Position numbers and translations under genes: made by a program | NCBI GenBank assembly: GCA_947493745.1 | Contig: CANLSM010000001.1 | Location: forward strand, 277,913-341,912 | Source: an uncultured Paracoccaceae bacterium | GTDB lineage: Bacteria; Pseudomonadota; Alphaproteobacteria; Rhodobacterales; Rhodobacteraceae | DNA: 64,000 bases | Reading direction: 5' to 3' | Shown here: piece by piece, positions 1 through 64,000 of the stretch | How the letters are laid out: the number at the start of each line of letters is the position of its first letter | Numbering within the stretch: position 1 is the first letter of the stretch | Notes under the pieces: generated by a model | The model's input: the letters and a program-made list of their open reading frames with translations, nothing else | The model's database searches: none | Told to the model about the DNA's origin: nothing

Positions 1-87
1 GGCCATCTGATCCAACAAGGAGACCGTCTTCAGGTCACCCGGTCAGGGAGGCCCCTGCTCAATGCGATCCTACGGCAGCTGCTGTGA
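1..87 (+). CDS. hemW: HemW C-terminal fragment (radical SAM heme chaperone), 5' cut by window edge
   Basis: Frame 1 is open from the first base to a TGA at 85-87 and encodes a 28-residue tail ending in GRPLLNAILRQLL. This resembles the winged-helix C-terminus of HemW, the radical SAM protein formerly annotated as oxygen-independent coproporphyrinogen III oxidase and now considered a heme chaperone. The body of the gene lies outside the window. It converges on parB and overlaps its 3' end by 18 bp. A hemW-parB-parA order is known from Rhodobacterales, which supports the call. The assignment rests on a short tail plus context, so confidence is moderate. Confidence 0.6.
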   Translation, partial: GHLIQQGDRLQVTRSGRPLLNAILRQLL

Positions 88-960
88 GAGAATCTGACAG
101 ATATTATCAAGTTCTTCCAATGACTTATAGTTGATACGAAGGCTTCCGTTCCCCGAGCTCTGGGAATGGTCTATCTGCACCTTTAGGCCCAGATTGGCGC
201 TGAGATCGGCTTCCAGCGCAAGCGTGTCAGCGTCTTTCCTCTCCTTCACCTGACGGGGTTTCTCTTCGCCTCGCGGACCGGCCTTTGCAAGACGTTCGGT
301 ATCTCGAACGGAGAGCCCCTTGCGAATGACCTCATTTGCAAGGGTGAGCGGATCCTGAGCGGTGATGAGCGCGCGCGCATGGCCAGCGCTCAGCCTCCCT
401 CCGCGCAGATAGGCAATGACTTCCTCCGGCAATGTGAGAAGCCGCATGAGGTTTGCGATATGGCTGCGGCTCTTGCCCATGGCAGTGGCAAGCTTCTCCT
501 GCGTATGACCGAAGCGGTCCATGAGCTGTCGATAGCCAATGGCCTCTTCCACCGGGTTCAGATCAGCTCTCTGGATATTCTCGATGATCGCTAGCTCCAG
601 GACTTCCGTGTCATCGAGGTTTCGCACGATCACAGGGAGCTCATGGACAGAGGCGCGCTGCGCAGCACGCCATCTACGTTCACCGGCAACAATCTGGAAA
701 TGGTCACTGTCGCGTGGGTCCGGTCGAACAATCAGGGGTTGAATAACCCCTTTCTCCCGAATCGAAGCTGCCAGATCCTCCAGATCCCCCTCGTCAAAGT
801 CCTGACGGGGCTGATCCGGGTTTGCGCGCAGCTTCTCAATTGGAAGGACGTTCTCCGCACGCGAGGATGTCGATTGAGCAGCCTTGTCTTCCAAGTAGTC
901 CACATCAGCCAGAAGAGCGGACAACCCCCGGCCAAGGCCTTTTTTCTCAGGTTTCTTCAT
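70..960 (-). CDS. parB: Chromosome partitioning protein ParB (CTP switch, parS binding)
   Basis: ParB binds parS, loads as a CTP-dependent sliding clamp and works with ParA to segregate the origin region. The sequence shows the conserved N-terminus (KKGLGRGLSALL), the first ParB box ending in IREKGVIQPLIVRP, the CTP-binding box GERRWRA at about residues 93-99, and a helix-turn-helix at about 151-176 (HTQEKLATAMGKSRSHIANL). I chose the ATG at 960, giving 296 aa, because AGGTGAG lies about 7 nt upstream. A GTG at 972 would add four residues but would start right at the parA stop with no spaced Shine-Dalgarno. It is the last gene of the mnmG-rsmG-parA-parB series, and its 3' end overlaps convergent hemW. 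Confidence 0.96.
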   Translation of the reverse strand: MKKPEKKGLGRGLSALLADVDYLEDKAAQSTSSRAENVLPIEKLRANPDQPRQDFDEGDLEDLAASIREKGVIQPLIVRPDPRDSDHFQIVAGERRWRAAQRASVHELPVIVRNLDDTEVLELAIIENIQRADLNPVEEAIGYRQLMDRFGHTQEKLATAMGKSRSHIANLMRLLTLPEEVIAYLRGGRLSAGHARALITAQDPLTLANEVIRKGLSVRDTERLAKAGPRGEEKPRQVKERKDADTLALEADLSANLGLKVQIDHSQSSGNGSLRINYKSLEELDNICQILSQQLP

Positions 961-972
961 GTTCTGTCTCAC

Positions 973-1767
973 CTAGGCATGTTGCTTTTCAAGTCGCTGG
1001 AGAAACTCTTCTGCCAGGGCACGATAGGCAACGCTGCCCGAGCAATTCGGATCGTACACCAGTCCCGGCATGAAATGTGATGGTGCCTCGCTGAGGCGTA
1101 CATTGCGCGGAATGACTGTCCTGAACACCAGACGGTCCAGATTGTCCCGAACATCCTCCTCAACCTGACCAGACAAGTTGTTGCGTCTATCATACATGGT
1201 TAACACAATACCTAGTGTTCTAAGCGATGAGTTCAGAGACTTCCGGATTTGCTGAACCGTCATCATCAGTTGTGAAAGCCCTTCAAGCGCGAAGAACTCG
1301 CACTGCAGAGGAACCACAACTCCATCCGAAGCCACCAGCGCATTGATCGTCAGAAGGTTGAGCGCCGGCGGGCAGTCTATCAAAATGAAGTCGAAGTGAT
1401 CTCCTGCCTGAGACGAGAGCGCCGCACGCAGCTTTGTCAGCCTGTCGGGCTGCGAGACCAGATCCATATCGGCGGAACTGAGATCGGTTGTTCCCGGGAT
1501 GAGGGACAGGTTCTCAACGTTTGTCCGGTAAGCAATTTCATGCAGCTTCAGGTCACCTTGGAGAACATCGTAGGTCGTGACCTCGCGGTCTGACTTCAGG
1601 CAGCCCAAACCTGTGGACGCATTTCCCTGCGGATCAAGATCGATCAACAGAACCCGGTGGCCCTTCTGCGCCAACGCGGTGCCCAGATTGATCGCGGTCG
1701 TTGTCTTCCCCACACCGCCTTTCTGGTTGGTCAGCGCAATTGTCGTCGGCTTATCTGGCTGCTGCAC
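973..1767 (-). CDS. parA: Chromosome partitioning ATPase ParA (Soj/MinD family)
   Basis: ParA is a DNA-bound ATPase whose gradient pulls ParB-parS complexes apart during origin segregation. The deviant Walker A motif QKGGVGKTT is at residues 15-23 with both signature lysines, and a Walker A' region LIDLDPQGNAST begins at residue 40. LIDCPP further in is the Walker B motif. At 264 aa it is the usual chromosomal size. The start is a GTG at 1767 inside the end of rsmG, with GAGGG about 9 nt upstream, so translational coupling is likely (17 bp overlap). The next gene, parB, begins about 12 bp after its stop. Confidence 0.97.
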   Translation of the reverse strand: MQQPDKPTTIALTNQKGGVGKTTTAINLGTALAQKGHRVLLIDLDPQGNASTGLGCLKSDREVTTYDVLQGDLKLHEIAYRTNVENLSLIPGTTDLSSADMDLVSQPDRLTKLRAALSSQAGDHFDFILIDCPPALNLLTINALVASDGVVVPLQCEFFALEGLSQLMMTVQQIRKSLNSSLRTLGIVLTMYDRRNNLSGQVEEDVRDNLDRLVFRTVIPRNVRLSEAPSHFMPGLVYDPNCSGSVAYRALAEEFLQRLEKQHA

Positions 1768-2386
1768 GCGTTAGGCCCTCTATCCTCAAAATCACCCCGC
1801 TGGGATCTGTCTTGCTTTTGTATTCTTTGTGGGTGAATTGCCAGTCGGCCTTTGCGAGATCAATCTCCGACTGCACGTTAGCACCCTTGTGAAACAGACA
1901 TACACAGTCGGACCCAGCATGGCGATGCGAAAACTCAAGCAGTTTCGGCAGCGGCGCCAAGGCTCTCGCAGAGATCACATCCGCTGCCTGCGGGCTCAAC
2001 ATATCGATACGATTACTACAAATAGTAGCTGACAGGTTCAGGAGACGTACCACATGCGCCAGAAAGGCGCTCTTTCTCTTGTCGCTTTCGACCAGAACCA
2101 CTTCGAGGTCCGGGTCTAATTCCTTTGCAAGTATTGCAACGATCAAACCCGGGAGGCCAGCACCTGCACCAAGATCAACCCAGCGAACCGCTTTTGTCGG
2201 CATGAGATCGTAAACCTGCATGCTATCAACAACATGGCGGTCCCAGACTCCGCTCTCAGTCGATCTTGCCACAAGGTTTATCTTTGAATTCCAGCGTAAC
2301 AGCTCTTCGCAATAGAGCTCCAAGCCATGCAATGTTTCACGTGAAACATGGTCTAAAGCATCGGCGTGGTTCGTTGACGGTGTCAC
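1751..2386 (-). CDS. rsmG: 16S rRNA (guanine-527 N7)-methyltransferase RsmG
   Basis: RsmG (GidB) methylates N7 of G527 in 16S rRNA with S-adenosylmethionine; loss of this modification is a known cause of low-level streptomycin resistance. The 211-aa protein has RHVVDS at 50-55 and the SAM-binding glycine loop DLGAGAGLPG at 71-80. The start is a GTG at 2386 that shares one base with the mnmG TAG stop, so the two are coupled. A perfect parS site lies inside the coding sequence near the start and encodes part of HVSRETLH. The 3' end overlaps parA. The gene order gidA-gidB-parA-parB is a classic origin-proximal cluster. Confidence 0.96.
   Translation of the reverse strand: MTPSTNHADALDHVSRETLHGLELYCEELLRWNSKINLVARSTESGVWDRHVVDSMQVYDLMPTKAVRWVDLGAGAGLPGLIVAILAKELDPDLEVVLVESDKRKSAFLAHVVRLLNLSATICSNRIDMLSPQAADVISARALAPLPKLLEFSHRHAGSDCVCLFHKGANVQSEIDLAKADWQFTHKEYKSKTDPSGVILRIEGLTRAAAR
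2333..2348. other. parS site 1 (ParB-binding palindrome) inside rsmG
   Basis: The 16 bases TGTTTCACGTGAAACA form a perfect palindrome identical to the widely conserved chromosomal parS sequence. It lies in the 5' coding part of rsmG, about 1.4 kb from parB. Sequence identity and proximity to parAB make the call strong; ParB binding itself is inferred. Confidence 0.93.
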
Positions 2387-4248
2387 TAAAGAGCCTTGCG
2401 GTATTCGGATTTCCGGATCTGCGCCAGAATTAAGGTCAGCGCTGATGGTGTCATCCCATCGATACGCGATGCCCTGCCAAGATCTTCCGGGCGTATCGAC
2501 GTCAGCTTTTTCTTCAGCTCATTGGAAAGCCCGTCGATGCTGGCATAATCCAAGCCCTCAGGTATCCGCCGGGCCCTGTCCTTTCGGAGAGCTTCAATAT
2601 CCGCAGCCTGCCGTTCAACATATCTCGAGTATCTGGCATCGCAAACGACATCAAATTCGATCTCGGTGGGCATACCGAGATCTGGCCAGAGATCGCATAT
2701 CTGCTCCATCGATACATTTGGGTAAGAAAGAAGGTCGTAGGCAGATCTCTTGACTCCGTCCTGACTGAGATCAATTCCGGACTTCGACGCGTCGTTGGGC
2801 GAGATATGGCGTGATTTCAGCTCTCCGAGCCATTTGGAAAGAGCCTCTGACTTCTTCGCGAATACGTCCTGACGCTCGCTACCGACACAACCAAGCTCAA
2901 TACCCATGGGTGTCAATCGCTGATCGGCATTGTCTGCACGCGCAGAAAGCCGGTATTCAGCACGGGATGTGAACATCCTGTATGGCTCAATCACACCATT
3001 GGTTGTGAGGTCATCGATCATGACCCCTATATACCCGTCTGCCCGGTCAAGAATAAATGGACCCCTACCGCTTGCAGCCAGAGCAGCATTAAGACCGGCT
3101 ATCAAGCCCTGTGCCGCCGCCTCCTCATAACCAGTGGTGCCATTTATCTGTCCAGCAAAATAGAGCCCGGGGATATCCCTGACGTTCAACGCCTCACCAA
3201 GTGCGCGGGGGTCCACATAGTCATACTCAATCGCATATCCCGGTTGAAGAATCTCCACCTTCTCAAGACCCGCAATCGAACGGACATAGCTATGCTGCAC
3301 ATCTTCCGGGAGTGAGGTCGATATCCCATTTGGATAAATCACATAGTCAGAAAGACTCTCCGGCTCAAGGAATACCTGGTGTCTGGGTTTTTCTTCAAAA
3401 CGGACAACCTTGTCCTCAATTGACGGACAATACCGCGGCCCCACACCAGATATGTTACCGCCGTACATGGCAGAACGGCCGATATTCTCGCGGATAATCT
3501 TATGCGTGATCTCGTTCGTGTAAGTGATGCCGCAAGAAACCTGCTTTGCTGCCAACTCACTCGTCAAAAAGGAGAAAAAGGTCGGATCAGGATCTGCCTC
3601 CTGGAGTTCAAGAACGGACCAATCAATCGTCTTGCCATTGAGTCTCGGGGGCGTCCCGGTTTTAAGACGGCCAAGCGGCAGCCCCAGGCTATCGATAAAC
3701 TCACCGAGTTTTGCAGCAGGCTTATCACCCATCCGCCCGGCAGGAATCGCCCTGTCTCCGATATGAACCACACCACGAAGGAAGGTGCCTGCGGTCAGCA
3801 CGACAGACTTCGATACAATCCTGGAGCCATCCAACAGGACAGCACCCGAAACAACACCCTTTGAAAAGATGAATTCTGAGACCTCGCCCTCTATGATTTC
3901 GAGGTCGGGACGATTGCTGAATTCCCCCTGCATCGCCTCTCGGTACAGCTTCCGGTCAGTCTGTGTCCGGGGTCCCTGAACCGCCGGACCCTTGCTTCGA
4001 TTGAGAAGCCGGAACTGGATCCCGGACCGATCCGCCACACGCCCCATCACACCGTCGAGGGCGTCAATCTCCCGAACCAGATGACCTTTACCCAAGCCTC
4101 CAATAGCCGGATTGCAGGACATCTCGCCGATCTTGCTGAAGCTGTGCGTCACAAGACAAACCCTGACACCCAAGCGATAGGCTGCCTGAGCAGCCTCGGC
4201 GCCGGCGTGGCCACCTCCAATCACAAGAACATCGAAATCATGTTTCAC
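2386..4248 (-). CDS. mnmG: tRNA uridine-5-carboxymethylaminomethyl modification enzyme MnmG (GidA)
   Basis: MnmG is the FAD subunit of the MnmE-MnmG complex that makes cmnm5U34 in tRNAs reading mixed codon boxes. The N-terminal dinucleotide-binding motif IGGGHAGAEAA is at residues 10-20, the GidA signature SCNPAIGGLGKGH at about 44-56, and GPRYCPSIEDK near 275. Length 620 aa is normal. The start is a GTG at 4248, embedded in the second parS palindrome; no in-frame ATG lies nearby. Its partner mnmE ends 11 bp upstream, so both subunits come from one transcript. The stop overlaps the rsmG start by one base. Confidence 0.97.
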   Translation of the reverse strand: MKHDFDVLVIGGGHAGAEAAQAAYRLGVRVCLVTHSFSKIGEMSCNPAIGGLGKGHLVREIDALDGVMGRVADRSGIQFRLLNRSKGPAVQGPRTQTDRKLYREAMQGEFSNRPDLEIIEGEVSEFIFSKGVVSGAVLLDGSRIVSKSVVLTAGTFLRGVVHIGDRAIPAGRMGDKPAAKLGEFIDSLGLPLGRLKTGTPPRLNGKTIDWSVLELQEADPDPTFFSFLTSELAAKQVSCGITYTNEITHKIIRENIGRSAMYGGNISGVGPRYCPSIEDKVVRFEEKPRHQVFLEPESLSDYVIYPNGISTSLPEDVQHSYVRSIAGLEKVEILQPGYAIEYDYVDPRALGEALNVRDIPGLYFAGQINGTTGYEEAAAQGLIAGLNAALAASGRGPFILDRADGYIGVMIDDLTTNGVIEPYRMFTSRAEYRLSARADNADQRLTPMGIELGCVGSERQDVFAKKSEALSKWLGELKSRHISPNDASKSGIDLSQDGVKRSAYDLLSYPNVSMEQICDLWPDLGMPTEIEFDVVCDARYSRYVERQAADIEALRKDRARRIPEGLDYASIDGLSNELKKKLTSIRPEDLGRASRIDGMTPSALTLILAQIRKSEYRKAL

Positions 4249-4256
4249 GTGAAACA
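4241..4256. other. parS site 2, overlapping the mnmG start codon
   Basis: A second perfect TGTTTCACGTGAAACA palindrome sits between the mnmE stop (4260-4262) and the first mnmG codons and contains the GTG start of mnmG. It is 1.9 kb from site 1 and 3.3 kb from parB. Bound ParB here could affect mnmG translation or transcription, but that is inference. Confidence 0.93.
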
Positions 4257-4259
4257 GTC

Positions 4260-5549
4260 CTATTTTCCAAGGCAGAACGACGAAAATACAACATCTAGTA
4301 TATCTTCAACGCCTACCTTACCAATCATAGTGTCCAACTCCTGAATCGCACGGCGAAGATCCTCGGCAATCAATTCACTATCTGTTGCCAAAGACCGGCC
4401 GTCTTCCAGCGATCCCATATGTCTCAGGCAGTTTTGCAGGCAGACCCTGTGCCTTACATGCGTTATCGTACCTGCCTGAGCCGAGCGATCCTGAAGAACT
4501 CGCCCGATATTCTCAATGAGTTCATCCAGTCCGACACCGGTAAGACCCGAAACCCCGCCATGCCTCGGGTTGATATCAGCTTTTGACCAAACAACAATAT
4601 CTTCATCGTCTCGTGGAACGTCGAAGTTCTCATCGTCACTGTCCAGAAGAAAGACCCGAAGATCCGCACGCCCTGCACGATCAATCGCACGGTCAACACC
4701 GATCATTTCAAGATGATCATCGCTCCGCCGCAGGCCGGCCGTATCGAGCAGTGTTACCGGCAGACCCGCGATGTCCATGCGGACCTCGATCACATCGCGT
4801 GTTGTTCCTGCGATGTCAGACGTGATCGCCGCATCCCGCCCGGCAATTGCGTTGAGCAATGTGGACTTTCCGACATTCGGTCGGCCCACAATCGCGACCT
4901 CGAAACCATCACGGATACGCTCCGAAATCGTCTGACCTTCAATTTCCGACCGGAACTCTGCTGCAACCTTCCGGACAAGCCGAACGACCTCCAATCGAAG
5001 ATTATCAGGAACGTCCTCATCGGCAAAGTCGATGGAGACCGCAAGCAGCGCCATTGCAGTCGTCAGGTCATGGCGCCAGGATGCTACCTGATCAGAGATC
5101 TGGCCCCGCATCACATTCAGCGCCTGCTTGCGCTGCACCTCGGTCTCGGCATTCACCAGATCCCCAAGACCCTCTATCTGCGACAGGTCCATGCGGCCAT
5201 TCTCAAGCGCTCGCCTTGAAAACTCGCCGGGTTCGGCCAGACGAAGATCGTCCATCTTTCCCAGCTCCAGCAAAACAGTCTTTACGACCGCAGGACTTCC
5301 ATGTATTTGAAATTCAACGGTATTTTCGCCCGTGAAGCTTTTTTGATCCGCAAATGTGAGGACCAGGGCTTCATCGATCAGCTCGCCTGTTTCGGGAAAT
5401 CGCAGTGTCCGCACCCCATGGTGACGATCATCCGGCAACGGACCCGCAAGTCTTGCGGCGCCCTCAAGAGCAGCCGGTCCGGATATACGGATCACCGATA
5501 CGCCTGCACGTCCCGGAGCACTCGCCAACGCAAAGATAGTGCTGCGCAC
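4260..5549 (-). CDS. mnmE: tRNA modification GTPase MnmE (TrmE)
   Basis: MnmE is the tetrahydrofolate-binding, K+-dependent GTPase that works with MnmG on wobble uridine. The N-terminal folate-binding domain covers roughly residues 1-120 and includes FTGENTVEFQIHGSPAV. The inserted G domain begins with the G1 loop GRPNVGKST at 222-230, followed by a SDIAGTTRD switch and DTAGLR. The C-terminus ends CLGK, with the family's conserved cysteine. At 429 aa it is slightly short for the family but complete. It is cotranscribed with mnmG directly downstream. Confidence 0.96.
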   Translation of the reverse strand: MRSTIFALASAPGRAGVSVIRISGPAALEGAARLAGPLPDDRHHGVRTLRFPETGELIDEALVLTFADQKSFTGENTVEFQIHGSPAVVKTVLLELGKMDDLRLAEPGEFSRRALENGRMDLSQIEGLGDLVNAETEVQRKQALNVMRGQISDQVASWRHDLTTAMALLAVSIDFADEDVPDNLRLEVVRLVRKVAAEFRSEIEGQTISERIRDGFEVAIVGRPNVGKSTLLNAIAGRDAAITSDIAGTTRDVIEVRMDIAGLPVTLLDTAGLRRSDDHLEMIGVDRAIDRAGRADLRVFLLDSDDENFDVPRDDEDIVVWSKADINPRHGGVSGLTGVGLDELIENIGRVLQDRSAQAGTITHVRHRVCLQNCLRHMGSLEDGRSLATDSELIAEDLRRAIQELDTMIGKVGVEDILDVVFSSFCLGK

Positions 5550-5619
5550 CGCTTCCTCCGACTTTCAGAGAGCTTTCAGACATTCGCATCATCAAGCCCG
5601 GAAACCCGGGTCTTTAGCG

Positions 5620-6918
5620 CTAGCTGTTCATGGAGTCAAAGAACTCCGCGTTTGACTTGGTTTGCTTGAGTTTACCAAGCAGGAACTCGACCGCATCGGT
5701 GGTTCCCATCGGGTTGAGGATCCGGCGCAAGACGAACATCTTGGTCAGATCTGCCTTGTCGACCAGAAGTTCTTCCTTACGCGTGCCTGACTTGAGAATA
5801 TCCATGGCCGGGAAGACGCGTTTGTCGGCAACCTTGCGATCGAGTACGATCTCGGAGTTACCCGTTCCCTTGAACTCCTCGAAGATCACCTCGTCCATCC
5901 GGCTGCCGGTATCTATCAGAGCCGTTGCAATGATCGTCAGGGATCCACCTTCCTCGATGTTCCTTGCAGCCCCGAAGAACCGTTTGGGCCGCTGCAGTGC
6001 ATTCGCATCGACACCACCGGTCAGAACCTTGCCGGAGCTCGGCACGACCGTGTTGAAGGCCCGCCCAAGGCGCGTGATCGAATCGAGCAAAATGACGACA
6101 TCACGTTTATGCTCGACAAGTCGTTTGGCCTTTTCGATCACCATCTCGGAGACGGCAACATGCCGTGTTGCAGGTTCGTCAAAGGTTGAGGATACAACCT
6201 CGCCCTTCACAGAGCGCTGCATGTCCGTCACTTCTTCCGGACGCTCATCGACGAGAAGCACGATCAGGAAACACTCCGGATGGTTCCGTTCGATAGAGTT
6301 TGCGATGTTCTGCAAGATGACGGTTTTACCGGTTCTGGGCGGTGCCACGATCAGAGATCGCTGGCCTTTACCGATTGGAGCGACCAGATCAATCACGCGC
6401 GCAGACTTGTCCTTGATCGTCGGATCTTCGATTTCCATCTTGAGACGCTGATCTGGATAGAGCGGCGTCAGGTTGTCGAAATGAACCTTGTGACGGGCCT
6501 TCTCGGGATCCTCGAAATTGATCTGGCTGACTTTGACTAACCCGAAGTAACGCTCACTGTCCTTTGGCGCACGGATTACGCCCTCAACAGTGTCGCCTGT
6601 GCGCAAGCTGAACTTCCGGATCTGGTTTGGACTGACATAGATATCATCAGGACCGGGAAGATAGTTTGCCTCTGGCGAGCGCAGAAACCCGAAACCATCC
6701 TGAAGAACCTCCAGAACACCATCTCCGGAAATCTCGACGCCTTCTTCGGCCAGTTCCTTGAGAATGGCGAACATCATGTCGCCCTTGCGCATGGTCGAGG
6801 CGTTCTCGATCTCCAGCTCTTCGGCCATGGTCAGAAGGTCGGCGGGGCTTTTTGCCTTCAAATCGGCAAGCGATAGTTCTTCGAAATCCATTGAGTCCAT
6901 AGAAGGGAGGTCTTTCAT
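5620..6918 (-). CDS. rho: Transcription termination factor Rho
   Basis: Rho is the hexameric RNA translocase that ends untranslated transcripts. The sequence has the N-terminal Rho_N helix bundle ([19 protein letters not shown]), the cold-shock-like primary RNA-binding site with DGFGFLR at 74-80, and the Walker A motif APPRTGKT at about 192-199. Then come the [13 protein letters not shown] segment and the Q-loop/R-loop region toward the C-terminus. At 432 aa it is close to the usual size. The start is the ATG at 6918 but has no clear Shine-Dalgarno, so an internal ATG (residue 7 or 10) is possible. A promoter candidate lies about 86 bases upstream of the start. Confidence 0.97.
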
Positions 6919-7003
6919 GAATAGCAGGCGGATCTTGTGATCGGAAACCAGTCATACGGGAGAGTGCGCTTTTTTGTAGGGACGAACGCCCAGCGTCTTA
7001 GCT

Positions 7004-7032
7004 TTAATGTAGCGTTCATTACAAAATGTCAA
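7004..7032 (-). promoter_or_regulatory. Candidate sigma-70 promoter of rho
   Basis: On the minus strand a perfect -35 hexamer TTGACA (7027-7032) is followed after 17 bp by CATTAA (7004-7009), a moderate -10. It lies in the only gap between hemJ and rho and gives a leader of about 80 nt. The call is by consensus match only. Confidence 0.5.
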
Positions 7033-7063
7033 ACATCTGATGCACGGATGTGAAGTCCGGCTT

Positions 7064-7519
7064 TCAAAAGGGTCTTGCTATTACAAGCACTACAATCAGG
7101 ATCATGAAGACAGTCGGGACCTCATTCATGATCCGGTAGTGCCGCCCGGATCGTGAGTTCCGATCTTCTGCAAACTCTCTCACCCTGGCACCAAGCCATT
7201 CGTGAACGCCGGTCATCGCAAGAACCAGTGCCAGCTTCGCGTAGATCCAGAGATCCTGGCTCCACGATACAATCCCCGGTGTCGCCAACAAAAGCAGACC
7301 GAAAAACCAGCTGCTGATCATTGCCGGACGCATGATGATATTGAAGAGCTTTCGCTCCATCATCTTGAAGGTTTCGGATGTCTCAGATCCAACCGGTGCC
7401 CGTTCAACATGATGCACAAACAACCTGGGCAGGTAGAGCAGACCGGCCATCCACGATATGATTGAAATCACATGCAGGGATTTCGTTGCAGGATAGATTG
7501 AAGACAGGAAGTCCAGCAT
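7064..7519 (-). CDS. hemJ: Protoporphyrinogen oxidase HemJ (UPF0093 membrane protein)
   Basis: HemJ oxidises protoporphyrinogen IX to protoporphyrin IX in bacteria that lack HemG and HemY. The product is a small membrane protein with about four transmembrane helices. It has the conserved first-helix histidine and the stretch SWMAGLLYLPRLFVHH, followed by ERKLFNIIMRPAM. I chose the ATG at 7519 (151 aa), which gives MLDFLSSIYPATKSLHV, the N-terminus expected of the family. A TTG at 7561 would add 14 hydrophilic residues. No strong Shine-Dalgarno is visible before either start. It sits between rho and the origin gap, where many relatives carry hemE/hemH genes. Confidence 0.9.
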   Translation of the reverse strand: MLDFLSSIYPATKSLHVISIISWMAGLLYLPRLFVHHVERAPVGSETSETFKMMERKLFNIIMRPAMISSWFFGLLLLATPGIVSWSQDLWIYAKLALVLAMTGVHEWLGARVREFAEDRNSRSGRHYRIMNEVPTVFMILIVVLVIARPF

Positions 7520-7947
7520 TCGAGGTGAGGTTCCATCCGACCAGTTCAGGCCCCTTATCAAATAAAAGAATATTTAAAGAAAGTGGTTATTTTAGTAGGT
7601 CCATGGAGTCATGGGGATTACCGCTATGAACGTCATATCAACAGTTTAATGCACAGCTATCTCGCCAACATGAAAAATGTTGAAATGTCGCTCAGGGCCT
7701 AAATCTCTTTTTAAATCAATATGATAATAATCTGATTGGGATCAAGAGAGACCACCAGATATCGATAGCGGATCGATTTGTTCAAACCAGAGAATCCGTC
7801 CACAGCACCCCGGGCCGCTTGTTCACGTGGAAGACTTGTGGGTGGATTTTCACCTTGTCCCCTGTTTCTTGTGACACTGATCTGACAGACTGGATTCGCG
7901 CTCATTTTCAACATCACACATGTGGAGTTTTGCACAGGGTTTGCGAC
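7520..7947. other. Gap of 428 bp: probable chromosomal replication origin (oriC)
   Basis: No gene is evident here. The left half (7561-7760) is clearly AT-rich against a GC-rich background, with runs such as aatatttaaag and ctttttaaatcaatatgata and a CAACAT-gaaaa-ATGTTG inverted repeat at 7667-7683. The right half contains DnaA-box-like sequences: TCCACA cores at 7799-7804 (+) and 7921-7926 (-), and TTTTGCACA at 7928-7936, which matches 7 of 9 bases of TTATCCACA. The flanking genes diverge from it. In Caulobacter and other alphaproteobacteria the origin lies just before the orthologue of the next gene (dikinase regulator, then maf-aroE-coaE-dnaQ-secB). No perfect DnaA box is seen, so the call rests mainly on synteny. 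Confidence 0.65.
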
Positions 7948-8766
7948 ATGAGAAAACTCTCCATGATCCTGATTTCCGACTCCACCGGAGAAACCCTGAT
8001 CTCTGCGGCATCTGCTGTTGTCAGTCAGTTCGAGCATGTCGAGGCCAACAGGAAGGTCCACCGTTTCGTGCGCACGAATGACGAGCTTGATGTGGTTCTT
8101 GATGGCATCTCACCTGACATCGATCTGGTTGCGTTCACAGTTGCCTCCAAGGACCATGTTGTTCGTATCATGAGCCGATGCGCTCACCTGGGCGTTCCAG
8201 CGATTTCCTTGCTCGATCCGCTATTTGAGATCGTCTCGGACCTTACCGGACAGGCACCGACCGGTCAGCCCGGCAAACAGTATCTGGTTGATCGTGACTA
8301 CCTCGACCAGATCAATGCCATCGATTTTGCGATCACGAACGATGATGGGATCAACGACGACTACCTGCGTCAATCTGACGTTATTCTGACCGGCGTCAGC
8401 CGCACGTCGAAGACGCCAACCTGCATCTATCTGGGCTATCAGGGAATCAGAGCGGCGAATGTTCCGTTGGTTCATGGACAGGATCATTCTTCAGCGTTGA
8501 TATCCGCGATCGAGGAAGGTCTTCTGACCGTCGGTCTTACGGCGAGCGCACGACATCTGACCGCGGTCCGGCGAAACCGGCTGCGATCACTGGGGACCTC
8601 ATCGCCGGAAACCTACGCGGATCAATCCGTCGTCGAGCAGGAACTCGTGGATGCCAGACTGTTCTTTGAGCGCCACAGCTTACCGGTCATTGACGTGACC
8701 CGCCGTTCGATCGAAGAAACCGCAGCGGCGGTTCGTACACTGGTGACCCAGCGAGGCAAACAATGA
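7948..8766 (+). CDS. Pyruvate,phosphate dikinase / PEP synthase regulatory protein (DUF299 kinase-pyrophosphorylase)
   Basis: This bifunctional enzyme phosphorylates (from ADP) and dephosphorylates a threonine of pyruvate,phosphate dikinase or PEP synthetase, switching it off and on. The N-terminal motif ISDSTGET is at about residues 9-16 and the P-loop-like GVSRTSKTPT at 149-158, both diagnostic. I chose the ATG at 7948 (272 aa, the normal size) with CAGGG upstream; an in-frame start at 7819 would run through the origin region and add 43 unlikely residues. Its stop overlaps the maf ATG (ATGA). It is the first gene right of the proposed origin, as in Caulobacter. Confidence 0.93.
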   Translation: MRKLSMILISDSTGETLISAASAVVSQFEHVEANRKVHRFVRTNDELDVVLDGISPDIDLVAFTVASKDHVVRIMSRCAHLGVPAISLLDPLFEIVSDLTGQAPTGQPGKQYLVDRDYLDQINAIDFAITNDDGINDDYLRQSDVILTGVSRTSKTPTCIYLGYQGIRAANVPLVHGQDHSSALISAIEEGLLTVGLTASARHLTAVRRNRLRSLGTSSPETYADQSVVEQELVDARLFFERHSLPVIDVTRRSIEETAAAVRTLVTQRGKQ

Positions 8767-9362
8767 CAAACCCCCTGATATTGGCATCTGCATCTTCTAT
8801 CCGGGCAGAGCTTCTGACCCGTGCCGGTGTCGAAGTCCGGATTGATCCTGCGCGTATTGATGAGGCGGCTATCAAGCAGGGAATGCTGTCTGAAGGGGCA
8901 CCGGCGCGGGACATTGCCGACACGCTCGCTGATCTGAAAGCCCGGAAAGTTGCGGGACGGCACCCGACCGGCATGGTTCTGGGCGCTGACCAGGTGCTGG
9001 TTCATGATGGAAAGCTCTATGACAAACCGGCTGATCTGGATGATGCAAAACAACAGTTGAGAGCTCTTCGCAACTCAACTCACAAGCTTCTTTCGGCGGT
9101 CGTGATCTATCAGGCTGGCCGCCCGGTCTGGCGTCATATAGGCGAGGTCAGGCTGGAAATGCGGAACTTCTCGGATGCATTTCTGGAAAGTTACCTGCAA
9201 GATCAGGGCGATGATGTTCTTGCCACAGTTGGCGGCTATAAGCTGGAGGAACATGGAGCGCAGCTATTCAACCGGATCACCGGCGATTACTTTTCGGTTC
9301 TTGGATTGCCGCTTCTGGAAGTTCTGCATTTCCTTCGGCAACACGGAGTGTTGAAGACGTGA
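8763..9362 (+). CDS. maf: Maf-family nucleoside triphosphate pyrophosphatase
   Basis: Maf proteins hydrolyse non-canonical or modified nucleoside triphosphates (dTTP/UTP or m7GTP subtypes) to monophosphates. The 199-aa product opens with LASASSIRAELLTRAGV, the family signature with the usual SxxR, and carries VLGADQVL and VGGYKLEEHGAQLF. It overlaps the preceding gene by ATGA and the following aroE by GTGA, so the three are translationally coupled. The subtype cannot be fixed from sequence by eye. Confidence 0.95.
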   Translation: MTNPLILASASSIRAELLTRAGVEVRIDPARIDEAAIKQGMLSEGAPARDIADTLADLKARKVAGRHPTGMVLGADQVLVHDGKLYDKPADLDDAKQQLRALRNSTHKLLSAVVIYQAGRPVWRHIGEVRLEMRNFSDAFLESYLQDQGDDVLATVGGYKLEEHGAQLFNRITGDYFSVLGLPLLEVLHFLRQHGVLKT

Positions 9363-10195
9363 CTGACGAAACCATTCCGCTGGCCGGGGTAGTCGGATGG
9401 CCGGTTGCCCATAGCAGGTCTCCTGCGCTCCATGGATACTGGCTCAGGAAATATGGGTTGAGCGGGCACTACGTCCCGCTGGGTATCAAGCCCCAGGACT
9501 TTGAGACGGGCATTCGGGCCCTGCCGAAACTCGGGTTTCGGGGTGTCAATCTCACCATTCCATACAAGGAAATGATTCTGCCCATGGCAGATACCGTCAC
9601 CGATCGAGCGGCCCTGATCGGCGCGGCGAATACCATTCTCTTTCGCGATGACGGGACAATCCGGGCAGACAACACGGATGGGTACGGCTTTCTCAACAAT
9701 CTGAGGGACAGTCAGCCGGACTGGCGTGCGGCGAGTGGTCCCTGTCTCGTTCTCGGGGCAGGTGGTGCCGCACGAGCTGTCATATCTGGCCTTCTATCGG
9801 ATCAGGCCCCTGAAATCCGGCTCGCAAACCGCACGCGGCAACGATCTGAGATGCTGAAAGACCATTTCGGCGCAAAAGTGAAAGTCGTCAGCTGGAACAA
9901 GATCAACGAGGCGCTCAAAGGCGCAATGACAATTGTGAACACGACGTCACTTGGGATGAGCGGCAATGGCGAAGTCCCCCTCGATCTGTCACTTGCCGAC
10001 CCGTCTGCTCTTGTCACTGATATCGTTTACACACCGCTTCAGACAGGATTGCTTCAGCAGGCAAAGGAACGCGGATTGCGCCATGTTGATGGTCTGGGGA
10101 TGCTTTTGCATCAGGCGGTGCCGGGTTTTGAAAGCTGGTTTGGACAGAGACCAGAGGTGGACGAGGCTCTTCGACAGTCGATTTTGGCTGAATGA
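9359..10195 (+). CDS. aroE: Shikimate dehydrogenase (NADP+)
   Basis: AroE reduces 3-dehydroshikimate to shikimate in aromatic amino acid synthesis. It shows the shikimate-binding HSRSPALHGYWL near the N-terminus, NLTIPYKE with the catalytic lysine, NTDGYGF with the catalytic aspartate, and the NADP-binding loop VLGAGGAARAVI. The 278-aa length is normal. The start is a GTG at 9359 that overlaps the maf stop (GTGA). The stop overlaps the coaE start (ATGA). Confidence 0.96.
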   Translation: MTDETIPLAGVVGWPVAHSRSPALHGYWLRKYGLSGHYVPLGIKPQDFETGIRALPKLGFRGVNLTIPYKEMILPMADTVTDRAALIGAANTILFRDDGTIRADNTDGYGFLNNLRDSQPDWRAASGPCLVLGAGGAARAVISGLLSDQAPEIRLANRTRQRSEMLKDHFGAKVKVVSWNKINEALKGAMTIVNTTSLGMSGNGEVPLDLSLADPSALVTDIVYTPLQTGLLQQAKERGLRHVDGLGMLLHQAVPGFESWFGQRPEVDEALRQSILAE

Positions 10196-10797
10196 CCAAA
10201 GACCGGCCATTTGTGATCGGGCTTACGGGGTCCATTGGAATGGGTAAGACCACGACCGCAAAGCTCTTTCAAGACGAGGGCGTGCCGACATGGGACGCGG
10301 ATGCCTGCGTGCACCGTCTCTACTCAAAAGGCGGAGCCGGAACGCGGGCCATTGAGGCCCTTGCTTCGGCCGCCATCGTTGATGGCGCGTTGGACCGGAA
10401 CCGTCTCAAGAGCGAAATTGGGAAGACCCCGGGTCTGTTGACGCAAGTGGAGGCTGTCATTCATCCCCTCGTCCGCGAGGATCGTGAGCAGTTTCTGAAA
10501 GCCAGTACTGCGCGGATTGTTCTGTGCGATATTCCCCTGCTTTTTGAAACCGGCGGCATGGCCGAATTCGATGCGGTTGTCGTGGTCACAGCTCCCGAAG
10601 ATGTCCAGAGAAGCCGTGTTCTGGAGCGTGAGGGTATGACGGTTGAACAGCTCGAAGCCGTTCTTTCAAGACAGATGCCAGACGCGGAAAAGCGCCGCCA
10701 TGCGGATTACGTGATTGATACGTCAAATGGAATTGAGGTTGCCCGACAGGCGGTGCAATCTGTGCTGAAAGAAATCAGAGGCGAGTTGAATGCGTGA
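10192..10797 (+). CDS. coaE: Dephospho-CoA kinase
   Basis: CoaE phosphorylates the 3'-hydroxyl of dephospho-CoA, the last step of coenzyme A synthesis. The Walker A motif GSIGMGKTT is at residues 13-21, followed by DADACVHRLY (CoA-binding aspartates) and VLCDIPLLFETG. The 201-aa length is normal. It is coupled to aroE by ATGA, and its last 8 bases overlap the dnaQ start. Confidence 0.96.
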   Translation: MTKDRPFVIGLTGSIGMGKTTTAKLFQDEGVPTWDADACVHRLYSKGGAGTRAIEALASAAIVDGALDRNRLKSEIGKTPGLLTQVEAVIHPLVREDREQFLKASTARIVLCDIPLLFETGGMAEFDAVVVVTAPEDVQRSRVLEREGMTVEQLEAVLSRQMPDAEKRRHADYVIDTSNGIEVARQAVQSVLKEIRGELNA

Positions 10798-11476
10798 GAT
10801 CGTTCTCGACACCGAAACCACCGGACTTGATCCCAATTCGGGCCACCGCGTCGTGGAAATTGGCGGGGTGGAGCTTCTGAACCATGTCCCAACCGGCAAA
10901 ACCTATCATCAGTATATCAATCCAGAGAGGGACATGCCGGAAGAGGCATTCAATGTGCATGGTATCAGCGAAGCGTTTCTTGCCGACAAGCCGCTCTTTG
11001 CAGCCGTAGGTCAGGACTTTCTGACATTTGTCGGTGATGCGAAGCTCGTCATTCACAACGCCAGCTTTGACATGAAATTCCTCAATGCCGAGCTTGGATG
11101 GGCCAACCTGCAGCGTTTGCTGCTGGATCGGGCCATTGATACGCTGGAAATCGCGCGCAGGCGGTTTCCCGGTGCACAGAACTCGCTTGATGCGCTTTGT
11201 CGCCGGTTCGGCGTGGACAATTCTGCGCGTGAGAAGCACGGGGCGCTGCTCGACAGTGAAATACTGGCGGAGGTCTATCTTGAACTGATCGGCGGGCGGC
11301 AGCCGGACTTTGCGCTGAGCGTCGTATCCACATCAGACAACGCAGGAAGTCAGATGTCAGATTGGAAACCGACACCACGGCCCGCCGCCTTGCCTTCGAG
11401 GATCACTGAAGAGGAACGCGCCGCCCATAAAGCCTTTGTAGACACATTGGGCGACGACGCGGTTTGGAATTCTTAG
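10790..11476 (+). CDS. dnaQ: DNA polymerase III epsilon subunit (3'-5' proofreading exonuclease)
   Basis: DnaQ proofreads for the replicative polymerase. ExoI motif LDTETTG is at residues 5-11, ExoII is in the region LVIHNASFDMKFL, and ExoIII HGALLDSEILAEVYLEL carries the catalytic histidine and aspartate. The 228-aa length fits, with a low-complexity tail that would hold the alpha-binding region. It starts inside coaE (8 bp overlap) and ends overlapping convergent secB by 4 bp. It is the last of the five coupled genes that begin at 7948. Confidence 0.95.
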   Translation: MREIVLDTETTGLDPNSGHRVVEIGGVELLNHVPTGKTYHQYINPERDMPEEAFNVHGISEAFLADKPLFAAVGQDFLTFVGDAKLVIHNASFDMKFLNAELGWANLQRLLLDRAIDTLEIARRRFPGAQNSLDALCRRFGVDNSAREKHGALLDSEILAEVYLELIGGRQPDFALSVVSTSDNAGSQMSDWKPTPRPAALPSRITEEERAAHKAFVDTLGDDAVWNS

Positions 11477-11952
11477 GCGGAACCGGCCGCTTCTTTCTCG
11501 GCCAATGCCTTGCGACGTTCGATCTCACCGCGATAAAGCGCAAGGTAATCGATCGTGTCGAGGTTCAACGGCGGATAGCCACCATCCCGGGTTATGTCGC
11601 CGATCACACGCCGCAGGTATGGGAAGATCATCCGCGGACATTCAATCAACAGGAACGGGTGCAACTGCTCATCGGCTACGTTCTGGACCCTGAACTGTCC
11701 GGCATATTCAAGCTCAAGAATGAAAACCGGTCCGTCCTCTAACTTGGACTCGATCTTCACCTTGTTGACGATCTCATAGACATCCTCAGCCCGCTTGTTG
11801 GCATCAAGCGCAACCTGAACGGTCACATCTGGTGTTTCCTCAAGAACAGTGCCTTTCTGAACAGCAACGTTCTCGAACGATAGATCGCGAATGTATTGAG
11901 ACAGGACGGAAACGCGCGGGGCGGCCTCGGTCTCTGGTTTCTCGTCGGCCAT
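11473..11952 (-). CDS. secB: Protein-export chaperone SecB
   Basis: SecB is a cytosolic tetrameric chaperone that holds preproteins unfolded and hands them to SecA. The sequence has the family core SQYIRDLSFENV, VYEIVNKVKIESK, VFILELEYAGQF and the conserved CPRMIFPYLRRVIGDITRDGGYPPLNLDTID. I chose the ATG at 11952 (159 aa) because AAGGAACC precedes it; an in-frame upstream extension of 35 residues matches nothing in the family. It converges with dnaQ and overlaps it by 4 bp. fxsA lies 49 bp upstream on the same strand. Confidence 0.95.
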   Translation of the reverse strand: MADEKPETEAAPRVSVLSQYIRDLSFENVAVQKGTVLEETPDVTVQVALDANKRAEDVYEIVNKVKIESKLEDGPVFILELEYAGQFRVQNVADEQLHPFLLIECPRMIFPYLRRVIGDITRDGGYPPLNLDTIDYLALYRGEIERRKALAEKEAAGSA

Positions 11953-12001
11953 ATGAGGTTCCTTGAACTGGTGAAATTGAAGTTGGCGACGGTCTATCGG
12001 C

Positions 12002-12478
12002 TTAAGGCTGTTTCGTCCACCCGCTCTCGCCCTTTGGCAGATCATTATCGTTGTCATTTACCTCGTATTCGACATCGATTGTCTGTTCTTCATAGTGATG
12101 CTGACCCTGAGCTGTGACAATCGTCGCATGTCCCTTGAGACGCATTCCGATCCACTGGATCGCCGCTTGCCGGACCTTTGGTATGAGAAGCGAAAGCCCG
12201 ACCGTATCGGTGAAGAAACCAGGCGTCAGAAGCAGAAGGCCCGCCACCAGAATGAACGCGCCATGCGCCATAGGATCAAGAGGGTTGCTCCCCTGAGACA
12301 AGCTGCTCTGCAATCGTGCGAGCGTTGACATACCCTGCACGCGCATCAGATATGTCCCTGCGATGGCCGTCAGGATGACAATACCGAGCGTCGGAAGCAG
12401 TCCCAGTGCACCGCCAACTTTGATGAAAAGTGCGATCTCGATGATTGGCACACAGATGAACACCAAAAACAGCCACAT
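12002..12478 (-). CDS. fxsA: FxsA family membrane protein
   Basis: FxsA is an inner membrane protein; in E. coli its overproduction relieves exclusion of phage T7 by the F plasmid, and its normal role is unclear. The 158-aa product begins MWLFLVFICVPIIEIALF and shows about three hydrophobic segments within the first 100 residues (including LPTLGIVILTAIAGTYL and AHGAFILVAGLLLLTPG), then a charged tail. I chose the ATG at 12478, preceded by AAAGGACG; the longer frame to 12598 adds non-membrane residues. It lies upstream of secB on the same strand, an order shared with Caulobacter. Confidence 0.9.
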   Translation of the reverse strand: MWLFLVFICVPIIEIALFIKVGGALGLLPTLGIVILTAIAGTYLMRVQGMSTLARLQSSLSQGSNPLDPMAHGAFILVAGLLLLTPGFFTDTVGLSLLIPKVRQAAIQWIGMRLKGHATIVTAQGQHHYEEQTIDVEYEVNDNDNDLPKGESGWTKQP

Positions 12479-12602
12479 AGGCAACGTCCTTTCGATTTGC
12501 CGCAAGCAGTGTCCATGGACTTGGACGGGCACACACCCTACATAGGTCGCAGGAGGCGGCAGTTCTATCGTCTGTCGAAGAAATATCGGAAGGGCCAATC
12601 AC

Positions 12603-13271
12603 ATGGGGAACCAAATGATCCAGATTATCATACTGGCAGCCGTGGCTCTCTTTCTGATTCTCAGACTGCGCAGTGTTCTTGGCACGCGCGACGGGTTTGA
12701 AGGCCAGCCGAAAATCCCTGACATGGCGGGCAAATCGGACAAGTCCGACCGCCAGTTCGACGTGATTGAGGGTGGCGGCAAGGATCTCGATATTGCCGAT
12801 CATACCGATCCAGACTCAAGCGCTGGCAAGGCGCTGGCTGCGATGAAGCGGATGGAGCCTGACTTCGTCGTTGGTGAGTTTGCGCATGGCGCGCGGTCTG
12901 CCTATGAGATGATCCTGATGGCCTACGAGAATGGCGAGCTCGATACGCTGGAGCAGTTCCTGGCACCTGAGGTCTATGAAAGCTTCTCGGCGGCCGTGTT
13001 TGAACGCGCGGACAAGGGATTTACCGTCGATGCCAGCTTTGTAGGGATCCGCGAGCTTCGGCTGGAAGATGCCCAGTTCGATGAGACGACGAACGAGGGC
13101 GAGATCACAATGCGCTTTGTTGGAGAGCTCACCTCGGTCGTGCGTGATCCCTCCGGCGAGATCGTAGAGGGCGACCCGACCGAGATCAAGCGACAGAAAG
13201 ATATCTGGACCTTTGCGCGGGTAATGGGATCGGACGATCCAAACTGGCTGTTGGTGGCAACAGCCGGTTGA
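12603..13271 (+). CDS. Tim44/TimA family membrane-anchored protein
   Basis: The protein has an N-terminal transmembrane helix (IIILAAVALFLILRL, about residues 7-21), a charged linker and a C-terminal Tim44-like domain from about residue 70 (FVVGEFAHGARSAYEMIL). In mitochondria Tim44 tethers Hsp70 to the import channel; the bacterial homologue is membrane-bound with a poorly defined role. The 222-aa length is typical of alphaproteobacteria. Start is ATG 12603, with an alternative ATG at 12615 preceded by GGGGAAC. It diverges from fxsA and is followed 16 bp later by an Smr gene. The murein transglycosylase gene mltA, often found between them in relatives, is absent. Confidence 0.88.
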   Translation: MGNQMIQIIILAAVALFLILRLRSVLGTRDGFEGQPKIPDMAGKSDKSDRQFDVIEGGGKDLDIADHTDPDSSAGKALAAMKRMEPDFVVGEFAHGARSAYEMILMAYENGELDTLEQFLAPEVYESFSAAVFERADKGFTVDASFVGIRELRLEDAQFDETTNEGEITMRFVGELTSVVRDPSGEIVEGDPTEIKRQKDIWTFARVMGSDDPNWLLVATAG

Positions 13272-13287
13272 TTGCGGGCTTTCTGCC

Positions 13288-13857
13288 ATGTCGCGGCGTC
13301 GCAAGGGATTGTCGGAAGAAGACCGGCAGCTTTGGCGGAAGGTTGCGGAAACCGCCACGCCGCTTCACCCGTTGAGAAAAGATCCCGCACAGCAGACGGC
13401 CATTCCCGCAAAGCCCGATGTCCGGCCGGTTCTTGATCTGTCCAGGCTGAAAGAATTCAGTGGCTCAGTCAGGCCGCCCGCACAAGTTCGGCGCACCGAT
13501 CCGCCGAAAGTGGCGATGGATCACCGGCAGCATGAGCGTCTCAAACGTGGAAAACTGAACCCCGAAGCACGTATTGATCTGCATGGAATGACCGCCGAAC
13601 GGGCGCATGTCGCGCTGCGCGGGTTCATTTTGAGATGTCATGGCGAGGGTGTCCGTCTCGCCCTTGTGATCACCGGAAAGGGCAGGGCCGGTGGTTCCGA
13701 CAGTCTGGTGCCGGATCGGGTTGGCGTCTTGCGCCACGCAGTTCCGGAGTGGCTGCGACAGGCGCCATTAGGACCGCTTATCCTGCAGATTGCTCCGGCA
13801 CATCAAAGACATGGTGCCGGCGGAGCCTACTATGTCTATTTGCGCAGGCGGAAATAA
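13288..13857 (+). CDS. Smr domain protein (possible endonuclease)
   Basis: The C-terminal half (about residues 90-187) is an Smr domain with DLHGMTAERAH at 97-107 and ITGKGRAGGSD at 128-138, both diagnostic. Smr domains in MutS2 and YdaL have nicking or RNA-cleaving activity, so nuclease function is plausible but unproven here. The N-terminal half is basic and proline-rich without a recognised domain. ATG 13288 has no strong Shine-Dalgarno, and the gene is close behind the Tim44 gene. A terminator hairpin starts right after its stop codon. Confidence 0.88.
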   Translation: MSRRRKGLSEEDRQLWRKVAETATPLHPLRKDPAQQTAIPAKPDVRPVLDLSRLKEFSGSVRPPAQVRRTDPPKVAMDHRQHERLKRGKLNPEARIDLHGMTAERAHVALRGFILRCHGEGVRLALVITGKGRAGGSDSLVPDRVGVLRHAVPEWLRQAPLGPLILQIAPAHQRHGAGGAYYVYLRRRK

Positions 13858-13886
13858 AAAGCCCCGGAAATCAGCGTTTCCGGGGC
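13856..13886 (-). terminator. Intrinsic terminator for the minus-strand gene at 13909
   Basis: A perfect 10-bp stem (GCCCCGGAAA / TTTCCGGGGC, loop TCAGCG) at 13861-13886 is followed on the minus strand by TTTTTATTT. In that direction it is a textbook Rho-independent terminator. On the plus strand no T-tract follows, so it ends Smr transcripts less well. Confidence 0.85.
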
Positions 13887-13908
13887 CTTGCGTCTCGGTT
13901 GAGCGCCT

Positions 13909-15393
13909 TTACTGGATCGGCTGTCCATTGGCGAAGATCCCGCCATCCTTGAACTCGATCTTGGATACGAACTGATCCGCACCTTCGCCGGGTTTGGCAA
14001 AAGCCATCATCATACCCATTGCCATGCCAGCCTGCATCTGATCGAGCAGACCCAGGGCAACCAGTTTCTGGCTGAGCCCGTTCACGCCATCCACAACAAT
14101 ATCCACTTCACCGTTTGGCATCGGGAATGGACCGTCGTTGTTCATCGTTGCGCCGCCTTCCGCTTCAACACTTGCGCCGCCGATGTTGAGATAGATCTCA
14201 CGGATGTTTACGCTTTGAAGCTCTCCGGCCTGCAATGGATTGACGTCCATGGCCTCTGCTGCCTTGTCGATTGGTGCATTCAGCTTGAGTGCTGCATCCA
14301 CTTCGACACGCAGATTGGCGGGGTCGCGGGGGATGGTCTGTTCGGGATCAATCAGCGACCAGAGGCTTTCGCCAACAGTGATCTCCGAGAAGCCGAAGCC
14401 GACACGCGCTTCGGACGCATCTTCGGTGGGCATCAGCGGCATCGCGAAATCCATGAAGCCTTCGCCCATCGAGACCTCGAACGGTGGTACCGGAAGCGAT
14501 CCATCCAGAGGCGTGATGAGATAGTCTGCACCCTCGAAGGTCGCATTATAGCTGACGCCGTCCTCGTTCATGTCGAACGTAAGCGACCCGGCCCCGGATG
14601 TGCCGTCCATTTTCATCGAGAAGTCGGGCGTGCGGTTTGACGTTGTCCCCTTGGATTCCCCGGTCGTCATCGAGGCCTTGAGGAAACCACCGTCGGCGAT
14701 AAATTCACCAAATTCCTTGTCATCGATCTGGTCAAACCCGGCACCGGAGAAGGAAATCTCCCAATCCTCGGCGGAGAACTCGGATTCAGCGGATCCGCCG
14801 AACTCGCCTGCATCATAGGCGTAGGAGCCCTTGAGTTCCTCCATCGATCCGTCAACCTCGAACGAGCCGCCCTCCTCATCAGCCTTGAAGGTGATGTCGA
14901 GACCGGTCTGCGTGATATCGAGGTTCTTGATAATCGGATGATCATCCTGTGCGCCGACAAACTGCAGTGAGTTTGCGGTGATCGACCCTTCTGGCGAAGT
15001 TGTCTCTTCCTGAATGAAATTGCCGACCACTTTCAGATCCTCGGAGACGATGTTCAGTGCGTAGGCAAGCTCTTCATCACCATCAGGCGTCACCGTCATC
15101 GTCATGGTGTCCGCGAAGGTCAGCTCAACAAGACCATCTGAACCGGCAGGTTTGCTTGTCACCATGGAGGAGTTCAGTTGTACCTCGCCGTCCTCCGACA
15201 CAATGACCACATCATTCAGGATCACCGAACCGTCGCCTGCCAGCTTTGCGCTGCCATAGGTGACATTTGTTCCGTTCTCGGCCAGACGGGCAATCCCGCC
15301 ATCCACTGCATTTTTCAGCTCACCCTTCGCTTGTGCATAGACAAAGCCACCCACGGATGTGGCAAGCAGGGCGGAAAGAACCAGTTTTTTCAT
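13909..15393 (-). CDS. Exported protein of unknown function (494 aa)
   Basis: The N-terminus MKKLVLSALLATSVGGFVYAQA is a clear Sec signal peptide with cleavage likely near residue 20-22. The rest is acidic, rich in glycine, aspartate and short beta-prone stretches, with no cysteines, no transmembrane segment and no motif I recognise, suggesting a periplasmic or outer-membrane-associated beta protein. Loose resemblance to the long repetitive DUF945 or DUF2125 type of periplasmic proteins is only an impression. It is monocistronic: its own terminator lies downstream at 13856-13886, and hslU ends 98 bp upstream on the same strand. Confidence 0.7.
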   Translation of the reverse strand: MKKLVLSALLATSVGGFVYAQAKGELKNAVDGGIARLAENGTNVTYGSAKLAGDGSVILNDVVIVSEDGEVQLNSSMVTSKPAGSDGLVELTFADTMTMTVTPDGDEELAYALNIVSEDLKVVGNFIQEETTSPEGSITANSLQFVGAQDDHPIIKNLDITQTGLDITFKADEEGGSFEVDGSMEELKGSYAYDAGEFGGSAESEFSAEDWEISFSGAGFDQIDDKEFGEFIADGGFLKASMTTGESKGTTSNRTPDFSMKMDGTSGAGSLTFDMNEDGVSYNATFEGADYLITPLDGSLPVPPFEVSMGEGFMDFAMPLMPTEDASEARVGFGFSEITVGESLWSLIDPEQTIPRDPANLRVEVDAALKLNAPIDKAAEAMDVNPLQAGELQSVNIREIYLNIGGASVEAEGGATMNNDGPFPMPNGEVDIVVDGVNGLSQKLVALGLLDQMQAGMAMGMMMAFAKPGEGADQFVSKIEFKDGGIFANGQPIQ

Positions 15394-15490
15394 ACGGAAT
15401 CCAACGTTTTTGCGTTTCGGTTAGGTTAGGTTTGAGTGAGGCGAAAAAATGTCGCTGAAACAGATACCACAGTTTTGGGCGGGCTAGAAC

Positions 15491-16798
15491 CTAAAGAACG
15501 TAGCGGCTGAGATCGGTGGACCGGCTCAGCTCGCCGAGGTGGGTCTCGACGAAAGAGGCGTCCACCGTCACACTTTCGCCGGACTGGTCAGGCGCCGTGA
15601 AGCTGAGGTCCTCGAACACCTTTTCCAGAACGGTGTAAAGCCGCCTTGCGCCGATGTTCTCGACCGACTGGTTCACGTCTGCAGCAATGCGGGCGAGGGC
15701 CGTGATACCGTTCTCGGTGAATGTCACATTGACGTCTTCGGTTCCCATCAGCGCGGTGTATTGCCGGGTAAGCGCGTTGTCGGTCTCGGTCAGGATGCGG
15801 ACGAAGTCTTCCTGCGTCAGCGCACGTAGCTCAACCCGGATTGGCAAGCGGCCTTGCAATTCGGGCAGCAGATCAGATGGCTTGGCGATGTGGAACGCCC
15901 CCGAAGCGATGAAGAGGACATGGTCGGTTTTAACGGGGCCGTGTTTTGTTGACACCGTCGTGCCCTCGATCAGTGGCAGCAGGTCGCGCTGCACCCCTTC
16001 GCGAGAAACATCTGCTCCGCGCGCATCGGATCGGGCGCAGACCTTGTCGATCTCATCGAGAAAGACAATGCCGTTGTCTTCAACTGCGCGGATAGCGGCC
16101 TGCGTCACGGTTTCCTGATCCAGAAGCTTGTCAGCCTCTTCCTCGACGAGCAATGCATAGCTGTCGACAACCTTCACCCGGCGGCGCTTGGTGCGACCGG
16201 AAAACGCTTTCCCGAAGATGTCTCCGAGGTTCATCATTCCCATATTCGATCCGGGCTGGCCGGGTATATCGAACATCTGCATCGGGTTCGAGGTATCGGC
16301 GACGTCAAGCTCGATCTCCTTGTCGTCGAGGAGGCCTTCACGCAGCTTTTTGCGGAACATCTCGCGGGTCTGCTCCCGTGCATCCGAGCCGGCGAGAGCT
16401 TCGATCACACGCTCCTCGGCTGCACTATGGGCGCTGGACTTCACGTCTTCACGCATATGCTCGCGAACCATGACGATCGCGCTGTCCACCAGATCGCGGA
16501 TGATCTGTTCCACGTCGCGACCGACATAACCGACTTCCGTGAACTTGGTGGCTTCGACTTTCAGGAATGGCGCCCGAGCCAGCTTGGCAAGTCGCCGCGA
16601 TATCTCGGTCTTGCCGACACCGGTCGGTCCAATCATCAGAATGTTCTTCGGGTAGACCTCATCCCGCAGATCATCACCCAGTTGCTTGCGCCGCCATCGG
16701 TTGCGCAACGCGACGGCCACGGCGCGTTTTGCATCGCTTTGACCAATGATAAAGCGGTCAAGTTCCGAGACAATTTCGCGGGGGGTAAGATCGGTCAT
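15491..16798 (-). CDS. hslU: ATP-dependent protease ATPase subunit HslU (ClpY)
   Basis: HslU is the AAA+ unfoldase that feeds substrates into the HslV peptidase. The Walker A motif GPTGVGKTE is at 57-65, the pore loop GYVGRD at 90-95, then an inserted I domain at about 110-240. The Walker B VFLDEIDK and sensor regions follow, and the C-terminal tail ends SRYVL, the segment that inserts into HslV. The 435-aa length is normal. Unusually, hslV is not directly adjacent: a plus-strand DM13 gene lies between them. Confidence 0.97.
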
Positions 16799-16967
16799 TC
16801 TGTGTCCTTGCTACTCTGCCCAGTGACATATGGATTTCGGCCCGAAACGCAAGCCATGTCACACTTTGAAACCCTGGATAGCGCAGACTGACGTTTGCGT
16901 GAGAGGGGGTATTCCGGTTGGAAATCCAGTGTCATATTGCCTCCAAATCAAGACGGAGGATCTTCTG

Positions 16968-17360
16968 ATGATCACACGACGTGGATTGCTCGCGACCGGC
17001 GCTTCATTTGCAACCCTTGCACTCTCGGGCCGGGCGATGGCTGCCGAGAATCTGGCAAGTGGTACTTTCAAGGGTGAAAGTCGGCATGTGACGACCGGGA
17101 CGGCCACAATCGTCAAGGATGGTGACAAGACCTATGTGACATTGGGAAGTGATTTCACCTTTGACGGAGCGCCTGATCCGAAAGTGGCGCTGGGCGCGAA
17201 CGGGTATGATCCGTCGACGCTCCTGTCCGCGCTTCGCAACAACACCGGCGCTCAGAGTTATGAGATACCTGCCAGCATCGACCAATCCCGTTACAACGAA
17301 GTCTGGATCTGGTGCGAGCGCTTCAACGTGCCGCTTGGTGTGGCTAAGCTGAGCCGCTGA
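16968..17360 (+). CDS. Tat-exported DM13 domain protein
   Basis: The 130-aa protein starts [11 protein letters not shown], a twin-arginine signal (RR at residues 4-5), with predicted cleavage after AMA at residue 25. The mature part looks like a single DM13 domain ([29 protein letters not shown], and a C-terminal [16 protein letters not shown] with one conserved cysteine). DM13 domains are proposed to be extracytoplasmic redox or electron-transfer modules. I chose ATG 16968 because GGAGGATC lies 7-8 nt upstream. The gene is oriented against hslU and hslV, separating them, and its last 17 bp overlap the end of hslV. Confidence 0.82.
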
Positions 17361-17910
17361 TCACTTCGACGGTCATATTGCCGTTGGTATAAACACAAAT
17401 CTCCGCCGCGATCTCAAGGGCGCGGCGGGCAATGGCCTCTGCATCCATATCTGTATCGGCAAGAGCGCGTGCAGCGGCAAGCGCGTAGTTCCCGCCCGAG
17501 CCGATGGCCGTTACATCGTATTCCGGCTCAAGCACGTCGCCTGCCCCGGTGATAACCAAAAGATCGGTGCCGTCACTGACGATCAGCATGGCCTCGAGGT
17601 TGCGCAGGTATTTGTCCATGCGCCAATCCTTCGCCAGTTCAACCGACGCACGCTGAAGCTGTCCAGGTGAGGCCTCAAGCTTGGTTTCAAGACGTTCCAG
17701 AAGCGTGAAGGCGTCTGCTGTCGATCCGGCGAAACCGCAAACCACGTCATGGCCGCCCGGTGAGATGCGCCGCACCTTTCGCGCCGATCCCTTGATCACG
17801 GTTTGTCCGAGAGAGACCTGGCCATCGCCAGCAACTGCGATCTTGCCGTTCTTCTTGACGGCGACAATGGTTGTCCCATGCCAGCCAGGAAATTTGTCAG
17901 CGCTTGTCAT
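17344..17910 (-). CDS. hslV: ATP-dependent protease proteolytic subunit HslV (ClpQ)
   Basis: HslV is the threonine peptidase that forms the double-hexamer core of HslUV. The motif [24 protein letters not shown] contains the catalytic N-terminal threonine, here at residue 13, so an N-terminal extension of about 12 residues must be removed for activity; similar extensions are known in alphaproteobacterial Hsl[15 protein letters not shown] near the C-terminus is also conserved. I chose ATG 17910 (188 aa) because AGGAGGGCC lies 5 nt upstream. The 3' end overlaps the DM13 gene by 17 bp, so no shared hslV-hslU intergenic region exists. Confidence 0.95.
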
Positions 17911-17937
17911 GTGGCCCTCCTGATTGATTGCCTCTAT

Positions 17938-17986
17938 AGCGTCAGGCAACATGGGGGGCCACCCCCTGACTTTCCAGCGTCAGGCA
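17938..17986. repeat. Paired 11-bp direct repeats around a GC hairpin upstream of hslV
   Basis: AGCGTCAGGCA occurs at 17938-17948 and again at 17976-17986, 38 bp apart start to start. Between them lies GGGGG-gcca-CCCCC, within a GTCAGG/CCTGAC outer pairing. The block lies between the chemoreceptor stop and the hslV start. It could be an operator or the end of the chemoreceptor transcript; there is no T-tract. Confidence 0.4.
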
Positions 17987-17995
17987 GTTGGGAGA

Positions 17996-19678
17996 CTAGG
18001 CTGCAAACGAAGAATCCGAGGCATCTCTCTTTGGACTGACATTGAAAGCCTGCAGGCCCTGTTCGAGCTTTTGAACCTGCTCCAGCAATGTTTGTGTCCC
18101 GCATGCGGTTTCACTTGAGGCACGGGCATTGTCCTGTGTCATTCTGTCGAGCTGGTTGATCACGCTGGCGATCTCGGAGATGCCGCGGGCCTGAGCCTGG
18201 CTCGCTTCACTTATGTCATTGACCATTGATTTCACGGACTCGATCGATTGCGAGGTCTCCTGCATGGAGGCGCCGGACCGTCTGACAAGCGTAACGCCTT
18301 CCGATACAAGGCTCGTACTGGACTCGATAAGTTCCGAGATATCATTTGCAGCATCGGCAGAGCGTTGGGCCAGGGTTCGAACCTCCGATGCCACAACAGC
18401 AAATCCCTTTCCGCTTTCCCCGGCGCGCGCCGCTTCCACAGCAGCATTCAAGGCCAACAGGTTGGTCTGGAACGAAATCGACTCGATCACTGAAATGATA
18501 TCGGTGATTTTCTGTGCGCTTTCCTCGATCTTCTCCATGGCCTGAATGGCATTATTCACAATCTCCGTGCCCTGATGGGCACGGGAGGCTGCCTCGGTTG
18601 ACTGCTTTTCAGCATCGGCTGCGTTTGATGCATTCGAATCAATCCCTTTCGAGATCTCTTCGACCGTTGCCGCGGTTTGTTCCAGCGAGGCCGCTTGCTC
18701 GGACGACTGGTTGGACAGCTGTGTCGCGTTTCGGGAAAAGATATCGGCAGAGCTGGAAATCTCCCGCGCGGTCACAGCCGTCGATCCGATCATCTGACTT
18801 AGCTGCTCGACGGATGAGTTGATGTTGTGTTGAATTTCCTCAAAGGCACCGCTGAATTCGCCGGTCATGGGTTGGGTCATGTCCCCGTCCGCAAGCCGCA
18901 CCATCACTTTGCGAATCTCGGAAAACCCGGCTTCGGTGTTTTGCATCAGGCTGTTGATCTGTTCGGAAAGAGTGTTGAGGCCATCGTTTTCAAACCTGTG
19001 ACTCACGCGCCCGGAGAAATCACCATCCTTGGCGCGGTCGACCACGGATCCCAGCCAGTTCTGAAGTTCCGTGATCATTGCGTTCTGGGCATCGACCGAT
19101 TGATTGCGTGTCCGTTCCAGCTCTTCCTGAGCTTGTTGTGCGGTTTCGGCCTCCTTTGCACTATGACGCTCCGCTGCCCTCAGTTGGGCTTCGCGGGTAT
19201 TCTTGTTTCGGACGATGACGGAAAGAATGGCGGTCTCGAACCCGACAATAACAGCGTGCAAGAACGTTCTGCTCACGTCGGATCCACCGGAATAGACCAG
19301 TTCCGGAAGCAGGAAATTCAGGCTGAGATGATGAAGTATGATGAAGGATGTGGCGACGACCAGCACCCTGATGCTGGACAGAAGCGAAAGTGCAGCCAGC
19401 ACGGCAAAGAAATACATGTGAGTGTCGGTCTGCCAGGAATGTCCGGCCATTGCCGCCGTGATCACGGCAGGCTGGCCCATGAGGGCAAGTCCGACGAGCA
19501 TCGATGAAAGACTGGAGTGAAGGCGGAGACCAATCTCACCCAGCACGGCAAAAGCGGCTGATGCCGCGACCAATGTCATGATCGGCATATCGTTCGAGAA
19601 CGACGCAAGCGCGACGATTGGCAGGTTGGCCCATGTCAGGATCAGGATAAGTCTTTGAAGTTTTTCGGGATTATCCAT
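17996..19678 (-). CDS. Methyl-accepting chemotaxis protein with multi-helix membrane sensor
   Basis: The N-terminal 170 residues form about six hydrophobic segments and no large periplasmic ligand domain, so sensing is probably within or near the membrane. Then come a HAMP-like linker pair ([18 protein letters not shown] and [14 protein letters not shown]) and a long coiled-coil signalling domain with the conserved hairpin [19 protein letters not shown]. No C-terminal CheR/CheB pentapeptide is seen. I chose ATG 19678 ([10 protein letters not shown], 560 aa), which overlaps the stop of the small upstream gene by 8 bp (ATGGATAA); the longer open frame back to 19780 only antiparallels that gene. 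No other chemotaxis gene is in the window. Confidence 0.9.
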
Positions 19679-20006
19679 TCGCTTCACCTGCTGGGACGTT
19701 CGTACACAAGAATTCTGCCAGAGCGGCATCGAGCCAGAAGAGCACCCCATCGTCGCGCAAACGCGCCTCGTAGGTTTCATCTCCCGAATAGGTCATCACG
19801 ACAAATGACAGTCGGCCCGGATACAGAACGATGCCGTCATTTTCAGCAACGATGCGCTCTGCGTTCACCCATGGGGCCGTTATCGCCACTGCGGGCGCCC
19901 CTACGGCTGCCGGCGGTACAGCGATCAGAGCCAGGACTGGCAGCGCAATGGCGAGCACAAAGGTGCACACCAGAAGAACGCCGCTGATTACCTCGTTTTG
20001 TTTCAT
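19671..20006 (-). CDS. Small membrane-anchored protein of unknown function, coupled to the chemoreceptor
   Basis: This 111-residue product starts [20 protein letters not shown] and has one N-terminal hydrophobic helix continuing into an Ala/Pro-rich stretch, then a mixed soluble domain (about 50-111) facing the periplasm if the helix is an uncleaved anchor. I do not recognise the family. Its TAA overlaps the chemoreceptor ATG, implying translational coupling and perhaps an accessory sensing role. A GTG at 20021 is an alternative start, but the AGGGGG directly before it leaves no spacer. It lies directly downstream of the infB terminator. Confidence 0.65.
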
Positions 20007-20030
20007 CAGGCCGGGATACACCCCCTGATG

Positions 20031-20060
20031 TTAAAAAAGGGCTTCGTGAGGAAGCCCTTA
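20031..20060 (-). terminator. Intrinsic terminator of the rimP-nusA-infB operon
   Basis: The stem AAGGGCTTC...GAAGCCCTT at about 20037-20059 is followed on the minus strand by TTTTTTAAC. It lies about 37 bp after the infB stop and just before the small gene of the chemoreceptor pair. Confidence 0.85.
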
Positions 20061-20096
20061 TTAGAAGTTTAGGTATTATTTTCAGATCGGTGAATA

Positions 20097-22592
20097 TCAG
20101 GCGAGGTTGCGTTCGATCTCTTCCGTTTCGAAAATCTCGATGACATCGCCCTGGCGAATGTCTTCATAGTTTTCGAAGGCCATACCGCATTCCTGTCCGC
20201 CCTGCACTTCCTTGACCTCGTCCTTGAAGCGCTTGAGCGTTTTCAGCTTGCCCTCGTGGATCACGACATTATCGCGCAGAAGGCGCACGCCAGCCTCGCG
20301 ACGGGCGACACCTTCGGTGACCACACAACCTGCGACCTTGCCCACGCCGGTAACCTTGAAGACTTCCTTGATCTCGGCATAACCGATGAAGGTTTCCTTG
20401 ATCTCTGCGGACAAAAGGCCCGAGGCTGCGGCTTTGATGTCGTCCACCAGATCATAGATGATCGAGTAGTACCGGATCTCGACACCCTTCTGGTTGGCAC
20501 CTTCGCGCGCAGGCGCGTTGGCCCGGACATTGAAACCGATGATCGGAGCGCCAGAGGCTTCGGCCAGCGTCACATCCGATTCCGTAATGGCACCAACGCC
20601 GGAATGCAGGACGCGCACACGCACTTCGTCGTTTCCGACCTTCTCCATCGCCTGAACGATGGCTTCCGATGAGCCCTGCACGTCAGCTTTGACAACAATC
20701 GGCAATTCGGAGACATTCTCGTTCTCCTTGGCCTGCGCCAGGAGTTGATCGAGCGTCGCACTTGCCCCGACAGCGGCCTTTTTCTCTTTGGCGAGGCGTT
20801 CTCGGTAATCCGCAATCTCACGTGCCTTGGCTTCGTCATCAACGACGTTGAGCACATCGCCAGCCTCAGGTGTGCCATTCAGGCCGAGAACTTCAACGGG
20901 AACGGATGGTCCGGCCTCTTCAACCCGGTCGCCCTGATCGTTGATCAGCGCACGTACCTTGCCCCACTGCTCACCGACCACAAAGATATCGCCACGGCGC
21001 AGCGTTCCCTTCTGGACAAGAACGGTTGCCACGGGACCGCGGCCGACATCCAGCTGGGCTTCGATAACAGCGCCTTCGGCCTGACGGTTCGGGCTGGCTT
21101 TGAGTTCAAGCAGTTCCGATTGTAAGGTGATGGCTTCCAGAAGCCTGTCGAGCCCTTCGCCTGTGATCGCGGAGACCTCTACATCCAGCACATCGCCGGA
21201 CATCTTCTCGACGATCACCTCATGCTGCAGCAATTCGGTGCGGACCTTGTCCGGGTTGGCGCCTTCCTTGTCGATCTTGTTGATCGCAACGATCATGGGC
21301 ACTTGCGCGGCCTTGGCATGCGCAATCGCCTCGATGGTCTGAGGCATTACGCTGTCATCAGCGGCGACGACAAGCACGACGATATCGGTGACCTGCGCAC
21401 CACGGGCCCGCATGGACGTGAAGGCTGCGTGGCCCGGGGTATCGAGAAAGCTCAGGACCGCACCGCTGTCGGTGGTGATCTGATAGGCTCCGATATGCTG
21501 GGTGATCCCACCCGCCTCGCCAGAGACGACATTGGTTTTGCGGATCGCATCCAGAACCGATGTCTTGCCGTGGTCGACGTGACCCATGATGGTGATCACT
21601 GGCGCGCGCGGGCGCATCTCTTCGGGATTGTCCTCGACCATCACGATCGCATCTTCGACATCTGCATCAGAGACGCGCACGACCTTGTGCCCGAATTCCT
21701 CGACGATCAGCTGGGCGGTATCCGCATCAATGGTCTGGTTCTGGGTCGCCATGATGCCGTTGGTCATGAGTGACTTCACCACGTCGGCGACACGTTCCGC
21801 CATGCGGTTGGCAAGCTCGCTGACGGTGATCGCGTCAGGTACCTGCACGTCGCGCACGACCTTCTCACGCTCCTGGTTCTGGCCCATCATCTTGCGCTTT
21901 TCACGCTCCTGACGACGCTTCATCGCGGCCATTGAGCGTTGACGCCCACCCTCGCCGGTCGCCTGCGTGATCGTCAGCTTGCCAGAGCGCCGACGATCAT
22001 CACCACCACGTCCGCGTTCCTTGCGGCGATCTTCTTCCTGCTTGGCGGGCGCACGTTTGGTCGCAACCGGTTTGCCGGCCTCCGCGCGGGCAGCTGCTGC
22101 CTGGGCTGCTGCCGGATCCTGAACGTCTTCCTTGGCCTTTCCGGCCGGTTCACGTTTCTCGGGCTTGGCCGCTGAAGCCGCTGCTTCGGCTTGTGCCTTC
22201 GCACTCTCTTCTTCCCGCTGCTTGCGCGCTTCTTCGCGTTCCTTGGCCTCACGTTCTTCGCGGATCTTTTCCTCGCGAAGCGCGGCCATTTTGGCCTTGC
22301 TTTCTTCCTCAGCCTTTCGCTGCTGCTCGGCTTCGGATTTCTCGTTGGCGCGTGCAGCCATCAGGGCTTTCTTGCGACGTGCCAGCTCGGCATCGGAGAC
22401 GCCGGCAGCGCCACTGGGTGTACCACCAGCGCCGCTCCGGCCGGGTGTCACCACTCGGCGCTTCTTGCGCTCAACCGTGACGGATTTGGTCCGACCATGA
22501 GAGAAGCTTTGGCGCACATGGCTGGTCTCGGTCCCGCCGCCGCGCAACCCGAGTGTCTTGCCTTTGCCACCAGTTTCTTTGTCGTCGCTCAT
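20097..22592 (-). CDS. infB: Translation initiation factor IF-2
   Basis: IF-2 is the GTPase that brings fMet-tRNA to the 30S subunit. The long N-terminus is a charged, Ala/Glu/Arg-rich region with extended helix-forming [17 protein letters not shown]-type repeats, followed by the IF2_N domain ([22 protein letters not shown]). The G domain has [17 protein letters not shown] and NKID, and the C-terminal domains bind fMet-tRNA. I chose ATG 22592 ([14 protein letters not shown], 831 aa), with AAGGAAATGGG upstream, over the frame start at 22622. It is the last gene of the nusA operon and is followed by a terminator. Confidence 0.97.
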
Positions 22593-22652
22593 TCGTAACC
22601 CATTTCCTTTGCGCCCGGCCAAATGCCGGGAACGCCGTTTGCTAACTGTTCG

Positions 22653-23252
22653 TCAGCCCTGATTGCTGCGCAATCCGCGCAATCGGGCCGACTCATACCT
22701 CAATGACCGCTCGAGTCCACCCGCAATCAGCGCCGCATGTATCACACGATCCCGACCAAAAGCCAAACCCAATTCTGACGCCGTCAGATCGTTGAAAAAC
22801 CGGTCCTCACCGGGGGGAGGGCGCAGTTCGCCCATTTCCCGTTTTGATCCATCACTCGCCTGCAGCAGCACGCTTGCCTCCTCTGCAATCAGCAGATCGA
22901 GGACTTTCTGTTTTCCCGCTATGGCCTGACCGGCCTTGCGGGCAAGGCCCAGAAGATTGGTGATCCGGGAGACGAGAAGTCTCTCCACCAGTTCGGCCAG
23001 ATCGCCGGGAACCTGAACCTTTTGTCGGGCCGAACGAGAGAAAAGGGACTTCCCGATGGCTTTTTCAAGGGCCTTGCCCTGAGTTGAGACCCAAATTCCC
23101 CGTCCCGGCAGATTTTCCGCCAGATCGGGGACGATTTGAGCGTCCGGCCCCACCACAAACCGGATCAGGCCGGACTTTGGTCCGCTTTTCCCGCTTGCGA
23201 TGCAGCGCCGTTCCGGCTCATCCCGGTCCTTGGCTTTTCCTCCGCGCGACAT
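22653..23252 (-). CDS. YlxR (DUF448) - L7Ae-like fusion, RNA-binding protein
   Basis: The N-terminal half is the YlxR/DUF448 fold (ERRCIASGKSGPKSGLIRFV at about 14-33 and LPGRGIWV near 48-55). The C-terminal half (NLLGLARKAGQAIAGKQKV from about residue 98) resembles the L7Ae/YlxQ fold that binds kink-turn RNA. Gram-positive bacteria have these as two genes between nusA and infB; in alphaproteobacteria the fused form is usual. YlxR is linked to RNA metabolism, but its precise role is unsettled. It lies 28 bp after nusA and 60 bp before infB. Confidence 0.92.
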   Translation of the reverse strand: MSRGGKAKDRDEPERRCIASGKSGPKSGLIRFVVGPDAQIVPDLAENLPGRGIWVSTQGKALEKAIGKSLFSRSARQKVQVPGDLAELVERLLVSRITNLLGLARKAGQAIAGKQKVLDLLIAEEASVLLQASDGSKREMGELRPPPGEDRFFNDLTASELGLAFGRDRVIHAALIAGGLERSLRYESARLRGLRSNQG

Positions 23253-23280
23253 CTGTCAGCGTCCGGTCCGGGGCCTGCAA

Positions 23281-24894
23281 TCAGGCCTCGGCCTCTTCTT
23301 CGGTTTCTTCCTCTTCCTCGACCGCGTTCTGGGCGTCCAGTTCCTCCTGCGTCAGCCAGCCGAGCTGAACCCTTGCACCCATCACGAGGTTCTGGGCCTC
23401 TTCCAGACCCATGTCGTACTTCTCCAGCAGGCCGTCATCCTTCACGCGCTTGCCGTCAACGGTGGTGTAGCCGCCTGCCAGTTCCCAATCGGCACAGGTC
23501 GCGAAGTCTTCCAGCGTCTTGATGCCGTCTTCGGCCAGTGTCAGGATCATCTGCGGGGTCAGGCCCTCATAATCAAAGAGATCCTGCTGCACGCCCAACT
23601 CTCGGGCCTTCTCGACCGCCTTGGCATTCAACTCATCGAGGCTTTCGCGGGCGCGGGCCTGCAGTTCCTCGGCTGTGCCCTGATCGAAGCCGTCAATCGA
23701 CAGAAGCTCGTCAACCTCGACATAGGCCACTTCTTCCAGCGTCGCGAACCCTTCGGAGACCAGAAGCTGCGCCACCATCTCGTCCACGTTCATGGTTTCC
23801 ATGAAGAGGTTGGAGCGTTCGGCAAACTCGGCCTGACGGCGCTCGGATTCCTCGGCCTCGGTCATGATGTCGATATCAAACCCGGTCAGCTGCGACGCCA
23901 GACGCACGTTCTGACCGCGACGGCCAATCGCCAGCGAAAGCTGATCGTCAGGGACCACGACCTCGATCCGCTCGGCATCCTCGTCAAAGACGACTTTGGC
24001 GACCTCGGCAGGCTGCAATGCGTTCACAAGGAAGGTCGGCGCATCGTCGTTCCAGGGGATGATGTCGATCTTCTCACCCTGAAGCTCGTTCACAACAGCC
24101 TGCACGCGCGAGCCGCGCATACCGACGCAGGCCCCGACGGGATCAATCGAGTTGTCATAAGAAATCACACCGATCTTGGCGCGTGAACCCGGATCGCGCG
24201 CTACCGCCTTGATCTCGATGATGCCGTCATAGATTTCGGGCACTTCCATCTTGAAGAGCTCGGCCATGAACTCGGGCGCTGTGCGGGACAGGAAGATCTG
24301 CGGCCCGCGGACCTCGGAACGCACGTCGCGGATATAGGCGCGGATCCGGTCGCCGTTCCGGTAAGCCTCGCGGTTGATCAGCTGATCGCGGCGCAGCACG
24401 GCCTCGCCCCGGCCCACATCGACGATGACGTTGCCGTATTCGACCCGTTTGACGATGCCGTTGATGATCTCGCCGACGCGATCCTTGAATTCCTCGTACT
24501 GGCGCTCGCGCTCGGCCTCGCGGACCTTCTGCATGATGACCTGCTTGGCGGACTGCGCGGCAATCCGGCCGAAATCGAGCGGCGGTAGTTCGTCGATGAT
24601 CTCATTACCAACCTCAGGCGCATCCAGATGCGCCTTCGCGTCCTCGACCGTCATCTCGGTGAAGTGGTTCTCAACCTCTTCGACCACGGTGCGCACGCGC
24701 GTCATCTCCAGATCGCCGGTCTTGCGGTCGATCTTGGCACGGATGTCATATTCAGCGCCGTAACGGGACCGCGCCGCCTTGGCGAGGCTCTCTTCCATGG
24801 CCTCGATCACGAGGCTGGGGTCGATCAGCTTTTCTCGCGCAACAGCGTCGGCGATTTGCAAAAGCTCCAGTCGGTTGGCAGATGTCACGCTCAT
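23281..24894 (-). CDS. nusA: Transcription termination/antitermination protein NusA
   Basis: NusA binds RNA polymerase and nascent RNA, stimulates pausing and hairpin termination, and joins antitermination complexes. The N-terminal polymerase-binding domain covers about 1-130 and the S1 domain follows ([14 protein letters not shown]). Two KH domains carry [15 protein letters not shown] and [14 protein letters not shown], and C-terminal helix-hairpin repeats ([24 protein letters not shown]) lead into an acidic tail of Glu residues. Length 537 aa. The start overlaps the rimP stop (ATGA). Confidence 0.97.
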
Positions 24895-25466
24895 GGGGCG
24901 TTCTCCTCGGTCTCGGGTGTTTCGTCTATCTCGTCAAATTCGTCGGGGTTGAAGCCTGCAGCCTTGCGGGCCTTCAGGCTCTCGGCGATCAGTTCGTCGG
25001 TGAGCACCAGCTTGGCCTCGGTCAGCCAGTCGAACTCCAGCCCGATCGTGCCTTCGGCAATCTCGATCAGAACCTCACCGTCCTGAACGCCCTGCAAGGT
25101 CCCTTTGAAGTTCTTTCGGCCTTCGATCAGTTCGGAGGTCTGGAGTTTCACCACATATCCGCCATAAGCTTCGAAATCCTTGAGGCGCGTCAGCGGCCGG
25201 TCGATACCGGGTGAGGACACCTCAAGATTGAACTCTCCCTCAAGCGGATCCTCGACATCCAGAATCGCCGAGACCGCATGACTGATCTTTGCGCAATCAT
25301 CGACCTCGATCCCGCCATCGGGCGTATCGGCCATGATCTGCAATGTCGGTTTCTTGCCGCCCATATAGCGCAGCCGCACGAGTTCATACCCCATCCCTTC
25401 AATGGTGGGTGCGACAATCTCGGCCAGACGGCGGTCGATAGCGGCTTTTGCGATCAGGTCAGACAT
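24891..25466 (-). CDS. rimP: Ribosome maturation factor RimP
   Basis: RimP assists 30S subunit maturation. The sequence has the two-domain pattern with the conserved [20 protein letters not shown] and the central [32 protein letters not shown] chose ATG 25466 (191 aa, MSDLIAK) with GAAAG just upstream; a GTG at 25481 would place the start in the T-tract of the leader hairpin. It heads the rimP-nusA-ylxR-infB operon, and its start is only about 16 nt after a terminator-like hairpin. Unlike E. coli, no initiator tRNA gene precedes it. Confidence 0.94.
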
Positions 25467-25480
25467 ATTTCTTTCAGGCA

Positions 25481-25504
25481 CAAAAAAACGGGCGCGCGGC
25501 CCGT
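25481..25504 (-). terminator. Terminator-like hairpin in the rimP leader (possible attenuator)
   Basis: On the minus strand ACGGGC-cgcgc-GCCCGT (25488-25504, six GC-rich pairs) is followed at once by a run of T (25482-25488), the form of an intrinsic terminator. It lies in the 5' leader, between the promoter candidate at 25560-25588 and the rimP ATG at 25466. A second leader stem, CTGGG...CCCAG at 25524-25540, precedes it. Confidence 0.7.
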
Positions 25505-25559
25505 CACAATTTCCGGTGGAAGTCTGGGTTTGGACCCCAGCCTTGCCGCTGTTGAGGTT

Positions 25560-25588
25560 TATCTAGTCCCGTCTTTCCCAAAACGCAA
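25560..25588 (-). promoter_or_regulatory. Candidate promoter of the rimP-nusA-infB operon
   Basis: On the minus strand TTGCGT (25583-25588) and TAGATA (25560-25565) are spaced by 17 bp. This would start RNA near 25553 and give a leader of about 85 nt containing both stems. Consensus match is moderate. Confidence 0.4.
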
Positions 25589-25703
25589 GACCGGGATTGC
25601 GTGTTACAGAAAAGGTGATTTTCCCCGTTATCGGACAAGGCACTTGATATAGGCGTCTGTTGGTGGCGTCATGCGCCAGATAACAACCAAAAGGATCAGG
25701 GAC

Positions 25704-25988
25704 ATGGAACAACTCATCTCACAGGTGATCGGCGGCGCAATTGGCGGTACAGCAGGCGGCAAGGCGGTTGGCGCTTCGGACATGGGGAATATCGGAAATG
25801 TCATCGCGGGCGCCTTGGGCGGCCTTGGCGGCGGGCAGGTTCTGGGCGGCCTGATGGGTGCGGCAGGCGGTGATGCAGCCGGCGGCATGGATATCGGCGC
25901 ACTGATCGGCAACTTCGTCGGCGGCGGTGTCGGCGGAGCCGTCGTGCAGATGATTGCAGGCATCGTGATCAACAAGATGAAAGGCTGA
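25704..25988 (+). CDS. Small glycine-rich (glycine-zipper-like) membrane-associated protein
   Basis: The 94-aa product is dominated by glycine and small residues in GxxxG-type spacing (VIGGAIGGTAGGKAVG, AGALGGLGGGQVLGGLMG, IGNFVGGGVGGAVV), with a hydrophobic C-terminal stretch ending in KMKG. Such glycine-zipper proteins can insert in membranes, but this family has no defined function that I know. I chose ATG 25704 (MEQLISQVIGG) because CAGGGAC precedes it; an earlier in-frame start adds a basic segment that looks like leader. It diverges from the rimP operon and is followed by an acetyltransferase gene 72 bp on. Confidence 0.72.
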   Translation: MEQLISQVIGGAIGGTAGGKAVGASDMGNIGNVIAGALGGLGGGQVLGGLMGAAGGDAAGGMDIGALIGNFVGGGVGGAVVQMIAGIVINKMKG

Positions 25989-26060
25989 CTGAAAGCCCCA
26001 GTGCAGTTGCTGAACAGGCCGATGATCCCCATCTGAAGTCCGATCAGCAACGGAGAACCT

Positions 26061-26648
26061 ATGAGCTTTCAGATCAGAGATGGATTTCTCCCTATCCACC
26101 GGCCTGTTGCCGCGCGGCTCTTTTGGGAGGCGTTCTCCCGGAAACTCAGCTCCACGATGAACCCGCCCGAGAAGGCCATGGCGTTCTTTGAGGATGTCAT
26201 GGATCCCGGGCATGCAATCTCGGCGGTCGATCAGGACGGTCGGCTTCTGGGCCTGGCGGGGTTCAAATCCCCCGATGGCGCTTTCATAGGCGGAACCTTC
26301 AGCGATCTTGCCCGCTTCTACGGAACATTCGGCGCATTGTGGCGCGGTCCGGTTCTGGCGCTTCTGGAACGTGAGGTTGATGGAAAGACCCTTCTGATGG
26401 ACGGGATTTTCGTGGCCGAGGAGGCGCGCGGTCAGGGCATCGGCTCGGCCCTTCTGTCAGCGATCTGCGAGAGGGCAAGGACAATGGCGCTCTCCGGCGT
26501 CCGGCTTGATGTGATCGACAGCAATCCACGCGCAAGGGCGCTCTATGAAAGAAAAGGTTTCCGGGAAGTCGCGCAGAGCCATCTCGGGCCGCTGCGTCAT
26601 GTCTTCGGCTTCAAAAGCGCCACAACGATGCTTTGCCCGGTCAGCTAG
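26061..26648 (+). CDS. GNAT family N-acetyltransferase
   Basis: The C-terminal half carries the acetyl-CoA-binding core: GIFVAEEARGQGIGSALLSAI (motif A with R/Q-x-x-G-x-G) and the following VRLDVIDSNPRARALYERKGF (motif B with the catalytic-region tyrosine). The substrate is unknown. Length 195 aa. It converges with the DUF1801 gene; the two stop codons share the four bases CTAG at 26645-26648. Confidence 0.9.
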   Translation: MSFQIRDGFLPIHRPVAARLFWEAFSRKLSSTMNPPEKAMAFFEDVMDPGHAISAVDQDGRLLGLAGFKSPDGAFIGGTFSDLARFYGTFGALWRGPVLALLEREVDGKTLLMDGIFVAEEARGQGIGSALLSAICERARTMALSGVRLDVIDSNPRARALYERKGFREVAQSHLGPLRHVFGFKSATTMLCPVS

Positions 26649-27061
26649 TGATACTTGGCGCGCATATCCGCAACGGACTGCGCGATCAGCTCTTCCAGCA
26701 CATCCAGATCGATCTTGTTCAGCCGCCCCAGATAAAGACACGAGACCGAGTGCTTGTGCGGCCCGAGCCGGTCCAGACGGTCCTGATACTCTGAAAATCC
26801 AGGCATGATATAGACCGTCAGATTGGCCTTGCGCGGCGACAGCCCGGTGAGGAAGAACTGGTGTTCCGAGCCGTCCTTGCGCCGGTACTCGTACCGATCA
26901 AAACCGATCAGACTGTCACCCCACATCTTGGGCGGCTGACCGGTGACCCGCATCATCATTGCAACAACGGTTTCCGCGTCCTCGGCCCGGCCCCGGTTTT
27001 CCACACTGGCCAGAAAGGCAGCGACATCCGCCTCGTTCTCGACTGTTTTCATGTCGGACAT
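26645..27061 (-). CDS. DUF1801 (YdhG-like) domain protein
   Basis: The 138-aa protein has the DUF1801 pattern: an N-terminal ENEADVAAFLASVENRGRAEDA helix, the KMWGDSLIGFDRYEYRRKDG strand region, and LYLGRLNKIDLDVLEELI at the end. Family function is unknown; some members resemble iron-chaperone frataxin folds. ATG 27061 is preceded by AAAGGACGG. It lies 21 bp after regA on the same strand and may share its transcript. Confidence 0.85.
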   Translation of the reverse strand: MSDMKTVENEADVAAFLASVENRGRAEDAETVVAMMMRVTGQPPKMWGDSLIGFDRYEYRRKDGSEHQFFLTGLSPRKANLTVYIMPGFSEYQDRLDRLGPHKHSVSCLYLGRLNKIDLDVLEELIAQSVADMRAKYH

Positions 27062-27082
27062 GTCACCGTCCTTTTGGGTCTG

Positions 27083-27637
27083 CTAGCGCGGGCTGCGCTT
27101 CGCCAGGATCCTTTGCAGAGTGCGTCTGTGCATGTTCAGCCGCCGTGCGGTCTCGGACACGTTTCGATCACACAACTCGAACACACGCTGAATATGCTCC
27201 CACCGCACGCGATCCGCCGACATCGGGTTCTCGGGCGGTGGTGGTTTGTCCGCAGGCCGCGCCAGCAATGCATTTGTCACGTCATTCGCATCTGCAGGTT
27301 TGGAAAGATAATCCGTGGCCCCGATCTTGACGGCCGCCACCGCCGTGGCAATCGCGCCATATCCGGTCAGCACGACAATGCGGGCATCTGGCCGCTTCTC
27401 GCGCAGCATTTCCACCACATCGAGCCCGTTTCCATCCTCAAGCCTGAGATCGACAACCGCAAATGCAGGAGGTTTGGAGGCCGCAATCGCCTTGCCTTCC
27501 GCCACGGACTCAGCCGTCACCGGCTCAAACCCGCGCTTCTCCATGGCGCGTGCGAGACGCCGCAGGAAGGGCTCGTCATCGTCAAGGAGTAGCAGCGATT
27601 TGTCAGGACCAATGTCCAGCATTTCCGTGTCCGCCAT
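27083..27637 (-). CDS. regA: Response regulator RegA/PrrA/ActR (redox global regulator)
   Basis: RegA is phosphorylated by the membrane redox kinase RegB and controls respiration, carbon and nitrogen fixation and, where present, photosynthesis genes. The receiver domain has the acidic pocket LLDDDEPF at 18-25, phosphoacceptor D63 (VVDLRLEDGNGLD) and lysine in YLSKP. A proline linker (PPPPEN) leads to a Fis-type helix-turn-helix (NVSETARRLNMHRRTLQRIL). The size of 184 aa and D63 match RegA/PrrA. In Rhodobacter it is linked to senC/prrC and regB; here neither is next to it, and DUF1801 follows instead. Confidence 0.94.
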   Translation of the reverse strand: MADTEMLDIGPDKSLLLLDDDEPFLRRLARAMEKRGFEPVTAESVAEGKAIAASKPPAFAVVDLRLEDGNGLDVVEMLREKRPDARIVVLTGYGAIATAVAAVKIGATDYLSKPADANDVTNALLARPADKPPPPENPMSADRVRWEHIQRVFELCDRNVSETARRLNMHRRTLQRILAKRSPR

Positions 27638-27726
27638 CGCTATCCCCTGTTCTTATCGTTGATGCAACCTAGTGCCATGTTTGGAGCCGGTCAAACCTGC
27701 GCTTCCATTGTTCGGCTAGAAGTTTG

Positions 27727-27757
27727 TTGTAGACTCCAAGTACCGTCAAAATATACT
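27727..27757 (+). promoter_or_regulatory. Candidate promoter of the 44-codon gene
   Basis: TTGTAG (27727-27732) and TATACT (27752-27757) with 19 bp between them lie in an AT-rich patch upstream of the small gene at 27841. The -10 is good and the spacing is long, so the call is tentative. Confidence 0.35.
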
Positions 27758-27840
27758 ATATCTATGGTAGAATCACCTTCGTACCTCAAGCCTTAGCCTG
27801 ATACGCGCGGGCAACGGCCCGGGAAAGGAGGTGATAGCCA

Positions 27841-27975
27841 ATGGCCAAATCTACCAGAAAGATCGGACGAAGCGCCGTAACTGGACGTTTCACTACGGTC
27901 AGAAAGGCTCGCAACATGCCTAGAACGCATGTAGTCGAGACTTTGAAAAAACCGAAAACCCGAAAGGGTAAGTAA
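27841..27975 (+). CDS. Small basic protein, 44 aa, function unknown, very strong ribosome-binding site
   Basis: ATG 27841 opens a 44-codon frame ending at TAA 27973-27975, with 14 Lys/Arg residues (MAKSTRKIGRSAVTGRFTTV at the start, KKPKTRKGK at the end). Just upstream, AAAGGAGGTGAT (27824-27835) is an exact complement of the 12-base tail of 16S rRNA at optimal spacing, and a clean intrinsic terminator follows the stop. Together these make a complete, probably highly expressed single-gene unit. The RSAxTGRF pattern recalls small basic proteins annotated as hypothetical in other bacteria, from memory only. Nucleic-acid or ribosome binding is a guess from charge. The overlapping minus-strand frame is a shadow. 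Confidence 0.82.
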   Translation: MAKSTRKIGRSAVTGRFTTVRKARNMPRTHVVETLKKPKTRKGK

Positions 27976-27979
27976 GTTT

Positions 27980-28023
27980 CAGAGCGGTCCATTCTTGACG
28001 GAGGGGGCCGCTCTGTTTTTTTT
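27980..28023 (+). terminator. Intrinsic terminator after the 44-codon gene
   Basis: CAGAGCGGTCC (27980-27990) pairs with GGGCCGCTCTG (28005-28015), 11 pairs including one G-U, and is followed by eight T (28016-28023). It begins five bases after the stop codon. Confidence 0.9.
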
Positions 28024-28199
28024 GGCACATATCGACTCAAGATTCAATCAGTATTTTCAATCACTTAAAGATTGGTTAAGCTGAGTCAATTCAAGTAGTT
28101 AGACCAGAACGGCGTAGGCAAAGTGCCACAACAAAGGCAGATGGCAGGTTATAGAGAACTTTTGTCGTCCCATGATCGGCGACATGTGGGTTGGCTGAT

Positions 28200-29402
28200 A
28201 TGAGCCTCGCCATGAGCGAGGCAAGCCATATTGATATCTGCGTGATTGGTGCGGGCCCAGCAGGGCTGGCGGCGGCGGAGGTTGCGTCGGCCTCCGGGTG
28301 CAGCGTCATGCTTGTGGATGCCAGGCCGTCTTTCGGACGGAAGTTTCTCATGGCTGGTAAATCCGGGCTCAATCTGACGATGGACCTCGATCCGAACCGG
28401 TTTCTTGAAGGCTATCGCGAGGATGCGGACTGGGTGCGACCCATGCTGGATGTCTTTGGTCCGGTAGAGATCCAAAGCTGGGCCCATGGGCTGGGGCAGG
28501 AGATCTTCACAGGCTCGTCGGGGCGCGTGTTTCCCGTAGCGATGAAGGCCTCGCCGCTTCTGCGGTCTTGGATCGCGCGTCTGAACGATCAGGAGGTGAT
28601 CGGGCGGACATCGTGGCGCTGGCAGGGCTGGGAAGGGGAGAGCCTCCTTTTCGACACACCAGAGGGCGAAAAGCGCGTGATGCCGAGAGCAACTGTTCTG
28701 GCCCTGGGAGGGGCAAGCTGGGCGCGTCTCGGCTCAGACGGTGCCTGGGTGCGCCATATCCCCGATACCGCGCCTTTCAAGCCGAGCAATTGCGGTTTCG
28801 AGTGCACATGGTCGTCGCATATGGCGCGGCATTTCGGTGCGCCTGTCAAATCCGTCCTGCTGACCCATAAGGACCGGACGGTTCAGGGTGAGTTCGTAAT
28901 CTCGCGGCACGGCGTCGAGGGGAGTGGGATTTACGCGCTGTCTCACAGCCTGCGCGAAGATCATGAACCGACCCTCCTGCTTGATCTGCTACCCGACATT
29001 GCGCTGGAACGTCTGACAGAGCGGCTCGCCCGACCACGCGGGAAGATGTCGATTGCCAACTACCTGCGAAAGACGGCCCGGCTTGATCCGGTAAAGCGCG
29101 CATTGGTCTTCGAGGCAGGTGATGTGCCGGTCTCGCATGAGGCGCTCGCGCAGCACCTCAAGGCGCTGCCATTGAAGCTCACCGGCCCAAGGCCGATGGA
29201 TGAGGCGATTTCAACGGCTGGCGGGGTCAGGCGGAATGCACTCGACAGCGCACTGATGCTGAAAGACATGCCGGGTGTCTTCTGTGCAGGCGAGATGCTC
29301 GACTGGGACGCCCCCACGGGGGGTTATCTGATCACCGCCTGTCTGGCGACCGGGCGATGGGCAGGGCAGGCAGCAGTCAACCATATCACCCAAGAGCGAT
29401 GA
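28200..29402 (+). CDS. HI0933-like NAD(P)/FAD-dependent flavoprotein (TIGR03862 type)
   Basis: The protein is a Rossmann-type flavoprotein: FAD-binding GAGPAG at residues 17-22, then GRKFLMAGKSGLNLT in the position where the wider HI0933/YhiN family has GxGRCNxT, and a C-terminal FAD-contacting GEMLDWDAPTGGYLITACLATG. The GxSGLNLT variant is typical of the TIGR03862 branch. The substrate is unknown. ATG 28200 is my start choice; TTG 28191 and ATG 28212 are in frame and none has a strong Shine-Dalgarno. The last 17 bp overlap the convergent GST gene. Confidence 0.88.
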   Translation: MSLAMSEASHIDICVIGAGPAGLAAAEVASASGCSVMLVDARPSFGRKFLMAGKSGLNLTMDLDPNRFLEGYREDADWVRPMLDVFGPVEIQSWAHGLGQEIFTGSSGRVFPVAMKASPLLRSWIARLNDQEVIGRTSWRWQGWEGESLLFDTPEGEKRVMPRATVLALGGASWARLGSDGAWVRHIPDTAPFKPSNCGFECTWSSHMARHFGAPVKSVLLTHKDRTVQGEFVISRHGVEGSGIYALSHSLREDHEPTLLLDLLPDIALERLTERLARPRGKMSIANYLRKTARLDPVKRALVFEAGDVPVSHEALAQHLKALPLKLTGPRPMDEAISTAGGVRRNALDSALMLKDMPGVFCAGEMLDWDAPTGGYLITACLATGRWAGQAAVNHITQER

Positions 29403-29988
29403 TTTTTTCCATGACGCGCTGCATGGCAGGACGCTTGCGCAGGGATTTCAGGTAGTCCCCGAACGCGCCGCCGGGCACGGGCATCTTGGCGCTCAAAGCC
29501 CAACCGGCACAATGGCTCACCAGAAGATCCGGCACGGTGAACATATCGCCTGCCAGATAGGGCCTGTCGCCCTTCATGCGCTCAAGCATGGCCATCGCCT
29601 GTCCGAATTCCCACTCCGCCGTCTTTTTGACGTCCTCGACACGATGCTCGGCAGGCAGCACAAAACTGTGCTTGGCCTTGAGCCAGAGGGCGGCGTCGAT
29701 CTCGCTCACGATCCATTGGCTCATTGCATCCTGCCGGGCTCGCGCAACAGTTCCGCCCGGATAGGTCAGGCCGCCATGCCTGTCGGCGAGATACTGCACG
29801 ATAGCGACCGAGTCCTGCAAAACGCCCTCATCCGTCATCAGCGCAGGGATCTTGCCGGACGGGTTATGGGCAAGGATCTCGTCCGAACGGGGGGCCACGG
29901 GATACACCTCGTAGTCCTGCCCGAGTTCCTCCAGCGCCCACATCACCCTGAGAGCCCGTGACTTCGGGCTGCCGATCACTTTGTACAT
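29386..29988 (-). CDS. Glutathione S-transferase family protein
   Basis: The 200-aa protein has the thioredoxin-like N-terminal domain (MYKVIGSPKSRALRVMWALEELG, with the active-site serine region SPKSRA; NPSGKIPAL with the cis-proline; and QDSVAIVQYLAD for glutathione contact). An all-helical C-terminal domain with DMFTVPDLLVSH follows. The substrate is unknown. ATG 29988 follows GAGGGGAATGAG. It lies 18 bp after holA, so it is probably the last gene of the leuS-lptE-holA transcript. It overlaps the flavoprotein gene at its 3' end. Confidence 0.92.
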   Translation of the reverse strand: MYKVIGSPKSRALRVMWALEELGQDYEVYPVAPRSDEILAHNPSGKIPALMTDEGVLQDSVAIVQYLADRHGGLTYPGGTVARARQDAMSQWIVSEIDAALWLKAKHSFVLPAEHRVEDVKKTAEWEFGQAMAMLERMKGDRPYLAGDMFTVPDLLVSHCAGWALSAKMPVPGGAFGDYLKSLRKRPAMQRVMEKIIALG

Positions 29989-30006
29989 CTCATTCCCCTC
30001 GATAGT

Positions 30007-31029
30007 TCAGCGCTGATGCATCATGGCGATGCGGATGAAAGCCCGCTCGACCACGGCCATGGCCGGGGCCGGGCTGGACGAGCGGAGCGTCAGATCGGTA
30101 TCCGTCAGAATGGTCAGGATCATCTCCAGACGTGGCAGGCCCCAATGACGCGCCTGACGTACCATCCGGTCCCGGCGCGGTCCGAAAACCGGCGGTCTTG
30201 AACGGCCGAGTGCGGCTTCGGGTCCTTGCGGGTCGGCAGAGGCCGTGTGGAGCAGACGAAAATGTCTGGTGGCAGAGATGCAAAGTGTCGTCGGGTTGGT
30301 CCCCTGCCCCGCGAGCCGTTGCATCTGCGGGCCGAGGGCCGCGACCTGACCTTCTGCCGCGAAGTGGATCGCGTCATCGAGGGCGGCCTCAGATGTTGCG
30401 GGTGCGCAGGCCTCAATGTCGGCCCCGGACACCGGCTCTGCGTCGCCCAGCTTGTAGAGCGACAGTTTCTCGAGGGTTTGCCGGAAATCGCCGGGATCGA
30501 GGGTCCGGGCAAGCGCTGTTAAATCATCAAGGGCAGACCCCGATACCGAAGCGAGCCCCGCCTTTGCAAGCTCGGCCTCGATCATCTCGCGGCTTGGCGG
30601 GTCGTCATAGATACCGATAGCGATCCCGGTTTTCGATCCCTCAAAGACTTTGCGCAGCGCAGATCGTGCGTTGAGTTGCCCGGCCGTCGCCATGATGAAG
30701 GCATCGCCCTCCTGCCAGGCCTCGAATGCGGTTGAGAAAATCAGGGCCAGACCGTCTGTTGCATCTTCCACAAGAACAGCACGGGGTCCGGGGAAAAAGC
30801 CCTGCGCCTTGATCGCGTCCAGAAGAGCTGCAGGGTCCTTGCGCAGCTCCGCACCTGTCATGCGGGTCAGTCGCATCTCTTCAGAACTGTTCGGGCCGAG
30901 AGCCGCCTTCAGGGCGTCCTGGCGTTTCAAAGCGATCCGCATTGCGTCAGGGCCAAAAAGCAGCGCACCGGCGCGTGAGAGATCGGGCTTGATCAGAAAC
31001 TGCGCTGCTTCTGCCTTGCTGATCTTCAC
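30007..31029 (-). CDS. holA: DNA polymerase III delta subunit (clamp loader)
   Basis: HolA is the clamp-opening subunit of the polymerase III clamp loader. The 340-aa sequence shows the delta pattern: YLIxP-type start ([35 protein letters not shown]), a central SREMIEAELAKAG segment and C-terminal helices with FRLLHTASAD. I place the start at the GTG at 31029, which overlaps the lptE stop (GTGA); a GTG at 31038 is also in frame. The leuS-lptE-holA order is conserved in alphaproteobacteria. Confidence 0.92.
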   Translation of the reverse strand: MKISKAEAAQFLIKPDLSRAGALLFGPDAMRIALKRQDALKAALGPNSSEEMRLTRMTGAELRKDPAALLDAIKAQGFFPGPRAVLVEDATDGLALIFSTAFEAWQEGDAFIMATAGQLNARSALRKVFEGSKTGIAIGIYDDPPSREMIEAELAKAGLASVSGSALDDLTALARTLDPGDFRQTLEKLSLYKLGDAEPVSGADIEACAPATSEAALDDAIHFAAEGQVAALGPQMQRLAGQGTNPTTLCISATRHFRLLHTASADPQGPEAALGRSRPPVFGPRRDRMVRQARHWGLPRLEMILTILTDTDLTLRSSSPAPAMAVVERAFIRIAMMHQR

Positions 31030-31520
31030 TCTGACCACCGCGCAGCGGTTGCGGTGAGTTTGAGGACCACTGCGTCGGCCAGCGCTTTTGCCAGTCGGTC
31101 CTCGGCGTCCCGCTCGGCCACGCGGGTCGCAAAGGAGTTGGCTGTCGCGCTATATGCAGTTGCCGAGCGGATCTGATCGGTCAGGACAGGCTGATCGCTG
31201 TTGGCCGGAAAGACCGCATAGTCGGCAAAACCGGTCAGACTGAAGCGCGTGATCGAGTTGTCTTGCCGGATCACCCGATCCTCGCTCTCGACGCGGATTT
31301 TCACATCAACCCGATAGTCCGAAGAACTGCTTTCGATGATCCGGGTCTCGAACGCCTCGCGAAAGGCAAAGCCCATCCGGCCCTCGACGGGGCCGAGGGA
31401 AATTCCCTCCAGCGCAGCACGGGCGGCGGAACGGGACGAGTAGACCGGCTCGAACCCGCAGGCGATCAGCGGCCCGAGCAGGACCGCGGCAAGTACGGAT
31501 CTCCGACTACAGGACGACAT
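31026..31520 (-). CDS. lptE: LPS-assembly lipoprotein LptE
   Basis: LptE plugs the LptD barrel that inserts lipopolysaccharide in the outer membrane. The 164-aa product has a lipoprotein signal with lipobox LIAC (Cys 21), followed by GFEPVYSS, the usual N-terminal strand. I chose ATG 31520 ([15 protein letters not shown]), which overlaps the leuS stop by 14 bp; the longer frame to 31667 is leuS in another frame. It is coupled to holA by GTGA. Sequence conservation is low in this family; gene position is strong support. Confidence 0.9.
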
Positions 31521-34074
31521 TGATGATACGGCCCGGCACCACGATGATCTTTTTGGGATCAGCGCCATCGAGCACTTTCTGAACAGCGGCATCGGCCAGC
31601 GCCAGTGCCTCGATGGTCTCGCGGGACGCGTCCTTGGCAACCGAGATCTCGGCCCGTCGCTTGCCATTGATCTGGATAGGCAGGGTGATTTCGTCCTCGA
31701 CCAACAGGGCCGGGTCCGCCACTGGCCAATCCGCGTCGGAGATCAGCGTGGCCTGCCCCAGGGCGTGCCATATCTCCTCGGCCAGATGCGGCGTCAACGG
31801 CTGCATGAGACGGGCCAGGACATTGACGGTCTCAAGCTTCTCGGCAGCCGGTGCTTTCGACTTGGCCAGCACATTGGTCAGCTCGTAGAGCTTTGCGACG
31901 GACTTGTTGAAGGCAAACCCTTCGATGCCTTGCGTGACATCCGCGATGGCACGATGCGTGGCCTTCTTGAGGGCCAGCGCCTCCTCGGAGCCGCCATCCG
32001 GCGACGCCTCGTCGGCGCTCTGCCGGATTTCATCCGCCAGACGCCAGACGCGCTGCAGGTGTTTCCATGCGGCCTCGGCACCGGCGGCTGTCCACTCGAC
32101 ATCACGCTCGGGCGGGCTGTCGGACATCACGAACCAGCGGGCGGTATCGGCACCGTACTGGTCGATGATATCCTCGGGGTCGATGACGTTTTTCTTGGAC
32201 TTCGACATCTTGATGACTGGTCCGATCTCGACCGGCGATCCGTCCTTGAGATGCGCCTTGTCACCCGACAGGGTCACTTCATCGGGGGCATGCCAGATCA
32301 CACGACCGGTGTCGCTGCGGGTCGCATAGGTCTCGTGCGTCACCATGCCTTGTGTGAAAAGCGCATTGAACGGTTCAATGGCCTCCCGCGGCAGGTGCCC
32401 GGTCTTGTGCATCGCACGCGCGAAGAAGCGGGAATAGAGCAGATGCAGGATCGCATGTTCGACCCCGCCAATATACTGGTCCACATTCATCCAGTAGGCG
32501 ACATCGTCGGCCTCGGTCGGCGTCTTGGCCTCAGGTGACGTGAACCGGGCAAAATACCACGAGGAGTCGACGAAGGTGTCCATCGTGTCGGTTTCGCGTT
32601 TGGCCGGTCCGCCACAGGATGGGCATTCCGTATCCCGCCATGTCGGATGGCGGTCGAGCGGATTGCCGGGCGCATCGAGAGTGACGTCCTTCGGCAGGGT
32701 GACCGGCAGGTTCTCCGTCTTTTCAGGCACCACGCCGCAGGCATCGCAATGCACCACCGGGATCGGACAGCCCCAATAGCGCTGGCGGCTGATCCCCCAG
32801 TCCCGCAGGCGGAATTTGGTGACACCAGTTCCGATACCCTTGCTCTCGCAATAGTCGATAGCGGCGTCGACCGCATCGTTGCCGGTCATGATCTCGTCGC
32901 CAGCGAGCAATTTCACGTAGCGCACCGGCTCGGTCTTTGGCGGCACGTAGGCTTCGGCCTCTACCGGCTTGCCTGCATTCATGTCCTGATAAACATCAAT
33001 GACCGGCAGCCCGTACTTGCGCGCGAAGTCGAGATCGCGCTGGTCATGCGCCGGACAGCCAAAGATCGCGCCCGTGCCGTAATCCATGAGGATGAAGTTC
33101 GCGATATAGACCGGGAGTTCCCAATTCGGGTCGAGCGGATGGACAACCCTGATCCCGGTATCTATCCCGCGCTTCTCGGCCTTCTCCAAGGCCTCCTCGG
33201 ACGTGCCGGTTTTGCGGCACTCGGCGTTGAAGGTGGCGATGTCCTCACGAACCTCCAAGGCCTTCGCCAACGGGTGATCGGGTGAGATCGCGGCAAAACT
33301 CGCCCCCAGAAGCGTGTCGGGTCGCGTCGTATAGACATCCAGAGTGTCGAACCCCTCAGGCGCATCGAGGGTCCTGAAGCCGAATTCCAGACCGCGGCTT
33401 TTGCCAATCCAGTTGGCCTGCATCAGGCGCACCTTCTCGGGCCAGTCCTTCAGCGTATCGATGGCTTCCAGAAGTTCTTCGGAATAGTCCGAGATCTTGA
33501 AGAACCATTGGGTGAGTTCCTTGCGCTCGACCTCCGCATTCGACCGCCAGCCCTTGCCGTCGATCACCTGCTCGTTGGCAAGCACGGTCATATCGACCGG
33601 ATCCCAGTTCACGACCGCATTCTTGCGATAGACCAGACCCGCGTCCAGCATATCGAGAAAGAGTTTCTGCTGCTGACCGTAATATTCTGGATCGCAGGTC
33701 GCGAACTCGCGCGCCCAATCAATGGAGAACCCCAGGGGTTTCATCTGAGACCGCATGTCGGCAATGTTCTGATAGGTCCAGTCGCCGGGATGAACGCCCT
33801 TGTCCATCGCAGCGTTCTCAGCCGGCATCCCGAAAGCGTCCCATCCCATCGGGTGCAGCACCGAGAAACCGTTGGCCTTCTTGTAGCGCGCAATGACGTC
33901 GCCCATAGTGTAGTTGCGGACATGTCCGATATGGATACGCCCGGATGGATAGGGAAACATCTCCAGCACGTAGTATTTCGGCCTGGCCGGATCGCGACGT
34001 GCCGTGAAGGTTCCCGCCTTTTCCCAGGCTGCCTGCCATTTGGGCTCTACAACACGGGCGTTGTAACGTGACAT
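31507..34074 (-). CDS. leuS: Leucyl-tRNA synthetase
   Basis: LeuS charges tRNA-Leu. The class I signature [15 protein letters not shown] is at 41-55 with HIGH at 48-51, KMSKS occurs in [15 protein letters not shown] in the C-terminal third, the zinc-like CPSCGGP module is present, and the CP1 editing domain lies between about 220 and 420. Length 855 aa. ATG 34074 has AGGA upstream. It lies 46 bp after the DUF3576 lipoprotein gene. Confidence 0.98.
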
Positions 34075-34120
34075 TGGTATTCGTCCTGAAATAGCCGGCT
34101 CTTGATGCCGTGTATCTGTT

Positions 34121-34600
34121 CTAGTTGCCGGTTCGGAGCTGCCGTGCGCGGGTCAGGATAGCGTCTTCGATCTGATCCGCAATTTCGTCGCTGACCGGAA
34201 CCGAACGACCCCCCGCCTGTCTGAAGACGGCAACGCGTAGTGATTGGGCCTCCAGCGCCGGGGCCTGCACGTAGACCGTAACCCTGTACGGGGTCGCGGC
34301 ACCGCTGACACGACCCCAGTCCGTCACGATGATGCCGGTGAAGGGATCGGCGGCCTCGATCGGAAGAAAGGACAGGATGTCGAGCGACGCCGCCCAAAGA
34401 TGCTTGTTCACGTTGATCTGGCGATCCGGATCGCCATCATTGGCAAACAGATCAAGAATAGATTCGCGCTGCTCGAACTGTTCATCGATATTGGCGCGCT
34501 GCGCTTCGAGATTGTCAGCCCGTTCGGCCTCTGTCCGGGCGCAGGACACCGCCAGTGCCGCGAGAAGCACGCATACACCGCCCCTGATGATCCGATTCAT
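34121..34600 (-). CDS. DUF3576 lipoprotein
   Basis: The 159-aa protein has a lipoprotein signal (ALAVSC, Cys 20), then a coiled linker ([23 protein letters not shown]) and a DUF3576 domain with [25 protein letters not shown] and TDWGRVSG. The family is conserved in alphaproteobacteria before leuS and is probably an envelope lipoprotein, function unknown. ATG 34600 follows AGCAAGGAA. A promoter candidate lies just upstream. Confidence 0.87.
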
Positions 34601-34635
34601 TTCCTTGCTCTCCCGGCGCTTAATAACGGGGCTCA

Positions 34636-34664
34636 GAGATAGCGAAGGCCAGATAAGGCCACAA
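34636..34664 (-). promoter_or_regulatory. Candidate promoter of DUF3576-leuS-lptE-holA
   Basis: On the minus strand TTGTGG (34659-34664) and TATCTC (34636-34641) are 17 bp apart, about 35 bp before the DUF3576 start. It is a moderate match. Confidence 0.35.
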
Positions 34665-34845
34665 GGGGTTTCGATGTTTCAGATTGTGTCAAAACACTGT
34701 GGCTTTGCTGCATCAATCACGGCTCCTCCGGGGGCAGATCGGCTAATTGCCTTGATCCTCCATGTGGATGGGTTCAAGTACGAGCATACTCAATCCGGGT
34801 GTTCCTGGATGAGGTGCACCTTGTAACTTGAATTGAGGGAAAACG

Positions 34846-35874
34846 ATGAAAAACGTTCTCTTCACAACTACAGCCCTCGTCGCCCTCGGCGGCATGGCTT
34901 ATGCAGATGCGCACGCTGGTGTGGCTCTGTCCGGTTCCGCAGAAATGGGTCTGACATACATCGATGAAGATGGTGCAGATTCCTCCGACACGTCTTTTCA
35001 CAACGACATCGACGTTACTTTCACGATGTCTGGCGCGACAGACAATGGCCTGACATTCGGCGCATCCATCGACCTCGACGAAGCTGATGGCGACGCTGAG
35101 ATCGAGTCCTCGAACAGCGTTTTCATCCAGGGTTCCTTCGGTACTCTTTCGATGGGCGATGTTGACGGCGCATACGACAAAGCGATGATCGAAATTGCTG
35201 CGGCTGGTCTGAACGACGAAGCTGACCAGGTGAACGGTCACGCCGGTCTTGACGGCTGGTTTGGTCTGAACAACGGTGAAGTTCTTCGTTACGACTACAG
35301 CTTCGGCGATCTGACACTGTCGCTCTCTGCTGAGCTCGGCGACTCGTTCGCTTCTGGCGACACTTTCACGCTTGATAACTTCGGTTCTACGATCACCATC
35401 ACAGCTACAGCTGACGGTGACCTGGACGATATCTTCGGCGTAGGTGCTGGGTACTCCACATCATTCGGCGGTACCGACCTTCAGTTCGGTGTTGGCTATC
35501 AGGTCAGCGGTGCTGACTTCGGTACTCTTGAAGTAGACGCAGAAGCAATCGGCGTCAGCGCGAAGGCTGGCTTTGGCGATCTGACAGCAACTGTTGCTTA
35601 CGAAATGATCACCGTAGACACTGGAGCAGACGATATCACGCTCGACACGATCGGTGTGTCCGTCGAGTATTCCTTCGGTGCAGCGGGCGTTGGCCTCCAG
35701 TACGAAACTCGTGAAGCTGACAATGCGGGAGCTTCAACAGATACCGATACAACTGGTATCTGGCTGACATACGATCTCGGCGGCGGTGCTGAGTTTGTTG
35801 CGGCTGCTTCTCAGCAGGATGTTGAAGATGTTTCGACAACACGCGCAGGCTTCGGTCTGGCACTGTCCTTCTAA
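34846..35874 (+). CDS. Outer membrane porin (Rhodobacter type)
   Basis: The 342-aa protein has a signal peptide (MKNVLFTTTALVALGGMAYA, cleavage near residue 20-24), then alternating amphipathic strands rich in Gly, Asp and aromatic girdle residues and a C-terminal phenylalanine (GFGLALSF), the outer membrane insertion signal. These are features of 16-stranded trimeric porins of Rhodobacter and roseobacters. GAGGGAAAACG precedes ATG 34846. Codon use (many GAC/GGC/GCT/TCT, few rare codons) differs from its neighbours, consistent with high expression. A terminator follows. Confidence 0.93.
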   Translation: MKNVLFTTTALVALGGMAYADAHAGVALSGSAEMGLTYIDEDGADSSDTSFHNDIDVTFTMSGATDNGLTFGASIDLDEADGDAEIESSNSVFIQGSFGTLSMGDVDGAYDKAMIEIAAAGLNDEADQVNGHAGLDGWFGLNNGEVLRYDYSFGDLTLSLSAELGDSFASGDTFTLDNFGSTITITATADGDLDDIFGVGAGYSTSFGGTDLQFGVGYQVSGADFGTLEVDAEAIGVSAKAGFGDLTATVAYEMITVDTGADDITLDTIGVSVEYSFGAAGVGLQYETREADNAGASTDTDTTGIWLTYDLGGGAEFVAAASQQDVEDVSTTRAGFGLALSF

Positions 35875-35895
35875 ACGACAGTTCGTCTAGAATTG

Positions 35896-35932
35896 AAAGA
35901 GCGGGTCTTCGGGCTCGCTCTTTTTTTGTGCC
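35896..35932 (+). terminator. Intrinsic terminator of the porin gene
   Basis: AAAGAGCG...CGCTCTTT with an internal GGTCTTCGGGCT loop is followed by seven T. It lies just after the porin stop and before the convergent epimerase gene. Confidence 0.85.
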
Positions 35933-35950
35933 TGATCGAAACAGCGTCGA

Positions 35951-37801
35951 TCAGTCTGCTTTCAGCCCGTCCACGTTAATCTCCAGAACATCCCTGACCA
36001 TGTCAGGTTCCGATGCGGAGACGGCGCCTTCGATGCGGGCCACCTCGGTCTTCAATGTCTCCGCTTCGAGCATCCCCTCCATCGCCCGCATGATCTTGGG
36101 GTGCGGCGTTGGGATGACATTGTCACCGATCAATAGCTCCTCATAGAGCTTTTCGCCCGGGCGCAGACCGGTCACCCTGATCTCGATATCGCCATCGGGG
36201 TTTGTCTCGTCCCGGGGCTCGAAGCCGGACAACTCGATCATGCTGCGGGCCAGGTCATAGATGCGCACCGGTTTGCCCATGTCGAGCACGAAAACCTCAC
36301 CGCCTTCTGCAAAACTGCCCGCGAGCAGCACAAGCTGTGCCGCTTCCGGGATGGTCATGAAATAGCGGGTGACGTCCCTGTGGGTCAGCGTTACCGGGCC
36401 ACCTTTCGCGATCTGATCGCGAAAGAGCGGGATTACCGATCCGGATGAGCCAAGCACATTGCCGAACCGGACCATGGTCAGGATGGTGCGGTTCGAGCGG
36501 GTTTGAAGATCCTGGACTACCATCTCCGCCATGCGTTTGGTTGCCCCCATGACATTGGTGGGCCGCACGGCCTTGTCGGTGGAGATCAGGATGAATCGCT
36601 CGACACCAGCCTTGACCGAGGCCTCGGCAATTGTCCTCGTCCCGAGGATGTTGTTGCGCGCACCTTCGATCGGATTGTCTTCGATCAGCGGCACATGTTT
36701 GTAGGCGGCAGCATGAAGCACGATCTCAACCCCGTGCTCGGACAATGTGCTTGCGACCCGCCCGGCATCGCAAACCGAACCGAGAACCGACACAATCTTG
36801 ATGCCCGCGGGTTCCAGCCGGGCAAGTTCCATGTCGATTGTGTAAAGCGCCAGCTCACTTTGCTCGAAGAGAATGATTTTCGATGGCCGGGCCTCGATCA
36901 GCTGGCGTACCAGTTCCGACCCGATGGAGCCTCCGGCGCCTGAGACCAGCACCACCTTGCCGCGATAGGCACTTGATATCTCGGGGCCGGTGAGATCGAC
37001 GGTGTCACGCCCGAGAAGCTCGTCGGCTGAGACCGGGCGGACCTGATCCATCAGCGATCGCCCGTCCAGCATGTCCACAAAGGACGGCAGGGTCTGAACC
37101 TCAAGATCAAGGCCCTGCAGACGTTCCACAATCTCGCGCTGCTGACGCCGCTGCGCAGATGGCATCGCAAGAATGACCTGTTTCACACCCCGATCCCGGA
37201 CCAGTTTTTCCAGCAGCGACGGCTGAAACACACGCATGCCTGAAACCTCGACCCGGCGAAGCGCCAGATTGTCGTCCAGAAACCCGACAGGTTTCAGTTC
37301 ATGCGAACTTCTGAGCGCAGCCATCAGTTGCTGCCCGGTTGAACCTGCGCCGTAGATGAGAACCGGCTTCTTGTCCGATGTCAGATCCTGCACGATCTCA
37401 AGAGCGGTCAGGATGGTGAAGCGGGCCGAGACCGCCAACACCAGAAACACCGCCGCCCAGATACCGGGGATCGATCGCGGAAGCCCGAACCCGAGGCCGG
37501 TGTTCAGGACCGCACAGATCACAGCCATGATCATCGCAAATTGTGCCAGCTTGACGAGGGCATGCCGCTCGAACGCGCGCAGCACGACACGGGGGATCCC
37601 CATCACCCAGGACAGGGTCACCCCGATCAATGGCATCAGCAGAAACAATCCCGTGCCTTGCGGGAAGTAGTAGACTGGCCACCAGATACCCAGACGCAGC
37701 TGCAATGCGATCCAGATCGACAGCGGAATGAGCACGGCATCGATCGACAACAGGACCATGGCCTTTTGTCGGCGACTTACTCTCTCATGCAATGGTTCCA
37801 T
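35951..37801 (-). CDS. Membrane nucleotide-sugar epimerase/dehydratase (FlaA1/WbpM/CapD family)
   Basis: Proteins of this family convert UDP-sugars (for example UDP-GlcNAc 4,6-dehydration) for O-antigen, capsule or flagellin glycans. About four transmembrane helices occupy residues 12-130. Two Rossmann domains follow, with GAGSTG at 151-156 and the SDR glycine loop GAGGSIG at 288-294, then AAAYKHVPLIEDNP and the active-site region ISTDKAVRPTNVMGATKR. Length 616 aa is usual for the long membrane form. It diverges from the sulfate activation gene. Exact sugar unknown. Confidence 0.93.
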   Translation of the reverse strand: MEPLHERVSRRQKAMVLLSIDAVLIPLSIWIALQLRLGIWWPVYYFPQGTGLFLLMPLIGVTLSWVMGIPRVVLRAFERHALVKLAQFAMIMAVICAVLNTGLGFGLPRSIPGIWAAVFLVLAVSARFTILTALEIVQDLTSDKKPVLIYGAGSTGQQLMAALRSSHELKPVGFLDDNLALRRVEVSGMRVFQPSLLEKLVRDRGVKQVILAMPSAQRRQQREIVERLQGLDLEVQTLPSFVDMLDGRSLMDQVRPVSADELLGRDTVDLTGPEISSAYRGKVVLVSGAGGSIGSELVRQLIEARPSKIILFEQSELALYTIDMELARLEPAGIKIVSVLGSVCDAGRVASTLSEHGVEIVLHAAAYKHVPLIEDNPIEGARNNILGTRTIAEASVKAGVERFILISTDKAVRPTNVMGATKRMAEMVVQDLQTRSNRTILTMVRFGNVLGSSGSVIPLFRDQIAKGGPVTLTHRDVTRYFMTIPEAAQLVLLAGSFAEGGEVFVLDMGKPVRIYDLARSMIELSGFEPRDETNPDGDIEIRVTGLRPGEKLYEELLIGDNVIPTPHPKIMRAMEGMLEAETLKTEVARIEGAVSASEPDMVRDVLEINVDGLKAD

Positions 37802-37972
37802 CGATGACCTGTATACTCCAGCGTCTCATTTTTTGCTTTAATGCATACGTTTAGCAAGCGAAATGCCGCTGAGTGAGGCATTGATACAAATGGTCCGATA
37901 CACTCTTTGACCTTTGAGAAAGGGACTGCTAAGCCGCCCCGGTCATTTCATCTCACCTTGCAGGACAAACCT

Positions 37973-39679
37973 ATGACAGCCCAGAACCTGATGCCGGTGC
38001 CCGAGCTCTATGTTTCCTACGAAAGCGCGGAGAAGCTCAAGAAGGATGCAGCCGATCTTATCTCATGGGATCTGACGCCTCGGCAGATCTGCGATCTTGA
38101 GCTTCTGATGAACGGCGGGTTTGCGCCGCTCAAGGGTTTTCTGTCCGAAACCGACTACGACAGTGTTGTGGACAATCTGCGACTGGCCGATGGGACGCTC
38201 TGGCCGATGCCGATCACGTTGGATGTCTCGCAGGCCTTTGCGGATACGATTGAGGCCGGGCAGGACATCGCTCTCCGCGATCAGGAGGGTGTGATCCTTG
38301 CAATCCTGTCGATCTCGGACAAATGGACACCGAACAAATCTCATGAGGCAGAAAAGGTCTTTGGTGACGATGACGTTGCCCACCCGGCGGTAAACTACCT
38401 GCACAACATTGCGGGGCCTGTCTATCTGGGCGGCCCGATCACCGGTATTCAGCAACCGGTTCACTATGACTACCGCGGGCGTCGGGACACACCAAACGAG
38501 TTGCGGGCGTTCTTTCGCAAGATGGGCTGGCGGCGCGTGGTCGCCTTCCAGACCCGCAACCCGCTGCACCGGGCGCATCAGGAACTGACCTTCCGGGCCG
38601 CCAAGGAAGCGCAGGCAAACCTTCTGATCCACCCGGTGGTCGGCATGACCAAGCCCGGCGATATCGACCATTTCACGCGGGTGCGCTGCTATGAGGCCGT
38701 GCTCGACAAATATCCGTCCTCGACCACCGCATTGTCGCTGCTCAATCTCGCGATGCGCATGGCTGGCCCGCGTGAGGCCGTCTGGCATGGCCTGATCCGC
38801 GCCAATCATGGCTGCACCCACTTCATCGTTGGTCGCGATCATGCGGGGCCGGGCAAGAACTCAAAGGGCGAGGATTTCTACGGACCCTATGAAGCGCAGG
38901 ATCTGTTCAAGAAATATCAAGATGAGATCGGCGTGGAGATGGTCGATTTCAAACATATGGTCTGGGTCCAGGAACGCGCACAATACCAGCCTGCTGATGA
39001 GGTGGGCGAGGGCATGACAGTCCTCAATATCTCGGGTACCGAATTGCGCCGCCGCCTGTCCGAGGGCCTCGACATTCCCGAGTGGTTCTCGTTCCCCGAA
39101 GTGGTCGAGGAATTGCGCCGGACCCGCCCGGCCCGCGCCAAGCAGGGCTTCACAGTATTTTTCACCGGGCTGTCCGGTTCGGGCAAATCGACCATAGCAA
39201 ACGCGCTCATGATCAAGCTGATGGAGATGGGCGGACGTCCCGTCACGCTGCTTGATGGTGATATCGTGCGGAAAAACCTGTCCTCCGAGCTTGGGTTCTC
39301 CAAGGAGCACCGGGATCTCAACATTCGTCGCATCGGCTATGTCGCGTCCGAGATCACGAAAAACGGCGGAATCGCAATATGTGCACCGATTGCGCCATAT
39401 ACATCGACCCGTCGCGCGGTGCGTGAGGATGTGGAAGCCTATGGCAGCTTCGTCGAAATTCACGTCGCCACCAGCCTGGAAGAGTGTGAACGGCGCGACC
39501 GCAAGGGCCTCTACAAGCTGGCACGCGAAGGCAAGATCAAGGAGTTTACCGGGATTTCAGACCCCTACGAGGCACCTGAGATTGCCGAACTGGTCCTCAA
39601 TACCGAAGGCGTCGAGGTGGATAACTGTGCTCATCAGGTCATCCTGAAGCTCGAAAGTCTGGGGCTGATTGCCGGTTAA
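37973..39679 (+). CDS. Bifunctional sulfate adenylyltransferase / adenylylsulfate kinase
   Basis: The 568-aa protein joins a complete ATP sulfurylase (about 1-385: QTRNPLHRAH at 193-202, GRDHAGPG at 287-294) to an APS kinase (P-loop GLSGSGKST at 399-407, then DGDIVRKNLSSELGFS and FVEIHVATSLEECERRDRKGLY). It makes PAPS from sulfate and two ATP. The N-terminal sulfurylase is catalytic rather than an allosteric remnant, as the His motifs are intact. ATG 37973 has CAGGACA upstream; the longer frame to 37907 is leader. PAPS could feed sulfate reduction or the sulfotransferase at 46771. Confidence 0.95.
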   Translation: MTAQNLMPVPELYVSYESAEKLKKDAADLISWDLTPRQICDLELLMNGGFAPLKGFLSETDYDSVVDNLRLADGTLWPMPITLDVSQAFADTIEAGQDIALRDQEGVILAILSISDKWTPNKSHEAEKVFGDDDVAHPAVNYLHNIAGPVYLGGPITGIQQPVHYDYRGRRDTPNELRAFFRKMGWRRVVAFQTRNPLHRAHQELTFRAAKEAQANLLIHPVVGMTKPGDIDHFTRVRCYEAVLDKYPSSTTALSLLNLAMRMAGPREAVWHGLIRANHGCTHFIVGRDHAGPGKNSKGEDFYGPYEAQDLFKKYQDEIGVEMVDFKHMVWVQERAQYQPADEVGEGMTVLNISGTELRRRLSEGLDIPEWFSFPEVVEELRRTRPARAKQGFTVFFTGLSGSGKSTIANALMIKLMEMGGRPVTLLDGDIVRKNLSSELGFSKEHRDLNIRRIGYVASEITKNGGIAICAPIAPYTSTRRAVREDVEAYGSFVEIHVATSLEECERRDRKGLYKLAREGKIKEFTGISDPYEAPEIAELVLNTEGVEVDNCAHQVILKLESLGLIAG

Positions 39680-39711
39680 GTAAGGAATGAGGCCGAAAAG
39701 GACGCAAATTA

Positions 39712-39742
39712 ACCGCAAATGCACTCTTGATGCGGTTTTTTT
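39712..39742 (+). terminator. Intrinsic terminator after the sulfate activation gene
   Basis: ACCGCA (39712-39717) pairs with TGCGGT (39731-39736), followed by a run of T to 39742. The stem is short (6 bp, 13-nt loop) but has a good T-tract. Confidence 0.65.
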
Positions 39743-39853
39743 GACAAATTCGATATATACAATCACCCATCTGATCGGTGTAGTGTTTGGAAATGTTTGC
39801 GAAAGAGGCCGGAACCGGCTCTGTGCAGTGTGTAGTGAAAGGCGAAGTTGGAC

Positions 39854-40144
39854 ATGAAACTTGGACTATTGATGGCAGGGCTTGCTGCTCTTGGACTTTC
39901 TGCTTGCTCAGAGGTCACGAACAGCAAGGAACACCGGGGCGTCGTGGATACAGGTGTCGATGGTGGACCGCTGAAAGACGGTGAAGCTCAGCTTTGGACT
40001 GATCCTGACGGATGCCAGCACTGGGTCATTGATGATGGGGTTGAAGGCTTCATGTCGCCACGTCTGAACCGGGACGGAACGCCGCGCTGCGGTCCGGGCA
40101 ACGCGCCCGTTGTCGCCAAGGACGGTACTGTCATCCGCGGCTGA
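39854..40144 (+). CDS. Small lipoprotein of unknown function
   Basis: The 96-aa protein starts MKLGLLMAGLAALGLSAC, a lipoprotein signal with lipobox LSAC. The mature part is short and hydrophilic with two cysteines (DPDGCQHWVIDDG and TPRCGPGNAP) that could form a disulphide. I know no function. ATG 39854 is chosen over TTG 39848 because the signal then has the usual length. A perfect hairpin lies downstream, before tamA. Confidence 0.8.
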   Translation: MKLGLLMAGLAALGLSACSEVTNSKEHRGVVDTGVDGGPLKDGEAQLWTDPDGCQHWVIDDGVEGFMSPRLNRDGTPRCGPGNAPVVAKDGTVIRG

Positions 40145-40165
40145 TACTCTACGGCAGATAATTGC

Positions 40166-40195
40166 GATCAATTCGCCGGTCATGGCGAATTGATC
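40166..40195. repeat. Perfect 12-bp inverted repeat between the lipoprotein gene and tamA
   Basis: GATCAATTCGCC (40166-40177) and GGCGAATTGATC (40184-40195) are exact complements with a GGTCAT loop. No T-tract follows on either strand, so it is not a standard intrinsic terminator. It lies 22 bp after the lipoprotein stop and 73 bp before tamA, and could protect the 3' end or bind a protein. Confidence 0.75.
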
Positions 40196-40268
40196 AAACC
40201 TTGCCTTCGCAAGCCTCCCGATAAGGTCTATATCGAAGACTGACGTCGCTGATGCCCGGGGGGGTATA

Positions 40269-42170
40269 TTGCAATTTTCTGTTGGGCGCATGTTGCTGGC
40301 AGCCCTGCTGCTATGCCAGAGCATCGGACCCGCTCAAGCGTTCGAGCTGTTCGGTTTCGAGATTTTCGGGTCCTCCGACGATGACCCGGATGCGGTCGAG
40401 ATCATCGATCCGCAGCCCTATGAAGTTTCCTTCGAAATCGAAACCGATGATGACGATCTGCGGGAGCTGTTGCAGGGCTCTTCCGCGCTGGCGCAACGGC
40501 GGGATCAGCCCGCATCGGGTGCGGCGGGGCTGATCGCGACGGCAAAGGGTGACTATCGTCGCCTTCTGGCGGCTCTCTATATTGAGGGCTATTATGCGGG
40601 CGCGATCAATATCCGTGTTGAGGGGCAGGAGGCGTCAAACCTGCCCGTCACCATGCCCTTTCCCGATGTTGCCAAGGTCCGTGTCCTCATCGATCCCGGA
40701 CCGCAGTTCCTCTTCGGCGAGACCCGCTTTGTCAACGAGCCGCCGCAGACGGGCTATTCCCGTGATCAGGTGGACACAACTGCGCGGCAGGCGTTCAGCA
40801 CAGGCGAGATCGCTCGTGCAGACGCGATCGATGAGGCAACCGACGAAGCCCTTGAGGCCTGGCGGCAACTCGGTCGGGCCAAGGCGGCGCTGGTCGACCG
40901 CGAGGTCATTGCCGATCACACGACTGACCGGCTCGACGTTCAGGTCGTCCTCGATCCCGGACCGGTCGTAAACTTCGGGCCGGTCTCGGTCGAGGGTACG
41001 AACCGGGTGAAACCGGAGTTCATCCGCTATATGGCCGATCTGCCTGAAGGTGCCGAGTTTGATCCCGACCGTGTGGCAAGTGCAGAGGCCCGGCTCGCCC
41101 GGATGGGCACCTTCCGATCCTTCCGCATCCGCGAAGCCGACGATCTGACCGATGAGAACGCCCTGCCTTTCGTCATCGAGGTGGATGAACGCAAACCAAG
41201 ACGGTTTGGCGTTGGTGCCACCATCTCCTCCATTGAAGGTGCGGGGCTGGAAGCCTACTGGCTTCACCGCAATCTCTGGGGTCGGGCCGACCGGTTTCGG
41301 CTGGAAGCCTCTGTCGTCGGTCTGGGAGTGGTCAGCGACTACGAGGAGCTGGATTATGAGCTTGGTGCAAGTCTCTCCAAGCCGGGTTTTCTGACACCGG
41401 GCGCGACCCTGATCACCTCGCTTGTCGCGCGACAGGAGGTGCTGGAACTTTACCGTGAACGCTCCGTCACCGCATCTGTCGGCCTGGAGCGGATCGTGAA
41501 TGTCTACACGGTCGGGAGCATCGCGTTGGAGGGCAAGGCAAGCGAGATCGAGGATGACGGCGTGACAGAATCGTTTCGGACCATATCGCTGGTCCTCGAT
41601 GCCACCTATGACCGGCGAAATGATCCCAATGATGCGACCGAGGGCTACTTCCTGTCCGGCGAGTTGCGCCCGTTCTATGAGACCGAGTTCGGCAATGAGG
41701 GCCTTCGCAGTATAGTCGAGGGCCGAGCCTATTATGCCATTGATGATGAAGAGAAATTTGTACTTGCGGGCCGCGCCCGCATCGGCTCTCTCGTGGGTGA
41801 TCCCCGGGAGGAGCTACCCACCGACCTGCTGTTTCTCGCAGGTGGCGGCGGTTCGGTGCGCGGCTATCCCTTCCGCTCCATCGGGGTGGAGGTTGCCGGT
41901 GAGACCGAAGGCGGTCGGTCGAGCGTGGAGCTTTCCGCGGAATTGCGTGTGAAACTGACCCGGAACTTCGGCCTCGTCGGATTTGCGGATGCCGGATATG
42001 TCAGCGACACAACCTTTCCCACCGACGGAGATTTTCAGGTCGGCCTGGGCGCCGGGATCCGCTACAAGACCGGACTTGGACCCATCCGACTGGATATTGC
42101 GCGTGCTGTTGATCCGCGGCCCGGGGATCCCGATATTGCGTTCTATCTTGGGATAGGACAGGCGTTTTGA
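40269..42170 (+). CDS. tamA: Autotransporter assembly factor TamA (BamA/Omp85 family)
   Basis: TamA is the outer membrane barrel of the TAM complex, working with TamB in envelope biogenesis. After a signal peptide (LLAALLLCQSIGPAQA) come POTRA domains (about residues 50-310, including VKVLIDPGPQFLFGETRFV-type strands and VNFGPVSVEGTNRVKPEFI), then the Omp85 barrel with a GGGGSVRGYPF motif and a C-terminal phenylalanine. Start TTG 40269 has a run of seven G six bases upstream and supplies the positively charged n-region; ATG 40290 would begin without one. Its stop overlaps the tamB TTG start. Confidence 0.92.
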   Translation: MQFSVGRMLLAALLLCQSIGPAQAFELFGFEIFGSSDDDPDAVEIIDPQPYEVSFEIETDDDDLRELLQGSSALAQRRDQPASGAAGLIATAKGDYRRLLAALYIEGYYAGAINIRVEGQEASNLPVTMPFPDVAKVRVLIDPGPQFLFGETRFVNEPPQTGYSRDQVDTTARQAFSTGEIARADAIDEATDEALEAWRQLGRAKAALVDREVIADHTTDRLDVQVVLDPGPVVNFGPVSVEGTNRVKPEFIRYMADLPEGAEFDPDRVASAEARLARMGTFRSFRIREADDLTDENALPFVIEVDERKPRRFGVGATISSIEGAGLEAYWLHRNLWGRADRFRLEASVVGLGVVSDYEELDYELGASLSKPGFLTPGATLITSLVARQEVLELYRERSVTASVGLERIVNVYTVGSIALEGKASEIEDDGVTESFRTISLVLDATYDRRNDPNDATEGYFLSGELRPFYETEFGNEGLRSIVEGRAYYAIDDEEKFVLAGRARIGSLVGDPREELPTDLLFLAGGGGSVRGYPFRSIGVEVAGETEGGRSSVELSAELRVKLTRNFGLVGFADAGYVSDTTFPTDGDFQVGLGAGIRYKTGLGPIRLDIARAVDPRPGDPDIAFYLGIGQAF

Positions 42171-45100
42171 GACGCATTCTTGCAACATTGGCGCTGGTTT
42201 GCCTGGCGGCATTCGCCGTCGCGCAAAGCGACCCTGAGTCGGAAAACGGCTTTCTGATATCTCTTCTGGAAGACCAGCTCTCGAATGAAACGCGGCAAAT
42301 CCGCGTCACGGGTGTGTCCGGTCTGCTCAGCAGTGCCGCAACGGTCCAGAGCATCACAATATCCGACGGGGAGGGGGTCTGGCTGGAGATCACCGACGCA
42401 GTGATCAACTGGAACCGGACAGCCCTTCTTGGTGGCCGGGTCGAGGTGAACACACTGGCGGCGCGGCGCATCGACATACCCCGTGGGCCTGTAGCAGATG
42501 CCACTGCGCCGAGCCCGGAGGCCACAGGTTTCAGTCTGCCCAGTCTGCCGGTGTCGATATCGCTCGACGCCCTTGATGTCGAACAGGTCGTTCTGGGTGA
42601 ACCTCTCTTCGGGCTGGCCGCTGAACTGGCCGTGAAAGGATCGCTTGAGTTCAACGAGGAACGCCTTGTCAGCACACTGACCACAACCCGGCTCGACGGA
42701 CCCGGCGGGTCGCTCGATTTTGCGCTCGACTATCAGGCTGAAGCCGAGACACTGGCCCTTTCGCTCAATCTTTCAGAGCCGCAAAACGGGGTGCTCGCCA
42801 CACTTCTGTCGATCCCCGGAAAGCCGTCTGTGCTGCTCAACCTTGAAGGTGATGGCCCGGTGGCCGATTTCGACATGGACCTCACGCTCGCGGCAGACGA
42901 TACGCCGCTCGTGAAAGGTGATCTCGCGCTGCGACAGGCGGATGCGAAAAGACGTTTCTATACACGCCTGACCGGAAATCTCGCACCGCTTGTTCCGGCT
43001 CAATTCGCGGGGTTCTTTGCGGGCGAGACCGTGCTGGCCGGAAATGGTGAGCTTGACCCCAGCCGTGGATTTGCCCTGGATCATTTCGAGTTGACAGGGG
43101 CTGCCCTTGATCTCGAAGGGATGCTTGAGACCGGGTCGGACGGTTTTCTCCGCGCTCTGGAGCTTGCAGGTCAGGTCGGTGATCCCAATGGCCCGCTGAC
43201 AACCCTGCCTTTCGGGTCCGGTGACAACAGTGTCGGCTCTGTCGATCTCGACATCGCCTTCGGTGGCGGCGAGACATGGTCGGGCCGGTTCGATATGGCT
43301 GGCCTGCGGGTCGGGGATATCGATGTCGAAACCAGCGTCGTGGAATTCGGCGGCGTTTCGAAGGATCTCAATCTGCCGCAATCGCGCGAACTCAGCCTGA
43401 CGCTCAAGGGTGAGGCGTCGGGCCTGAGCGCCGAAGACCCCGATATCGCGCGGGCGCTGGGCGACAGCATCACCGTCAGCGCCGATGCACGCTGGCGGGC
43501 GGGTGAGCCGATAACCCTTTCGAATTTTGAGACGAGGGGCAATGGTCTGTCCGTTTCAGCCAGCGGTGTCTTTCAGGACTACCGGTTTGACGGGCGTGCG
43601 GGCGTGGATGCAGACGATATCGCGGTGTTCTCGGGCGTTCTGGATCGGGCCCTTAGCGGACAGTTGGCACTTGACCTGAATGGGGCGGTACGTCCGTTGA
43701 TCGGCGGATTTGACCTCAGACTGAACGGTACTGCCACCGATGTTCGCATCGATCATCCACAGATCGATCCGCTTCTGGTGGGTGAGACACGTCTCACCGG
43801 CGGAGTGGCGCGCGATGAAGACGGATTTCGAACCAGTTTCCTGCGTCTGGCCAACGAGCAGATGACCTTTCAGTCCGATGGTCTTTACTCGACCAAACGG
43901 ACCCGTCTTGGCTTTTCCGCGACACTTGCGGATATCGGTCTGATCACCGATGCCGGGTCGGGGAAACTGACGCTGGGCGGTCGCGCTGACGGCGACGAGA
44001 TCTCGCGTGCGCTCAAGCTGAAACTGGCAATGGCAGAAGGTGTTCTGCAAAACCGGACCTTGCGGAGCGGCACGCTTCGTTTTGACGGTGTTCTTGATGC
44101 CCTCGGCCTGCTGTCGGGCGAGATTGCAGCCGACGGCAAGCTCGACGGGTCTGATATCGACCTCGGGGGCGATCTGACGCTGTCCAGCCAGATCCGCGCG
44201 CTGCGAAATCTTGATTTTTCCATCACCGAAACAGCGGTGAAGGGCGGGATCACTCAAGGTGCCGACGGGCTTCTGACCGGCAATCTGGAAATCGCCTCGA
44301 CCGATATATCGGATGCCGCGGCCCTTGCCCTGACCGAGGCAAGCGGGCGCATCAGTGCCAGTGTCTTTCTGACCCGAAAGGACGATGGTCAGGCCCTTCA
44401 GATGTCCGCAGACATCGCCGAATTGCAGGTCCCCGGGATCGAGCTGGGCGGGGCTGATCTTGAAATGGAGATCACCGACCTCTTTGGGCTGCCGCTGGCC
44501 GATGGAACATTCGAGGCGTCCCGGCTGACCATCTCCGGCTTTGAGATATCGCAGATTTCCGGCAGCGCCCGGCGGGTCGAGCAGAGCATGGCCTTCGAGA
44601 CACGCGCGAGCCTGCCAATCGGCACCGAGGCGCGTCTGGCGGGGAGCTTGAATGCGCAACCGCAGGGTTGGCAGGTTCAGCTTACCGATCTGACTTTGCG
44701 GCAGAATGACCGCATAGCACTTCTGGAGGCCCCGACCCGGTTGCAGGTCGACGGCTCCGATCTGATCCTCTCGCCAGCCGTCATGCGCCTTGACGAGGGA
44801 CGTCTGAGGGCGCAAGGGTCGATAACCGACACGATAGATATCTCGCTTTCGCTCAGCGACATCCCGCTTGATATCGCGGACAGCATCCAACCCGATCTCG
44901 GTCTTGATGGTACTGTGAACGGTCAGGCGCGGGTGACCGGTCCGCGTGAGACCCCCGACGCATCATTCGGTCTAAATGTGGGCGGTCTGACCTCGACCTA
45001 TCTGAGAAACTCCGGGATTCCGCTGCTGGCGGTTGAAGCCGGTGGAGAAACCGTTGGTGAGCGGTTGAACCTGACAGCCGGGGTCAGTGCACAAAATGGC

Positions 45101-46774
45101 CTCAGCGGCGAGTTGGAAGGTTCGGTGCCGCTCAGCCAGGCAGCGGGTGACATTGCGCTCGGCGTCACACTTGGGGCCTTTCCGCTTGAGATGCTGAACC
45201 GGCTTCTTGGCAACCCGGGCATCGGAGGGCAGGTGAGCGGACGCGCCGACGTCGCGGGCAGTTTTGCGAACCCAGAGGCCAGCTTCGATCTGAATGCCGC
45301 CAATGTCCGGGCGACGGTCATGCGGGATAACGGGATTGCGCCACTCTCGGCCAGTCTGCAGGGCCGGTTCGCCGACAATGTCATCTCACTGTCGGATGCC
45401 GTGCTCCGCAATCCCGATGGTCTGGCCCTGAACGGACGGGGAGTTGTGCCACTGCAAGGTGTGGGTCTTGATCTGTCTGCGGGCGGCTCGGTGCCGCTGC
45501 GGCTTGCAAATGTTGCCCTCGCTGATCGTTCGGCACAGGTCCAGGGCATCGTGCGCCTTGATGCCCGCGTACAGGGCAGTCTGTCCTCGCCGGACTATCG
45601 GGGTATGGCAACGCTGGAAAACGGCGTCTTTGTCGATCCGCTGACCAATCTGAGGCTGGAAAGGATGGCGTTTCGTGCGGTTCTCTCAACCGACCGGCTT
45701 TTGCTGGAAAGTGCATCTGCGCGGTTTTCGGGCGGCGGGTCGTTGCAGGCTGACGGCTCTATCGGACTGACGGCTGGATCGAGATTTCCTGTCGATATGG
45801 GCCTGCGGGTCCGCAACGCGAAATATACCGACGGGCAGTTTGTCTCGACGACCATTGACGCGGCACTGACCCTCAAGGGGCGGCTGAGAGGTCAGGCCGC
45901 GATCGAGGGAGACGTCACACTCGGACCGACCGAGATTGTCGTGCCGGACGGCTTCGGGATCAGCGAAGGGGCGCTGCTGGATGTCGTGCATCGCGATGCC
46001 CCGCCGGATGTGCGGTTCACACTGGACCGTGCGGGCTTGAGCGGCCCGAGCAGTGTCGAGGAGCCCGCAGCGCCTTCGCAGATCCGGCTCAATGTGCGAC
46101 TTTCGGCCCCCAACCAGATCTTCGTCAGGGGGCGTGGACTTGATACGGAACTTGGTGGCAACCTTCTGATCACCGGCCCACTGGATGACATTCAGCCAGT
46201 GGGCGCATTCGAGATGCGGCGTGGCCGTTTGTCCATTCTAGGACAGCGGATTTCGTTTGATTCGGGACGTGTCACCCTGCTTGGCACCCTTGATCCGCAG
46301 CTCGACTTTCAGGCGAGCATCGACACCGATGATGTGGTCGTGTCCGTATCTGTCACCGGTGCGGCCTCGGATCCGATCATCACGTTTTCATCCAATCCGC
46401 CGCTTCCCCAGGACGAGACTTTAGCCCGGCTGATCTTCAACCGCTCGCTTGAAGAATTGTCGCCGTTTCAGCTTGTGCAGCTTGCAGCCGCCGTCGCGAC
46501 GCTGACCGGTCGTCAGGGGGATGGTCTTCTCGGGCAGCTTCGTCAGAACATCGGCTTGGACAACCTTGATGTCGTCAGCGACGATGATGGAAATTTCGCG
46601 GTCTCCGCCGGGAAGTATGTCGAGGACAACATCTACGTGGATCTGGAATCGGACAGTCGGGGCGACACGCGCGCAACCATCAATCTCGATGTCACCGATG
46701 ATTTGACGGTTCGCGGGACGCTGGGATCGGACGGGGAGACCAGCTTCGGTATCTTCTTCGAGCGTGACTACTAG
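42167..46774 (+). CDS. tamB: Translocation and assembly module subunit TamB (DUF490)
   Basis: TamB is a very long periplasm-spanning protein of the AsmA/bridge-like lipid-transport superfamily. The 1,535-aa product has an N-terminal signal-like anchor, a long repetitive beta-taco region of short amphipathic strands, and a C-terminal DUF490/TamB domain (GRLSILGQRISFDSGRVTLLG, QDETLARLIFNRSLEELSPF, and a final FGIFFERDY). The start is TTG 42167, overlapping the tamA stop (TTGA), so the subunits are coupled. The stop shares CTAG with the convergent sulfotransferase gene. Confidence 0.94.
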   Translation: MRRILATLALVCLAAFAVAQSDPESENGFLISLLEDQLSNETRQIRVTGVSGLLSSAATVQSITISDGEGVWLEITDAVINWNRTALLGGRVEVNTLAARRIDIPRGPVADATAPSPEATGFSLPSLPVSISLDALDVEQVVLGEPLFGLAAELAVKGSLEFNEERLVSTLTTTRLDGPGGSLDFALDYQAEAETLALSLNLSEPQNGVLATLLSIPGKPSVLLNLEGDGPVADFDMDLTLAADDTPLVKGDLALRQADAKRRFYTRLTGNLAPLVPAQFAGFFAGETVLAGNGELDPSRGFALDHFELTGAALDLEGMLETGSDGFLRALELAGQVGDPNGPLTTLPFGSGDNSVGSVDLDIAFGGGETWSGRFDMAGLRVGDIDVETSVVEFGGVSKDLNLPQSRELSLTLKGEASGLSAEDPDIARALGDSITVSADARWRAGEPITLSNFETRGNGLSVSASGVFQDYRFDGRAGVDADDIAVFSGVLDRALSGQLALDLNGAVRPLIGGFDLRLNGTATDVRIDHPQIDPLLVGETRLTGGVARDEDGFRTSFLRLANEQMTFQSDGLYSTKRTRLGFSATLADIGLITDAGSGKLTLGGRADGDEISRALKLKLAMAEGVLQNRTLRSGTLRFDGVLDALGLLSGEIAADGKLDGSDIDLGGDLTLSSQIRALRNLDFSITETAVKGGITQGADGLLTGNLEIASTDISDAAALALTEASGRISASVFLTRKDDGQALQMSADIAELQVPGIELGGADLEMEITDLFGLPLADGTFEASRLTISGFEISQISGSARRVEQSMAFETRASLPIGTEARLAGSLNAQPQGWQVQLTDLTLRQNDRIALLEAPTRLQVDGSDLILSPAVMRLDEGRLRAQGSITDTIDISLSLSDIPLDIADSIQPDLGLDGTVNGQARVTGPRETPDASFGLNVGGLTSTYLRNSGIPLLAVEAGGETVGERLNLTAGVSAQNGLSGELEGSVPLSQAAGDIALGVTLGAFPLEMLNRLLGNPGIGGQVSGRADVAGSFANPEASFDLNAANVRATVMRDNGIAPLSASLQGRFADNVISLSDAVLRNPDGLALNGRGVVPLQGVGLDLSAGGSVPLRLANVALADRSAQVQGIVRLDARVQGSLSSPDYRGMATLENGVFVDPLTNLRLERMAFRAVLSTDRLLLESASARFSGGGSLQADGSIGLTAGSRFPVDMGLRVRNAKYTDGQFVSTTIDAALTLKGRLRGQAAIEGDVTLGPTEIVVPDGFGISEGALLDVVHRDAPPDVRFTLDRAGLSGPSSVEEPAAPSQIRLNVRLSAPNQIFVRGRGLDTELGGNLLITGPLDDIQPVGAFEMRRGRLSILGQRISFDSGRVTLLGTLDPQLDFQASIDTDDVVVSVSVTGAASDPIITFSSNPPLPQDETLARLIFNRSLEELSPFQLVQLAAAVATLTGRQGDGLLGQLRQNIGLDNLDVVSDDDGNFAVSAGKYVEDNIYVDLESDSRGDTRATINLDVTDDLTVRGTLGSDGETSFGIFFERDY

Positions 46775-47559
46775 ACGAACTCTTTCAGGTCACTTTCAAA
46801 TTCGCGGAAACTGAAGCCGAAATTGTCCTCGGCTGCCTGACGTTTCTGCCAGACAAGGCCATGAAGGAAAAAGACGAGATCCCGCTCAAGCCGGTACTCG
46901 ACGCTTTTCCAGACCTTGCGCTCGAACCGTGTCTCGAACTGCGCCATATCCGTCTTGCCCATCTTCGATTTGTCGAGATCGAGATGGGTGAAGATGCGGT
47001 CTACGACCTCACGAGGGGTCTCCAGAATGTCTTCGTAGTTCAGGACCAGGATATCGTCATAGTGCTTTGCCCAACGCGCGTGATTGGCAACATAGGAGCT
47101 GTGTTCGAGGATGCGCGCACGCTTAATGGTCTCGATCGTCGCATCGTTGAACTCGATGATGTATTCCGCCGGATCAGCATCATTGGTCTCGCGCTTGGCA
47201 TGCATCCGCAAGGCCGAGATGGCACGGCTGAGCGGATCACGCAGGACATAGATCAGTTTGGCTGTCGGATTGAGCTTTTTGCATTCCTCGATGTCACGCG
47301 GGGGCAGATAGGCATACTCGGGCGTGAAATCCATGGACTTCAACTTCGGGTTGTCCGGGGTCAGCAGGTCACGATACCAGTCTACCCCGCGTTTGCGGTT
47401 CCAGTCCCAGAAATGGGCTTCCTTGTTGGTCGAGGTGACCGGCTTGGAATTTGGAAAGACATACATGTCGGGATGCACGTTGATCACATGGTGCAGCCAG
47501 CTCGTGGAGGTCTTCTGAGCGCCGATACAGATGACATCGGCTATGTTCTGGCGCGTCAT
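46771..47559 (-). CDS. PAPS-dependent sulfotransferase family protein
   Basis: The 262-aa protein has the PAPS 5'-phosphosulfate loop GAQKTSTSWL at 13-22 and the 3'-phosphate motif RDPLSRAISA at 107-116. These mark soluble or membrane-peripheral sulfotransferases acting on carbohydrates or lipids. It has no signal peptide or transmembrane helix. The acceptor is unknown; a surface polysaccharide or lipid is plausible given the nearby envelope genes and PAPS-forming enzyme. It lies 44 bp downstream of the gene at 47604, and its stop is shared with tamB. Confidence 0.9.
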   Translation of the reverse strand: MTRQNIADVICIGAQKTSTSWLHHVINVHPDMYVFPNSKPVTSTNKEAHFWDWNRKRGVDWYRDLLTPDNPKLKSMDFTPEYAYLPPRDIEECKKLNPTAKLIYVLRDPLSRAISALRMHAKRETNDADPAEYIIEFNDATIETIKRARILEHSSYVANHARWAKHYDDILVLNYEDILETPREVVDRIFTHLDLDKSKMGKTDMAQFETRFERKVWKSVEYRLERDLVFFLHGLVWQKRQAAEDNFGFSFREFESDLKEFV

Positions 47560-47603
47560 TGTTTACCCAATCAATCCCAAGATACCGTTCTTACAGGTAC
47601 GCT

Positions 47604-48434
47604 TCAGCCCAGTTCTGACTTGATTGCTTTCAGTCGCGGCCCCAAGCGATAAGACTTTTCATACGCGTTCAGGTGCTTCGATGCCATATCGAATTTCTTC
47701 TCGGCATGGTTGAGCAGGATCAGGCGGCTGAGCTTCTTGCTGTTCACCCCCAACCGGCAGGAAACCTCCAACGCGGCGATGGCCCGCGATGGGCGGTCGA
47801 GACGTTCCTCAAGGTCGGCGATGAGCCGCGTCGCATAGCTTCCGTTGCCTTTGATGTCCTGCAATCTGTCCGGATCGGAAAGCGCCTCATGAATGGCGTC
47901 GCCATTGCGGTCAAGATAGTCCTTGCACCAATGCGCACAATCAAGCGCAAGAGCGGATTCAAAGACCGGGATCAATGGTCTGAGGTCAAGCGGTGCGCTT
48001 GGATCGGTTCTCAGCACGTTCTGTGCCGCTTGTGCCTGCGCGATGCTGTAGCGGAAGAAATCCGCGTAGAAACAAAGCGCAAGCGACAGGCCGAACCCGG
48101 TGTCGAGACCTGCATTGCCGGCGATGGCATCTTCAGGTTCCAGAACTGCAGCCGGATCAAGGGTGCCGAAGGCCTCTTCCAGTGCCAGAAGCTGGGCCAC
48201 ACTCATTTCGGTTTCGTCCGGCCTGTCGGCGCGGACACCATTTAAATCGAGATAGGATTTCAGCGACGGGTCATACCGGGACAGGCATTGATATCCGGTC
48301 TCGGGCGCCGCCAGACGTTCCAGAACAGACAGATGCCGACCGTTTCGCACGGCGATGAGCATCGTCTTCTCGGATTGCGCCTGCATGTCGATGAAGCCCT
48401 TGATCTGGTCTGAAAGGCAGATGACAATACTCAT
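47604..48434 (-). CDS. Unknown protein with TPR-like helical C-terminus, linked to sulfotransferase
   Basis: The 276-aa protein is cytoplasmic by sequence (no signal or membrane segment). I see no known catalytic motif. The C-terminal third (from about residue 200: YATRLIADLEERLDRPSRAI, LGVNSKKLSRLILLNHAEKKFDMASKHL) has helix-pair periodicity like TPR repeats. The N-terminal segment MSIVICLSDQIKGFIDMQAQSEKTM could bind a nucleotide-like ligand, but this is weak. It is the first gene of a two-gene unit with the sulfotransferase. Confidence 0.6.
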   Translation of the reverse strand: MSIVICLSDQIKGFIDMQAQSEKTMLIAVRNGRHLSVLERLAAPETGYQCLSRYDPSLKSYLDLNGVRADRPDETEMSVAQLLALEEAFGTLDPAAVLEPEDAIAGNAGLDTGFGLSLALCFYADFFRYSIAQAQAAQNVLRTDPSAPLDLRPLIPVFESALALDCAHWCKDYLDRNGDAIHEALSDPDRLQDIKGNGSYATRLIADLEERLDRPSRAIAALEVSCRLGVNSKKLSRLILLNHAEKKFDMASKHLNAYEKSYRLGPRLKAIKSELG

Positions 48435-48540
48435 ATCCGCACGTCCAGAACATTTTTAGGGGACGCAGGCGGTCTTTAAATTATGGTGCCGATTATCTAC
48501 TCTGGGTTTTATCGGCAATTGATATCGGACCCAAAACACG

Positions 48541-49461
48541 GTGACGCCTTCTCCACCCCCTCTCTGGCTCGGCGCACTCAGCGTGAGGGACTGGTTTCGC
48601 GTTCTGTGGCGTTTCGTCCTGGATTTTGGGCGAAACGACCTGTCGCTGATGGCCGCAGGTGTCGCGTTCTTCGCGATGCTCGCGCTGTTTCCCGGGATTG
48701 CGGCGCTGGTCTCCTTTTACGGCATTCTCGCCGATCCAACGGCGATCAAGACCAACATGGTGCTTCTCAAGCCGCTCATGCCCGACAACGTCTATCCGTT
48801 GCTGGATCGGCAGGTCTCGATGCTTCTGAGAACGGATCAGAGCGCCCTTGGGGCGGCCAGTCTTATCTCACTGGTGTTTGCGACATGGAGCGCGCGTGCC
48901 GGCATCACAGCCCTTCTGACCGGGCTTGAGCGGATCGGCGGGATATCGCGGGAACGCAGCCTGCTCAGAAGCCTCGGTCTTGCCTACCTGATGACGCTTC
49001 TGCTGATCCTTGTGGGGATCGTCGCGGTGGTGAGCGTCGTTTTCGTGCCGACCATCCTGGCCTTGCTGCCGCTTGGAACCGCGGCATCGGTTGCAGCACA
49101 TATCGGACAATGGGCGGTTGCCATTCTGACCATCCTCATCGGGATCGGTCTGGTCTATCGCTACAGTTCCCTGTCCAACATGCGCCGACCGCCCCTGATC
49201 ACGCCCGGTTCGATTGTTGCCACGCTGCTCTGGCTGTGGGCGTCCCTGTTGCTGTCCGCATATTTGCGAAACTTCGGATACTATAACGAGATCTACGGCT
49301 CGCTCGGCGCGGTCATTGCCCTTCTGCTCTGGTTCTATGTCGGGGCGTATGTGGTTCTCATCGGTGCGGAACTGAATGCCGAGGCCGAAACATACCTTCG
49401 TGGCCAGTCCAAGTTGCAATCTGATTTCCTCGCTCAATCCCCGAGTGACGAGGAAGGGTGA
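48541..49461 (+). CDS. YihY/BrkB family inner membrane protein
   Basis: The 306-aa protein has about six transmembrane helices and the family pattern: DLSLMAAGVAFFAMLALFPGIAAL near the N-terminus, a central FATWSARAGITALLTGLERIGG, the RYSSLSNMRRPPLITPGS loop, and a final GAVIALLLWFYVGAYVVLIGAELNAE. The former name RNase BN is not valid for this family; its function is unclear. The start is GTG 48541, since no closer ATG is available. It diverges from the unit at 47604. Confidence 0.92.
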   Translation: MTPSPPPLWLGALSVRDWFRVLWRFVLDFGRNDLSLMAAGVAFFAMLALFPGIAALVSFYGILADPTAIKTNMVLLKPLMPDNVYPLLDRQVSMLLRTDQSALGAASLISLVFATWSARAGITALLTGLERIGGISRERSLLRSLGLAYLMTLLLILVGIVAVVSVVFVPTILALLPLGTAASVAAHIGQWAVAILTILIGIGLVYRYSSLSNMRRPPLITPGSIVATLLWLWASLLLSAYLRNFGYYNEIYGSLGAVIALLLWFYVGAYVVLIGAELNAEAETYLRGQSKLQSDFLAQSPSDEEG

Positions 49462-49575
49462 CGATTGCCACTCCGCGTCGATTTGAGGTGAACTAGATCA
49501 TTGTGGGGGTCGTTTTCCTCTGATTTTCCATCTATTGATGGGTATCGAACAATATCAGGCAATGTGGGTAAACTG

Positions 49576-50286
49576 ATGGCGTTGAAATATAATGCGAATC
49601 TGGAAGTTCAGTTCTCTCCGGACACGTTGCTCGGACAGGTTGAGAAGGACACGCTTGAAGCGCTCAAATCGACCTGGACGGATGCCAGATACGAGACCGG
49701 GCAACTGATCCTCGACGCGGAAGAGGGATCTTCCGACGTGTTGTTTCTGCTCGAAGGCTCAGTGCGTGTCGCCAACTTCTCGGCCAAGGGGCGGGAGGTG
49801 TCCTTTACCACGCTTGACGAGGGCAATTGCTTCGGCGAGTTCGCGGTGATCGATGGCGCACCCCGATCCGCGAGTGTTGTAGCGCTCAGCGATTGCCGGG
49901 TCGCACGGGTTTCCGACACACAGTTCCGCGGTCTGCTTGCCGCCCATTCCGACATGAGCTTCGCCTTGATGGAATCGCTCGTCATCAAGCTGCGGGAGCT
50001 AACCCGGCGGGTCAGCGATTTCACCGCCCTCAAGGCCGATGACCGGATCCGCCTGGAGCTTATCCGCTTGTGCGAGCCGCATCTCAAGGACGATGGTACG
50101 GTTCTTTTCGCGCATCCGCCGACGCAATCCGAACTCGCCGCTTTTGTCTTCACCAACCGTGAGGCGGTGGCCCGCGTCATTGGCCGGATGAAGAAGGATG
50201 GCGTGATCGAGCGCCGGGGACGGGGGCTCTACATTCCGTCCTTCGACAAGATGCGGCACTACCAGAAAGAGCTTGAAGGCAGCTGA
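49576..50286 (+). CDS. Crp/Fnr family transcriptional regulator
   Basis: The N-terminal domain is a cyclic-nucleotide-binding fold with FGEFAVIDGAPRSASVVAL, which matches the phosphate-binding cassette (G-E, then R-S-A) of cAMP receptors, and lacks the cysteines of Fnr. The C-terminus has a helix-turn-helix (PTQSELAAFVFTNREAVARVIGRMKKDGVIERRGRGLYI). I chose ATG 49576 (236 aa), which begins at the usual family position; the open frame to 49501 adds 25 residues. Regulated genes are unknown. Confidence 0.88.
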   Translation: MALKYNANLEVQFSPDTLLGQVEKDTLEALKSTWTDARYETGQLILDAEEGSSDVLFLLEGSVRVANFSAKGREVSFTTLDEGNCFGEFAVIDGAPRSASVVALSDCRVARVSDTQFRGLLAAHSDMSFALMESLVIKLRELTRRVSDFTALKADDRIRLELIRLCEPHLKDDGTVLFAHPPTQSELAAFVFTNREAVARVIGRMKKDGVIERRGRGLYIPSFDKMRHYQKELEGS

Positions 50287-50642
50287 AGCGCCGCTTTCAA
50301 CGATCTGTGATGATGCTTCTCGGGCAAGTGTGAGAATCCGCACAGTCTGACCTACTCCCTTTGGACAATATGATTTCTGACGGTTGGGTTGGGGTAGGTT
50401 GTGTTTGAGTATCAGGTTCTGAGGGTCAGGTTCTCCTGTGCCCCTGTGTTTAAGAGATAGCCGACTTTCCCAAACCAGCAATCGCCTGGCTGAGTATCTC
50501 AGCAATCCGGGGCATTCCGATGCTTCCCGTGATGTGAGAACCGAATTTTGGGGATCGGATCAGTCAGGCGGTTTGTTGGGCTCTTCCTTCAAGTCAGGGA
50601 TAACCTGCTTTGCCCGACGCAAGGGCTCTGCTGGAGGGCAAG
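50287..50642. other. Gene-free stretch of 356 bp
   Basis: No convincing reading frame or RNA gene is visible. It contains a G-rich segment (TTGGGTTGGGGTAGGTTG near 50383-50400) and a short palindrome GCTGAG-tat-CTCAGC at 50489-50503. It presumably holds the promoter of the next gene, but no clear -35/-10 pair stands out. Confidence 0.5.
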
Positions 50643-51596
50643 ATGAGAGATACGAACACGCCACTGGAGCTCGCGGTCAAACAGCTTCTCAGCTTTCGCG
50701 GCGACCGCGGCAACTGGGTCGCGACAGATATGGGGCGCGGCGAGAACTCGCAACATCTGACAGCATGTGCTGCTATTGCGCTGGCCACTGCCGCCCGGTC
50801 CGGCAGGCTGAACGGGACGCTGGCCGCCGAGGTCACCGATATCGCTGTGTCGTCGGCGTCAGATCTGCTCGATCTGCCTTGTCAGAACCATAATCTCAGC
50901 CCGGCAAGCTATGATGACCAGAAAGTGGACATGATGGCGCGCAAGCTGACGCTTTGTGCGGTTACCGGTCGAACGCCCCGCGAAGATATGCTCAAGCAGG
51001 GTTTGCGCATCCTCAAGCTGAAGACCTGCCAGAATGGTGCGGGGCGGGACGCGTTTTCCGACTACTGGGCGCGGCCCCTGAGTGAAACCGATCAGGCGCT
51101 TGCGCTGGCGTTGTTCCGCTTCGACGCGATCTCAAAGGCGGATCTTGAGCGGCTCTGGCGCGGGAAGATCGTCCAGGCGCAGCGCGCCGACAGTACGTGG
51201 AACAGCTACTGGCTGGAGGGCTATGGATACTCAACCGCAACCGCGTGCGAATTCTGGTATATGGCCGGACGCCCGGACCCCGCACCCGAAACCCTGCATG
51301 GCTTCTGGCCCGAGGACAGCGAGTGCGACCGCATTCTGATGACGCGCGCGCAGACCTACATCGATTCGAAAGTCGCGGCTGTCTGGGCGGGTGATCTGGT
51401 TGAGCAAGCGATGTCCGGCACGCGCTGGCGGCTTCAGGGTGTGCGGGCGAACATTGCCATGGTCGAGCTTCTGAGTTGTCTGTCCGACGAGCAGATCAGC
51501 AAGGCTGACCGGCAGTCGGTTTCAGCCGTCCAGCGCAGCATACTGGCCGATATGACCTCTCCTCCGCACCCCGGAGAACTTGCGGTCTCAGTCTGA
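50643..51596 (+). CDS. Unknown protein, possibly an alpha/alpha-toroid fold
   Basis: The 317-aa protein is soluble, without signal or membrane segment. [32 protein letters not shown] and other helix-pair repeats recall toroid proteins such as terpenoid cyclase or squalene-hopene cyclase relatives, but the catalytic DxDD or metal motifs are not present, so no activity is claimed. A cluster of Trp/Tyr residues ([15 protein letters not shown]) is notable. I chose ATG 50643 because GGAGGGCA lies just upstream; an in-frame ATG at 50610 has none. Its last 9 bp overlap pyrE. Confidence 0.6.
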
Positions 51597-52289
51597 GCCC
51601 GGCAACTCGCTGATCCCGCCATGCGCCTTGGACCAGTCCAGCGGCGCATGCAGGAATTTCTCGACCTCATCAATGGTTGCCGCTTCGAAGAGCGTTTTCT
51701 CGCGCGCCACATCCAGCACATCCCACCATGTTGCAAGGTAATGCAGGTTCAGATCGTGCTTGCCCAGTGTCTCATGCGTTGACTTGAAGATGTCGTAATA
51801 GAACACCACCAGCGTGTGATTGCAGCTTGCCCCTGCGCGCCGGATGGCCTCGGCAAATTTGAGTTTCGAGCCACCATCGGTGGTCAGGTCCTCGACCAGC
51901 AGGACCCGCTGACCTTCCTCGATGACCCCCTCGATCTGCGCGTCCCGCCCGTAGCCCTTCGGTTTCTTGCGCACATACTGCATCGGCAGCCCCATCCGCT
52001 CCGCAATCCAGGCGGAAAACGGGATCCCTGCCGTCTCGCCGCCTGCTACCGCATCAAACTGCTCAAACCCGACCGAGCGGTAGAGCGTGGAGACGGCGAA
52101 ATCCATCAGCGTGGCACGGATGCGCGGGTAGGAGATCAGTTTGCGGCAGTCGATATAGACCGGCGAGGCGAGGCCGGATGCGAAGGTGTAAGGCTCCTCG
52201 GGACGGAAATGTACAGCGCCTATCTCATGCAACATGCCCGCGGTCAGAGATGCCATGAGTTTCGGGTCCGGGAATGAGTGGGTCTGCAT
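51588..52289 (-). CDS. pyrE: Orotate phosphoribosyltransferase
   Basis: PyrE makes orotidine 5'-monophosphate from orotate and PRPP in pyrimidine synthesis. The PRPP-binding motif [14 protein letters not shown] is at 129-142, with the catalytic loop [15 protein letters not shown] before it. Length 233 aa is on the long side but ordinary for the group. It lies 37 bp downstream of pyrC on the same strand, so the two pathway genes are probably cotranscribed. Its 3' end overlaps the unknown gene at 50643. Confidence 0.96.
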
Positions 52290-52326
52290 GGCGGTCTCCT
52301 GTTCGGTCGGCTTCGTTTGGGCGATT

Positions 52327-53364
52327 TCAGATGACCCGCCAATAGAGATCGAACCCTGGATCGAAAACCGTCACCGGCCCGTCACCTGTCTCGATCTTGG
52401 CGGGGAATTTTACGGGGTCTGATTGCTTCTCCAGCGTCAGGGTCTCGGGATTCGTCGGCAGCCCGTATAAGGCCGGGCCGTTGCGGGAAGCGAAGGCCTC
52501 AAGACGGTCCAGCGCGTTCTCTTCTTCAAAGACATGCGCAAGGCAGGACATCGTGTTGGTGGCCGAGAAAACCCCGGCGCAACCGCAGGCATGCTCCTTC
52601 AGCGCGTCCGTGTGCGGGGCGCTGTCGGTACCCAGGAAATAGCGCCGATCACCGGAGGTTGCGGCCTTGCGCAGGGCGAGCCTGTGGCTCTCCCGCTTGG
52701 CCACCGGCAGGCAGTAGTAATGCGGTTTGATCCCGCCCACGAGGATATGGTTCCGGTTGATGATCAGGTGATGTGTGGTGATCGTCCCTGCGAGGTTCTT
52801 CTCGGTTTCACCGATATAGGCCACCCCTTCCGAGGTGGTGATATGCTCCATCACCACCTTGAGGTTCGGGTGACGGCGGCGGATCGGGTCGAGCGCCCGG
52901 TCGATGAACACGGCCTCCCGGTCAAAAATGTCGATCTCCGGGTCGGTTACTTCGCCATGAACGCAAAGCGGCAGCCCGATCTCGGCCATCCGCTCCAGCA
53001 CGGGCTCCACCTTCTGGAAGTCGCGCACGCCGGAGGCCGAGTTCGTGGTGGCACCGGCGGGGTAGAGCTTCACCGCCTTGATCAGGCCCGAACCGGCTGC
53101 CTTTGCAACGTCATCCGCATCCGTGTCCTCGGTCAGATAGAGCGTCATCAGCGGCTCGAACGACATCCCGTCGGGAAGCGCGGCAAGGATCCGCTCCCGA
53201 TAGGCGGCAGCGTCCTGTCCACGGATGACGGGCGGCACCAGATTGGGCATGATGATGGCGCGCGCGAAATCACGCGCGGTTTCCGGCAGCACTGCCTTCA
53301 ACATCGCGCCATCGCGCAGATGCAGGTGCCAGTCATCGGGCCGCAGGATGGTCAATCTATCCAT
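52327..53364 (-). CDS. pyrC: Dihydroorotase
   Basis: PyrC closes carbamoyl aspartate to dihydroorotate. The zinc site shows [10 protein letters not shown] at 10-19 (two His), the carbamylated-lysine segment [15 protein letters not shown] and EHITT histidines, and GTDSAPH with the catalytic aspartate. At 345 aa it is of the short E. coli type. The start overlaps the stop of the upstream phosphomannomutase gene by 8 bp (ATGGATAG). Confidence 0.97.
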
Positions 53365-54721
53365 TGAGCATCTCCGTAATCGCGCTCACCTGTCTTGCCA
53401 GCAAATCGCGGTTCCCGCGGGTCTCCACGTTCAACCGCACAACCGGTTCGGTGTTGGAGGAGCGCAGGTTGAAACGCCAGTCGTCGAACTCAAGGCTGAT
53501 CCCGTCGGTGTCGTCCCGGCGCTGGGCATCTGCCTCAAACGCCGCAACCACAGAGGCGATGGAGGCTGCGGGATCATCCAGCGTGAAGTTGATCTCGCCC
53601 GAGGAGGGGAACTTTTCCTGCCGGTCGGCTACAAGCGATGACAGCGGCTGGCCGGTGCGCGACATCAGATCAAGCACCAGCATCAGCGGGATCATTCCGC
53701 TGTCGCAATACATGAAGTCGCGGAAATAGTGATGTGCCGACATCTCACCGCCATAGATCGCGTTCTCGGCCCGCATCACCTGCTTGAGAAATGCGTGCCC
53801 CGTGCGGGCCTGAACAGGCTTGCCGCCGAGCGAGGTCACCAGATCGATGGTGTTCCAGGTAACCCGGGGATCATGAACGATGGTCTCGCCTGCCGATTTC
53901 TCCAGGAAAGAGGCCGCAAGCAGCCCCACGATATATTCGCCGTCGATGAAGTTGCCGGTCTCATCAAAGAAGAAACACCGGTCGAAATCTCCGTCCCAGG
54001 CAACACCAAGATCGGCCTGTTCCGCCAGAACGGCGTCCGCGGTTGCCGGGCGGTTCTCGATCAGTAGCGGGTTGGGAATACCGTTCGGAAACGAGCCATC
54101 GGGATCATGGAACTTGCGTATGAACGTGACGGGTGCCCCTGCCGTCGCCATTTGCTCTGCGATCACGTCAAAAGTCGGGCCTGCTGCCCCGTTGCCCGCA
54201 TTGACCAGCACTTTGAGCGGCCTCAGCGCAGAGGGATCAATGAACGAGAGCACGCGCGCGGCGTAGGCGGCCCGGTAGTCGCCCGTCACAACGCTGCCAA
54301 CCGGGCCTGCGGGCTCGAAATCGCCCGATGACGCAAGCGCCCGGATGGCGGCCATGCCCGTCGCCTCGCCCAGCGGCTTGCTTTCGGCAAGCACCATCTT
54401 GATACCGTTGTAATCCATCGGATTGTGTGAGGCCGTGACCATCAGCCCGCCATCCACGCCCAGATGGCTGGTGGCAAAATAGATCTCCTCGGTCCCGCAG
54501 AGGCCAAGATCGATCACATCCGTCCCGGCGGTGGTCAGACCGTCGACCAGCGCACCCGACAAAGCCTCGCTTGAAGCCCGGCAATCACGACCGACCACGA
54601 CCGTCCGGCATCCCAGCACCTCCGCGAATGCACGCCCGATGCGAAACACGATCCCTTCGTCAAGATTGTCGCCAAGCCGTCCACGTATGTCATAGGCCTT
54701 GAAGCAGGAAAGCTCGTTCAT
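53357..54721 (-). CDS. Phosphomannomutase/phosphoglucomutase (AlgC/ManB type)
   Basis: This alpha-D-phosphohexomutase interconverts hexose 1- and 6-phosphates, feeding GDP-mannose and UDP-glucose for polysaccharides. The phosphoserine loop [11 protein letters not shown] has Ser 98, the metal loop is DGDFDRC, the sugar-binding loop GEMSAHHYF, and the C-terminal phosphate loop [13 protein letters not shown] chose ATG 54721 ([14 protein letters not shown], 454 aa), which gives the family N-terminus; the frame to 54796 adds 25 unlikely residues. It is coupled to pyrC by an 8-bp overlap. Confidence 0.94.
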
Positions 54722-54892
54722 ATCAATCCGACCCGTTCTCGTGTGGCGTTTGCGATAACTTGGTTTGCGGACCAATGCAATTCCGGCGGGTTCCAATACA
54801 TGAACTGACGCGAAGAAGTTCGCGTAAAGCCCTTGTCACTTCCGAAAAGGTCCTCATACTCTGCGCCCATAATAAGACAGGGAGACTTATTC

Positions 54893-56473
54893 GTGAAAAA
54901 CGCAACAACGCTTCTGGCGGTCGCATTGCTGTCCTCGACTGCATTGACGGCCTCTGCCGAAACACTTCGATGGGCGCGTGCGGGCGATGCTCTGACGCTC
55001 GATCCGCATGCACAGAACGAAGGCCCGACCTCGGCGCTTGCGCATCAGATCATGGAACCGCTGCTCATTCGTGACATGACCGGTGCGATCGTGCCCGCCC
55101 TTGCAACCGAATGGGGGCCGTCCGAGGAAGACCCGAATGTGTGGTTCTTCAAGCTTCGCGAAGGGGTGACCTTCCATGATGGGGCCGAGTTCGACAGCGA
55201 GGATGCGGTTTTCTCGCTGAACCGCGCGATGACCGAAGACAGTGACTACAAGGAACTGCTGGCTTCCGTGAAAGAGGTGCGGGCCAACGGCAAATACGGT
55301 TTCGAGATTGTCACCAACGGTCCGAACCCGATCATGCCGTCCAACCTGACCAACATGTTCATCATGGACAAGGACTGGGCCGAGGCGAACAACGCCGTGA
55401 AGGTTCAGGACTACGAGGGCGGCGAGGACACGTTTGCCGCCAAGAACGCCAACGGCACCGGTCCTTACCGGCTGGTCAGCCGCGAGCCCGACACCAAGAC
55501 GGTTCTTGCGATCAACGAGAACTACTGGGGCAAGGACGAGTTCCCGATGGAGGTGACAGAGATCGTCTACACCCCCATCCAGAATGCGGCCACCCGTGTT
55601 GCGGCCTTGCTGTCCGGTGAGGTTGATTTCATCCAGGATGTGCCGGTGCAGGATCTCGAACGGGTTGCCGGAACAGATGGTCTGACCGTGAAGACGGCAC
55701 CCCAGAACCGGGTGATCTTCCTGGGCATGAACCAGGGTGACGCGGATCTCGCTTCGGACAACATCGATGGCAGGAACCCGTTTGCGGATGTGCGTGTGCG
55801 TCAGGCGATGAACATGGCCATCAACCGCGATGCGATCAAACAGGTCGTGATGCGCGGTCAGTCCGTGCCTGCAGGTATGACGGCGCCGCCTTTCGTGAAC
55901 GGCTGGACGGCTGAACTGGACGCCGTGCCTGAAACCGATGTTGAGAAAGCCAAGGCACTGATGGCAGAGGCCGGGTATCCTGATGGATTCTCGATCCAGC
56001 TTGATTGCCCGAATGACCGCTACATCAACGATGAGGCGATCTGTCAGGCCGCTGTCGGCATGTTCGCCCAGATCGGTGTGAATGTCCGTCTGGACGCCAA
56101 ACCGAAGGCGCAGCATTTCCCGCTGATCGGTAATCTTGAGACCGATTTCTACATGCTCGGCTGGGGCGTCCCGACCTATGACAGCGAATACGTCTTCAAC
56201 TTCCTCGCCCATACCAAGGGCGAAAAGTACGGCTCGTGGAACGGCACCCGTTTCAGCGATCCGGCACTGGATGCGAAGATCGAGGCGCTGGCGTCCGAGA
56301 CCGATCTTGAGAAGCGCGATGCGATGATCGGCGAGATCTGGAACGTGGTTCAGGAAGAGGTGCTCTACCTGCCGATCCACCACCAGGTTCTGAACTGGGG
56401 CATGTCCAGCAAGGTCGATACAATTGTCGCGCCTGACGACACGGCCAAGTTCAAGTACTTCACATTCAACTGA
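54893..56473 (+). CDS. ABC transporter substrate-binding protein, dipeptide/oligopeptide type (SBP 1)
   Basis: The 526-aa protein has a Sec signal peptide (MKNATTLLAVALLSSTALTASA) without a lipobox, so it is free periplasmic. The mature part is an SBP_bac_5 fold: LTLDPHAQNEGPTSALAHQI, WFFKLREGVTFHDGAEFDSEDAVFS and the C-terminal VLYLPIHHQ. The start is GTG 54893 with CAGGGAGA upstream. It is the first of two tandem binding proteins; a stable hairpin without U-tract follows its stop. The ligand is unknown; this family binds peptides, nickel chelates, opines or sugars. Confidence 0.93.
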   Translation: MKNATTLLAVALLSSTALTASAETLRWARAGDALTLDPHAQNEGPTSALAHQIMEPLLIRDMTGAIVPALATEWGPSEEDPNVWFFKLREGVTFHDGAEFDSEDAVFSLNRAMTEDSDYKELLASVKEVRANGKYGFEIVTNGPNPIMPSNLTNMFIMDKDWAEANNAVKVQDYEGGEDTFAAKNANGTGPYRLVSREPDTKTVLAINENYWGKDEFPMEVTEIVYTPIQNAATRVAALLSGEVDFIQDVPVQDLERVAGTDGLTVKTAPQNRVIFLGMNQGDADLASDNIDGRNPFADVRVRQAMNMAINRDAIKQVVMRGQSVPAGMTAPPFVNGWTAELDAVPETDVEKAKALMAEAGYPDGFSIQLDCPNDRYINDEAICQAAVGMFAQIGVNVRLDAKPKAQHFPLIGNLETDFYMLGWGVPTYDSEYVFNFLAHTKGEKYGSWNGTRFSDPALDAKIEALASETDLEKRDAMIGEIWNVVQEEVLYLPIHHQVLNWGMSSKVDTIVAPDDTAKFKYFTFN

Positions 56474-56484
56474 TGTGACTTTGC

Positions 56485-56510
56485 GGGCAGGGGCAATCAT
56501 GCTCCTGCCC
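56485..56510 (+). repeat. Stable intergenic hairpin after SBP 1 (no U-tract)
   Basis: GGGCAGGGGC (56485-56494) pairs with GCTCCTGCCC (56501-56510), 10 pairs with one G-U and a 6-base loop. The sequence after it (CATATGACAA) is not a T-tract. It probably stabilises the SBP 1 mRNA end rather than stopping transcription. Confidence 0.75.
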
Positions 56511-56538
56511 CATATGACAATTCCGGAGGACCCCCGTG

Positions 56539-58098
56539 ATGCTTAGAGTGACCTGCGCCCTCTGTGCGCTGCTTGTCGGCAATGCTGCCGCTGCCGAAAC
56601 GTTCAAATGGGCCTCCAGCACCGATCCTCAAACGATGGACCCGCATGCGGTGAACTCCGCGCCTGTCTTGGGATTTCTGAACAACGTCTATGAAGGTCTG
56701 GTCCGCCGCGGCAAGGACATGGCCATCGAGGGCGCGCTTGCTGAAAGCTGGGAGCCGATCGGCTCCGAGGGTTGGCGGTTCAACCTGCGCAAGGGTGTGA
56801 CGTTCCATGACGGATCCGAGTTTACCGCCGAGGACGTGATGTTCTCCTATCAGCGTGCCTCATCGGAGGCAGCCGATACCGCAAGCTGGTTCGCGCCGGT
56901 CTCGAGCGTGAGCATCATCGATGACTACACCATCGATTTCATCACCAGTGCCCCGAACCCGATCTTTCCCGACAGCATTGCCAATTTCATGATCATGGAT
57001 AAGGGCTGGGCCGAGGCGAACGGGGCCGAGCTTCCCGCCAAGGACGCCGAAAACCATGCGACGCTCAACACCAACGGCACCGGCGCATTTCAGCTGGTTG
57101 AGCGCCAGCCGGGACTGACCACAGTGCTTGAGCCGTTCGACGGCTGGTGGGGCGAGGTGGAGCATAACATCACCCGCGCGGAATTCACGCCGATCCAGAA
57201 CCCTGCAACAGCCGTGGCAGCCCTTCTGTCAGGTGATGTGGACATGATCGATCCGGTTCCCATTCAGGACAAGGCCCGCGTCGATCAACGGGACGGCGTC
57301 AAGGTGTTTGGAGGCATCGAGGCACGGGTCATCATGCTCGGCTTCCCGCATGCAGCCGACGCGCTGAAACACGGTTCCAACGCAGGCGATCCCAACCCGT
57401 TCAAGGATGTCCGGGTCCGCAAGGCGGTGGCGCATGCCATCAATGTCGATGCGATCCTGGCCACCATCATGCGCGGTGCGGCTGAGCCTGCCTCGCAACT
57501 GGTCAGCCCGGCGATGCGCGGCTATTCCAGCGATCTTGCTGCGCGCCCGGCCTTTGATGTCGAAGGTGCCAAGGCACTGTTGGCCGAGGCCGGTTATGCG
57601 GACGGTTTCTCCTTTGGGCTGAAATGCCCCAATGACCGCTATCTCAATGACGAATCCGTCTGTCAGGCGGTGGTTGGCATGCTGGCGCAAATCGGCGTGA
57701 CAGCCCAGCTTGATGCGATGCCGGTGCAGAACTACTGGCCCGAGCTTCGGGCCGACAATTACGACATGTACCTGCTCGGCTGGTCGCCCGGCACGTTCGA
57801 TGCTGAACACCCGATCCGCTTCCTCGCGCATACACCGGATGCGGAAAAGAAGCTCGGCTCCTGGAATTTCGGGGATTTCTCGAATGCCCGTGTTGATGAG
57901 CTTTTGCCGATGATCCAGTCCGAGATCGACGATGCAAAGCGTCAGGCGATGCTGGATGAAAGTGCCAAGATCCTGCAGGATGAGATGGCCTATGTGCCGC
58001 TTTATGTGCAGCCTCTGGTCTGGGGCGCGCAGGACAATATCGAACTGACGCAGCGCCCGGATAACTTCTTCATCCTGCGCTGGGTTACCGTAAACTAA
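56539..58098 (+). CDS. ABC transporter substrate-binding protein, dipeptide/oligopeptide type (SBP 2)
   Basis: This 519-aa SBP_bac_5 protein has a signal peptide (LRVTCALCALLVGNAAAA) and is clearly paralogous to SBP 1, sharing the blocks TMDPHAVNSAP, NLRKGVTFHDGSEFTAEDVMFS and NPATAVAALLSGDVDMI. It has no lipobox. GGAGGA precedes both GTG 56536 and ATG 56539; I prefer the ATG. It is followed by a second strong hairpin and then the permease genes. Ligand unknown; the two proteins may give the transporter two specificities. Confidence 0.93.
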   Translation: MLRVTCALCALLVGNAAAAETFKWASSTDPQTMDPHAVNSAPVLGFLNNVYEGLVRRGKDMAIEGALAESWEPIGSEGWRFNLRKGVTFHDGSEFTAEDVMFSYQRASSEAADTASWFAPVSSVSIIDDYTIDFITSAPNPIFPDSIANFMIMDKGWAEANGAELPAKDAENHATLNTNGTGAFQLVERQPGLTTVLEPFDGWWGEVEHNITRAEFTPIQNPATAVAALLSGDVDMIDPVPIQDKARVDQRDGVKVFGGIEARVIMLGFPHAADALKHGSNAGDPNPFKDVRVRKAVAHAINVDAILATIMRGAAEPASQLVSPAMRGYSSDLAARPAFDVEGAKALLAEAGYADGFSFGLKCPNDRYLNDESVCQAVVGMLAQIGVTAQLDAMPVQNYWPELRADNYDMYLLGWSPGTFDAEHPIRFLAHTPDAEKKLGSWNFGDFSNARVDELLPMIQSEIDDAKRQAMLDESAKILQDEMAYVPLYVQPLVWGAQDNIELTQRPDNFFILRWVTVN

Positions 58099-58111
58099 GT
58101 CACCAAATCCC

Positions 58112-58131
58112 GCCGCCCCGCCCGGGGCGGC
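58112..58131 (+). repeat. Stable intergenic hairpin after SBP 2 (no U-tract)
   Basis: GCCGCCCC (58112-58119) and GGGGCGGC (58124-58131) are perfect complements with a GCCC loop. No T-tract follows. As with the hairpin after SBP 1, it separates a binding-protein gene from the lower-dose downstream genes. Confidence 0.78.
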
Positions 58132-58148
58132 AGAAACGCAGGGGCGCC

Positions 58149-59126
58149 ATGCTCTCTTTCATTCTCCAACGGGTTTTCCAGTCCGGCATCGTGCTTTTGA
58201 TCGTCGGCCTTGTCGCCTTTTCCATGTTCCGCTTTGTCGGCGATCCGATCGACAACATGCTGGGGCAGGAGCGCACGGATGCGGATATCGAGCGGCTGCG
58301 TGATCAGCTTGGCCTCGATAAGCCCTTCGTTGTGCAGTACTACAAATTCCTCGAAGGGGCCGTGCAGGGCAATTTCGGCATCAGCTATCGGCAGGGCCGT
58401 CCAGTTTCGGAAATTCTGGTGGAGCGGGCACCGGCAACGCTGGAACTTGCAGCGGTCTCGGGCTTTCTGGCAATCTCCTTCGGCGTTGCCTTGGGTGTCT
58501 TCACGGCGATCCGACGAAACGGTATTGCGGCAAATGTGATCATGACGGTCTCTCTTATCGGGGTCTCGCTGCCGACATTTCTGATAGGGATACTGCTGAT
58601 CTACCTGTTCTCGGTGGAGCTTGGATGGCTCCCCAGTTTCGGGCGAGGCGAGACGGTGGAGGTGGGCGGCTGGCGTACCGGGTTCCTGACGGCCTCCGGC
58701 CTCAAGGCGCTGATCCTGCCGTCAATCACGCTCGGCCTCTACCAGATGACGCTGATCATGCGGCTCGTCCGTTCCGAGATGCTGGAGGTGCTGCGTGCCG
58801 ACTATATCCGCTTTGCCCGCGCCCGTGGCCTGCGCGAGAAAACCATCAACTTCCGCCATGCGCTGAAGAACACGCTGGTGCCGGTGATCACGGTGACCGG
58901 GCTTCAGCTTGGCGCGATCATCGCGTTCGCGATCATCACCGAGACGGTGTTCCAGTGGCCCGGCGTCGGCCTGCTTTTCATCAATGCGATCCAGTTTGTC
59001 GATATTCCGGTGATGGCGGCCTATCTTATGCTGATCTCGGTCATGTTCGTGGGCATCAACCTGATCGTTGACCTTCTCTACTTCGCAATTGACCCGCGCC
59101 TGCGGGCGGACAAGGCCACCGTATGA
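58149..59126 (+). CDS. ABC transporter permease, DppB type
   Basis: The 325-aa protein has about six transmembrane helices and the BPD_transp_1 pattern: FSMFRFVGDPIDNMLGQERT in the first periplasmic loop region, ATLELAAVSGFLAISFGVALGV, and the EAA-type loop RADYIRFARARGLREKTINFRHALKNTLVPVI that contacts the ATPase. It follows SBP 2 by 50 bp and overlaps the next permease start (ATGA). Confidence 0.94.
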   Translation: MLSFILQRVFQSGIVLLIVGLVAFSMFRFVGDPIDNMLGQERTDADIERLRDQLGLDKPFVVQYYKFLEGAVQGNFGISYRQGRPVSEILVERAPATLELAAVSGFLAISFGVALGVFTAIRRNGIAANVIMTVSLIGVSLPTFLIGILLIYLFSVELGWLPSFGRGETVEVGGWRTGFLTASGLKALILPSITLGLYQMTLIMRLVRSEMLEVLRADYIRFARARGLREKTINFRHALKNTLVPVITVTGLQLGAIIAFAIITETVFQWPGVGLLFINAIQFVDIPVMAAYLMLISVMFVGINLIVDLLYFAIDPRLRADKATV

Positions 59127-60028
59127 CCCAGTTCTGGAACTCGGATTTCATGTGGTCGTTCCGGCACGCGCCGGTCGCGATCGTGTCGTTCTGCGTAGTG
59201 GCCCTTCTGGTGTTCTGCGCGGTCTTCGCTCCGCTGATCGCACCCTTCGATCCGTTCGATCCATCAACGCTCAACCTGATGAACGGCTTCTCCAAACCGA
59301 TGGAGCCCAATGCGTTCACCGGTGACAGCTTCTGGCTCGGCACCGACGATCAGGGCCGTGATGTGTTCTCGACCATCCTATATGGCATGCGTATCTCGCT
59401 CTTTGTCGGCTTTGCGGCGGTGCTGTTCGCCATGGTGCTCGGCATCTCGCTGGGGCTGATCGCGGGCTATGTCGGCGGCTGGACCGAGACGATCATCATG
59501 CGCACAGCCGATGTGCAGTTGACCTTCCCGTCCATTCTGGTCGCCATGCTGATCTTCGGGATCGCCAAAGGTTTCACGCCCGTCGAGCTTCGCGACCAGA
59601 TGGCGATCTGGGTTCTGATCATCGCCATTGGGCTGAGCGACTGGGTGCAGTTCGCGCGTGTTGTTCGGGGTGCGGCTCTGGTCGAGAAGAACAAGGAATA
59701 CGTTCAGGCCGCACAACTCATCGGACGCTCGTCCTTTGCGATCATGCTGCGCCATATCCTGCCCAATGTGCTGTCCCCGGTTCTGGTGATCGCAACCATC
59801 AGTCTGGCGCTCGCGATCATCGCCGAGGCAACACTCAGCTTTCTGGGCGTCGGCGCACCACCGACCCAGCCCTCGCTCGGCACATTGATCCGCATCGGGC
59901 AGGGCTTCCTGTTCTCGGGCGAGTGGTGGATCCTGTTTTTCCCTGCGGTGACGCTTCTGACGCTGGCGCTCAGTGTCAACCTGCTGGGTGACTGGCTGCG
60001 CGATGCAATGAACCCGAGGCTGAAGTAA
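59123..60028 (+). CDS. ABC transporter permease, DppC type
   Basis: The 301-aa protein has the DppC N-terminal region (FRHAPVAIVSFCVVALLVFCAVFAPLIAPFDPFDPSTLNL), then LGTDDQGRDVFSTILYGMRISLFVGF and the cytoplasmic EAA loop KNKEYVQAAQLIGRSSFAIMLRHILPNVLSPVLV. About six helices. The start overlaps the previous gene by ATGA and the stop overlaps the ATPase start by one base (TAATG). Confidence 0.95.
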   Translation: MTQFWNSDFMWSFRHAPVAIVSFCVVALLVFCAVFAPLIAPFDPFDPSTLNLMNGFSKPMEPNAFTGDSFWLGTDDQGRDVFSTILYGMRISLFVGFAAVLFAMVLGISLGLIAGYVGGWTETIIMRTADVQLTFPSILVAMLIFGIAKGFTPVELRDQMAIWVLIIAIGLSDWVQFARVVRGAALVEKNKEYVQAAQLIGRSSFAIMLRHILPNVLSPVLVIATISLALAIIAEATLSFLGVGAPPTQPSLGTLIRIGQGFLFSGEWWILFFPAVTLLTLALSVNLLGDWLRDAMNPRLK

Positions 60029-61740
60029 TGGCGCTTTTGGAAATCTCCGATCTCGATGTCATCTTCCCGACCCGCCATGGCGATTTTCGCGCGGTCGATG
60101 CGGCTGATCTGAGCGTGGAGCCGGGTGAAATTCACGGGCTTGTGGGCGAGTCCGGTGCCGGGAAATCGACCATCGGGGCTGCGATCATGGGTCTGCTGGA
60201 CCCGCCGGGATACATCGCCGGTGGCGTTGTAAATTTCCGGAACGAGGCGATCTCGGGGCGCGACCGCAAGGGAATGCAGGCGCTGCGCGGCGCCAAGATC
60301 TCGATGATCTTTCAGGATCCTCTGACGTCCCTCAACCCGCTGTTCACGGTCGAGCAGCAGCTGGTCGAGACGATCCGCTATCATCTCGACCTGAGTGATA
60401 CAGCAGCCAAGGCGCGTGCGGTTGAACTTCTGACAAGGGTCGGTATCCCCGACCCCGAGACGCGGATCACCCATTACCCGCATCAGTTCTCGGGTGGTAT
60501 GCGGCAGCGAGTGGTCATCGCGCTCGCGCTCTGTTCCGAGCCGGATGTGATCATCGCCGATGAACCGACCACAGCACTGGACGTTTCCATTCAGGCGCAG
60601 ATCCTCGATCTGATCAAGGAGCTGGCCCGCGAGCGTCAGGTCGGCGTCATCCTGATCACCCATGACATGGGTGTGATTGCCGACACAACGGACCGTGTGA
60701 CGGTGATGTATCAGGGCCGGGTCGTTGAAAGCGGTACGACCGAGCAGGTCATGGGCCGCCCCGAACACCGCTATACCAAGTCGCTGATTGCCGCCGTCCC
60801 GCGCCCGACGGTCAAGCTGCACCGCTTCCCGCAGGTGGCCTATGACGGACGTGAGACGAAGTTCGAGATTGCCGATCTGTCCCGCAACTGGCCGCGCCCG
60901 GAACCCAGTGCGGACGGGCGGCTGATCCGGGTCGAAGGCGTGACCAAGAAGTTCCTCTCCCGCCGCTCCATCATCCCCGCCTGGCGCAAGTCCTTCACGG
61001 CGGTCGAGGACGTCTCCTTCGACATCCGCGATGGCGAGATTTTCGGCCTTGTCGGCGAAAGCGGCTCCGGCAAGTCGACCATCGCCCGGATGATCGCAAC
61101 GCTCTATCCGACAAATGGCGGCAGGATTTTCTTCGACGGCAAGGATGTAACGAACTTCGAGACGGCTGCGGATCTTGCGTCCTACCGTCGCGCCATCCAG
61201 ATGATCTTCCAGGACCCGTTCTCCAGCCTCAATCCGAGAATGCGGGTGCGCGATATCGTGGCTGAACCCGCCATTCATCACAAGCTGCTCCAGGGCGATG
61301 CGGTTCAGGCGCGTGTGAGTGAACTGCTTGACCGTGTCGGTCTGGGCCGCGAGGCCGGTCGCAAATACCCTCATGAGTTCTCGGGCGGTCAGCGGCAGCG
61401 CATCTCCATCGCCCGCGCATTGGCGACCCAGCCGAGGTTCCTGATCTGCGATGAACCGACCTCTGCGCTCGATGTCTCGATTCAGGCGCAGATCCTGAAC
61501 ATCCTGAAGGACCTGCAGGAGCATCTGGGCCTGACGATGCTCTTTATCTCCCACGACCTGCCGGTGGTGCGTCAGATGTGTACCCGCGTGGGTGTGATGA
61601 AACAGGGCAAACTGGTCGAGGTGCAGGAAACCGAGGCGCTCTTTGCAAACCCGCAGCACCCCTATACGCAGGAACTGCTATCGCTGATGCCGCGTCTCGA
61701 TGGGCTCTCGACCGAGGCGCTTGAGGACAAGATCGCCTAG
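60028..61740 (+). CDS. ABC transporter ATP-binding protein with two fused nucleotide-binding domains (DppD-DppF type)
   Basis: The 570-aa protein contains two complete ATPase domains. Domain 1 (about 1-270) has Walker A GESGAGKST at 40-48, signature FSGGMRQR and Walker B VIIADEPTT. Domain 2 (about 305-565) has GESGSGKST, FSGGQRQR and FLICDEPTS. Each ends with the oligopeptide-type C-terminal extension with HPYTxxL-like residues (HRYTKSLIAAVPRP and HPYTQELLSLMP). Both domains keep all catalytic residues. Its stop shares CTAG with the convergent SMP-30 gene. Confidence 0.95.
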   Translation: MALLEISDLDVIFPTRHGDFRAVDAADLSVEPGEIHGLVGESGAGKSTIGAAIMGLLDPPGYIAGGVVNFRNEAISGRDRKGMQALRGAKISMIFQDPLTSLNPLFTVEQQLVETIRYHLDLSDTAAKARAVELLTRVGIPDPETRITHYPHQFSGGMRQRVVIALALCSEPDVIIADEPTTALDVSIQAQILDLIKELARERQVGVILITHDMGVIADTTDRVTVMYQGRVVESGTTEQVMGRPEHRYTKSLIAAVPRPTVKLHRFPQVAYDGRETKFEIADLSRNWPRPEPSADGRLIRVEGVTKKFLSRRSIIPAWRKSFTAVEDVSFDIRDGEIFGLVGESGSGKSTIARMIATLYPTNGGRIFFDGKDVTNFETAADLASYRRAIQMIFQDPFSSLNPRMRVRDIVAEPAIHHKLLQGDAVQARVSELLDRVGLGREAGRKYPHEFSGGQRQRISIARALATQPRFLICDEPTSALDVSIQAQILNILKDLQEHLGLTMLFISHDLPVVRQMCTRVGVMKQGKLVEVQETEALFANPQHPYTQELLSLMPRLDGLSTEALEDKIA

Positions 61741-62606
61741 AGCCCGGCGAAGACGCCCTCGGGTATCCCATCAAACGGGATATCGACCGCAAAGAGCCCG
61801 CCCGAGAGTGGCGCCGCCTCAAGCTGCTCATCACTCATATCCACCCTTGCCGAGGTGATGAAAAGCCGCCGCATGTCAGTGCCGCCGATTGCGCAACAGG
61901 TCACTTGCGGACAGGGCAGAGAGACCTTGATGTCACGCACACCCTCAGGCGTGAAGCGCTGAACGGCCGACCCGTTCCAACCGGCGTTCCAGAGACCGCC
62001 TGCCGCATCGACGGTGGACCCGTCGGGGTGCCCTTCCTCATCGGTCAGTGTCGCGAAAACCCGACGGTCGGTGGGAATGCCGTCCTGATAGTCAAACGTC
62101 TCAATGTCATGGCCTGCGCTGTCTGCGAAATACATCCGCCCGCCGTCGGGCGAAAAAGCAATCGAATTGGCGCAGCCCACGCCCTCGATCACGGTCCCGA
62201 CGCCATCCGGCCCCAATGACCAGACCGGTGTGACAGGCTCCATGCTTGCCTCTTCGATCCCGCCGATTATGAACCGCCCCTGCCGGTCCAGCGCACCGTC
62301 ATTCATCCGGGTTGTCGGATGGTTCGGCATATATGCGGTGATCATCTCGCGCACGCCGGTGTCAGGATCCATCCAGCAGATCCCGTCCGCGAAACCTGCC
62401 AGAAACCGGCCCTCGGAGGTAAATGCAAAGGCGCAAAGCCGCTCTTCCAGCGCAATACTCCGCAGATCGCCACCATCCTGATCACAGGACCAGAGTCGGC
62501 TCTCCAGAATATCGGTCCAGAACACCCGCTGACGCTCAGCGTGCCACCTGACGCATTCGCCCAACTGGTTCTGGCAATCCACGAGCAGCCTTGCGCTGAA
62601 CTCCAT
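61737..62606 (-). CDS. SMP-30/gluconolactonase-like sugar lactonase
   Basis: The 289-aa protein is a six-bladed beta-propeller with the metal-binding residues of the SMP-30 family: Glu 17 (NQLGECVRW), MNDGALDRQGRF, CANSIAFSPDG and GHPDGSTVDAAGGLW. Family members hydrolyse sugar lactones (gluconolactone, arabinolactone, xylonolactone). I chose ATG 62606 (MEFSARLLVD), with GAAGGAGACC upstream, over the frame start at 62651. It converges on the ABC operon and may act on its imported substrate, which is inference only. Confidence 0.9.
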   Translation of the reverse strand: MEFSARLLVDCQNQLGECVRWHAERQRVFWTDILESRLWSCDQDGGDLRSIALEERLCAFAFTSEGRFLAGFADGICWMDPDTGVREMITAYMPNHPTTRMNDGALDRQGRFIIGGIEEASMEPVTPVWSLGPDGVGTVIEGVGCANSIAFSPDGGRMYFADSAGHDIETFDYQDGIPTDRRVFATLTDEEGHPDGSTVDAAGGLWNAGWNGSAVQRFTPEGVRDIKVSLPCPQVTCCAIGGTDMRRLFITSARVDMSDEQLEAAPLSGGLFAVDIPFDGIPEGVFAGL

Positions 62607-62686
62607 CAATCGGTCTCCTTCAAACCCGGGGCTTGCATGTCTTCTTGGCAAAAATATCTCTGCGCGAAGCGCATGAAGCTCTTTTG

Positions 62687-64000
62687 TCAGAACGCCCCGT
62701 CATAGGCGCGACGCCCGATCCGACAGGCCAGGATCGTGAAGCTGTCCCGGACAAGCGCGTCGGCCGCCTCACGTTTCAGCGTTTCCGCATCATCGATCCA
62801 GACACCATGCCCGCCCAGCGCCGCGGCCAGTCCGGGAAAGTCGGTCCCGCCGAAATCTACGCCCAGATTGGGCCTCTGGGTGCCGCGCTGCTTCATCTCG
62901 ATCAGGGCAAGGCTCTCATCGACCAGAACGGCGATGATCACCGGCAGCTTCTGATCCCGCAATGTCGCCAATTCACCCAACCCCATTTCAAGACCCGCGT
63001 CGCCGACAAAGGCGATCACGGGCGTATCGGGGCTGCCGAGCTTGTAGCCCGCAGCAATTGGCACCGAACAGGCCATGGTGCAAAGCGCGGTTGATTGCAG
63101 CATCATCCGTGCATCGGGGCACTGCCACATCTGGCTGAGCAGGATGCGGTGCGCGCCACTATCGGCAGTGATCACGGTCTCGGATGGGGCGATCTTGCGC
63201 AGAACGTCGAACACCTGCCCCGGCCCGAAGGCCTCGCCTGGCGTGAAACAGTCGATTAGCGCATCTCGCGCCGCCCTTGCCTCGTCATAGATCCAGCTCC
63301 GGCGCGGGATCAGCCCCTCACTCAGGGCCTCCAGAACCGGGGCGACCTGCCCGGGCAGAAGATGGGTCGGGTGATGCATGCCGTGCAGTCTTGGCACATC
63401 GGCAATCTCGATCACGGTCTGTTCGGCGTGGAAAGGTTCACGCCAGCCGACGCGCATTTCAATCGGATCGTAACCCAGAAGCAGAACACAATCGGACGAG
63501 CCGATCAGCGGCATGAAGATCTTGTCCGCCTTGGGCGACAGACCTGCGCCGCCGAGGCTCAAGGGATGGTTCTCGTCAAGCAGCCCCTTGCCCTTGTAGG
63601 TCGTGATGAGCGGCACCTGATGGGTCTCGCAAAACGTGCGGATCGCATCCGCCGCATCCTCGTTCACTGCATCCACTCCAGCGATGGCCAGCGGACGTTC
63701 GGCCTTGCCAATCGCGTCACGTGCGGATTGCAGAACCGCGTCGCGACGGGGAGTGCTGGCAGCAACCCGACAGGGCGCGCGATAGCCGATCTCCTTGGAG
63801 ACTGCCTCCGCCACCCCGATCGGCACATCAATATGTACCGGCCCCGGCTGACCGGATGTGGCAATCGCAAGCGCCTTGCCGATCATCGCGCCAACGGCCC
63901 CGGTCTCGGCCCGGAAACTCGCCTTCACAATCGGGCGCAGCATGGCCTGATGGTCGAAGACCTGATGCGTATAGGTTTCGGCCTCGGCCGCATCCACGCA
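62687..64000 (-). CDS. Acetolactate synthase-like thiamine diphosphate enzyme, N-terminus cut by window edge
   Basis: The frame stays open to the window edge, so only the last 438 residues are seen. They cover the end of the pyrimidine-binding domain, a central DHAP-synthase-like domain (ARDAIGKAERPLAIAGVDAVNEDAA) and the pyrophosphate-binding domain with FVGDAGLEMGLGELATL as the ThDP motif. They resemble IlvB-type and other 2-oxoacid-using enzymes (glyoxylate carboligase, sulfoacetaldehyde acetyltransferase), and which one is not resolved. No ilvN partner is adjacent. The catalytic glutamate lies outside the window. Confidence 0.85.
   Translation of the reverse strand, partial: CVDAAEAETYTHQVFDHQAMLRPIVKASFRAETGAVGAMIGKALAIATSGQPGPVHIDVPIGVAEAVSKEIGYRAPCRVAASTPRRDAVLQSARDAIGKAERPLAIAGVDAVNEDAADAIRTFCETHQVPLITTYKGKGLLDENHPLSLGGAGLSPKADKIFMPLIGSSDCVLLLGYDPIEMRVGWREPFHAEQTVIEIADVPRLHGMHHPTHLLPGQVAPVLEALSEGLIPRRSWIYDEARAARDALIDCFTPGEAFGPGQVFDVLRKIAPSETVITADSGAHRILLSQMWQCPDARMMLQSTALCTMACSVPIAAGYKLGSPDTPVIAFVGDAGLEMGLGELATLRDQKLPVIIAVLVDESLALIEMKQRGTQRPNLGVDFGGTDFPGLAAALGGHGVWIDDAETLKREAADALVRDSFTILACRIGRRAYDGAF

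Follow-up and report, generated by a model that had tools for sequence, protein, structure and literature searches.

A 44-codon open reading frame in the genome of an uncultured Paracoccaceae bacterium is a protein-coding gene under purifying selection, and it is very probably a selected member of a family of small mobile genes. The gene lies in the window, the whole stretch of 64,000 nucleotides analyzed here (assembly GCA_947493745.1, contig CANLSM010000001.1, positions 277,913 to 341,912), between what we take from the translations to be an ActR/RegA-like regulator and a BaiN-like oxidoreductase. Relatives of the gene are carried as passengers inside IS1595-family elements, and in one branch of the family it is preceded by a structured leader that abuts its Shine-Dalgarno (SD) sequence. 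The reading we prefer, put forward tentatively and at a little under even chances, is that the product may be a small basic protein that binds nucleic acid, accompanies mobile elements as an accessory and regulates its own translation; the window would hold a stranded, selected copy of its gene. The features on which this rests are as follows, in window coordinates.

27730 to 27757, plus strand: sigma-70-like promoter, TAGACT-N16-TATACT (pattern scan; invariant letters in 6 aligned sequences)
27765 to 27840, plus strand: structured 5' leader (leader alignment, covariation, folding)
27772 to 27780, plus strand: anti-SD arm opposite 27827-27835 of the SD (predicted 9-bp helix, minimum free energy fold; window folding)
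27796 to 27799, plus strand: conserved GCCT, with consensus-predicted pairing to AGGT (27829-27832) of the SD (RNAalifold, 15 leaders)
27808 to 27821, plus strand: hairpin CGGGC-AACG-GCCCG just 5' of the SD (19 leaders, covariation)
27824 to 27835, plus strand: 12-base SD, AAAGGAGGTGAT (read in the sequence, counted in the assembly)
27841 to 27975, plus strand: coding sequence of 44 amino acids, MAKSTRKIGRSAVTGRFTTVRKARNMPRTHVVETLKKPKTRKGK, plus stop (reading of the frame, codon-level conservation, relatives)
27980 to 28023, plus strand: intrinsic terminator with an 11-pair outer stem, inner hairpin and eight T (folding; weak in pattern scan)
28041 to 28101, plus strand: two loosely repeated conserved boxes after the terminator, GATTCAA..TTCA..CTTA and GAGTCAATTCA..GTTA (6 aligned copies, by eye)

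The small gene, its protein and its signals

Selection was assessed on the window copy and five relatives of the same layout (L013, L015, L020, L023 and L032). Over the 15 pairs that these six sequences provide, which are not independent, codon positions 1, 2 and 3 differ 111, 95 and 310 times, the third positions taking 310 of the 516 summed differences, and dN/dS for the 44-codon frame ranges from 0.05 to 0.24. Because the frame is kept in all five relatives at these ratios, we conclude that it encodes a protein. The original prediction had named loss of the frame in relatives as one outcome that would overturn it, and what is found is a conserved frame with a bias toward third positions. 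That so short an ORF, of only 44 codons, could be a chance frame or an artefact is refuted by this codon-level conservation, with relatives in several phyla also standing against it, and we give the idea practically no weight.

The encoded protein is basic, as had been foreseen, with 8 Lys and 7 Arg making up 15 of its 44 residues and a single acidic residue. AlphaFold2, supplied with 45 sequences, predicts a beta-alpha-beta fold with a strand at residues 5-11, a helix at 20-25 and a strand at 30-36 (pLDDT 89, pTM 0.59). Foldseek searches with this model gave no convincing structural relative in the PDB (best E 1.2, a 44-residue model being a weak query) and no convincing match among viral models (best E 0.07); the third-best viral-model match, at E 0.10, is a 44-amino-acid siphovirus protein that is 44% identical and is probably a family member. 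A sequence-profile search of the PDB revealed no solved relative (best E 0.84). An Acinetobacter relative (L082, 3992-4210) encodes a 72-amino-acid protein with two tandem copies of the core, a hint that the small protein unit may act as a dimer.

The signals around the gene are its own. The promoter pattern matches once, compared to a shuffle mean of 0.6, and its letters GACTC and TAC.ATAT are invariant across the six aligned sequences. The transcript would start near 27764-27766. The 12-base SD (AAAGGAGGTGAT) is present as described from the sequence, with a spacing of nine bases between GGAGG and ATG. Its exact 12-mer occurs twice in the 4.03-Mb assembly, where roughly 0.5 occurrences are expected by chance on both strands; the other lies within a coding sequence (read by eye) that is presumably GapR/DUF2312-like. 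A search of the assembly turned up no 16S gene, and full complementarity of the SD to the 16S tail of the organism itself is therefore presumed on general grounds. Also borne out is the 11-pair terminator. In the fold of 27980-28015, 11 pairs make up the outer stem and 4 the inner hairpin (-24.2 kcal/mol, z -4.38, with 0 of 200 shuffles as good), and eight T follow at 28016-28023; a simple terminator pattern scan is weak, with one match against a shuffle mean of 0.6.

In the six aligned copies, promoter letters, SD, ORF, terminator and post-terminator boxes align, and most of the sequence beyond does not. The picture of a self-contained unit, a conserved gene for a small basic protein with its own signals, therefore holds. 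Among relatives, a terminator-like hairpin lies within 70 nt of the gene in 31 of 95 distinct members, compared to 9 of 950 random 70-mers from the same loci, by a strict rule that misses the interrupted stem of the window itself. An SD of at least 9 bases is present at 22 of 101 loci and the full 12-mer at 2, these lengths being inflated by the choice of start codons in relatives partly by SD strength. The XRE/ImmA-type relatives have weak SDs and a dissimilar upstream region. That annotation can miss such a gene is illustrated by plasmids: with the relative L068 as query, no feature underlies the match in 4 of 4 annotated records, a fifth record being unannotated and the PLSDB gene table incomplete.

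A structured leader at the Shine-Dalgarno sequence

The leader contains a conserved structure next to the SD, supported by covariation, in one branch of the family. The SD-adjacent hairpin is common to 19 leaders, with 90.4% of cells paired and two-sided changes in 3 of its 5 pairs. Depending on the measure, 0 to 8 of 500 shuffles score as high, and slid versions reach at most 47.9% paired, for an alignment in which three rows with five-base loops are out of register and with the proviso that relatedness among rows can be enough to exceed such shuffles even where no structure exists. The consensus GCCT-AGGT pairing that RNAalifold predicts from 15 leaders has no two-sided change in its four pairs. 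An alternative GCCT-GGGC pairing was considered and proved weak.

When the window sequence from 27770 to 27845 is folded, GGAGGTGAT pairs with 27772-27780 over 9 bp (-29.3 kcal/mol, z -2.56, with 4 of 200 shuffles as good). In this predicted fold the GGGC arm pairs elsewhere, and that state and the SD-adjacent hairpin would therefore be mutually exclusive, in the manner of a switch. A 56-nt fragment of the leader folds no better than its shuffles (z 0.21). Across 22 leaders, which are not independent of one another, the SD core is paired upstream with a mean probability of 0.77 compared to 0.64 for shuffled sequences (p = 0.011). Pairing is below the shuffle mean in 7 of the 22 (L021, L023, L025, L026, L034, L036 and L059), and for the window leader 7% of shuffles reach the observed value. 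An anti-SD stretch upstream as a general trait was not significant in a duplex test of 21 leaders (mean z -0.59), a set that leaves out L104, an apparent copy of L034.

A covariance model of the leader finds one strong match in the genome of the window, the window gene (E 3.6e-11; next E 0.45), and across 98 sources its only matches at E < 0.001 are the 19 leaders on which it was trained. An Rfam scan of the window at gathering scores gave no match. Autoregulated leaders of the ribosomal-protein kind resemble this arrangement in pairing a small basic protein with a structured leader at the SD; unlike them, the small gene has no Rfam or ribosomal-protein match and is accessory in distribution, and its regulation is predicted.

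These results bear on the original prediction of very high expression, which the signals do not establish. In the complete leader the SD is predicted to be base-paired, and the hairpin with covariation lies directly beside it; translation may therefore be controlled, and on the folding models controlled translation is at least as likely as very high expression. A perfect SD alone is no proof that a gene is highly expressed.

A small-protein family on mobile elements

Members of the family are mostly 36-53 amino acids long and share the core KIGR[DS]A.TG.F.PV.EA..RP.TTVVETIK. The window protein matches no profile in Pfam, NCBIfam or PHROGs. An 81-member set gave nothing convincing in Pfam or PHROGs, with stray matches in 1 to 4 members (best E 0.024), and the NCBIfam comparison, which covered the window protein and three relatives, gave no match for those three either. 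A family of tiny proteins that mobile elements carry in several phyla thus seems to have no entry in Pfam or PHROGs, nor, as far as it was scanned, in NCBIfam. Our literature search, whose scope stopped short of most subscription papers and of the founding IS1595 paper, yielded no description of the small-protein family or of the IS1595 passenger. The passages available to us from PMC10117765 make no mention of the small gene, and those from PMC7371123 mention it neither by itself nor as an IS1595 passenger.

An alignment-query search of genome contigs identified 90 stretches encoding relatives, of which 80 were kept. By record title these belong to Alpha-, Beta- and Gammaproteobacteria, Bacteroidota, Chloroflexota, Nitrospirae and others, many being metagenome bins. 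Relatives also reside on 17 viral contigs and at three plasmid loci, in Paracoccus, Alteromonas and Hymenobacter. With L068 as query, a plasmid search matched a Segatella plasmid at E 4e-4 and, more weakly, a Vibrio record at E 0.01, and a phage search gave 3 weak records at E 0.003-0.009. The tblastn matches in a Klebsiella plasmid (L011) and an Erwinia phage (L012) were discarded as chance, their frames lacking the family core. The analyses of loci leave out L093-L100 and L140-L146, which come from the class and phylum searches.

At eight loci (L034, L035, L040, L056, L067, L073, L079 and L084) the gene sits between matching end repeats, which resemble CCTAATTATATACTTGA, flanked by identical 8-bp duplications. 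A loose end-repeat rule listed 11 loci, of which these 8 were accepted; because the same rule gives 9 matches on reversed sequences, we accepted a locus only where identical 8-mers came together with end repeats that match and with a transposase, as judged by eye. Target duplications at L063, L072 and L082 were rejected, as their end repeats match poorly. The IS1595 transposase model PF12762 matches 8 of 129 neighboring ORFs, a set taken from 265 candidates after 8 near-duplicate loci were dropped and the rest picked by eye as gene-like. The model is shown by name for L034, and the others are placed by 45-72% identity to the L034 transposase, with that of L035 resting on BLAST clustering of neighboring ORFs. 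Relatives of the small gene are passenger genes inside IS1595-family elements. They resemble known IS1595-family insertion sequences with passengers in having PF12762/PF12760 transposases, end repeats and 8-bp duplications; at the window copy, in contrast, neither transposase nor element ends were found. Read by eye, two IS1595-type loci have a convergent small ORF on the minus strand (L038, 308-511; L034, just after 4111) that runs at its end into the terminator region of the small gene. What could be taken for an RNA motif conserved in the loop of the terminator is better explained, again by eye, by such a convergent ORF end in the insertion elements.

The leader hairpin and a strong SD accompany the gene in different genomic contexts. 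In its own genome the small gene is present as one copy, with no second. No IS1595 element ends lie within 1.5 kb on either side of the window copy (L001), and PF12762 was not found in the assembly. These absences count against the preferred reading, under which the solo copy is probably a stranded piece of mobile-element cargo. Among the ORFs adjoining it there is no XRE/ImmA pair, and the translations beside it include no HEPN-like gene. A genome of the same genus (G001) has no match to the small protein and no clean empty site at the actR-baiN gap; the slot there (L120) is filled by other sequence with an HNH-like ORF (by eye).

Neighbors and competing explanations

Beside PF12762, the commonest Pfam matches among the 129 neighboring ORFs are Peptidase_M78 (13), HTH_3 (11) and HTH_31 (11), and PADLOC assigns up to 15 as RmrA, 13 as capP and 13 as capH. 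The ORFs near relatives that match capH/capP in PADLOC and M78/HTH_3 in Pfam recall CapH/CapP, the pairing of an XRE repressor with an ImmA/IrrE peptidase, whereas none was seen beside the window copy. The small protein is not known to belong to the CapH/CapP pair as described.

A second kind of neighbor raises the possibility, plausible on the sequences but on the unlikely side, that the small protein is an antitoxin-like partner of HEPN RNase-type toxins and that a solo copy would protect against such elements by anti-addiction. An RNX3H motif occurs in one of the next two ORFs at 12 of 18 loci, chosen non-randomly for IS1595, HEPN or leader context, compared to 4 of 81 other loci. The bare RX4H motif was rejected as evidence of HEPN, since it is common in controls (14 of the 18 chosen loci and 51 of the 81 others), and only the RNX3H form separates the sets. 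All 12 proteins in an alignment of HEPN-like sequences picked by motif have the R and the H, and 3 of 10 match Pfam HEPN models below threshold, three different models being involved. The promoter-like signal and terminator would suit an abundant antitoxin, and other loci have ImmA and, by eye, PIN-like neighbors. The likeness to HEPN toxin-antitoxin modules such as HEPN-MNT extends to a HEPN-like gene near a signal-bearing small gene in some relatives. However, most of the 101 loci have no such HEPN-like neighbor, nor does the window copy, and no match identifies the small protein as a nucleotidyltransferase. Typical antitoxins are also richer in acidic residues than the one in 44 found here.

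Persistence without benefit is the essence of a different explanation, in which the gene is a selfish hitch-hiker or an erosion relic of an IS1595 element with no role in its host. The IS1595 passengers among relatives fit this, as do solo copies with differing flanks and what looks by eye like a transposase gene that ends immediately upstream in L033 and perhaps also in L022. Yet solo copies retain promoter, leader and terminator, the frame is under purifying selection, and in three species the copies L020, L023 and L032 are flanked by the same genes, argG and a sulfotransferase gene, which makes a mere relic unlikely. Still less probable is the role first proposed, that of a constitutively very abundant housekeeping protein bound to the ribosome or nucleoid. 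The 12-base SD, promoter-like signal, terminator and abundance of Lys and Arg speak for it, but the gene occurs in only about 2% of sampled genomes: 7 of 295 at the family level (E 0.01, single-protein query), 8 of 385 at the class level and 8 of 398 at the phylum level (both E 0.001, alignment query), with the genome of the window counted each time. This sporadic distribution, together with transposon, viral-contig and plasmid contexts and an SD predicted to be paired, disfavors it.

We return to the preferred reading, in which mobile elements carry an accessory protein that governs its own translation. The product would be a small basic nucleic-acid-binding protein with the predicted beta-alpha-beta fold. 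Its leader would be able to hide the SD in a fold, and binding or refolding of that leader, by the protein or by some other signal, might ensure that the protein is made only when needed. In mobile elements the protein could serve as a regulator or protective partner of the traveling module, with its HEPN-like or XRE/ImmA genes, and in the genome of the window only the small gene with its control signals would remain. Small cargo genes of mobile elements are a known kind, and the structured leader is the variant here. More speculatively, and in our view rather doubtful, the family may constitute an undescribed portable riboregulated unit. Proteins of about 40 amino acids that bind nucleic acid, equipped in one alphaproteobacterial branch with an SD-masking leader and terminator, would provide control or immunity for HEPN, PIN and ImmA-XRE modules that transposons and phages carry, and would persist alone as chromosomal guards against those elements. 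The links to IS1595, HEPN-like and CapH/CapP-like genes, combined with a leader that may hide the SD, lead to testable claims on the control and persistence of small cargo genes.

Several further arrangements were observed among the relatives. A record titled Nocardioides marinus (L039) has an actinobacterial title yet a Rhodobacteraceae-type order of XRE, ImmA and small gene, and it is probably mislabeled or contaminated. XRE-ImmA-fusion-like and PIN-like ORFs (by eye) lie opposite the strand of the small gene at L037, L049, L076 and L078. Small Cas2/VapD-like ORFs (by eye) adjoin family members in three genera (L068, 4173-4451; L069, 2090-2374; L082, 3334-3612). In a Flavobacteriaceae metagenome-assembled genome (L081, 1084-2842), an XRE-like gene, the small basic gene and a patatin-like ORF (by eye) nearly abut, an arrangement that looks like a defense-type operon.
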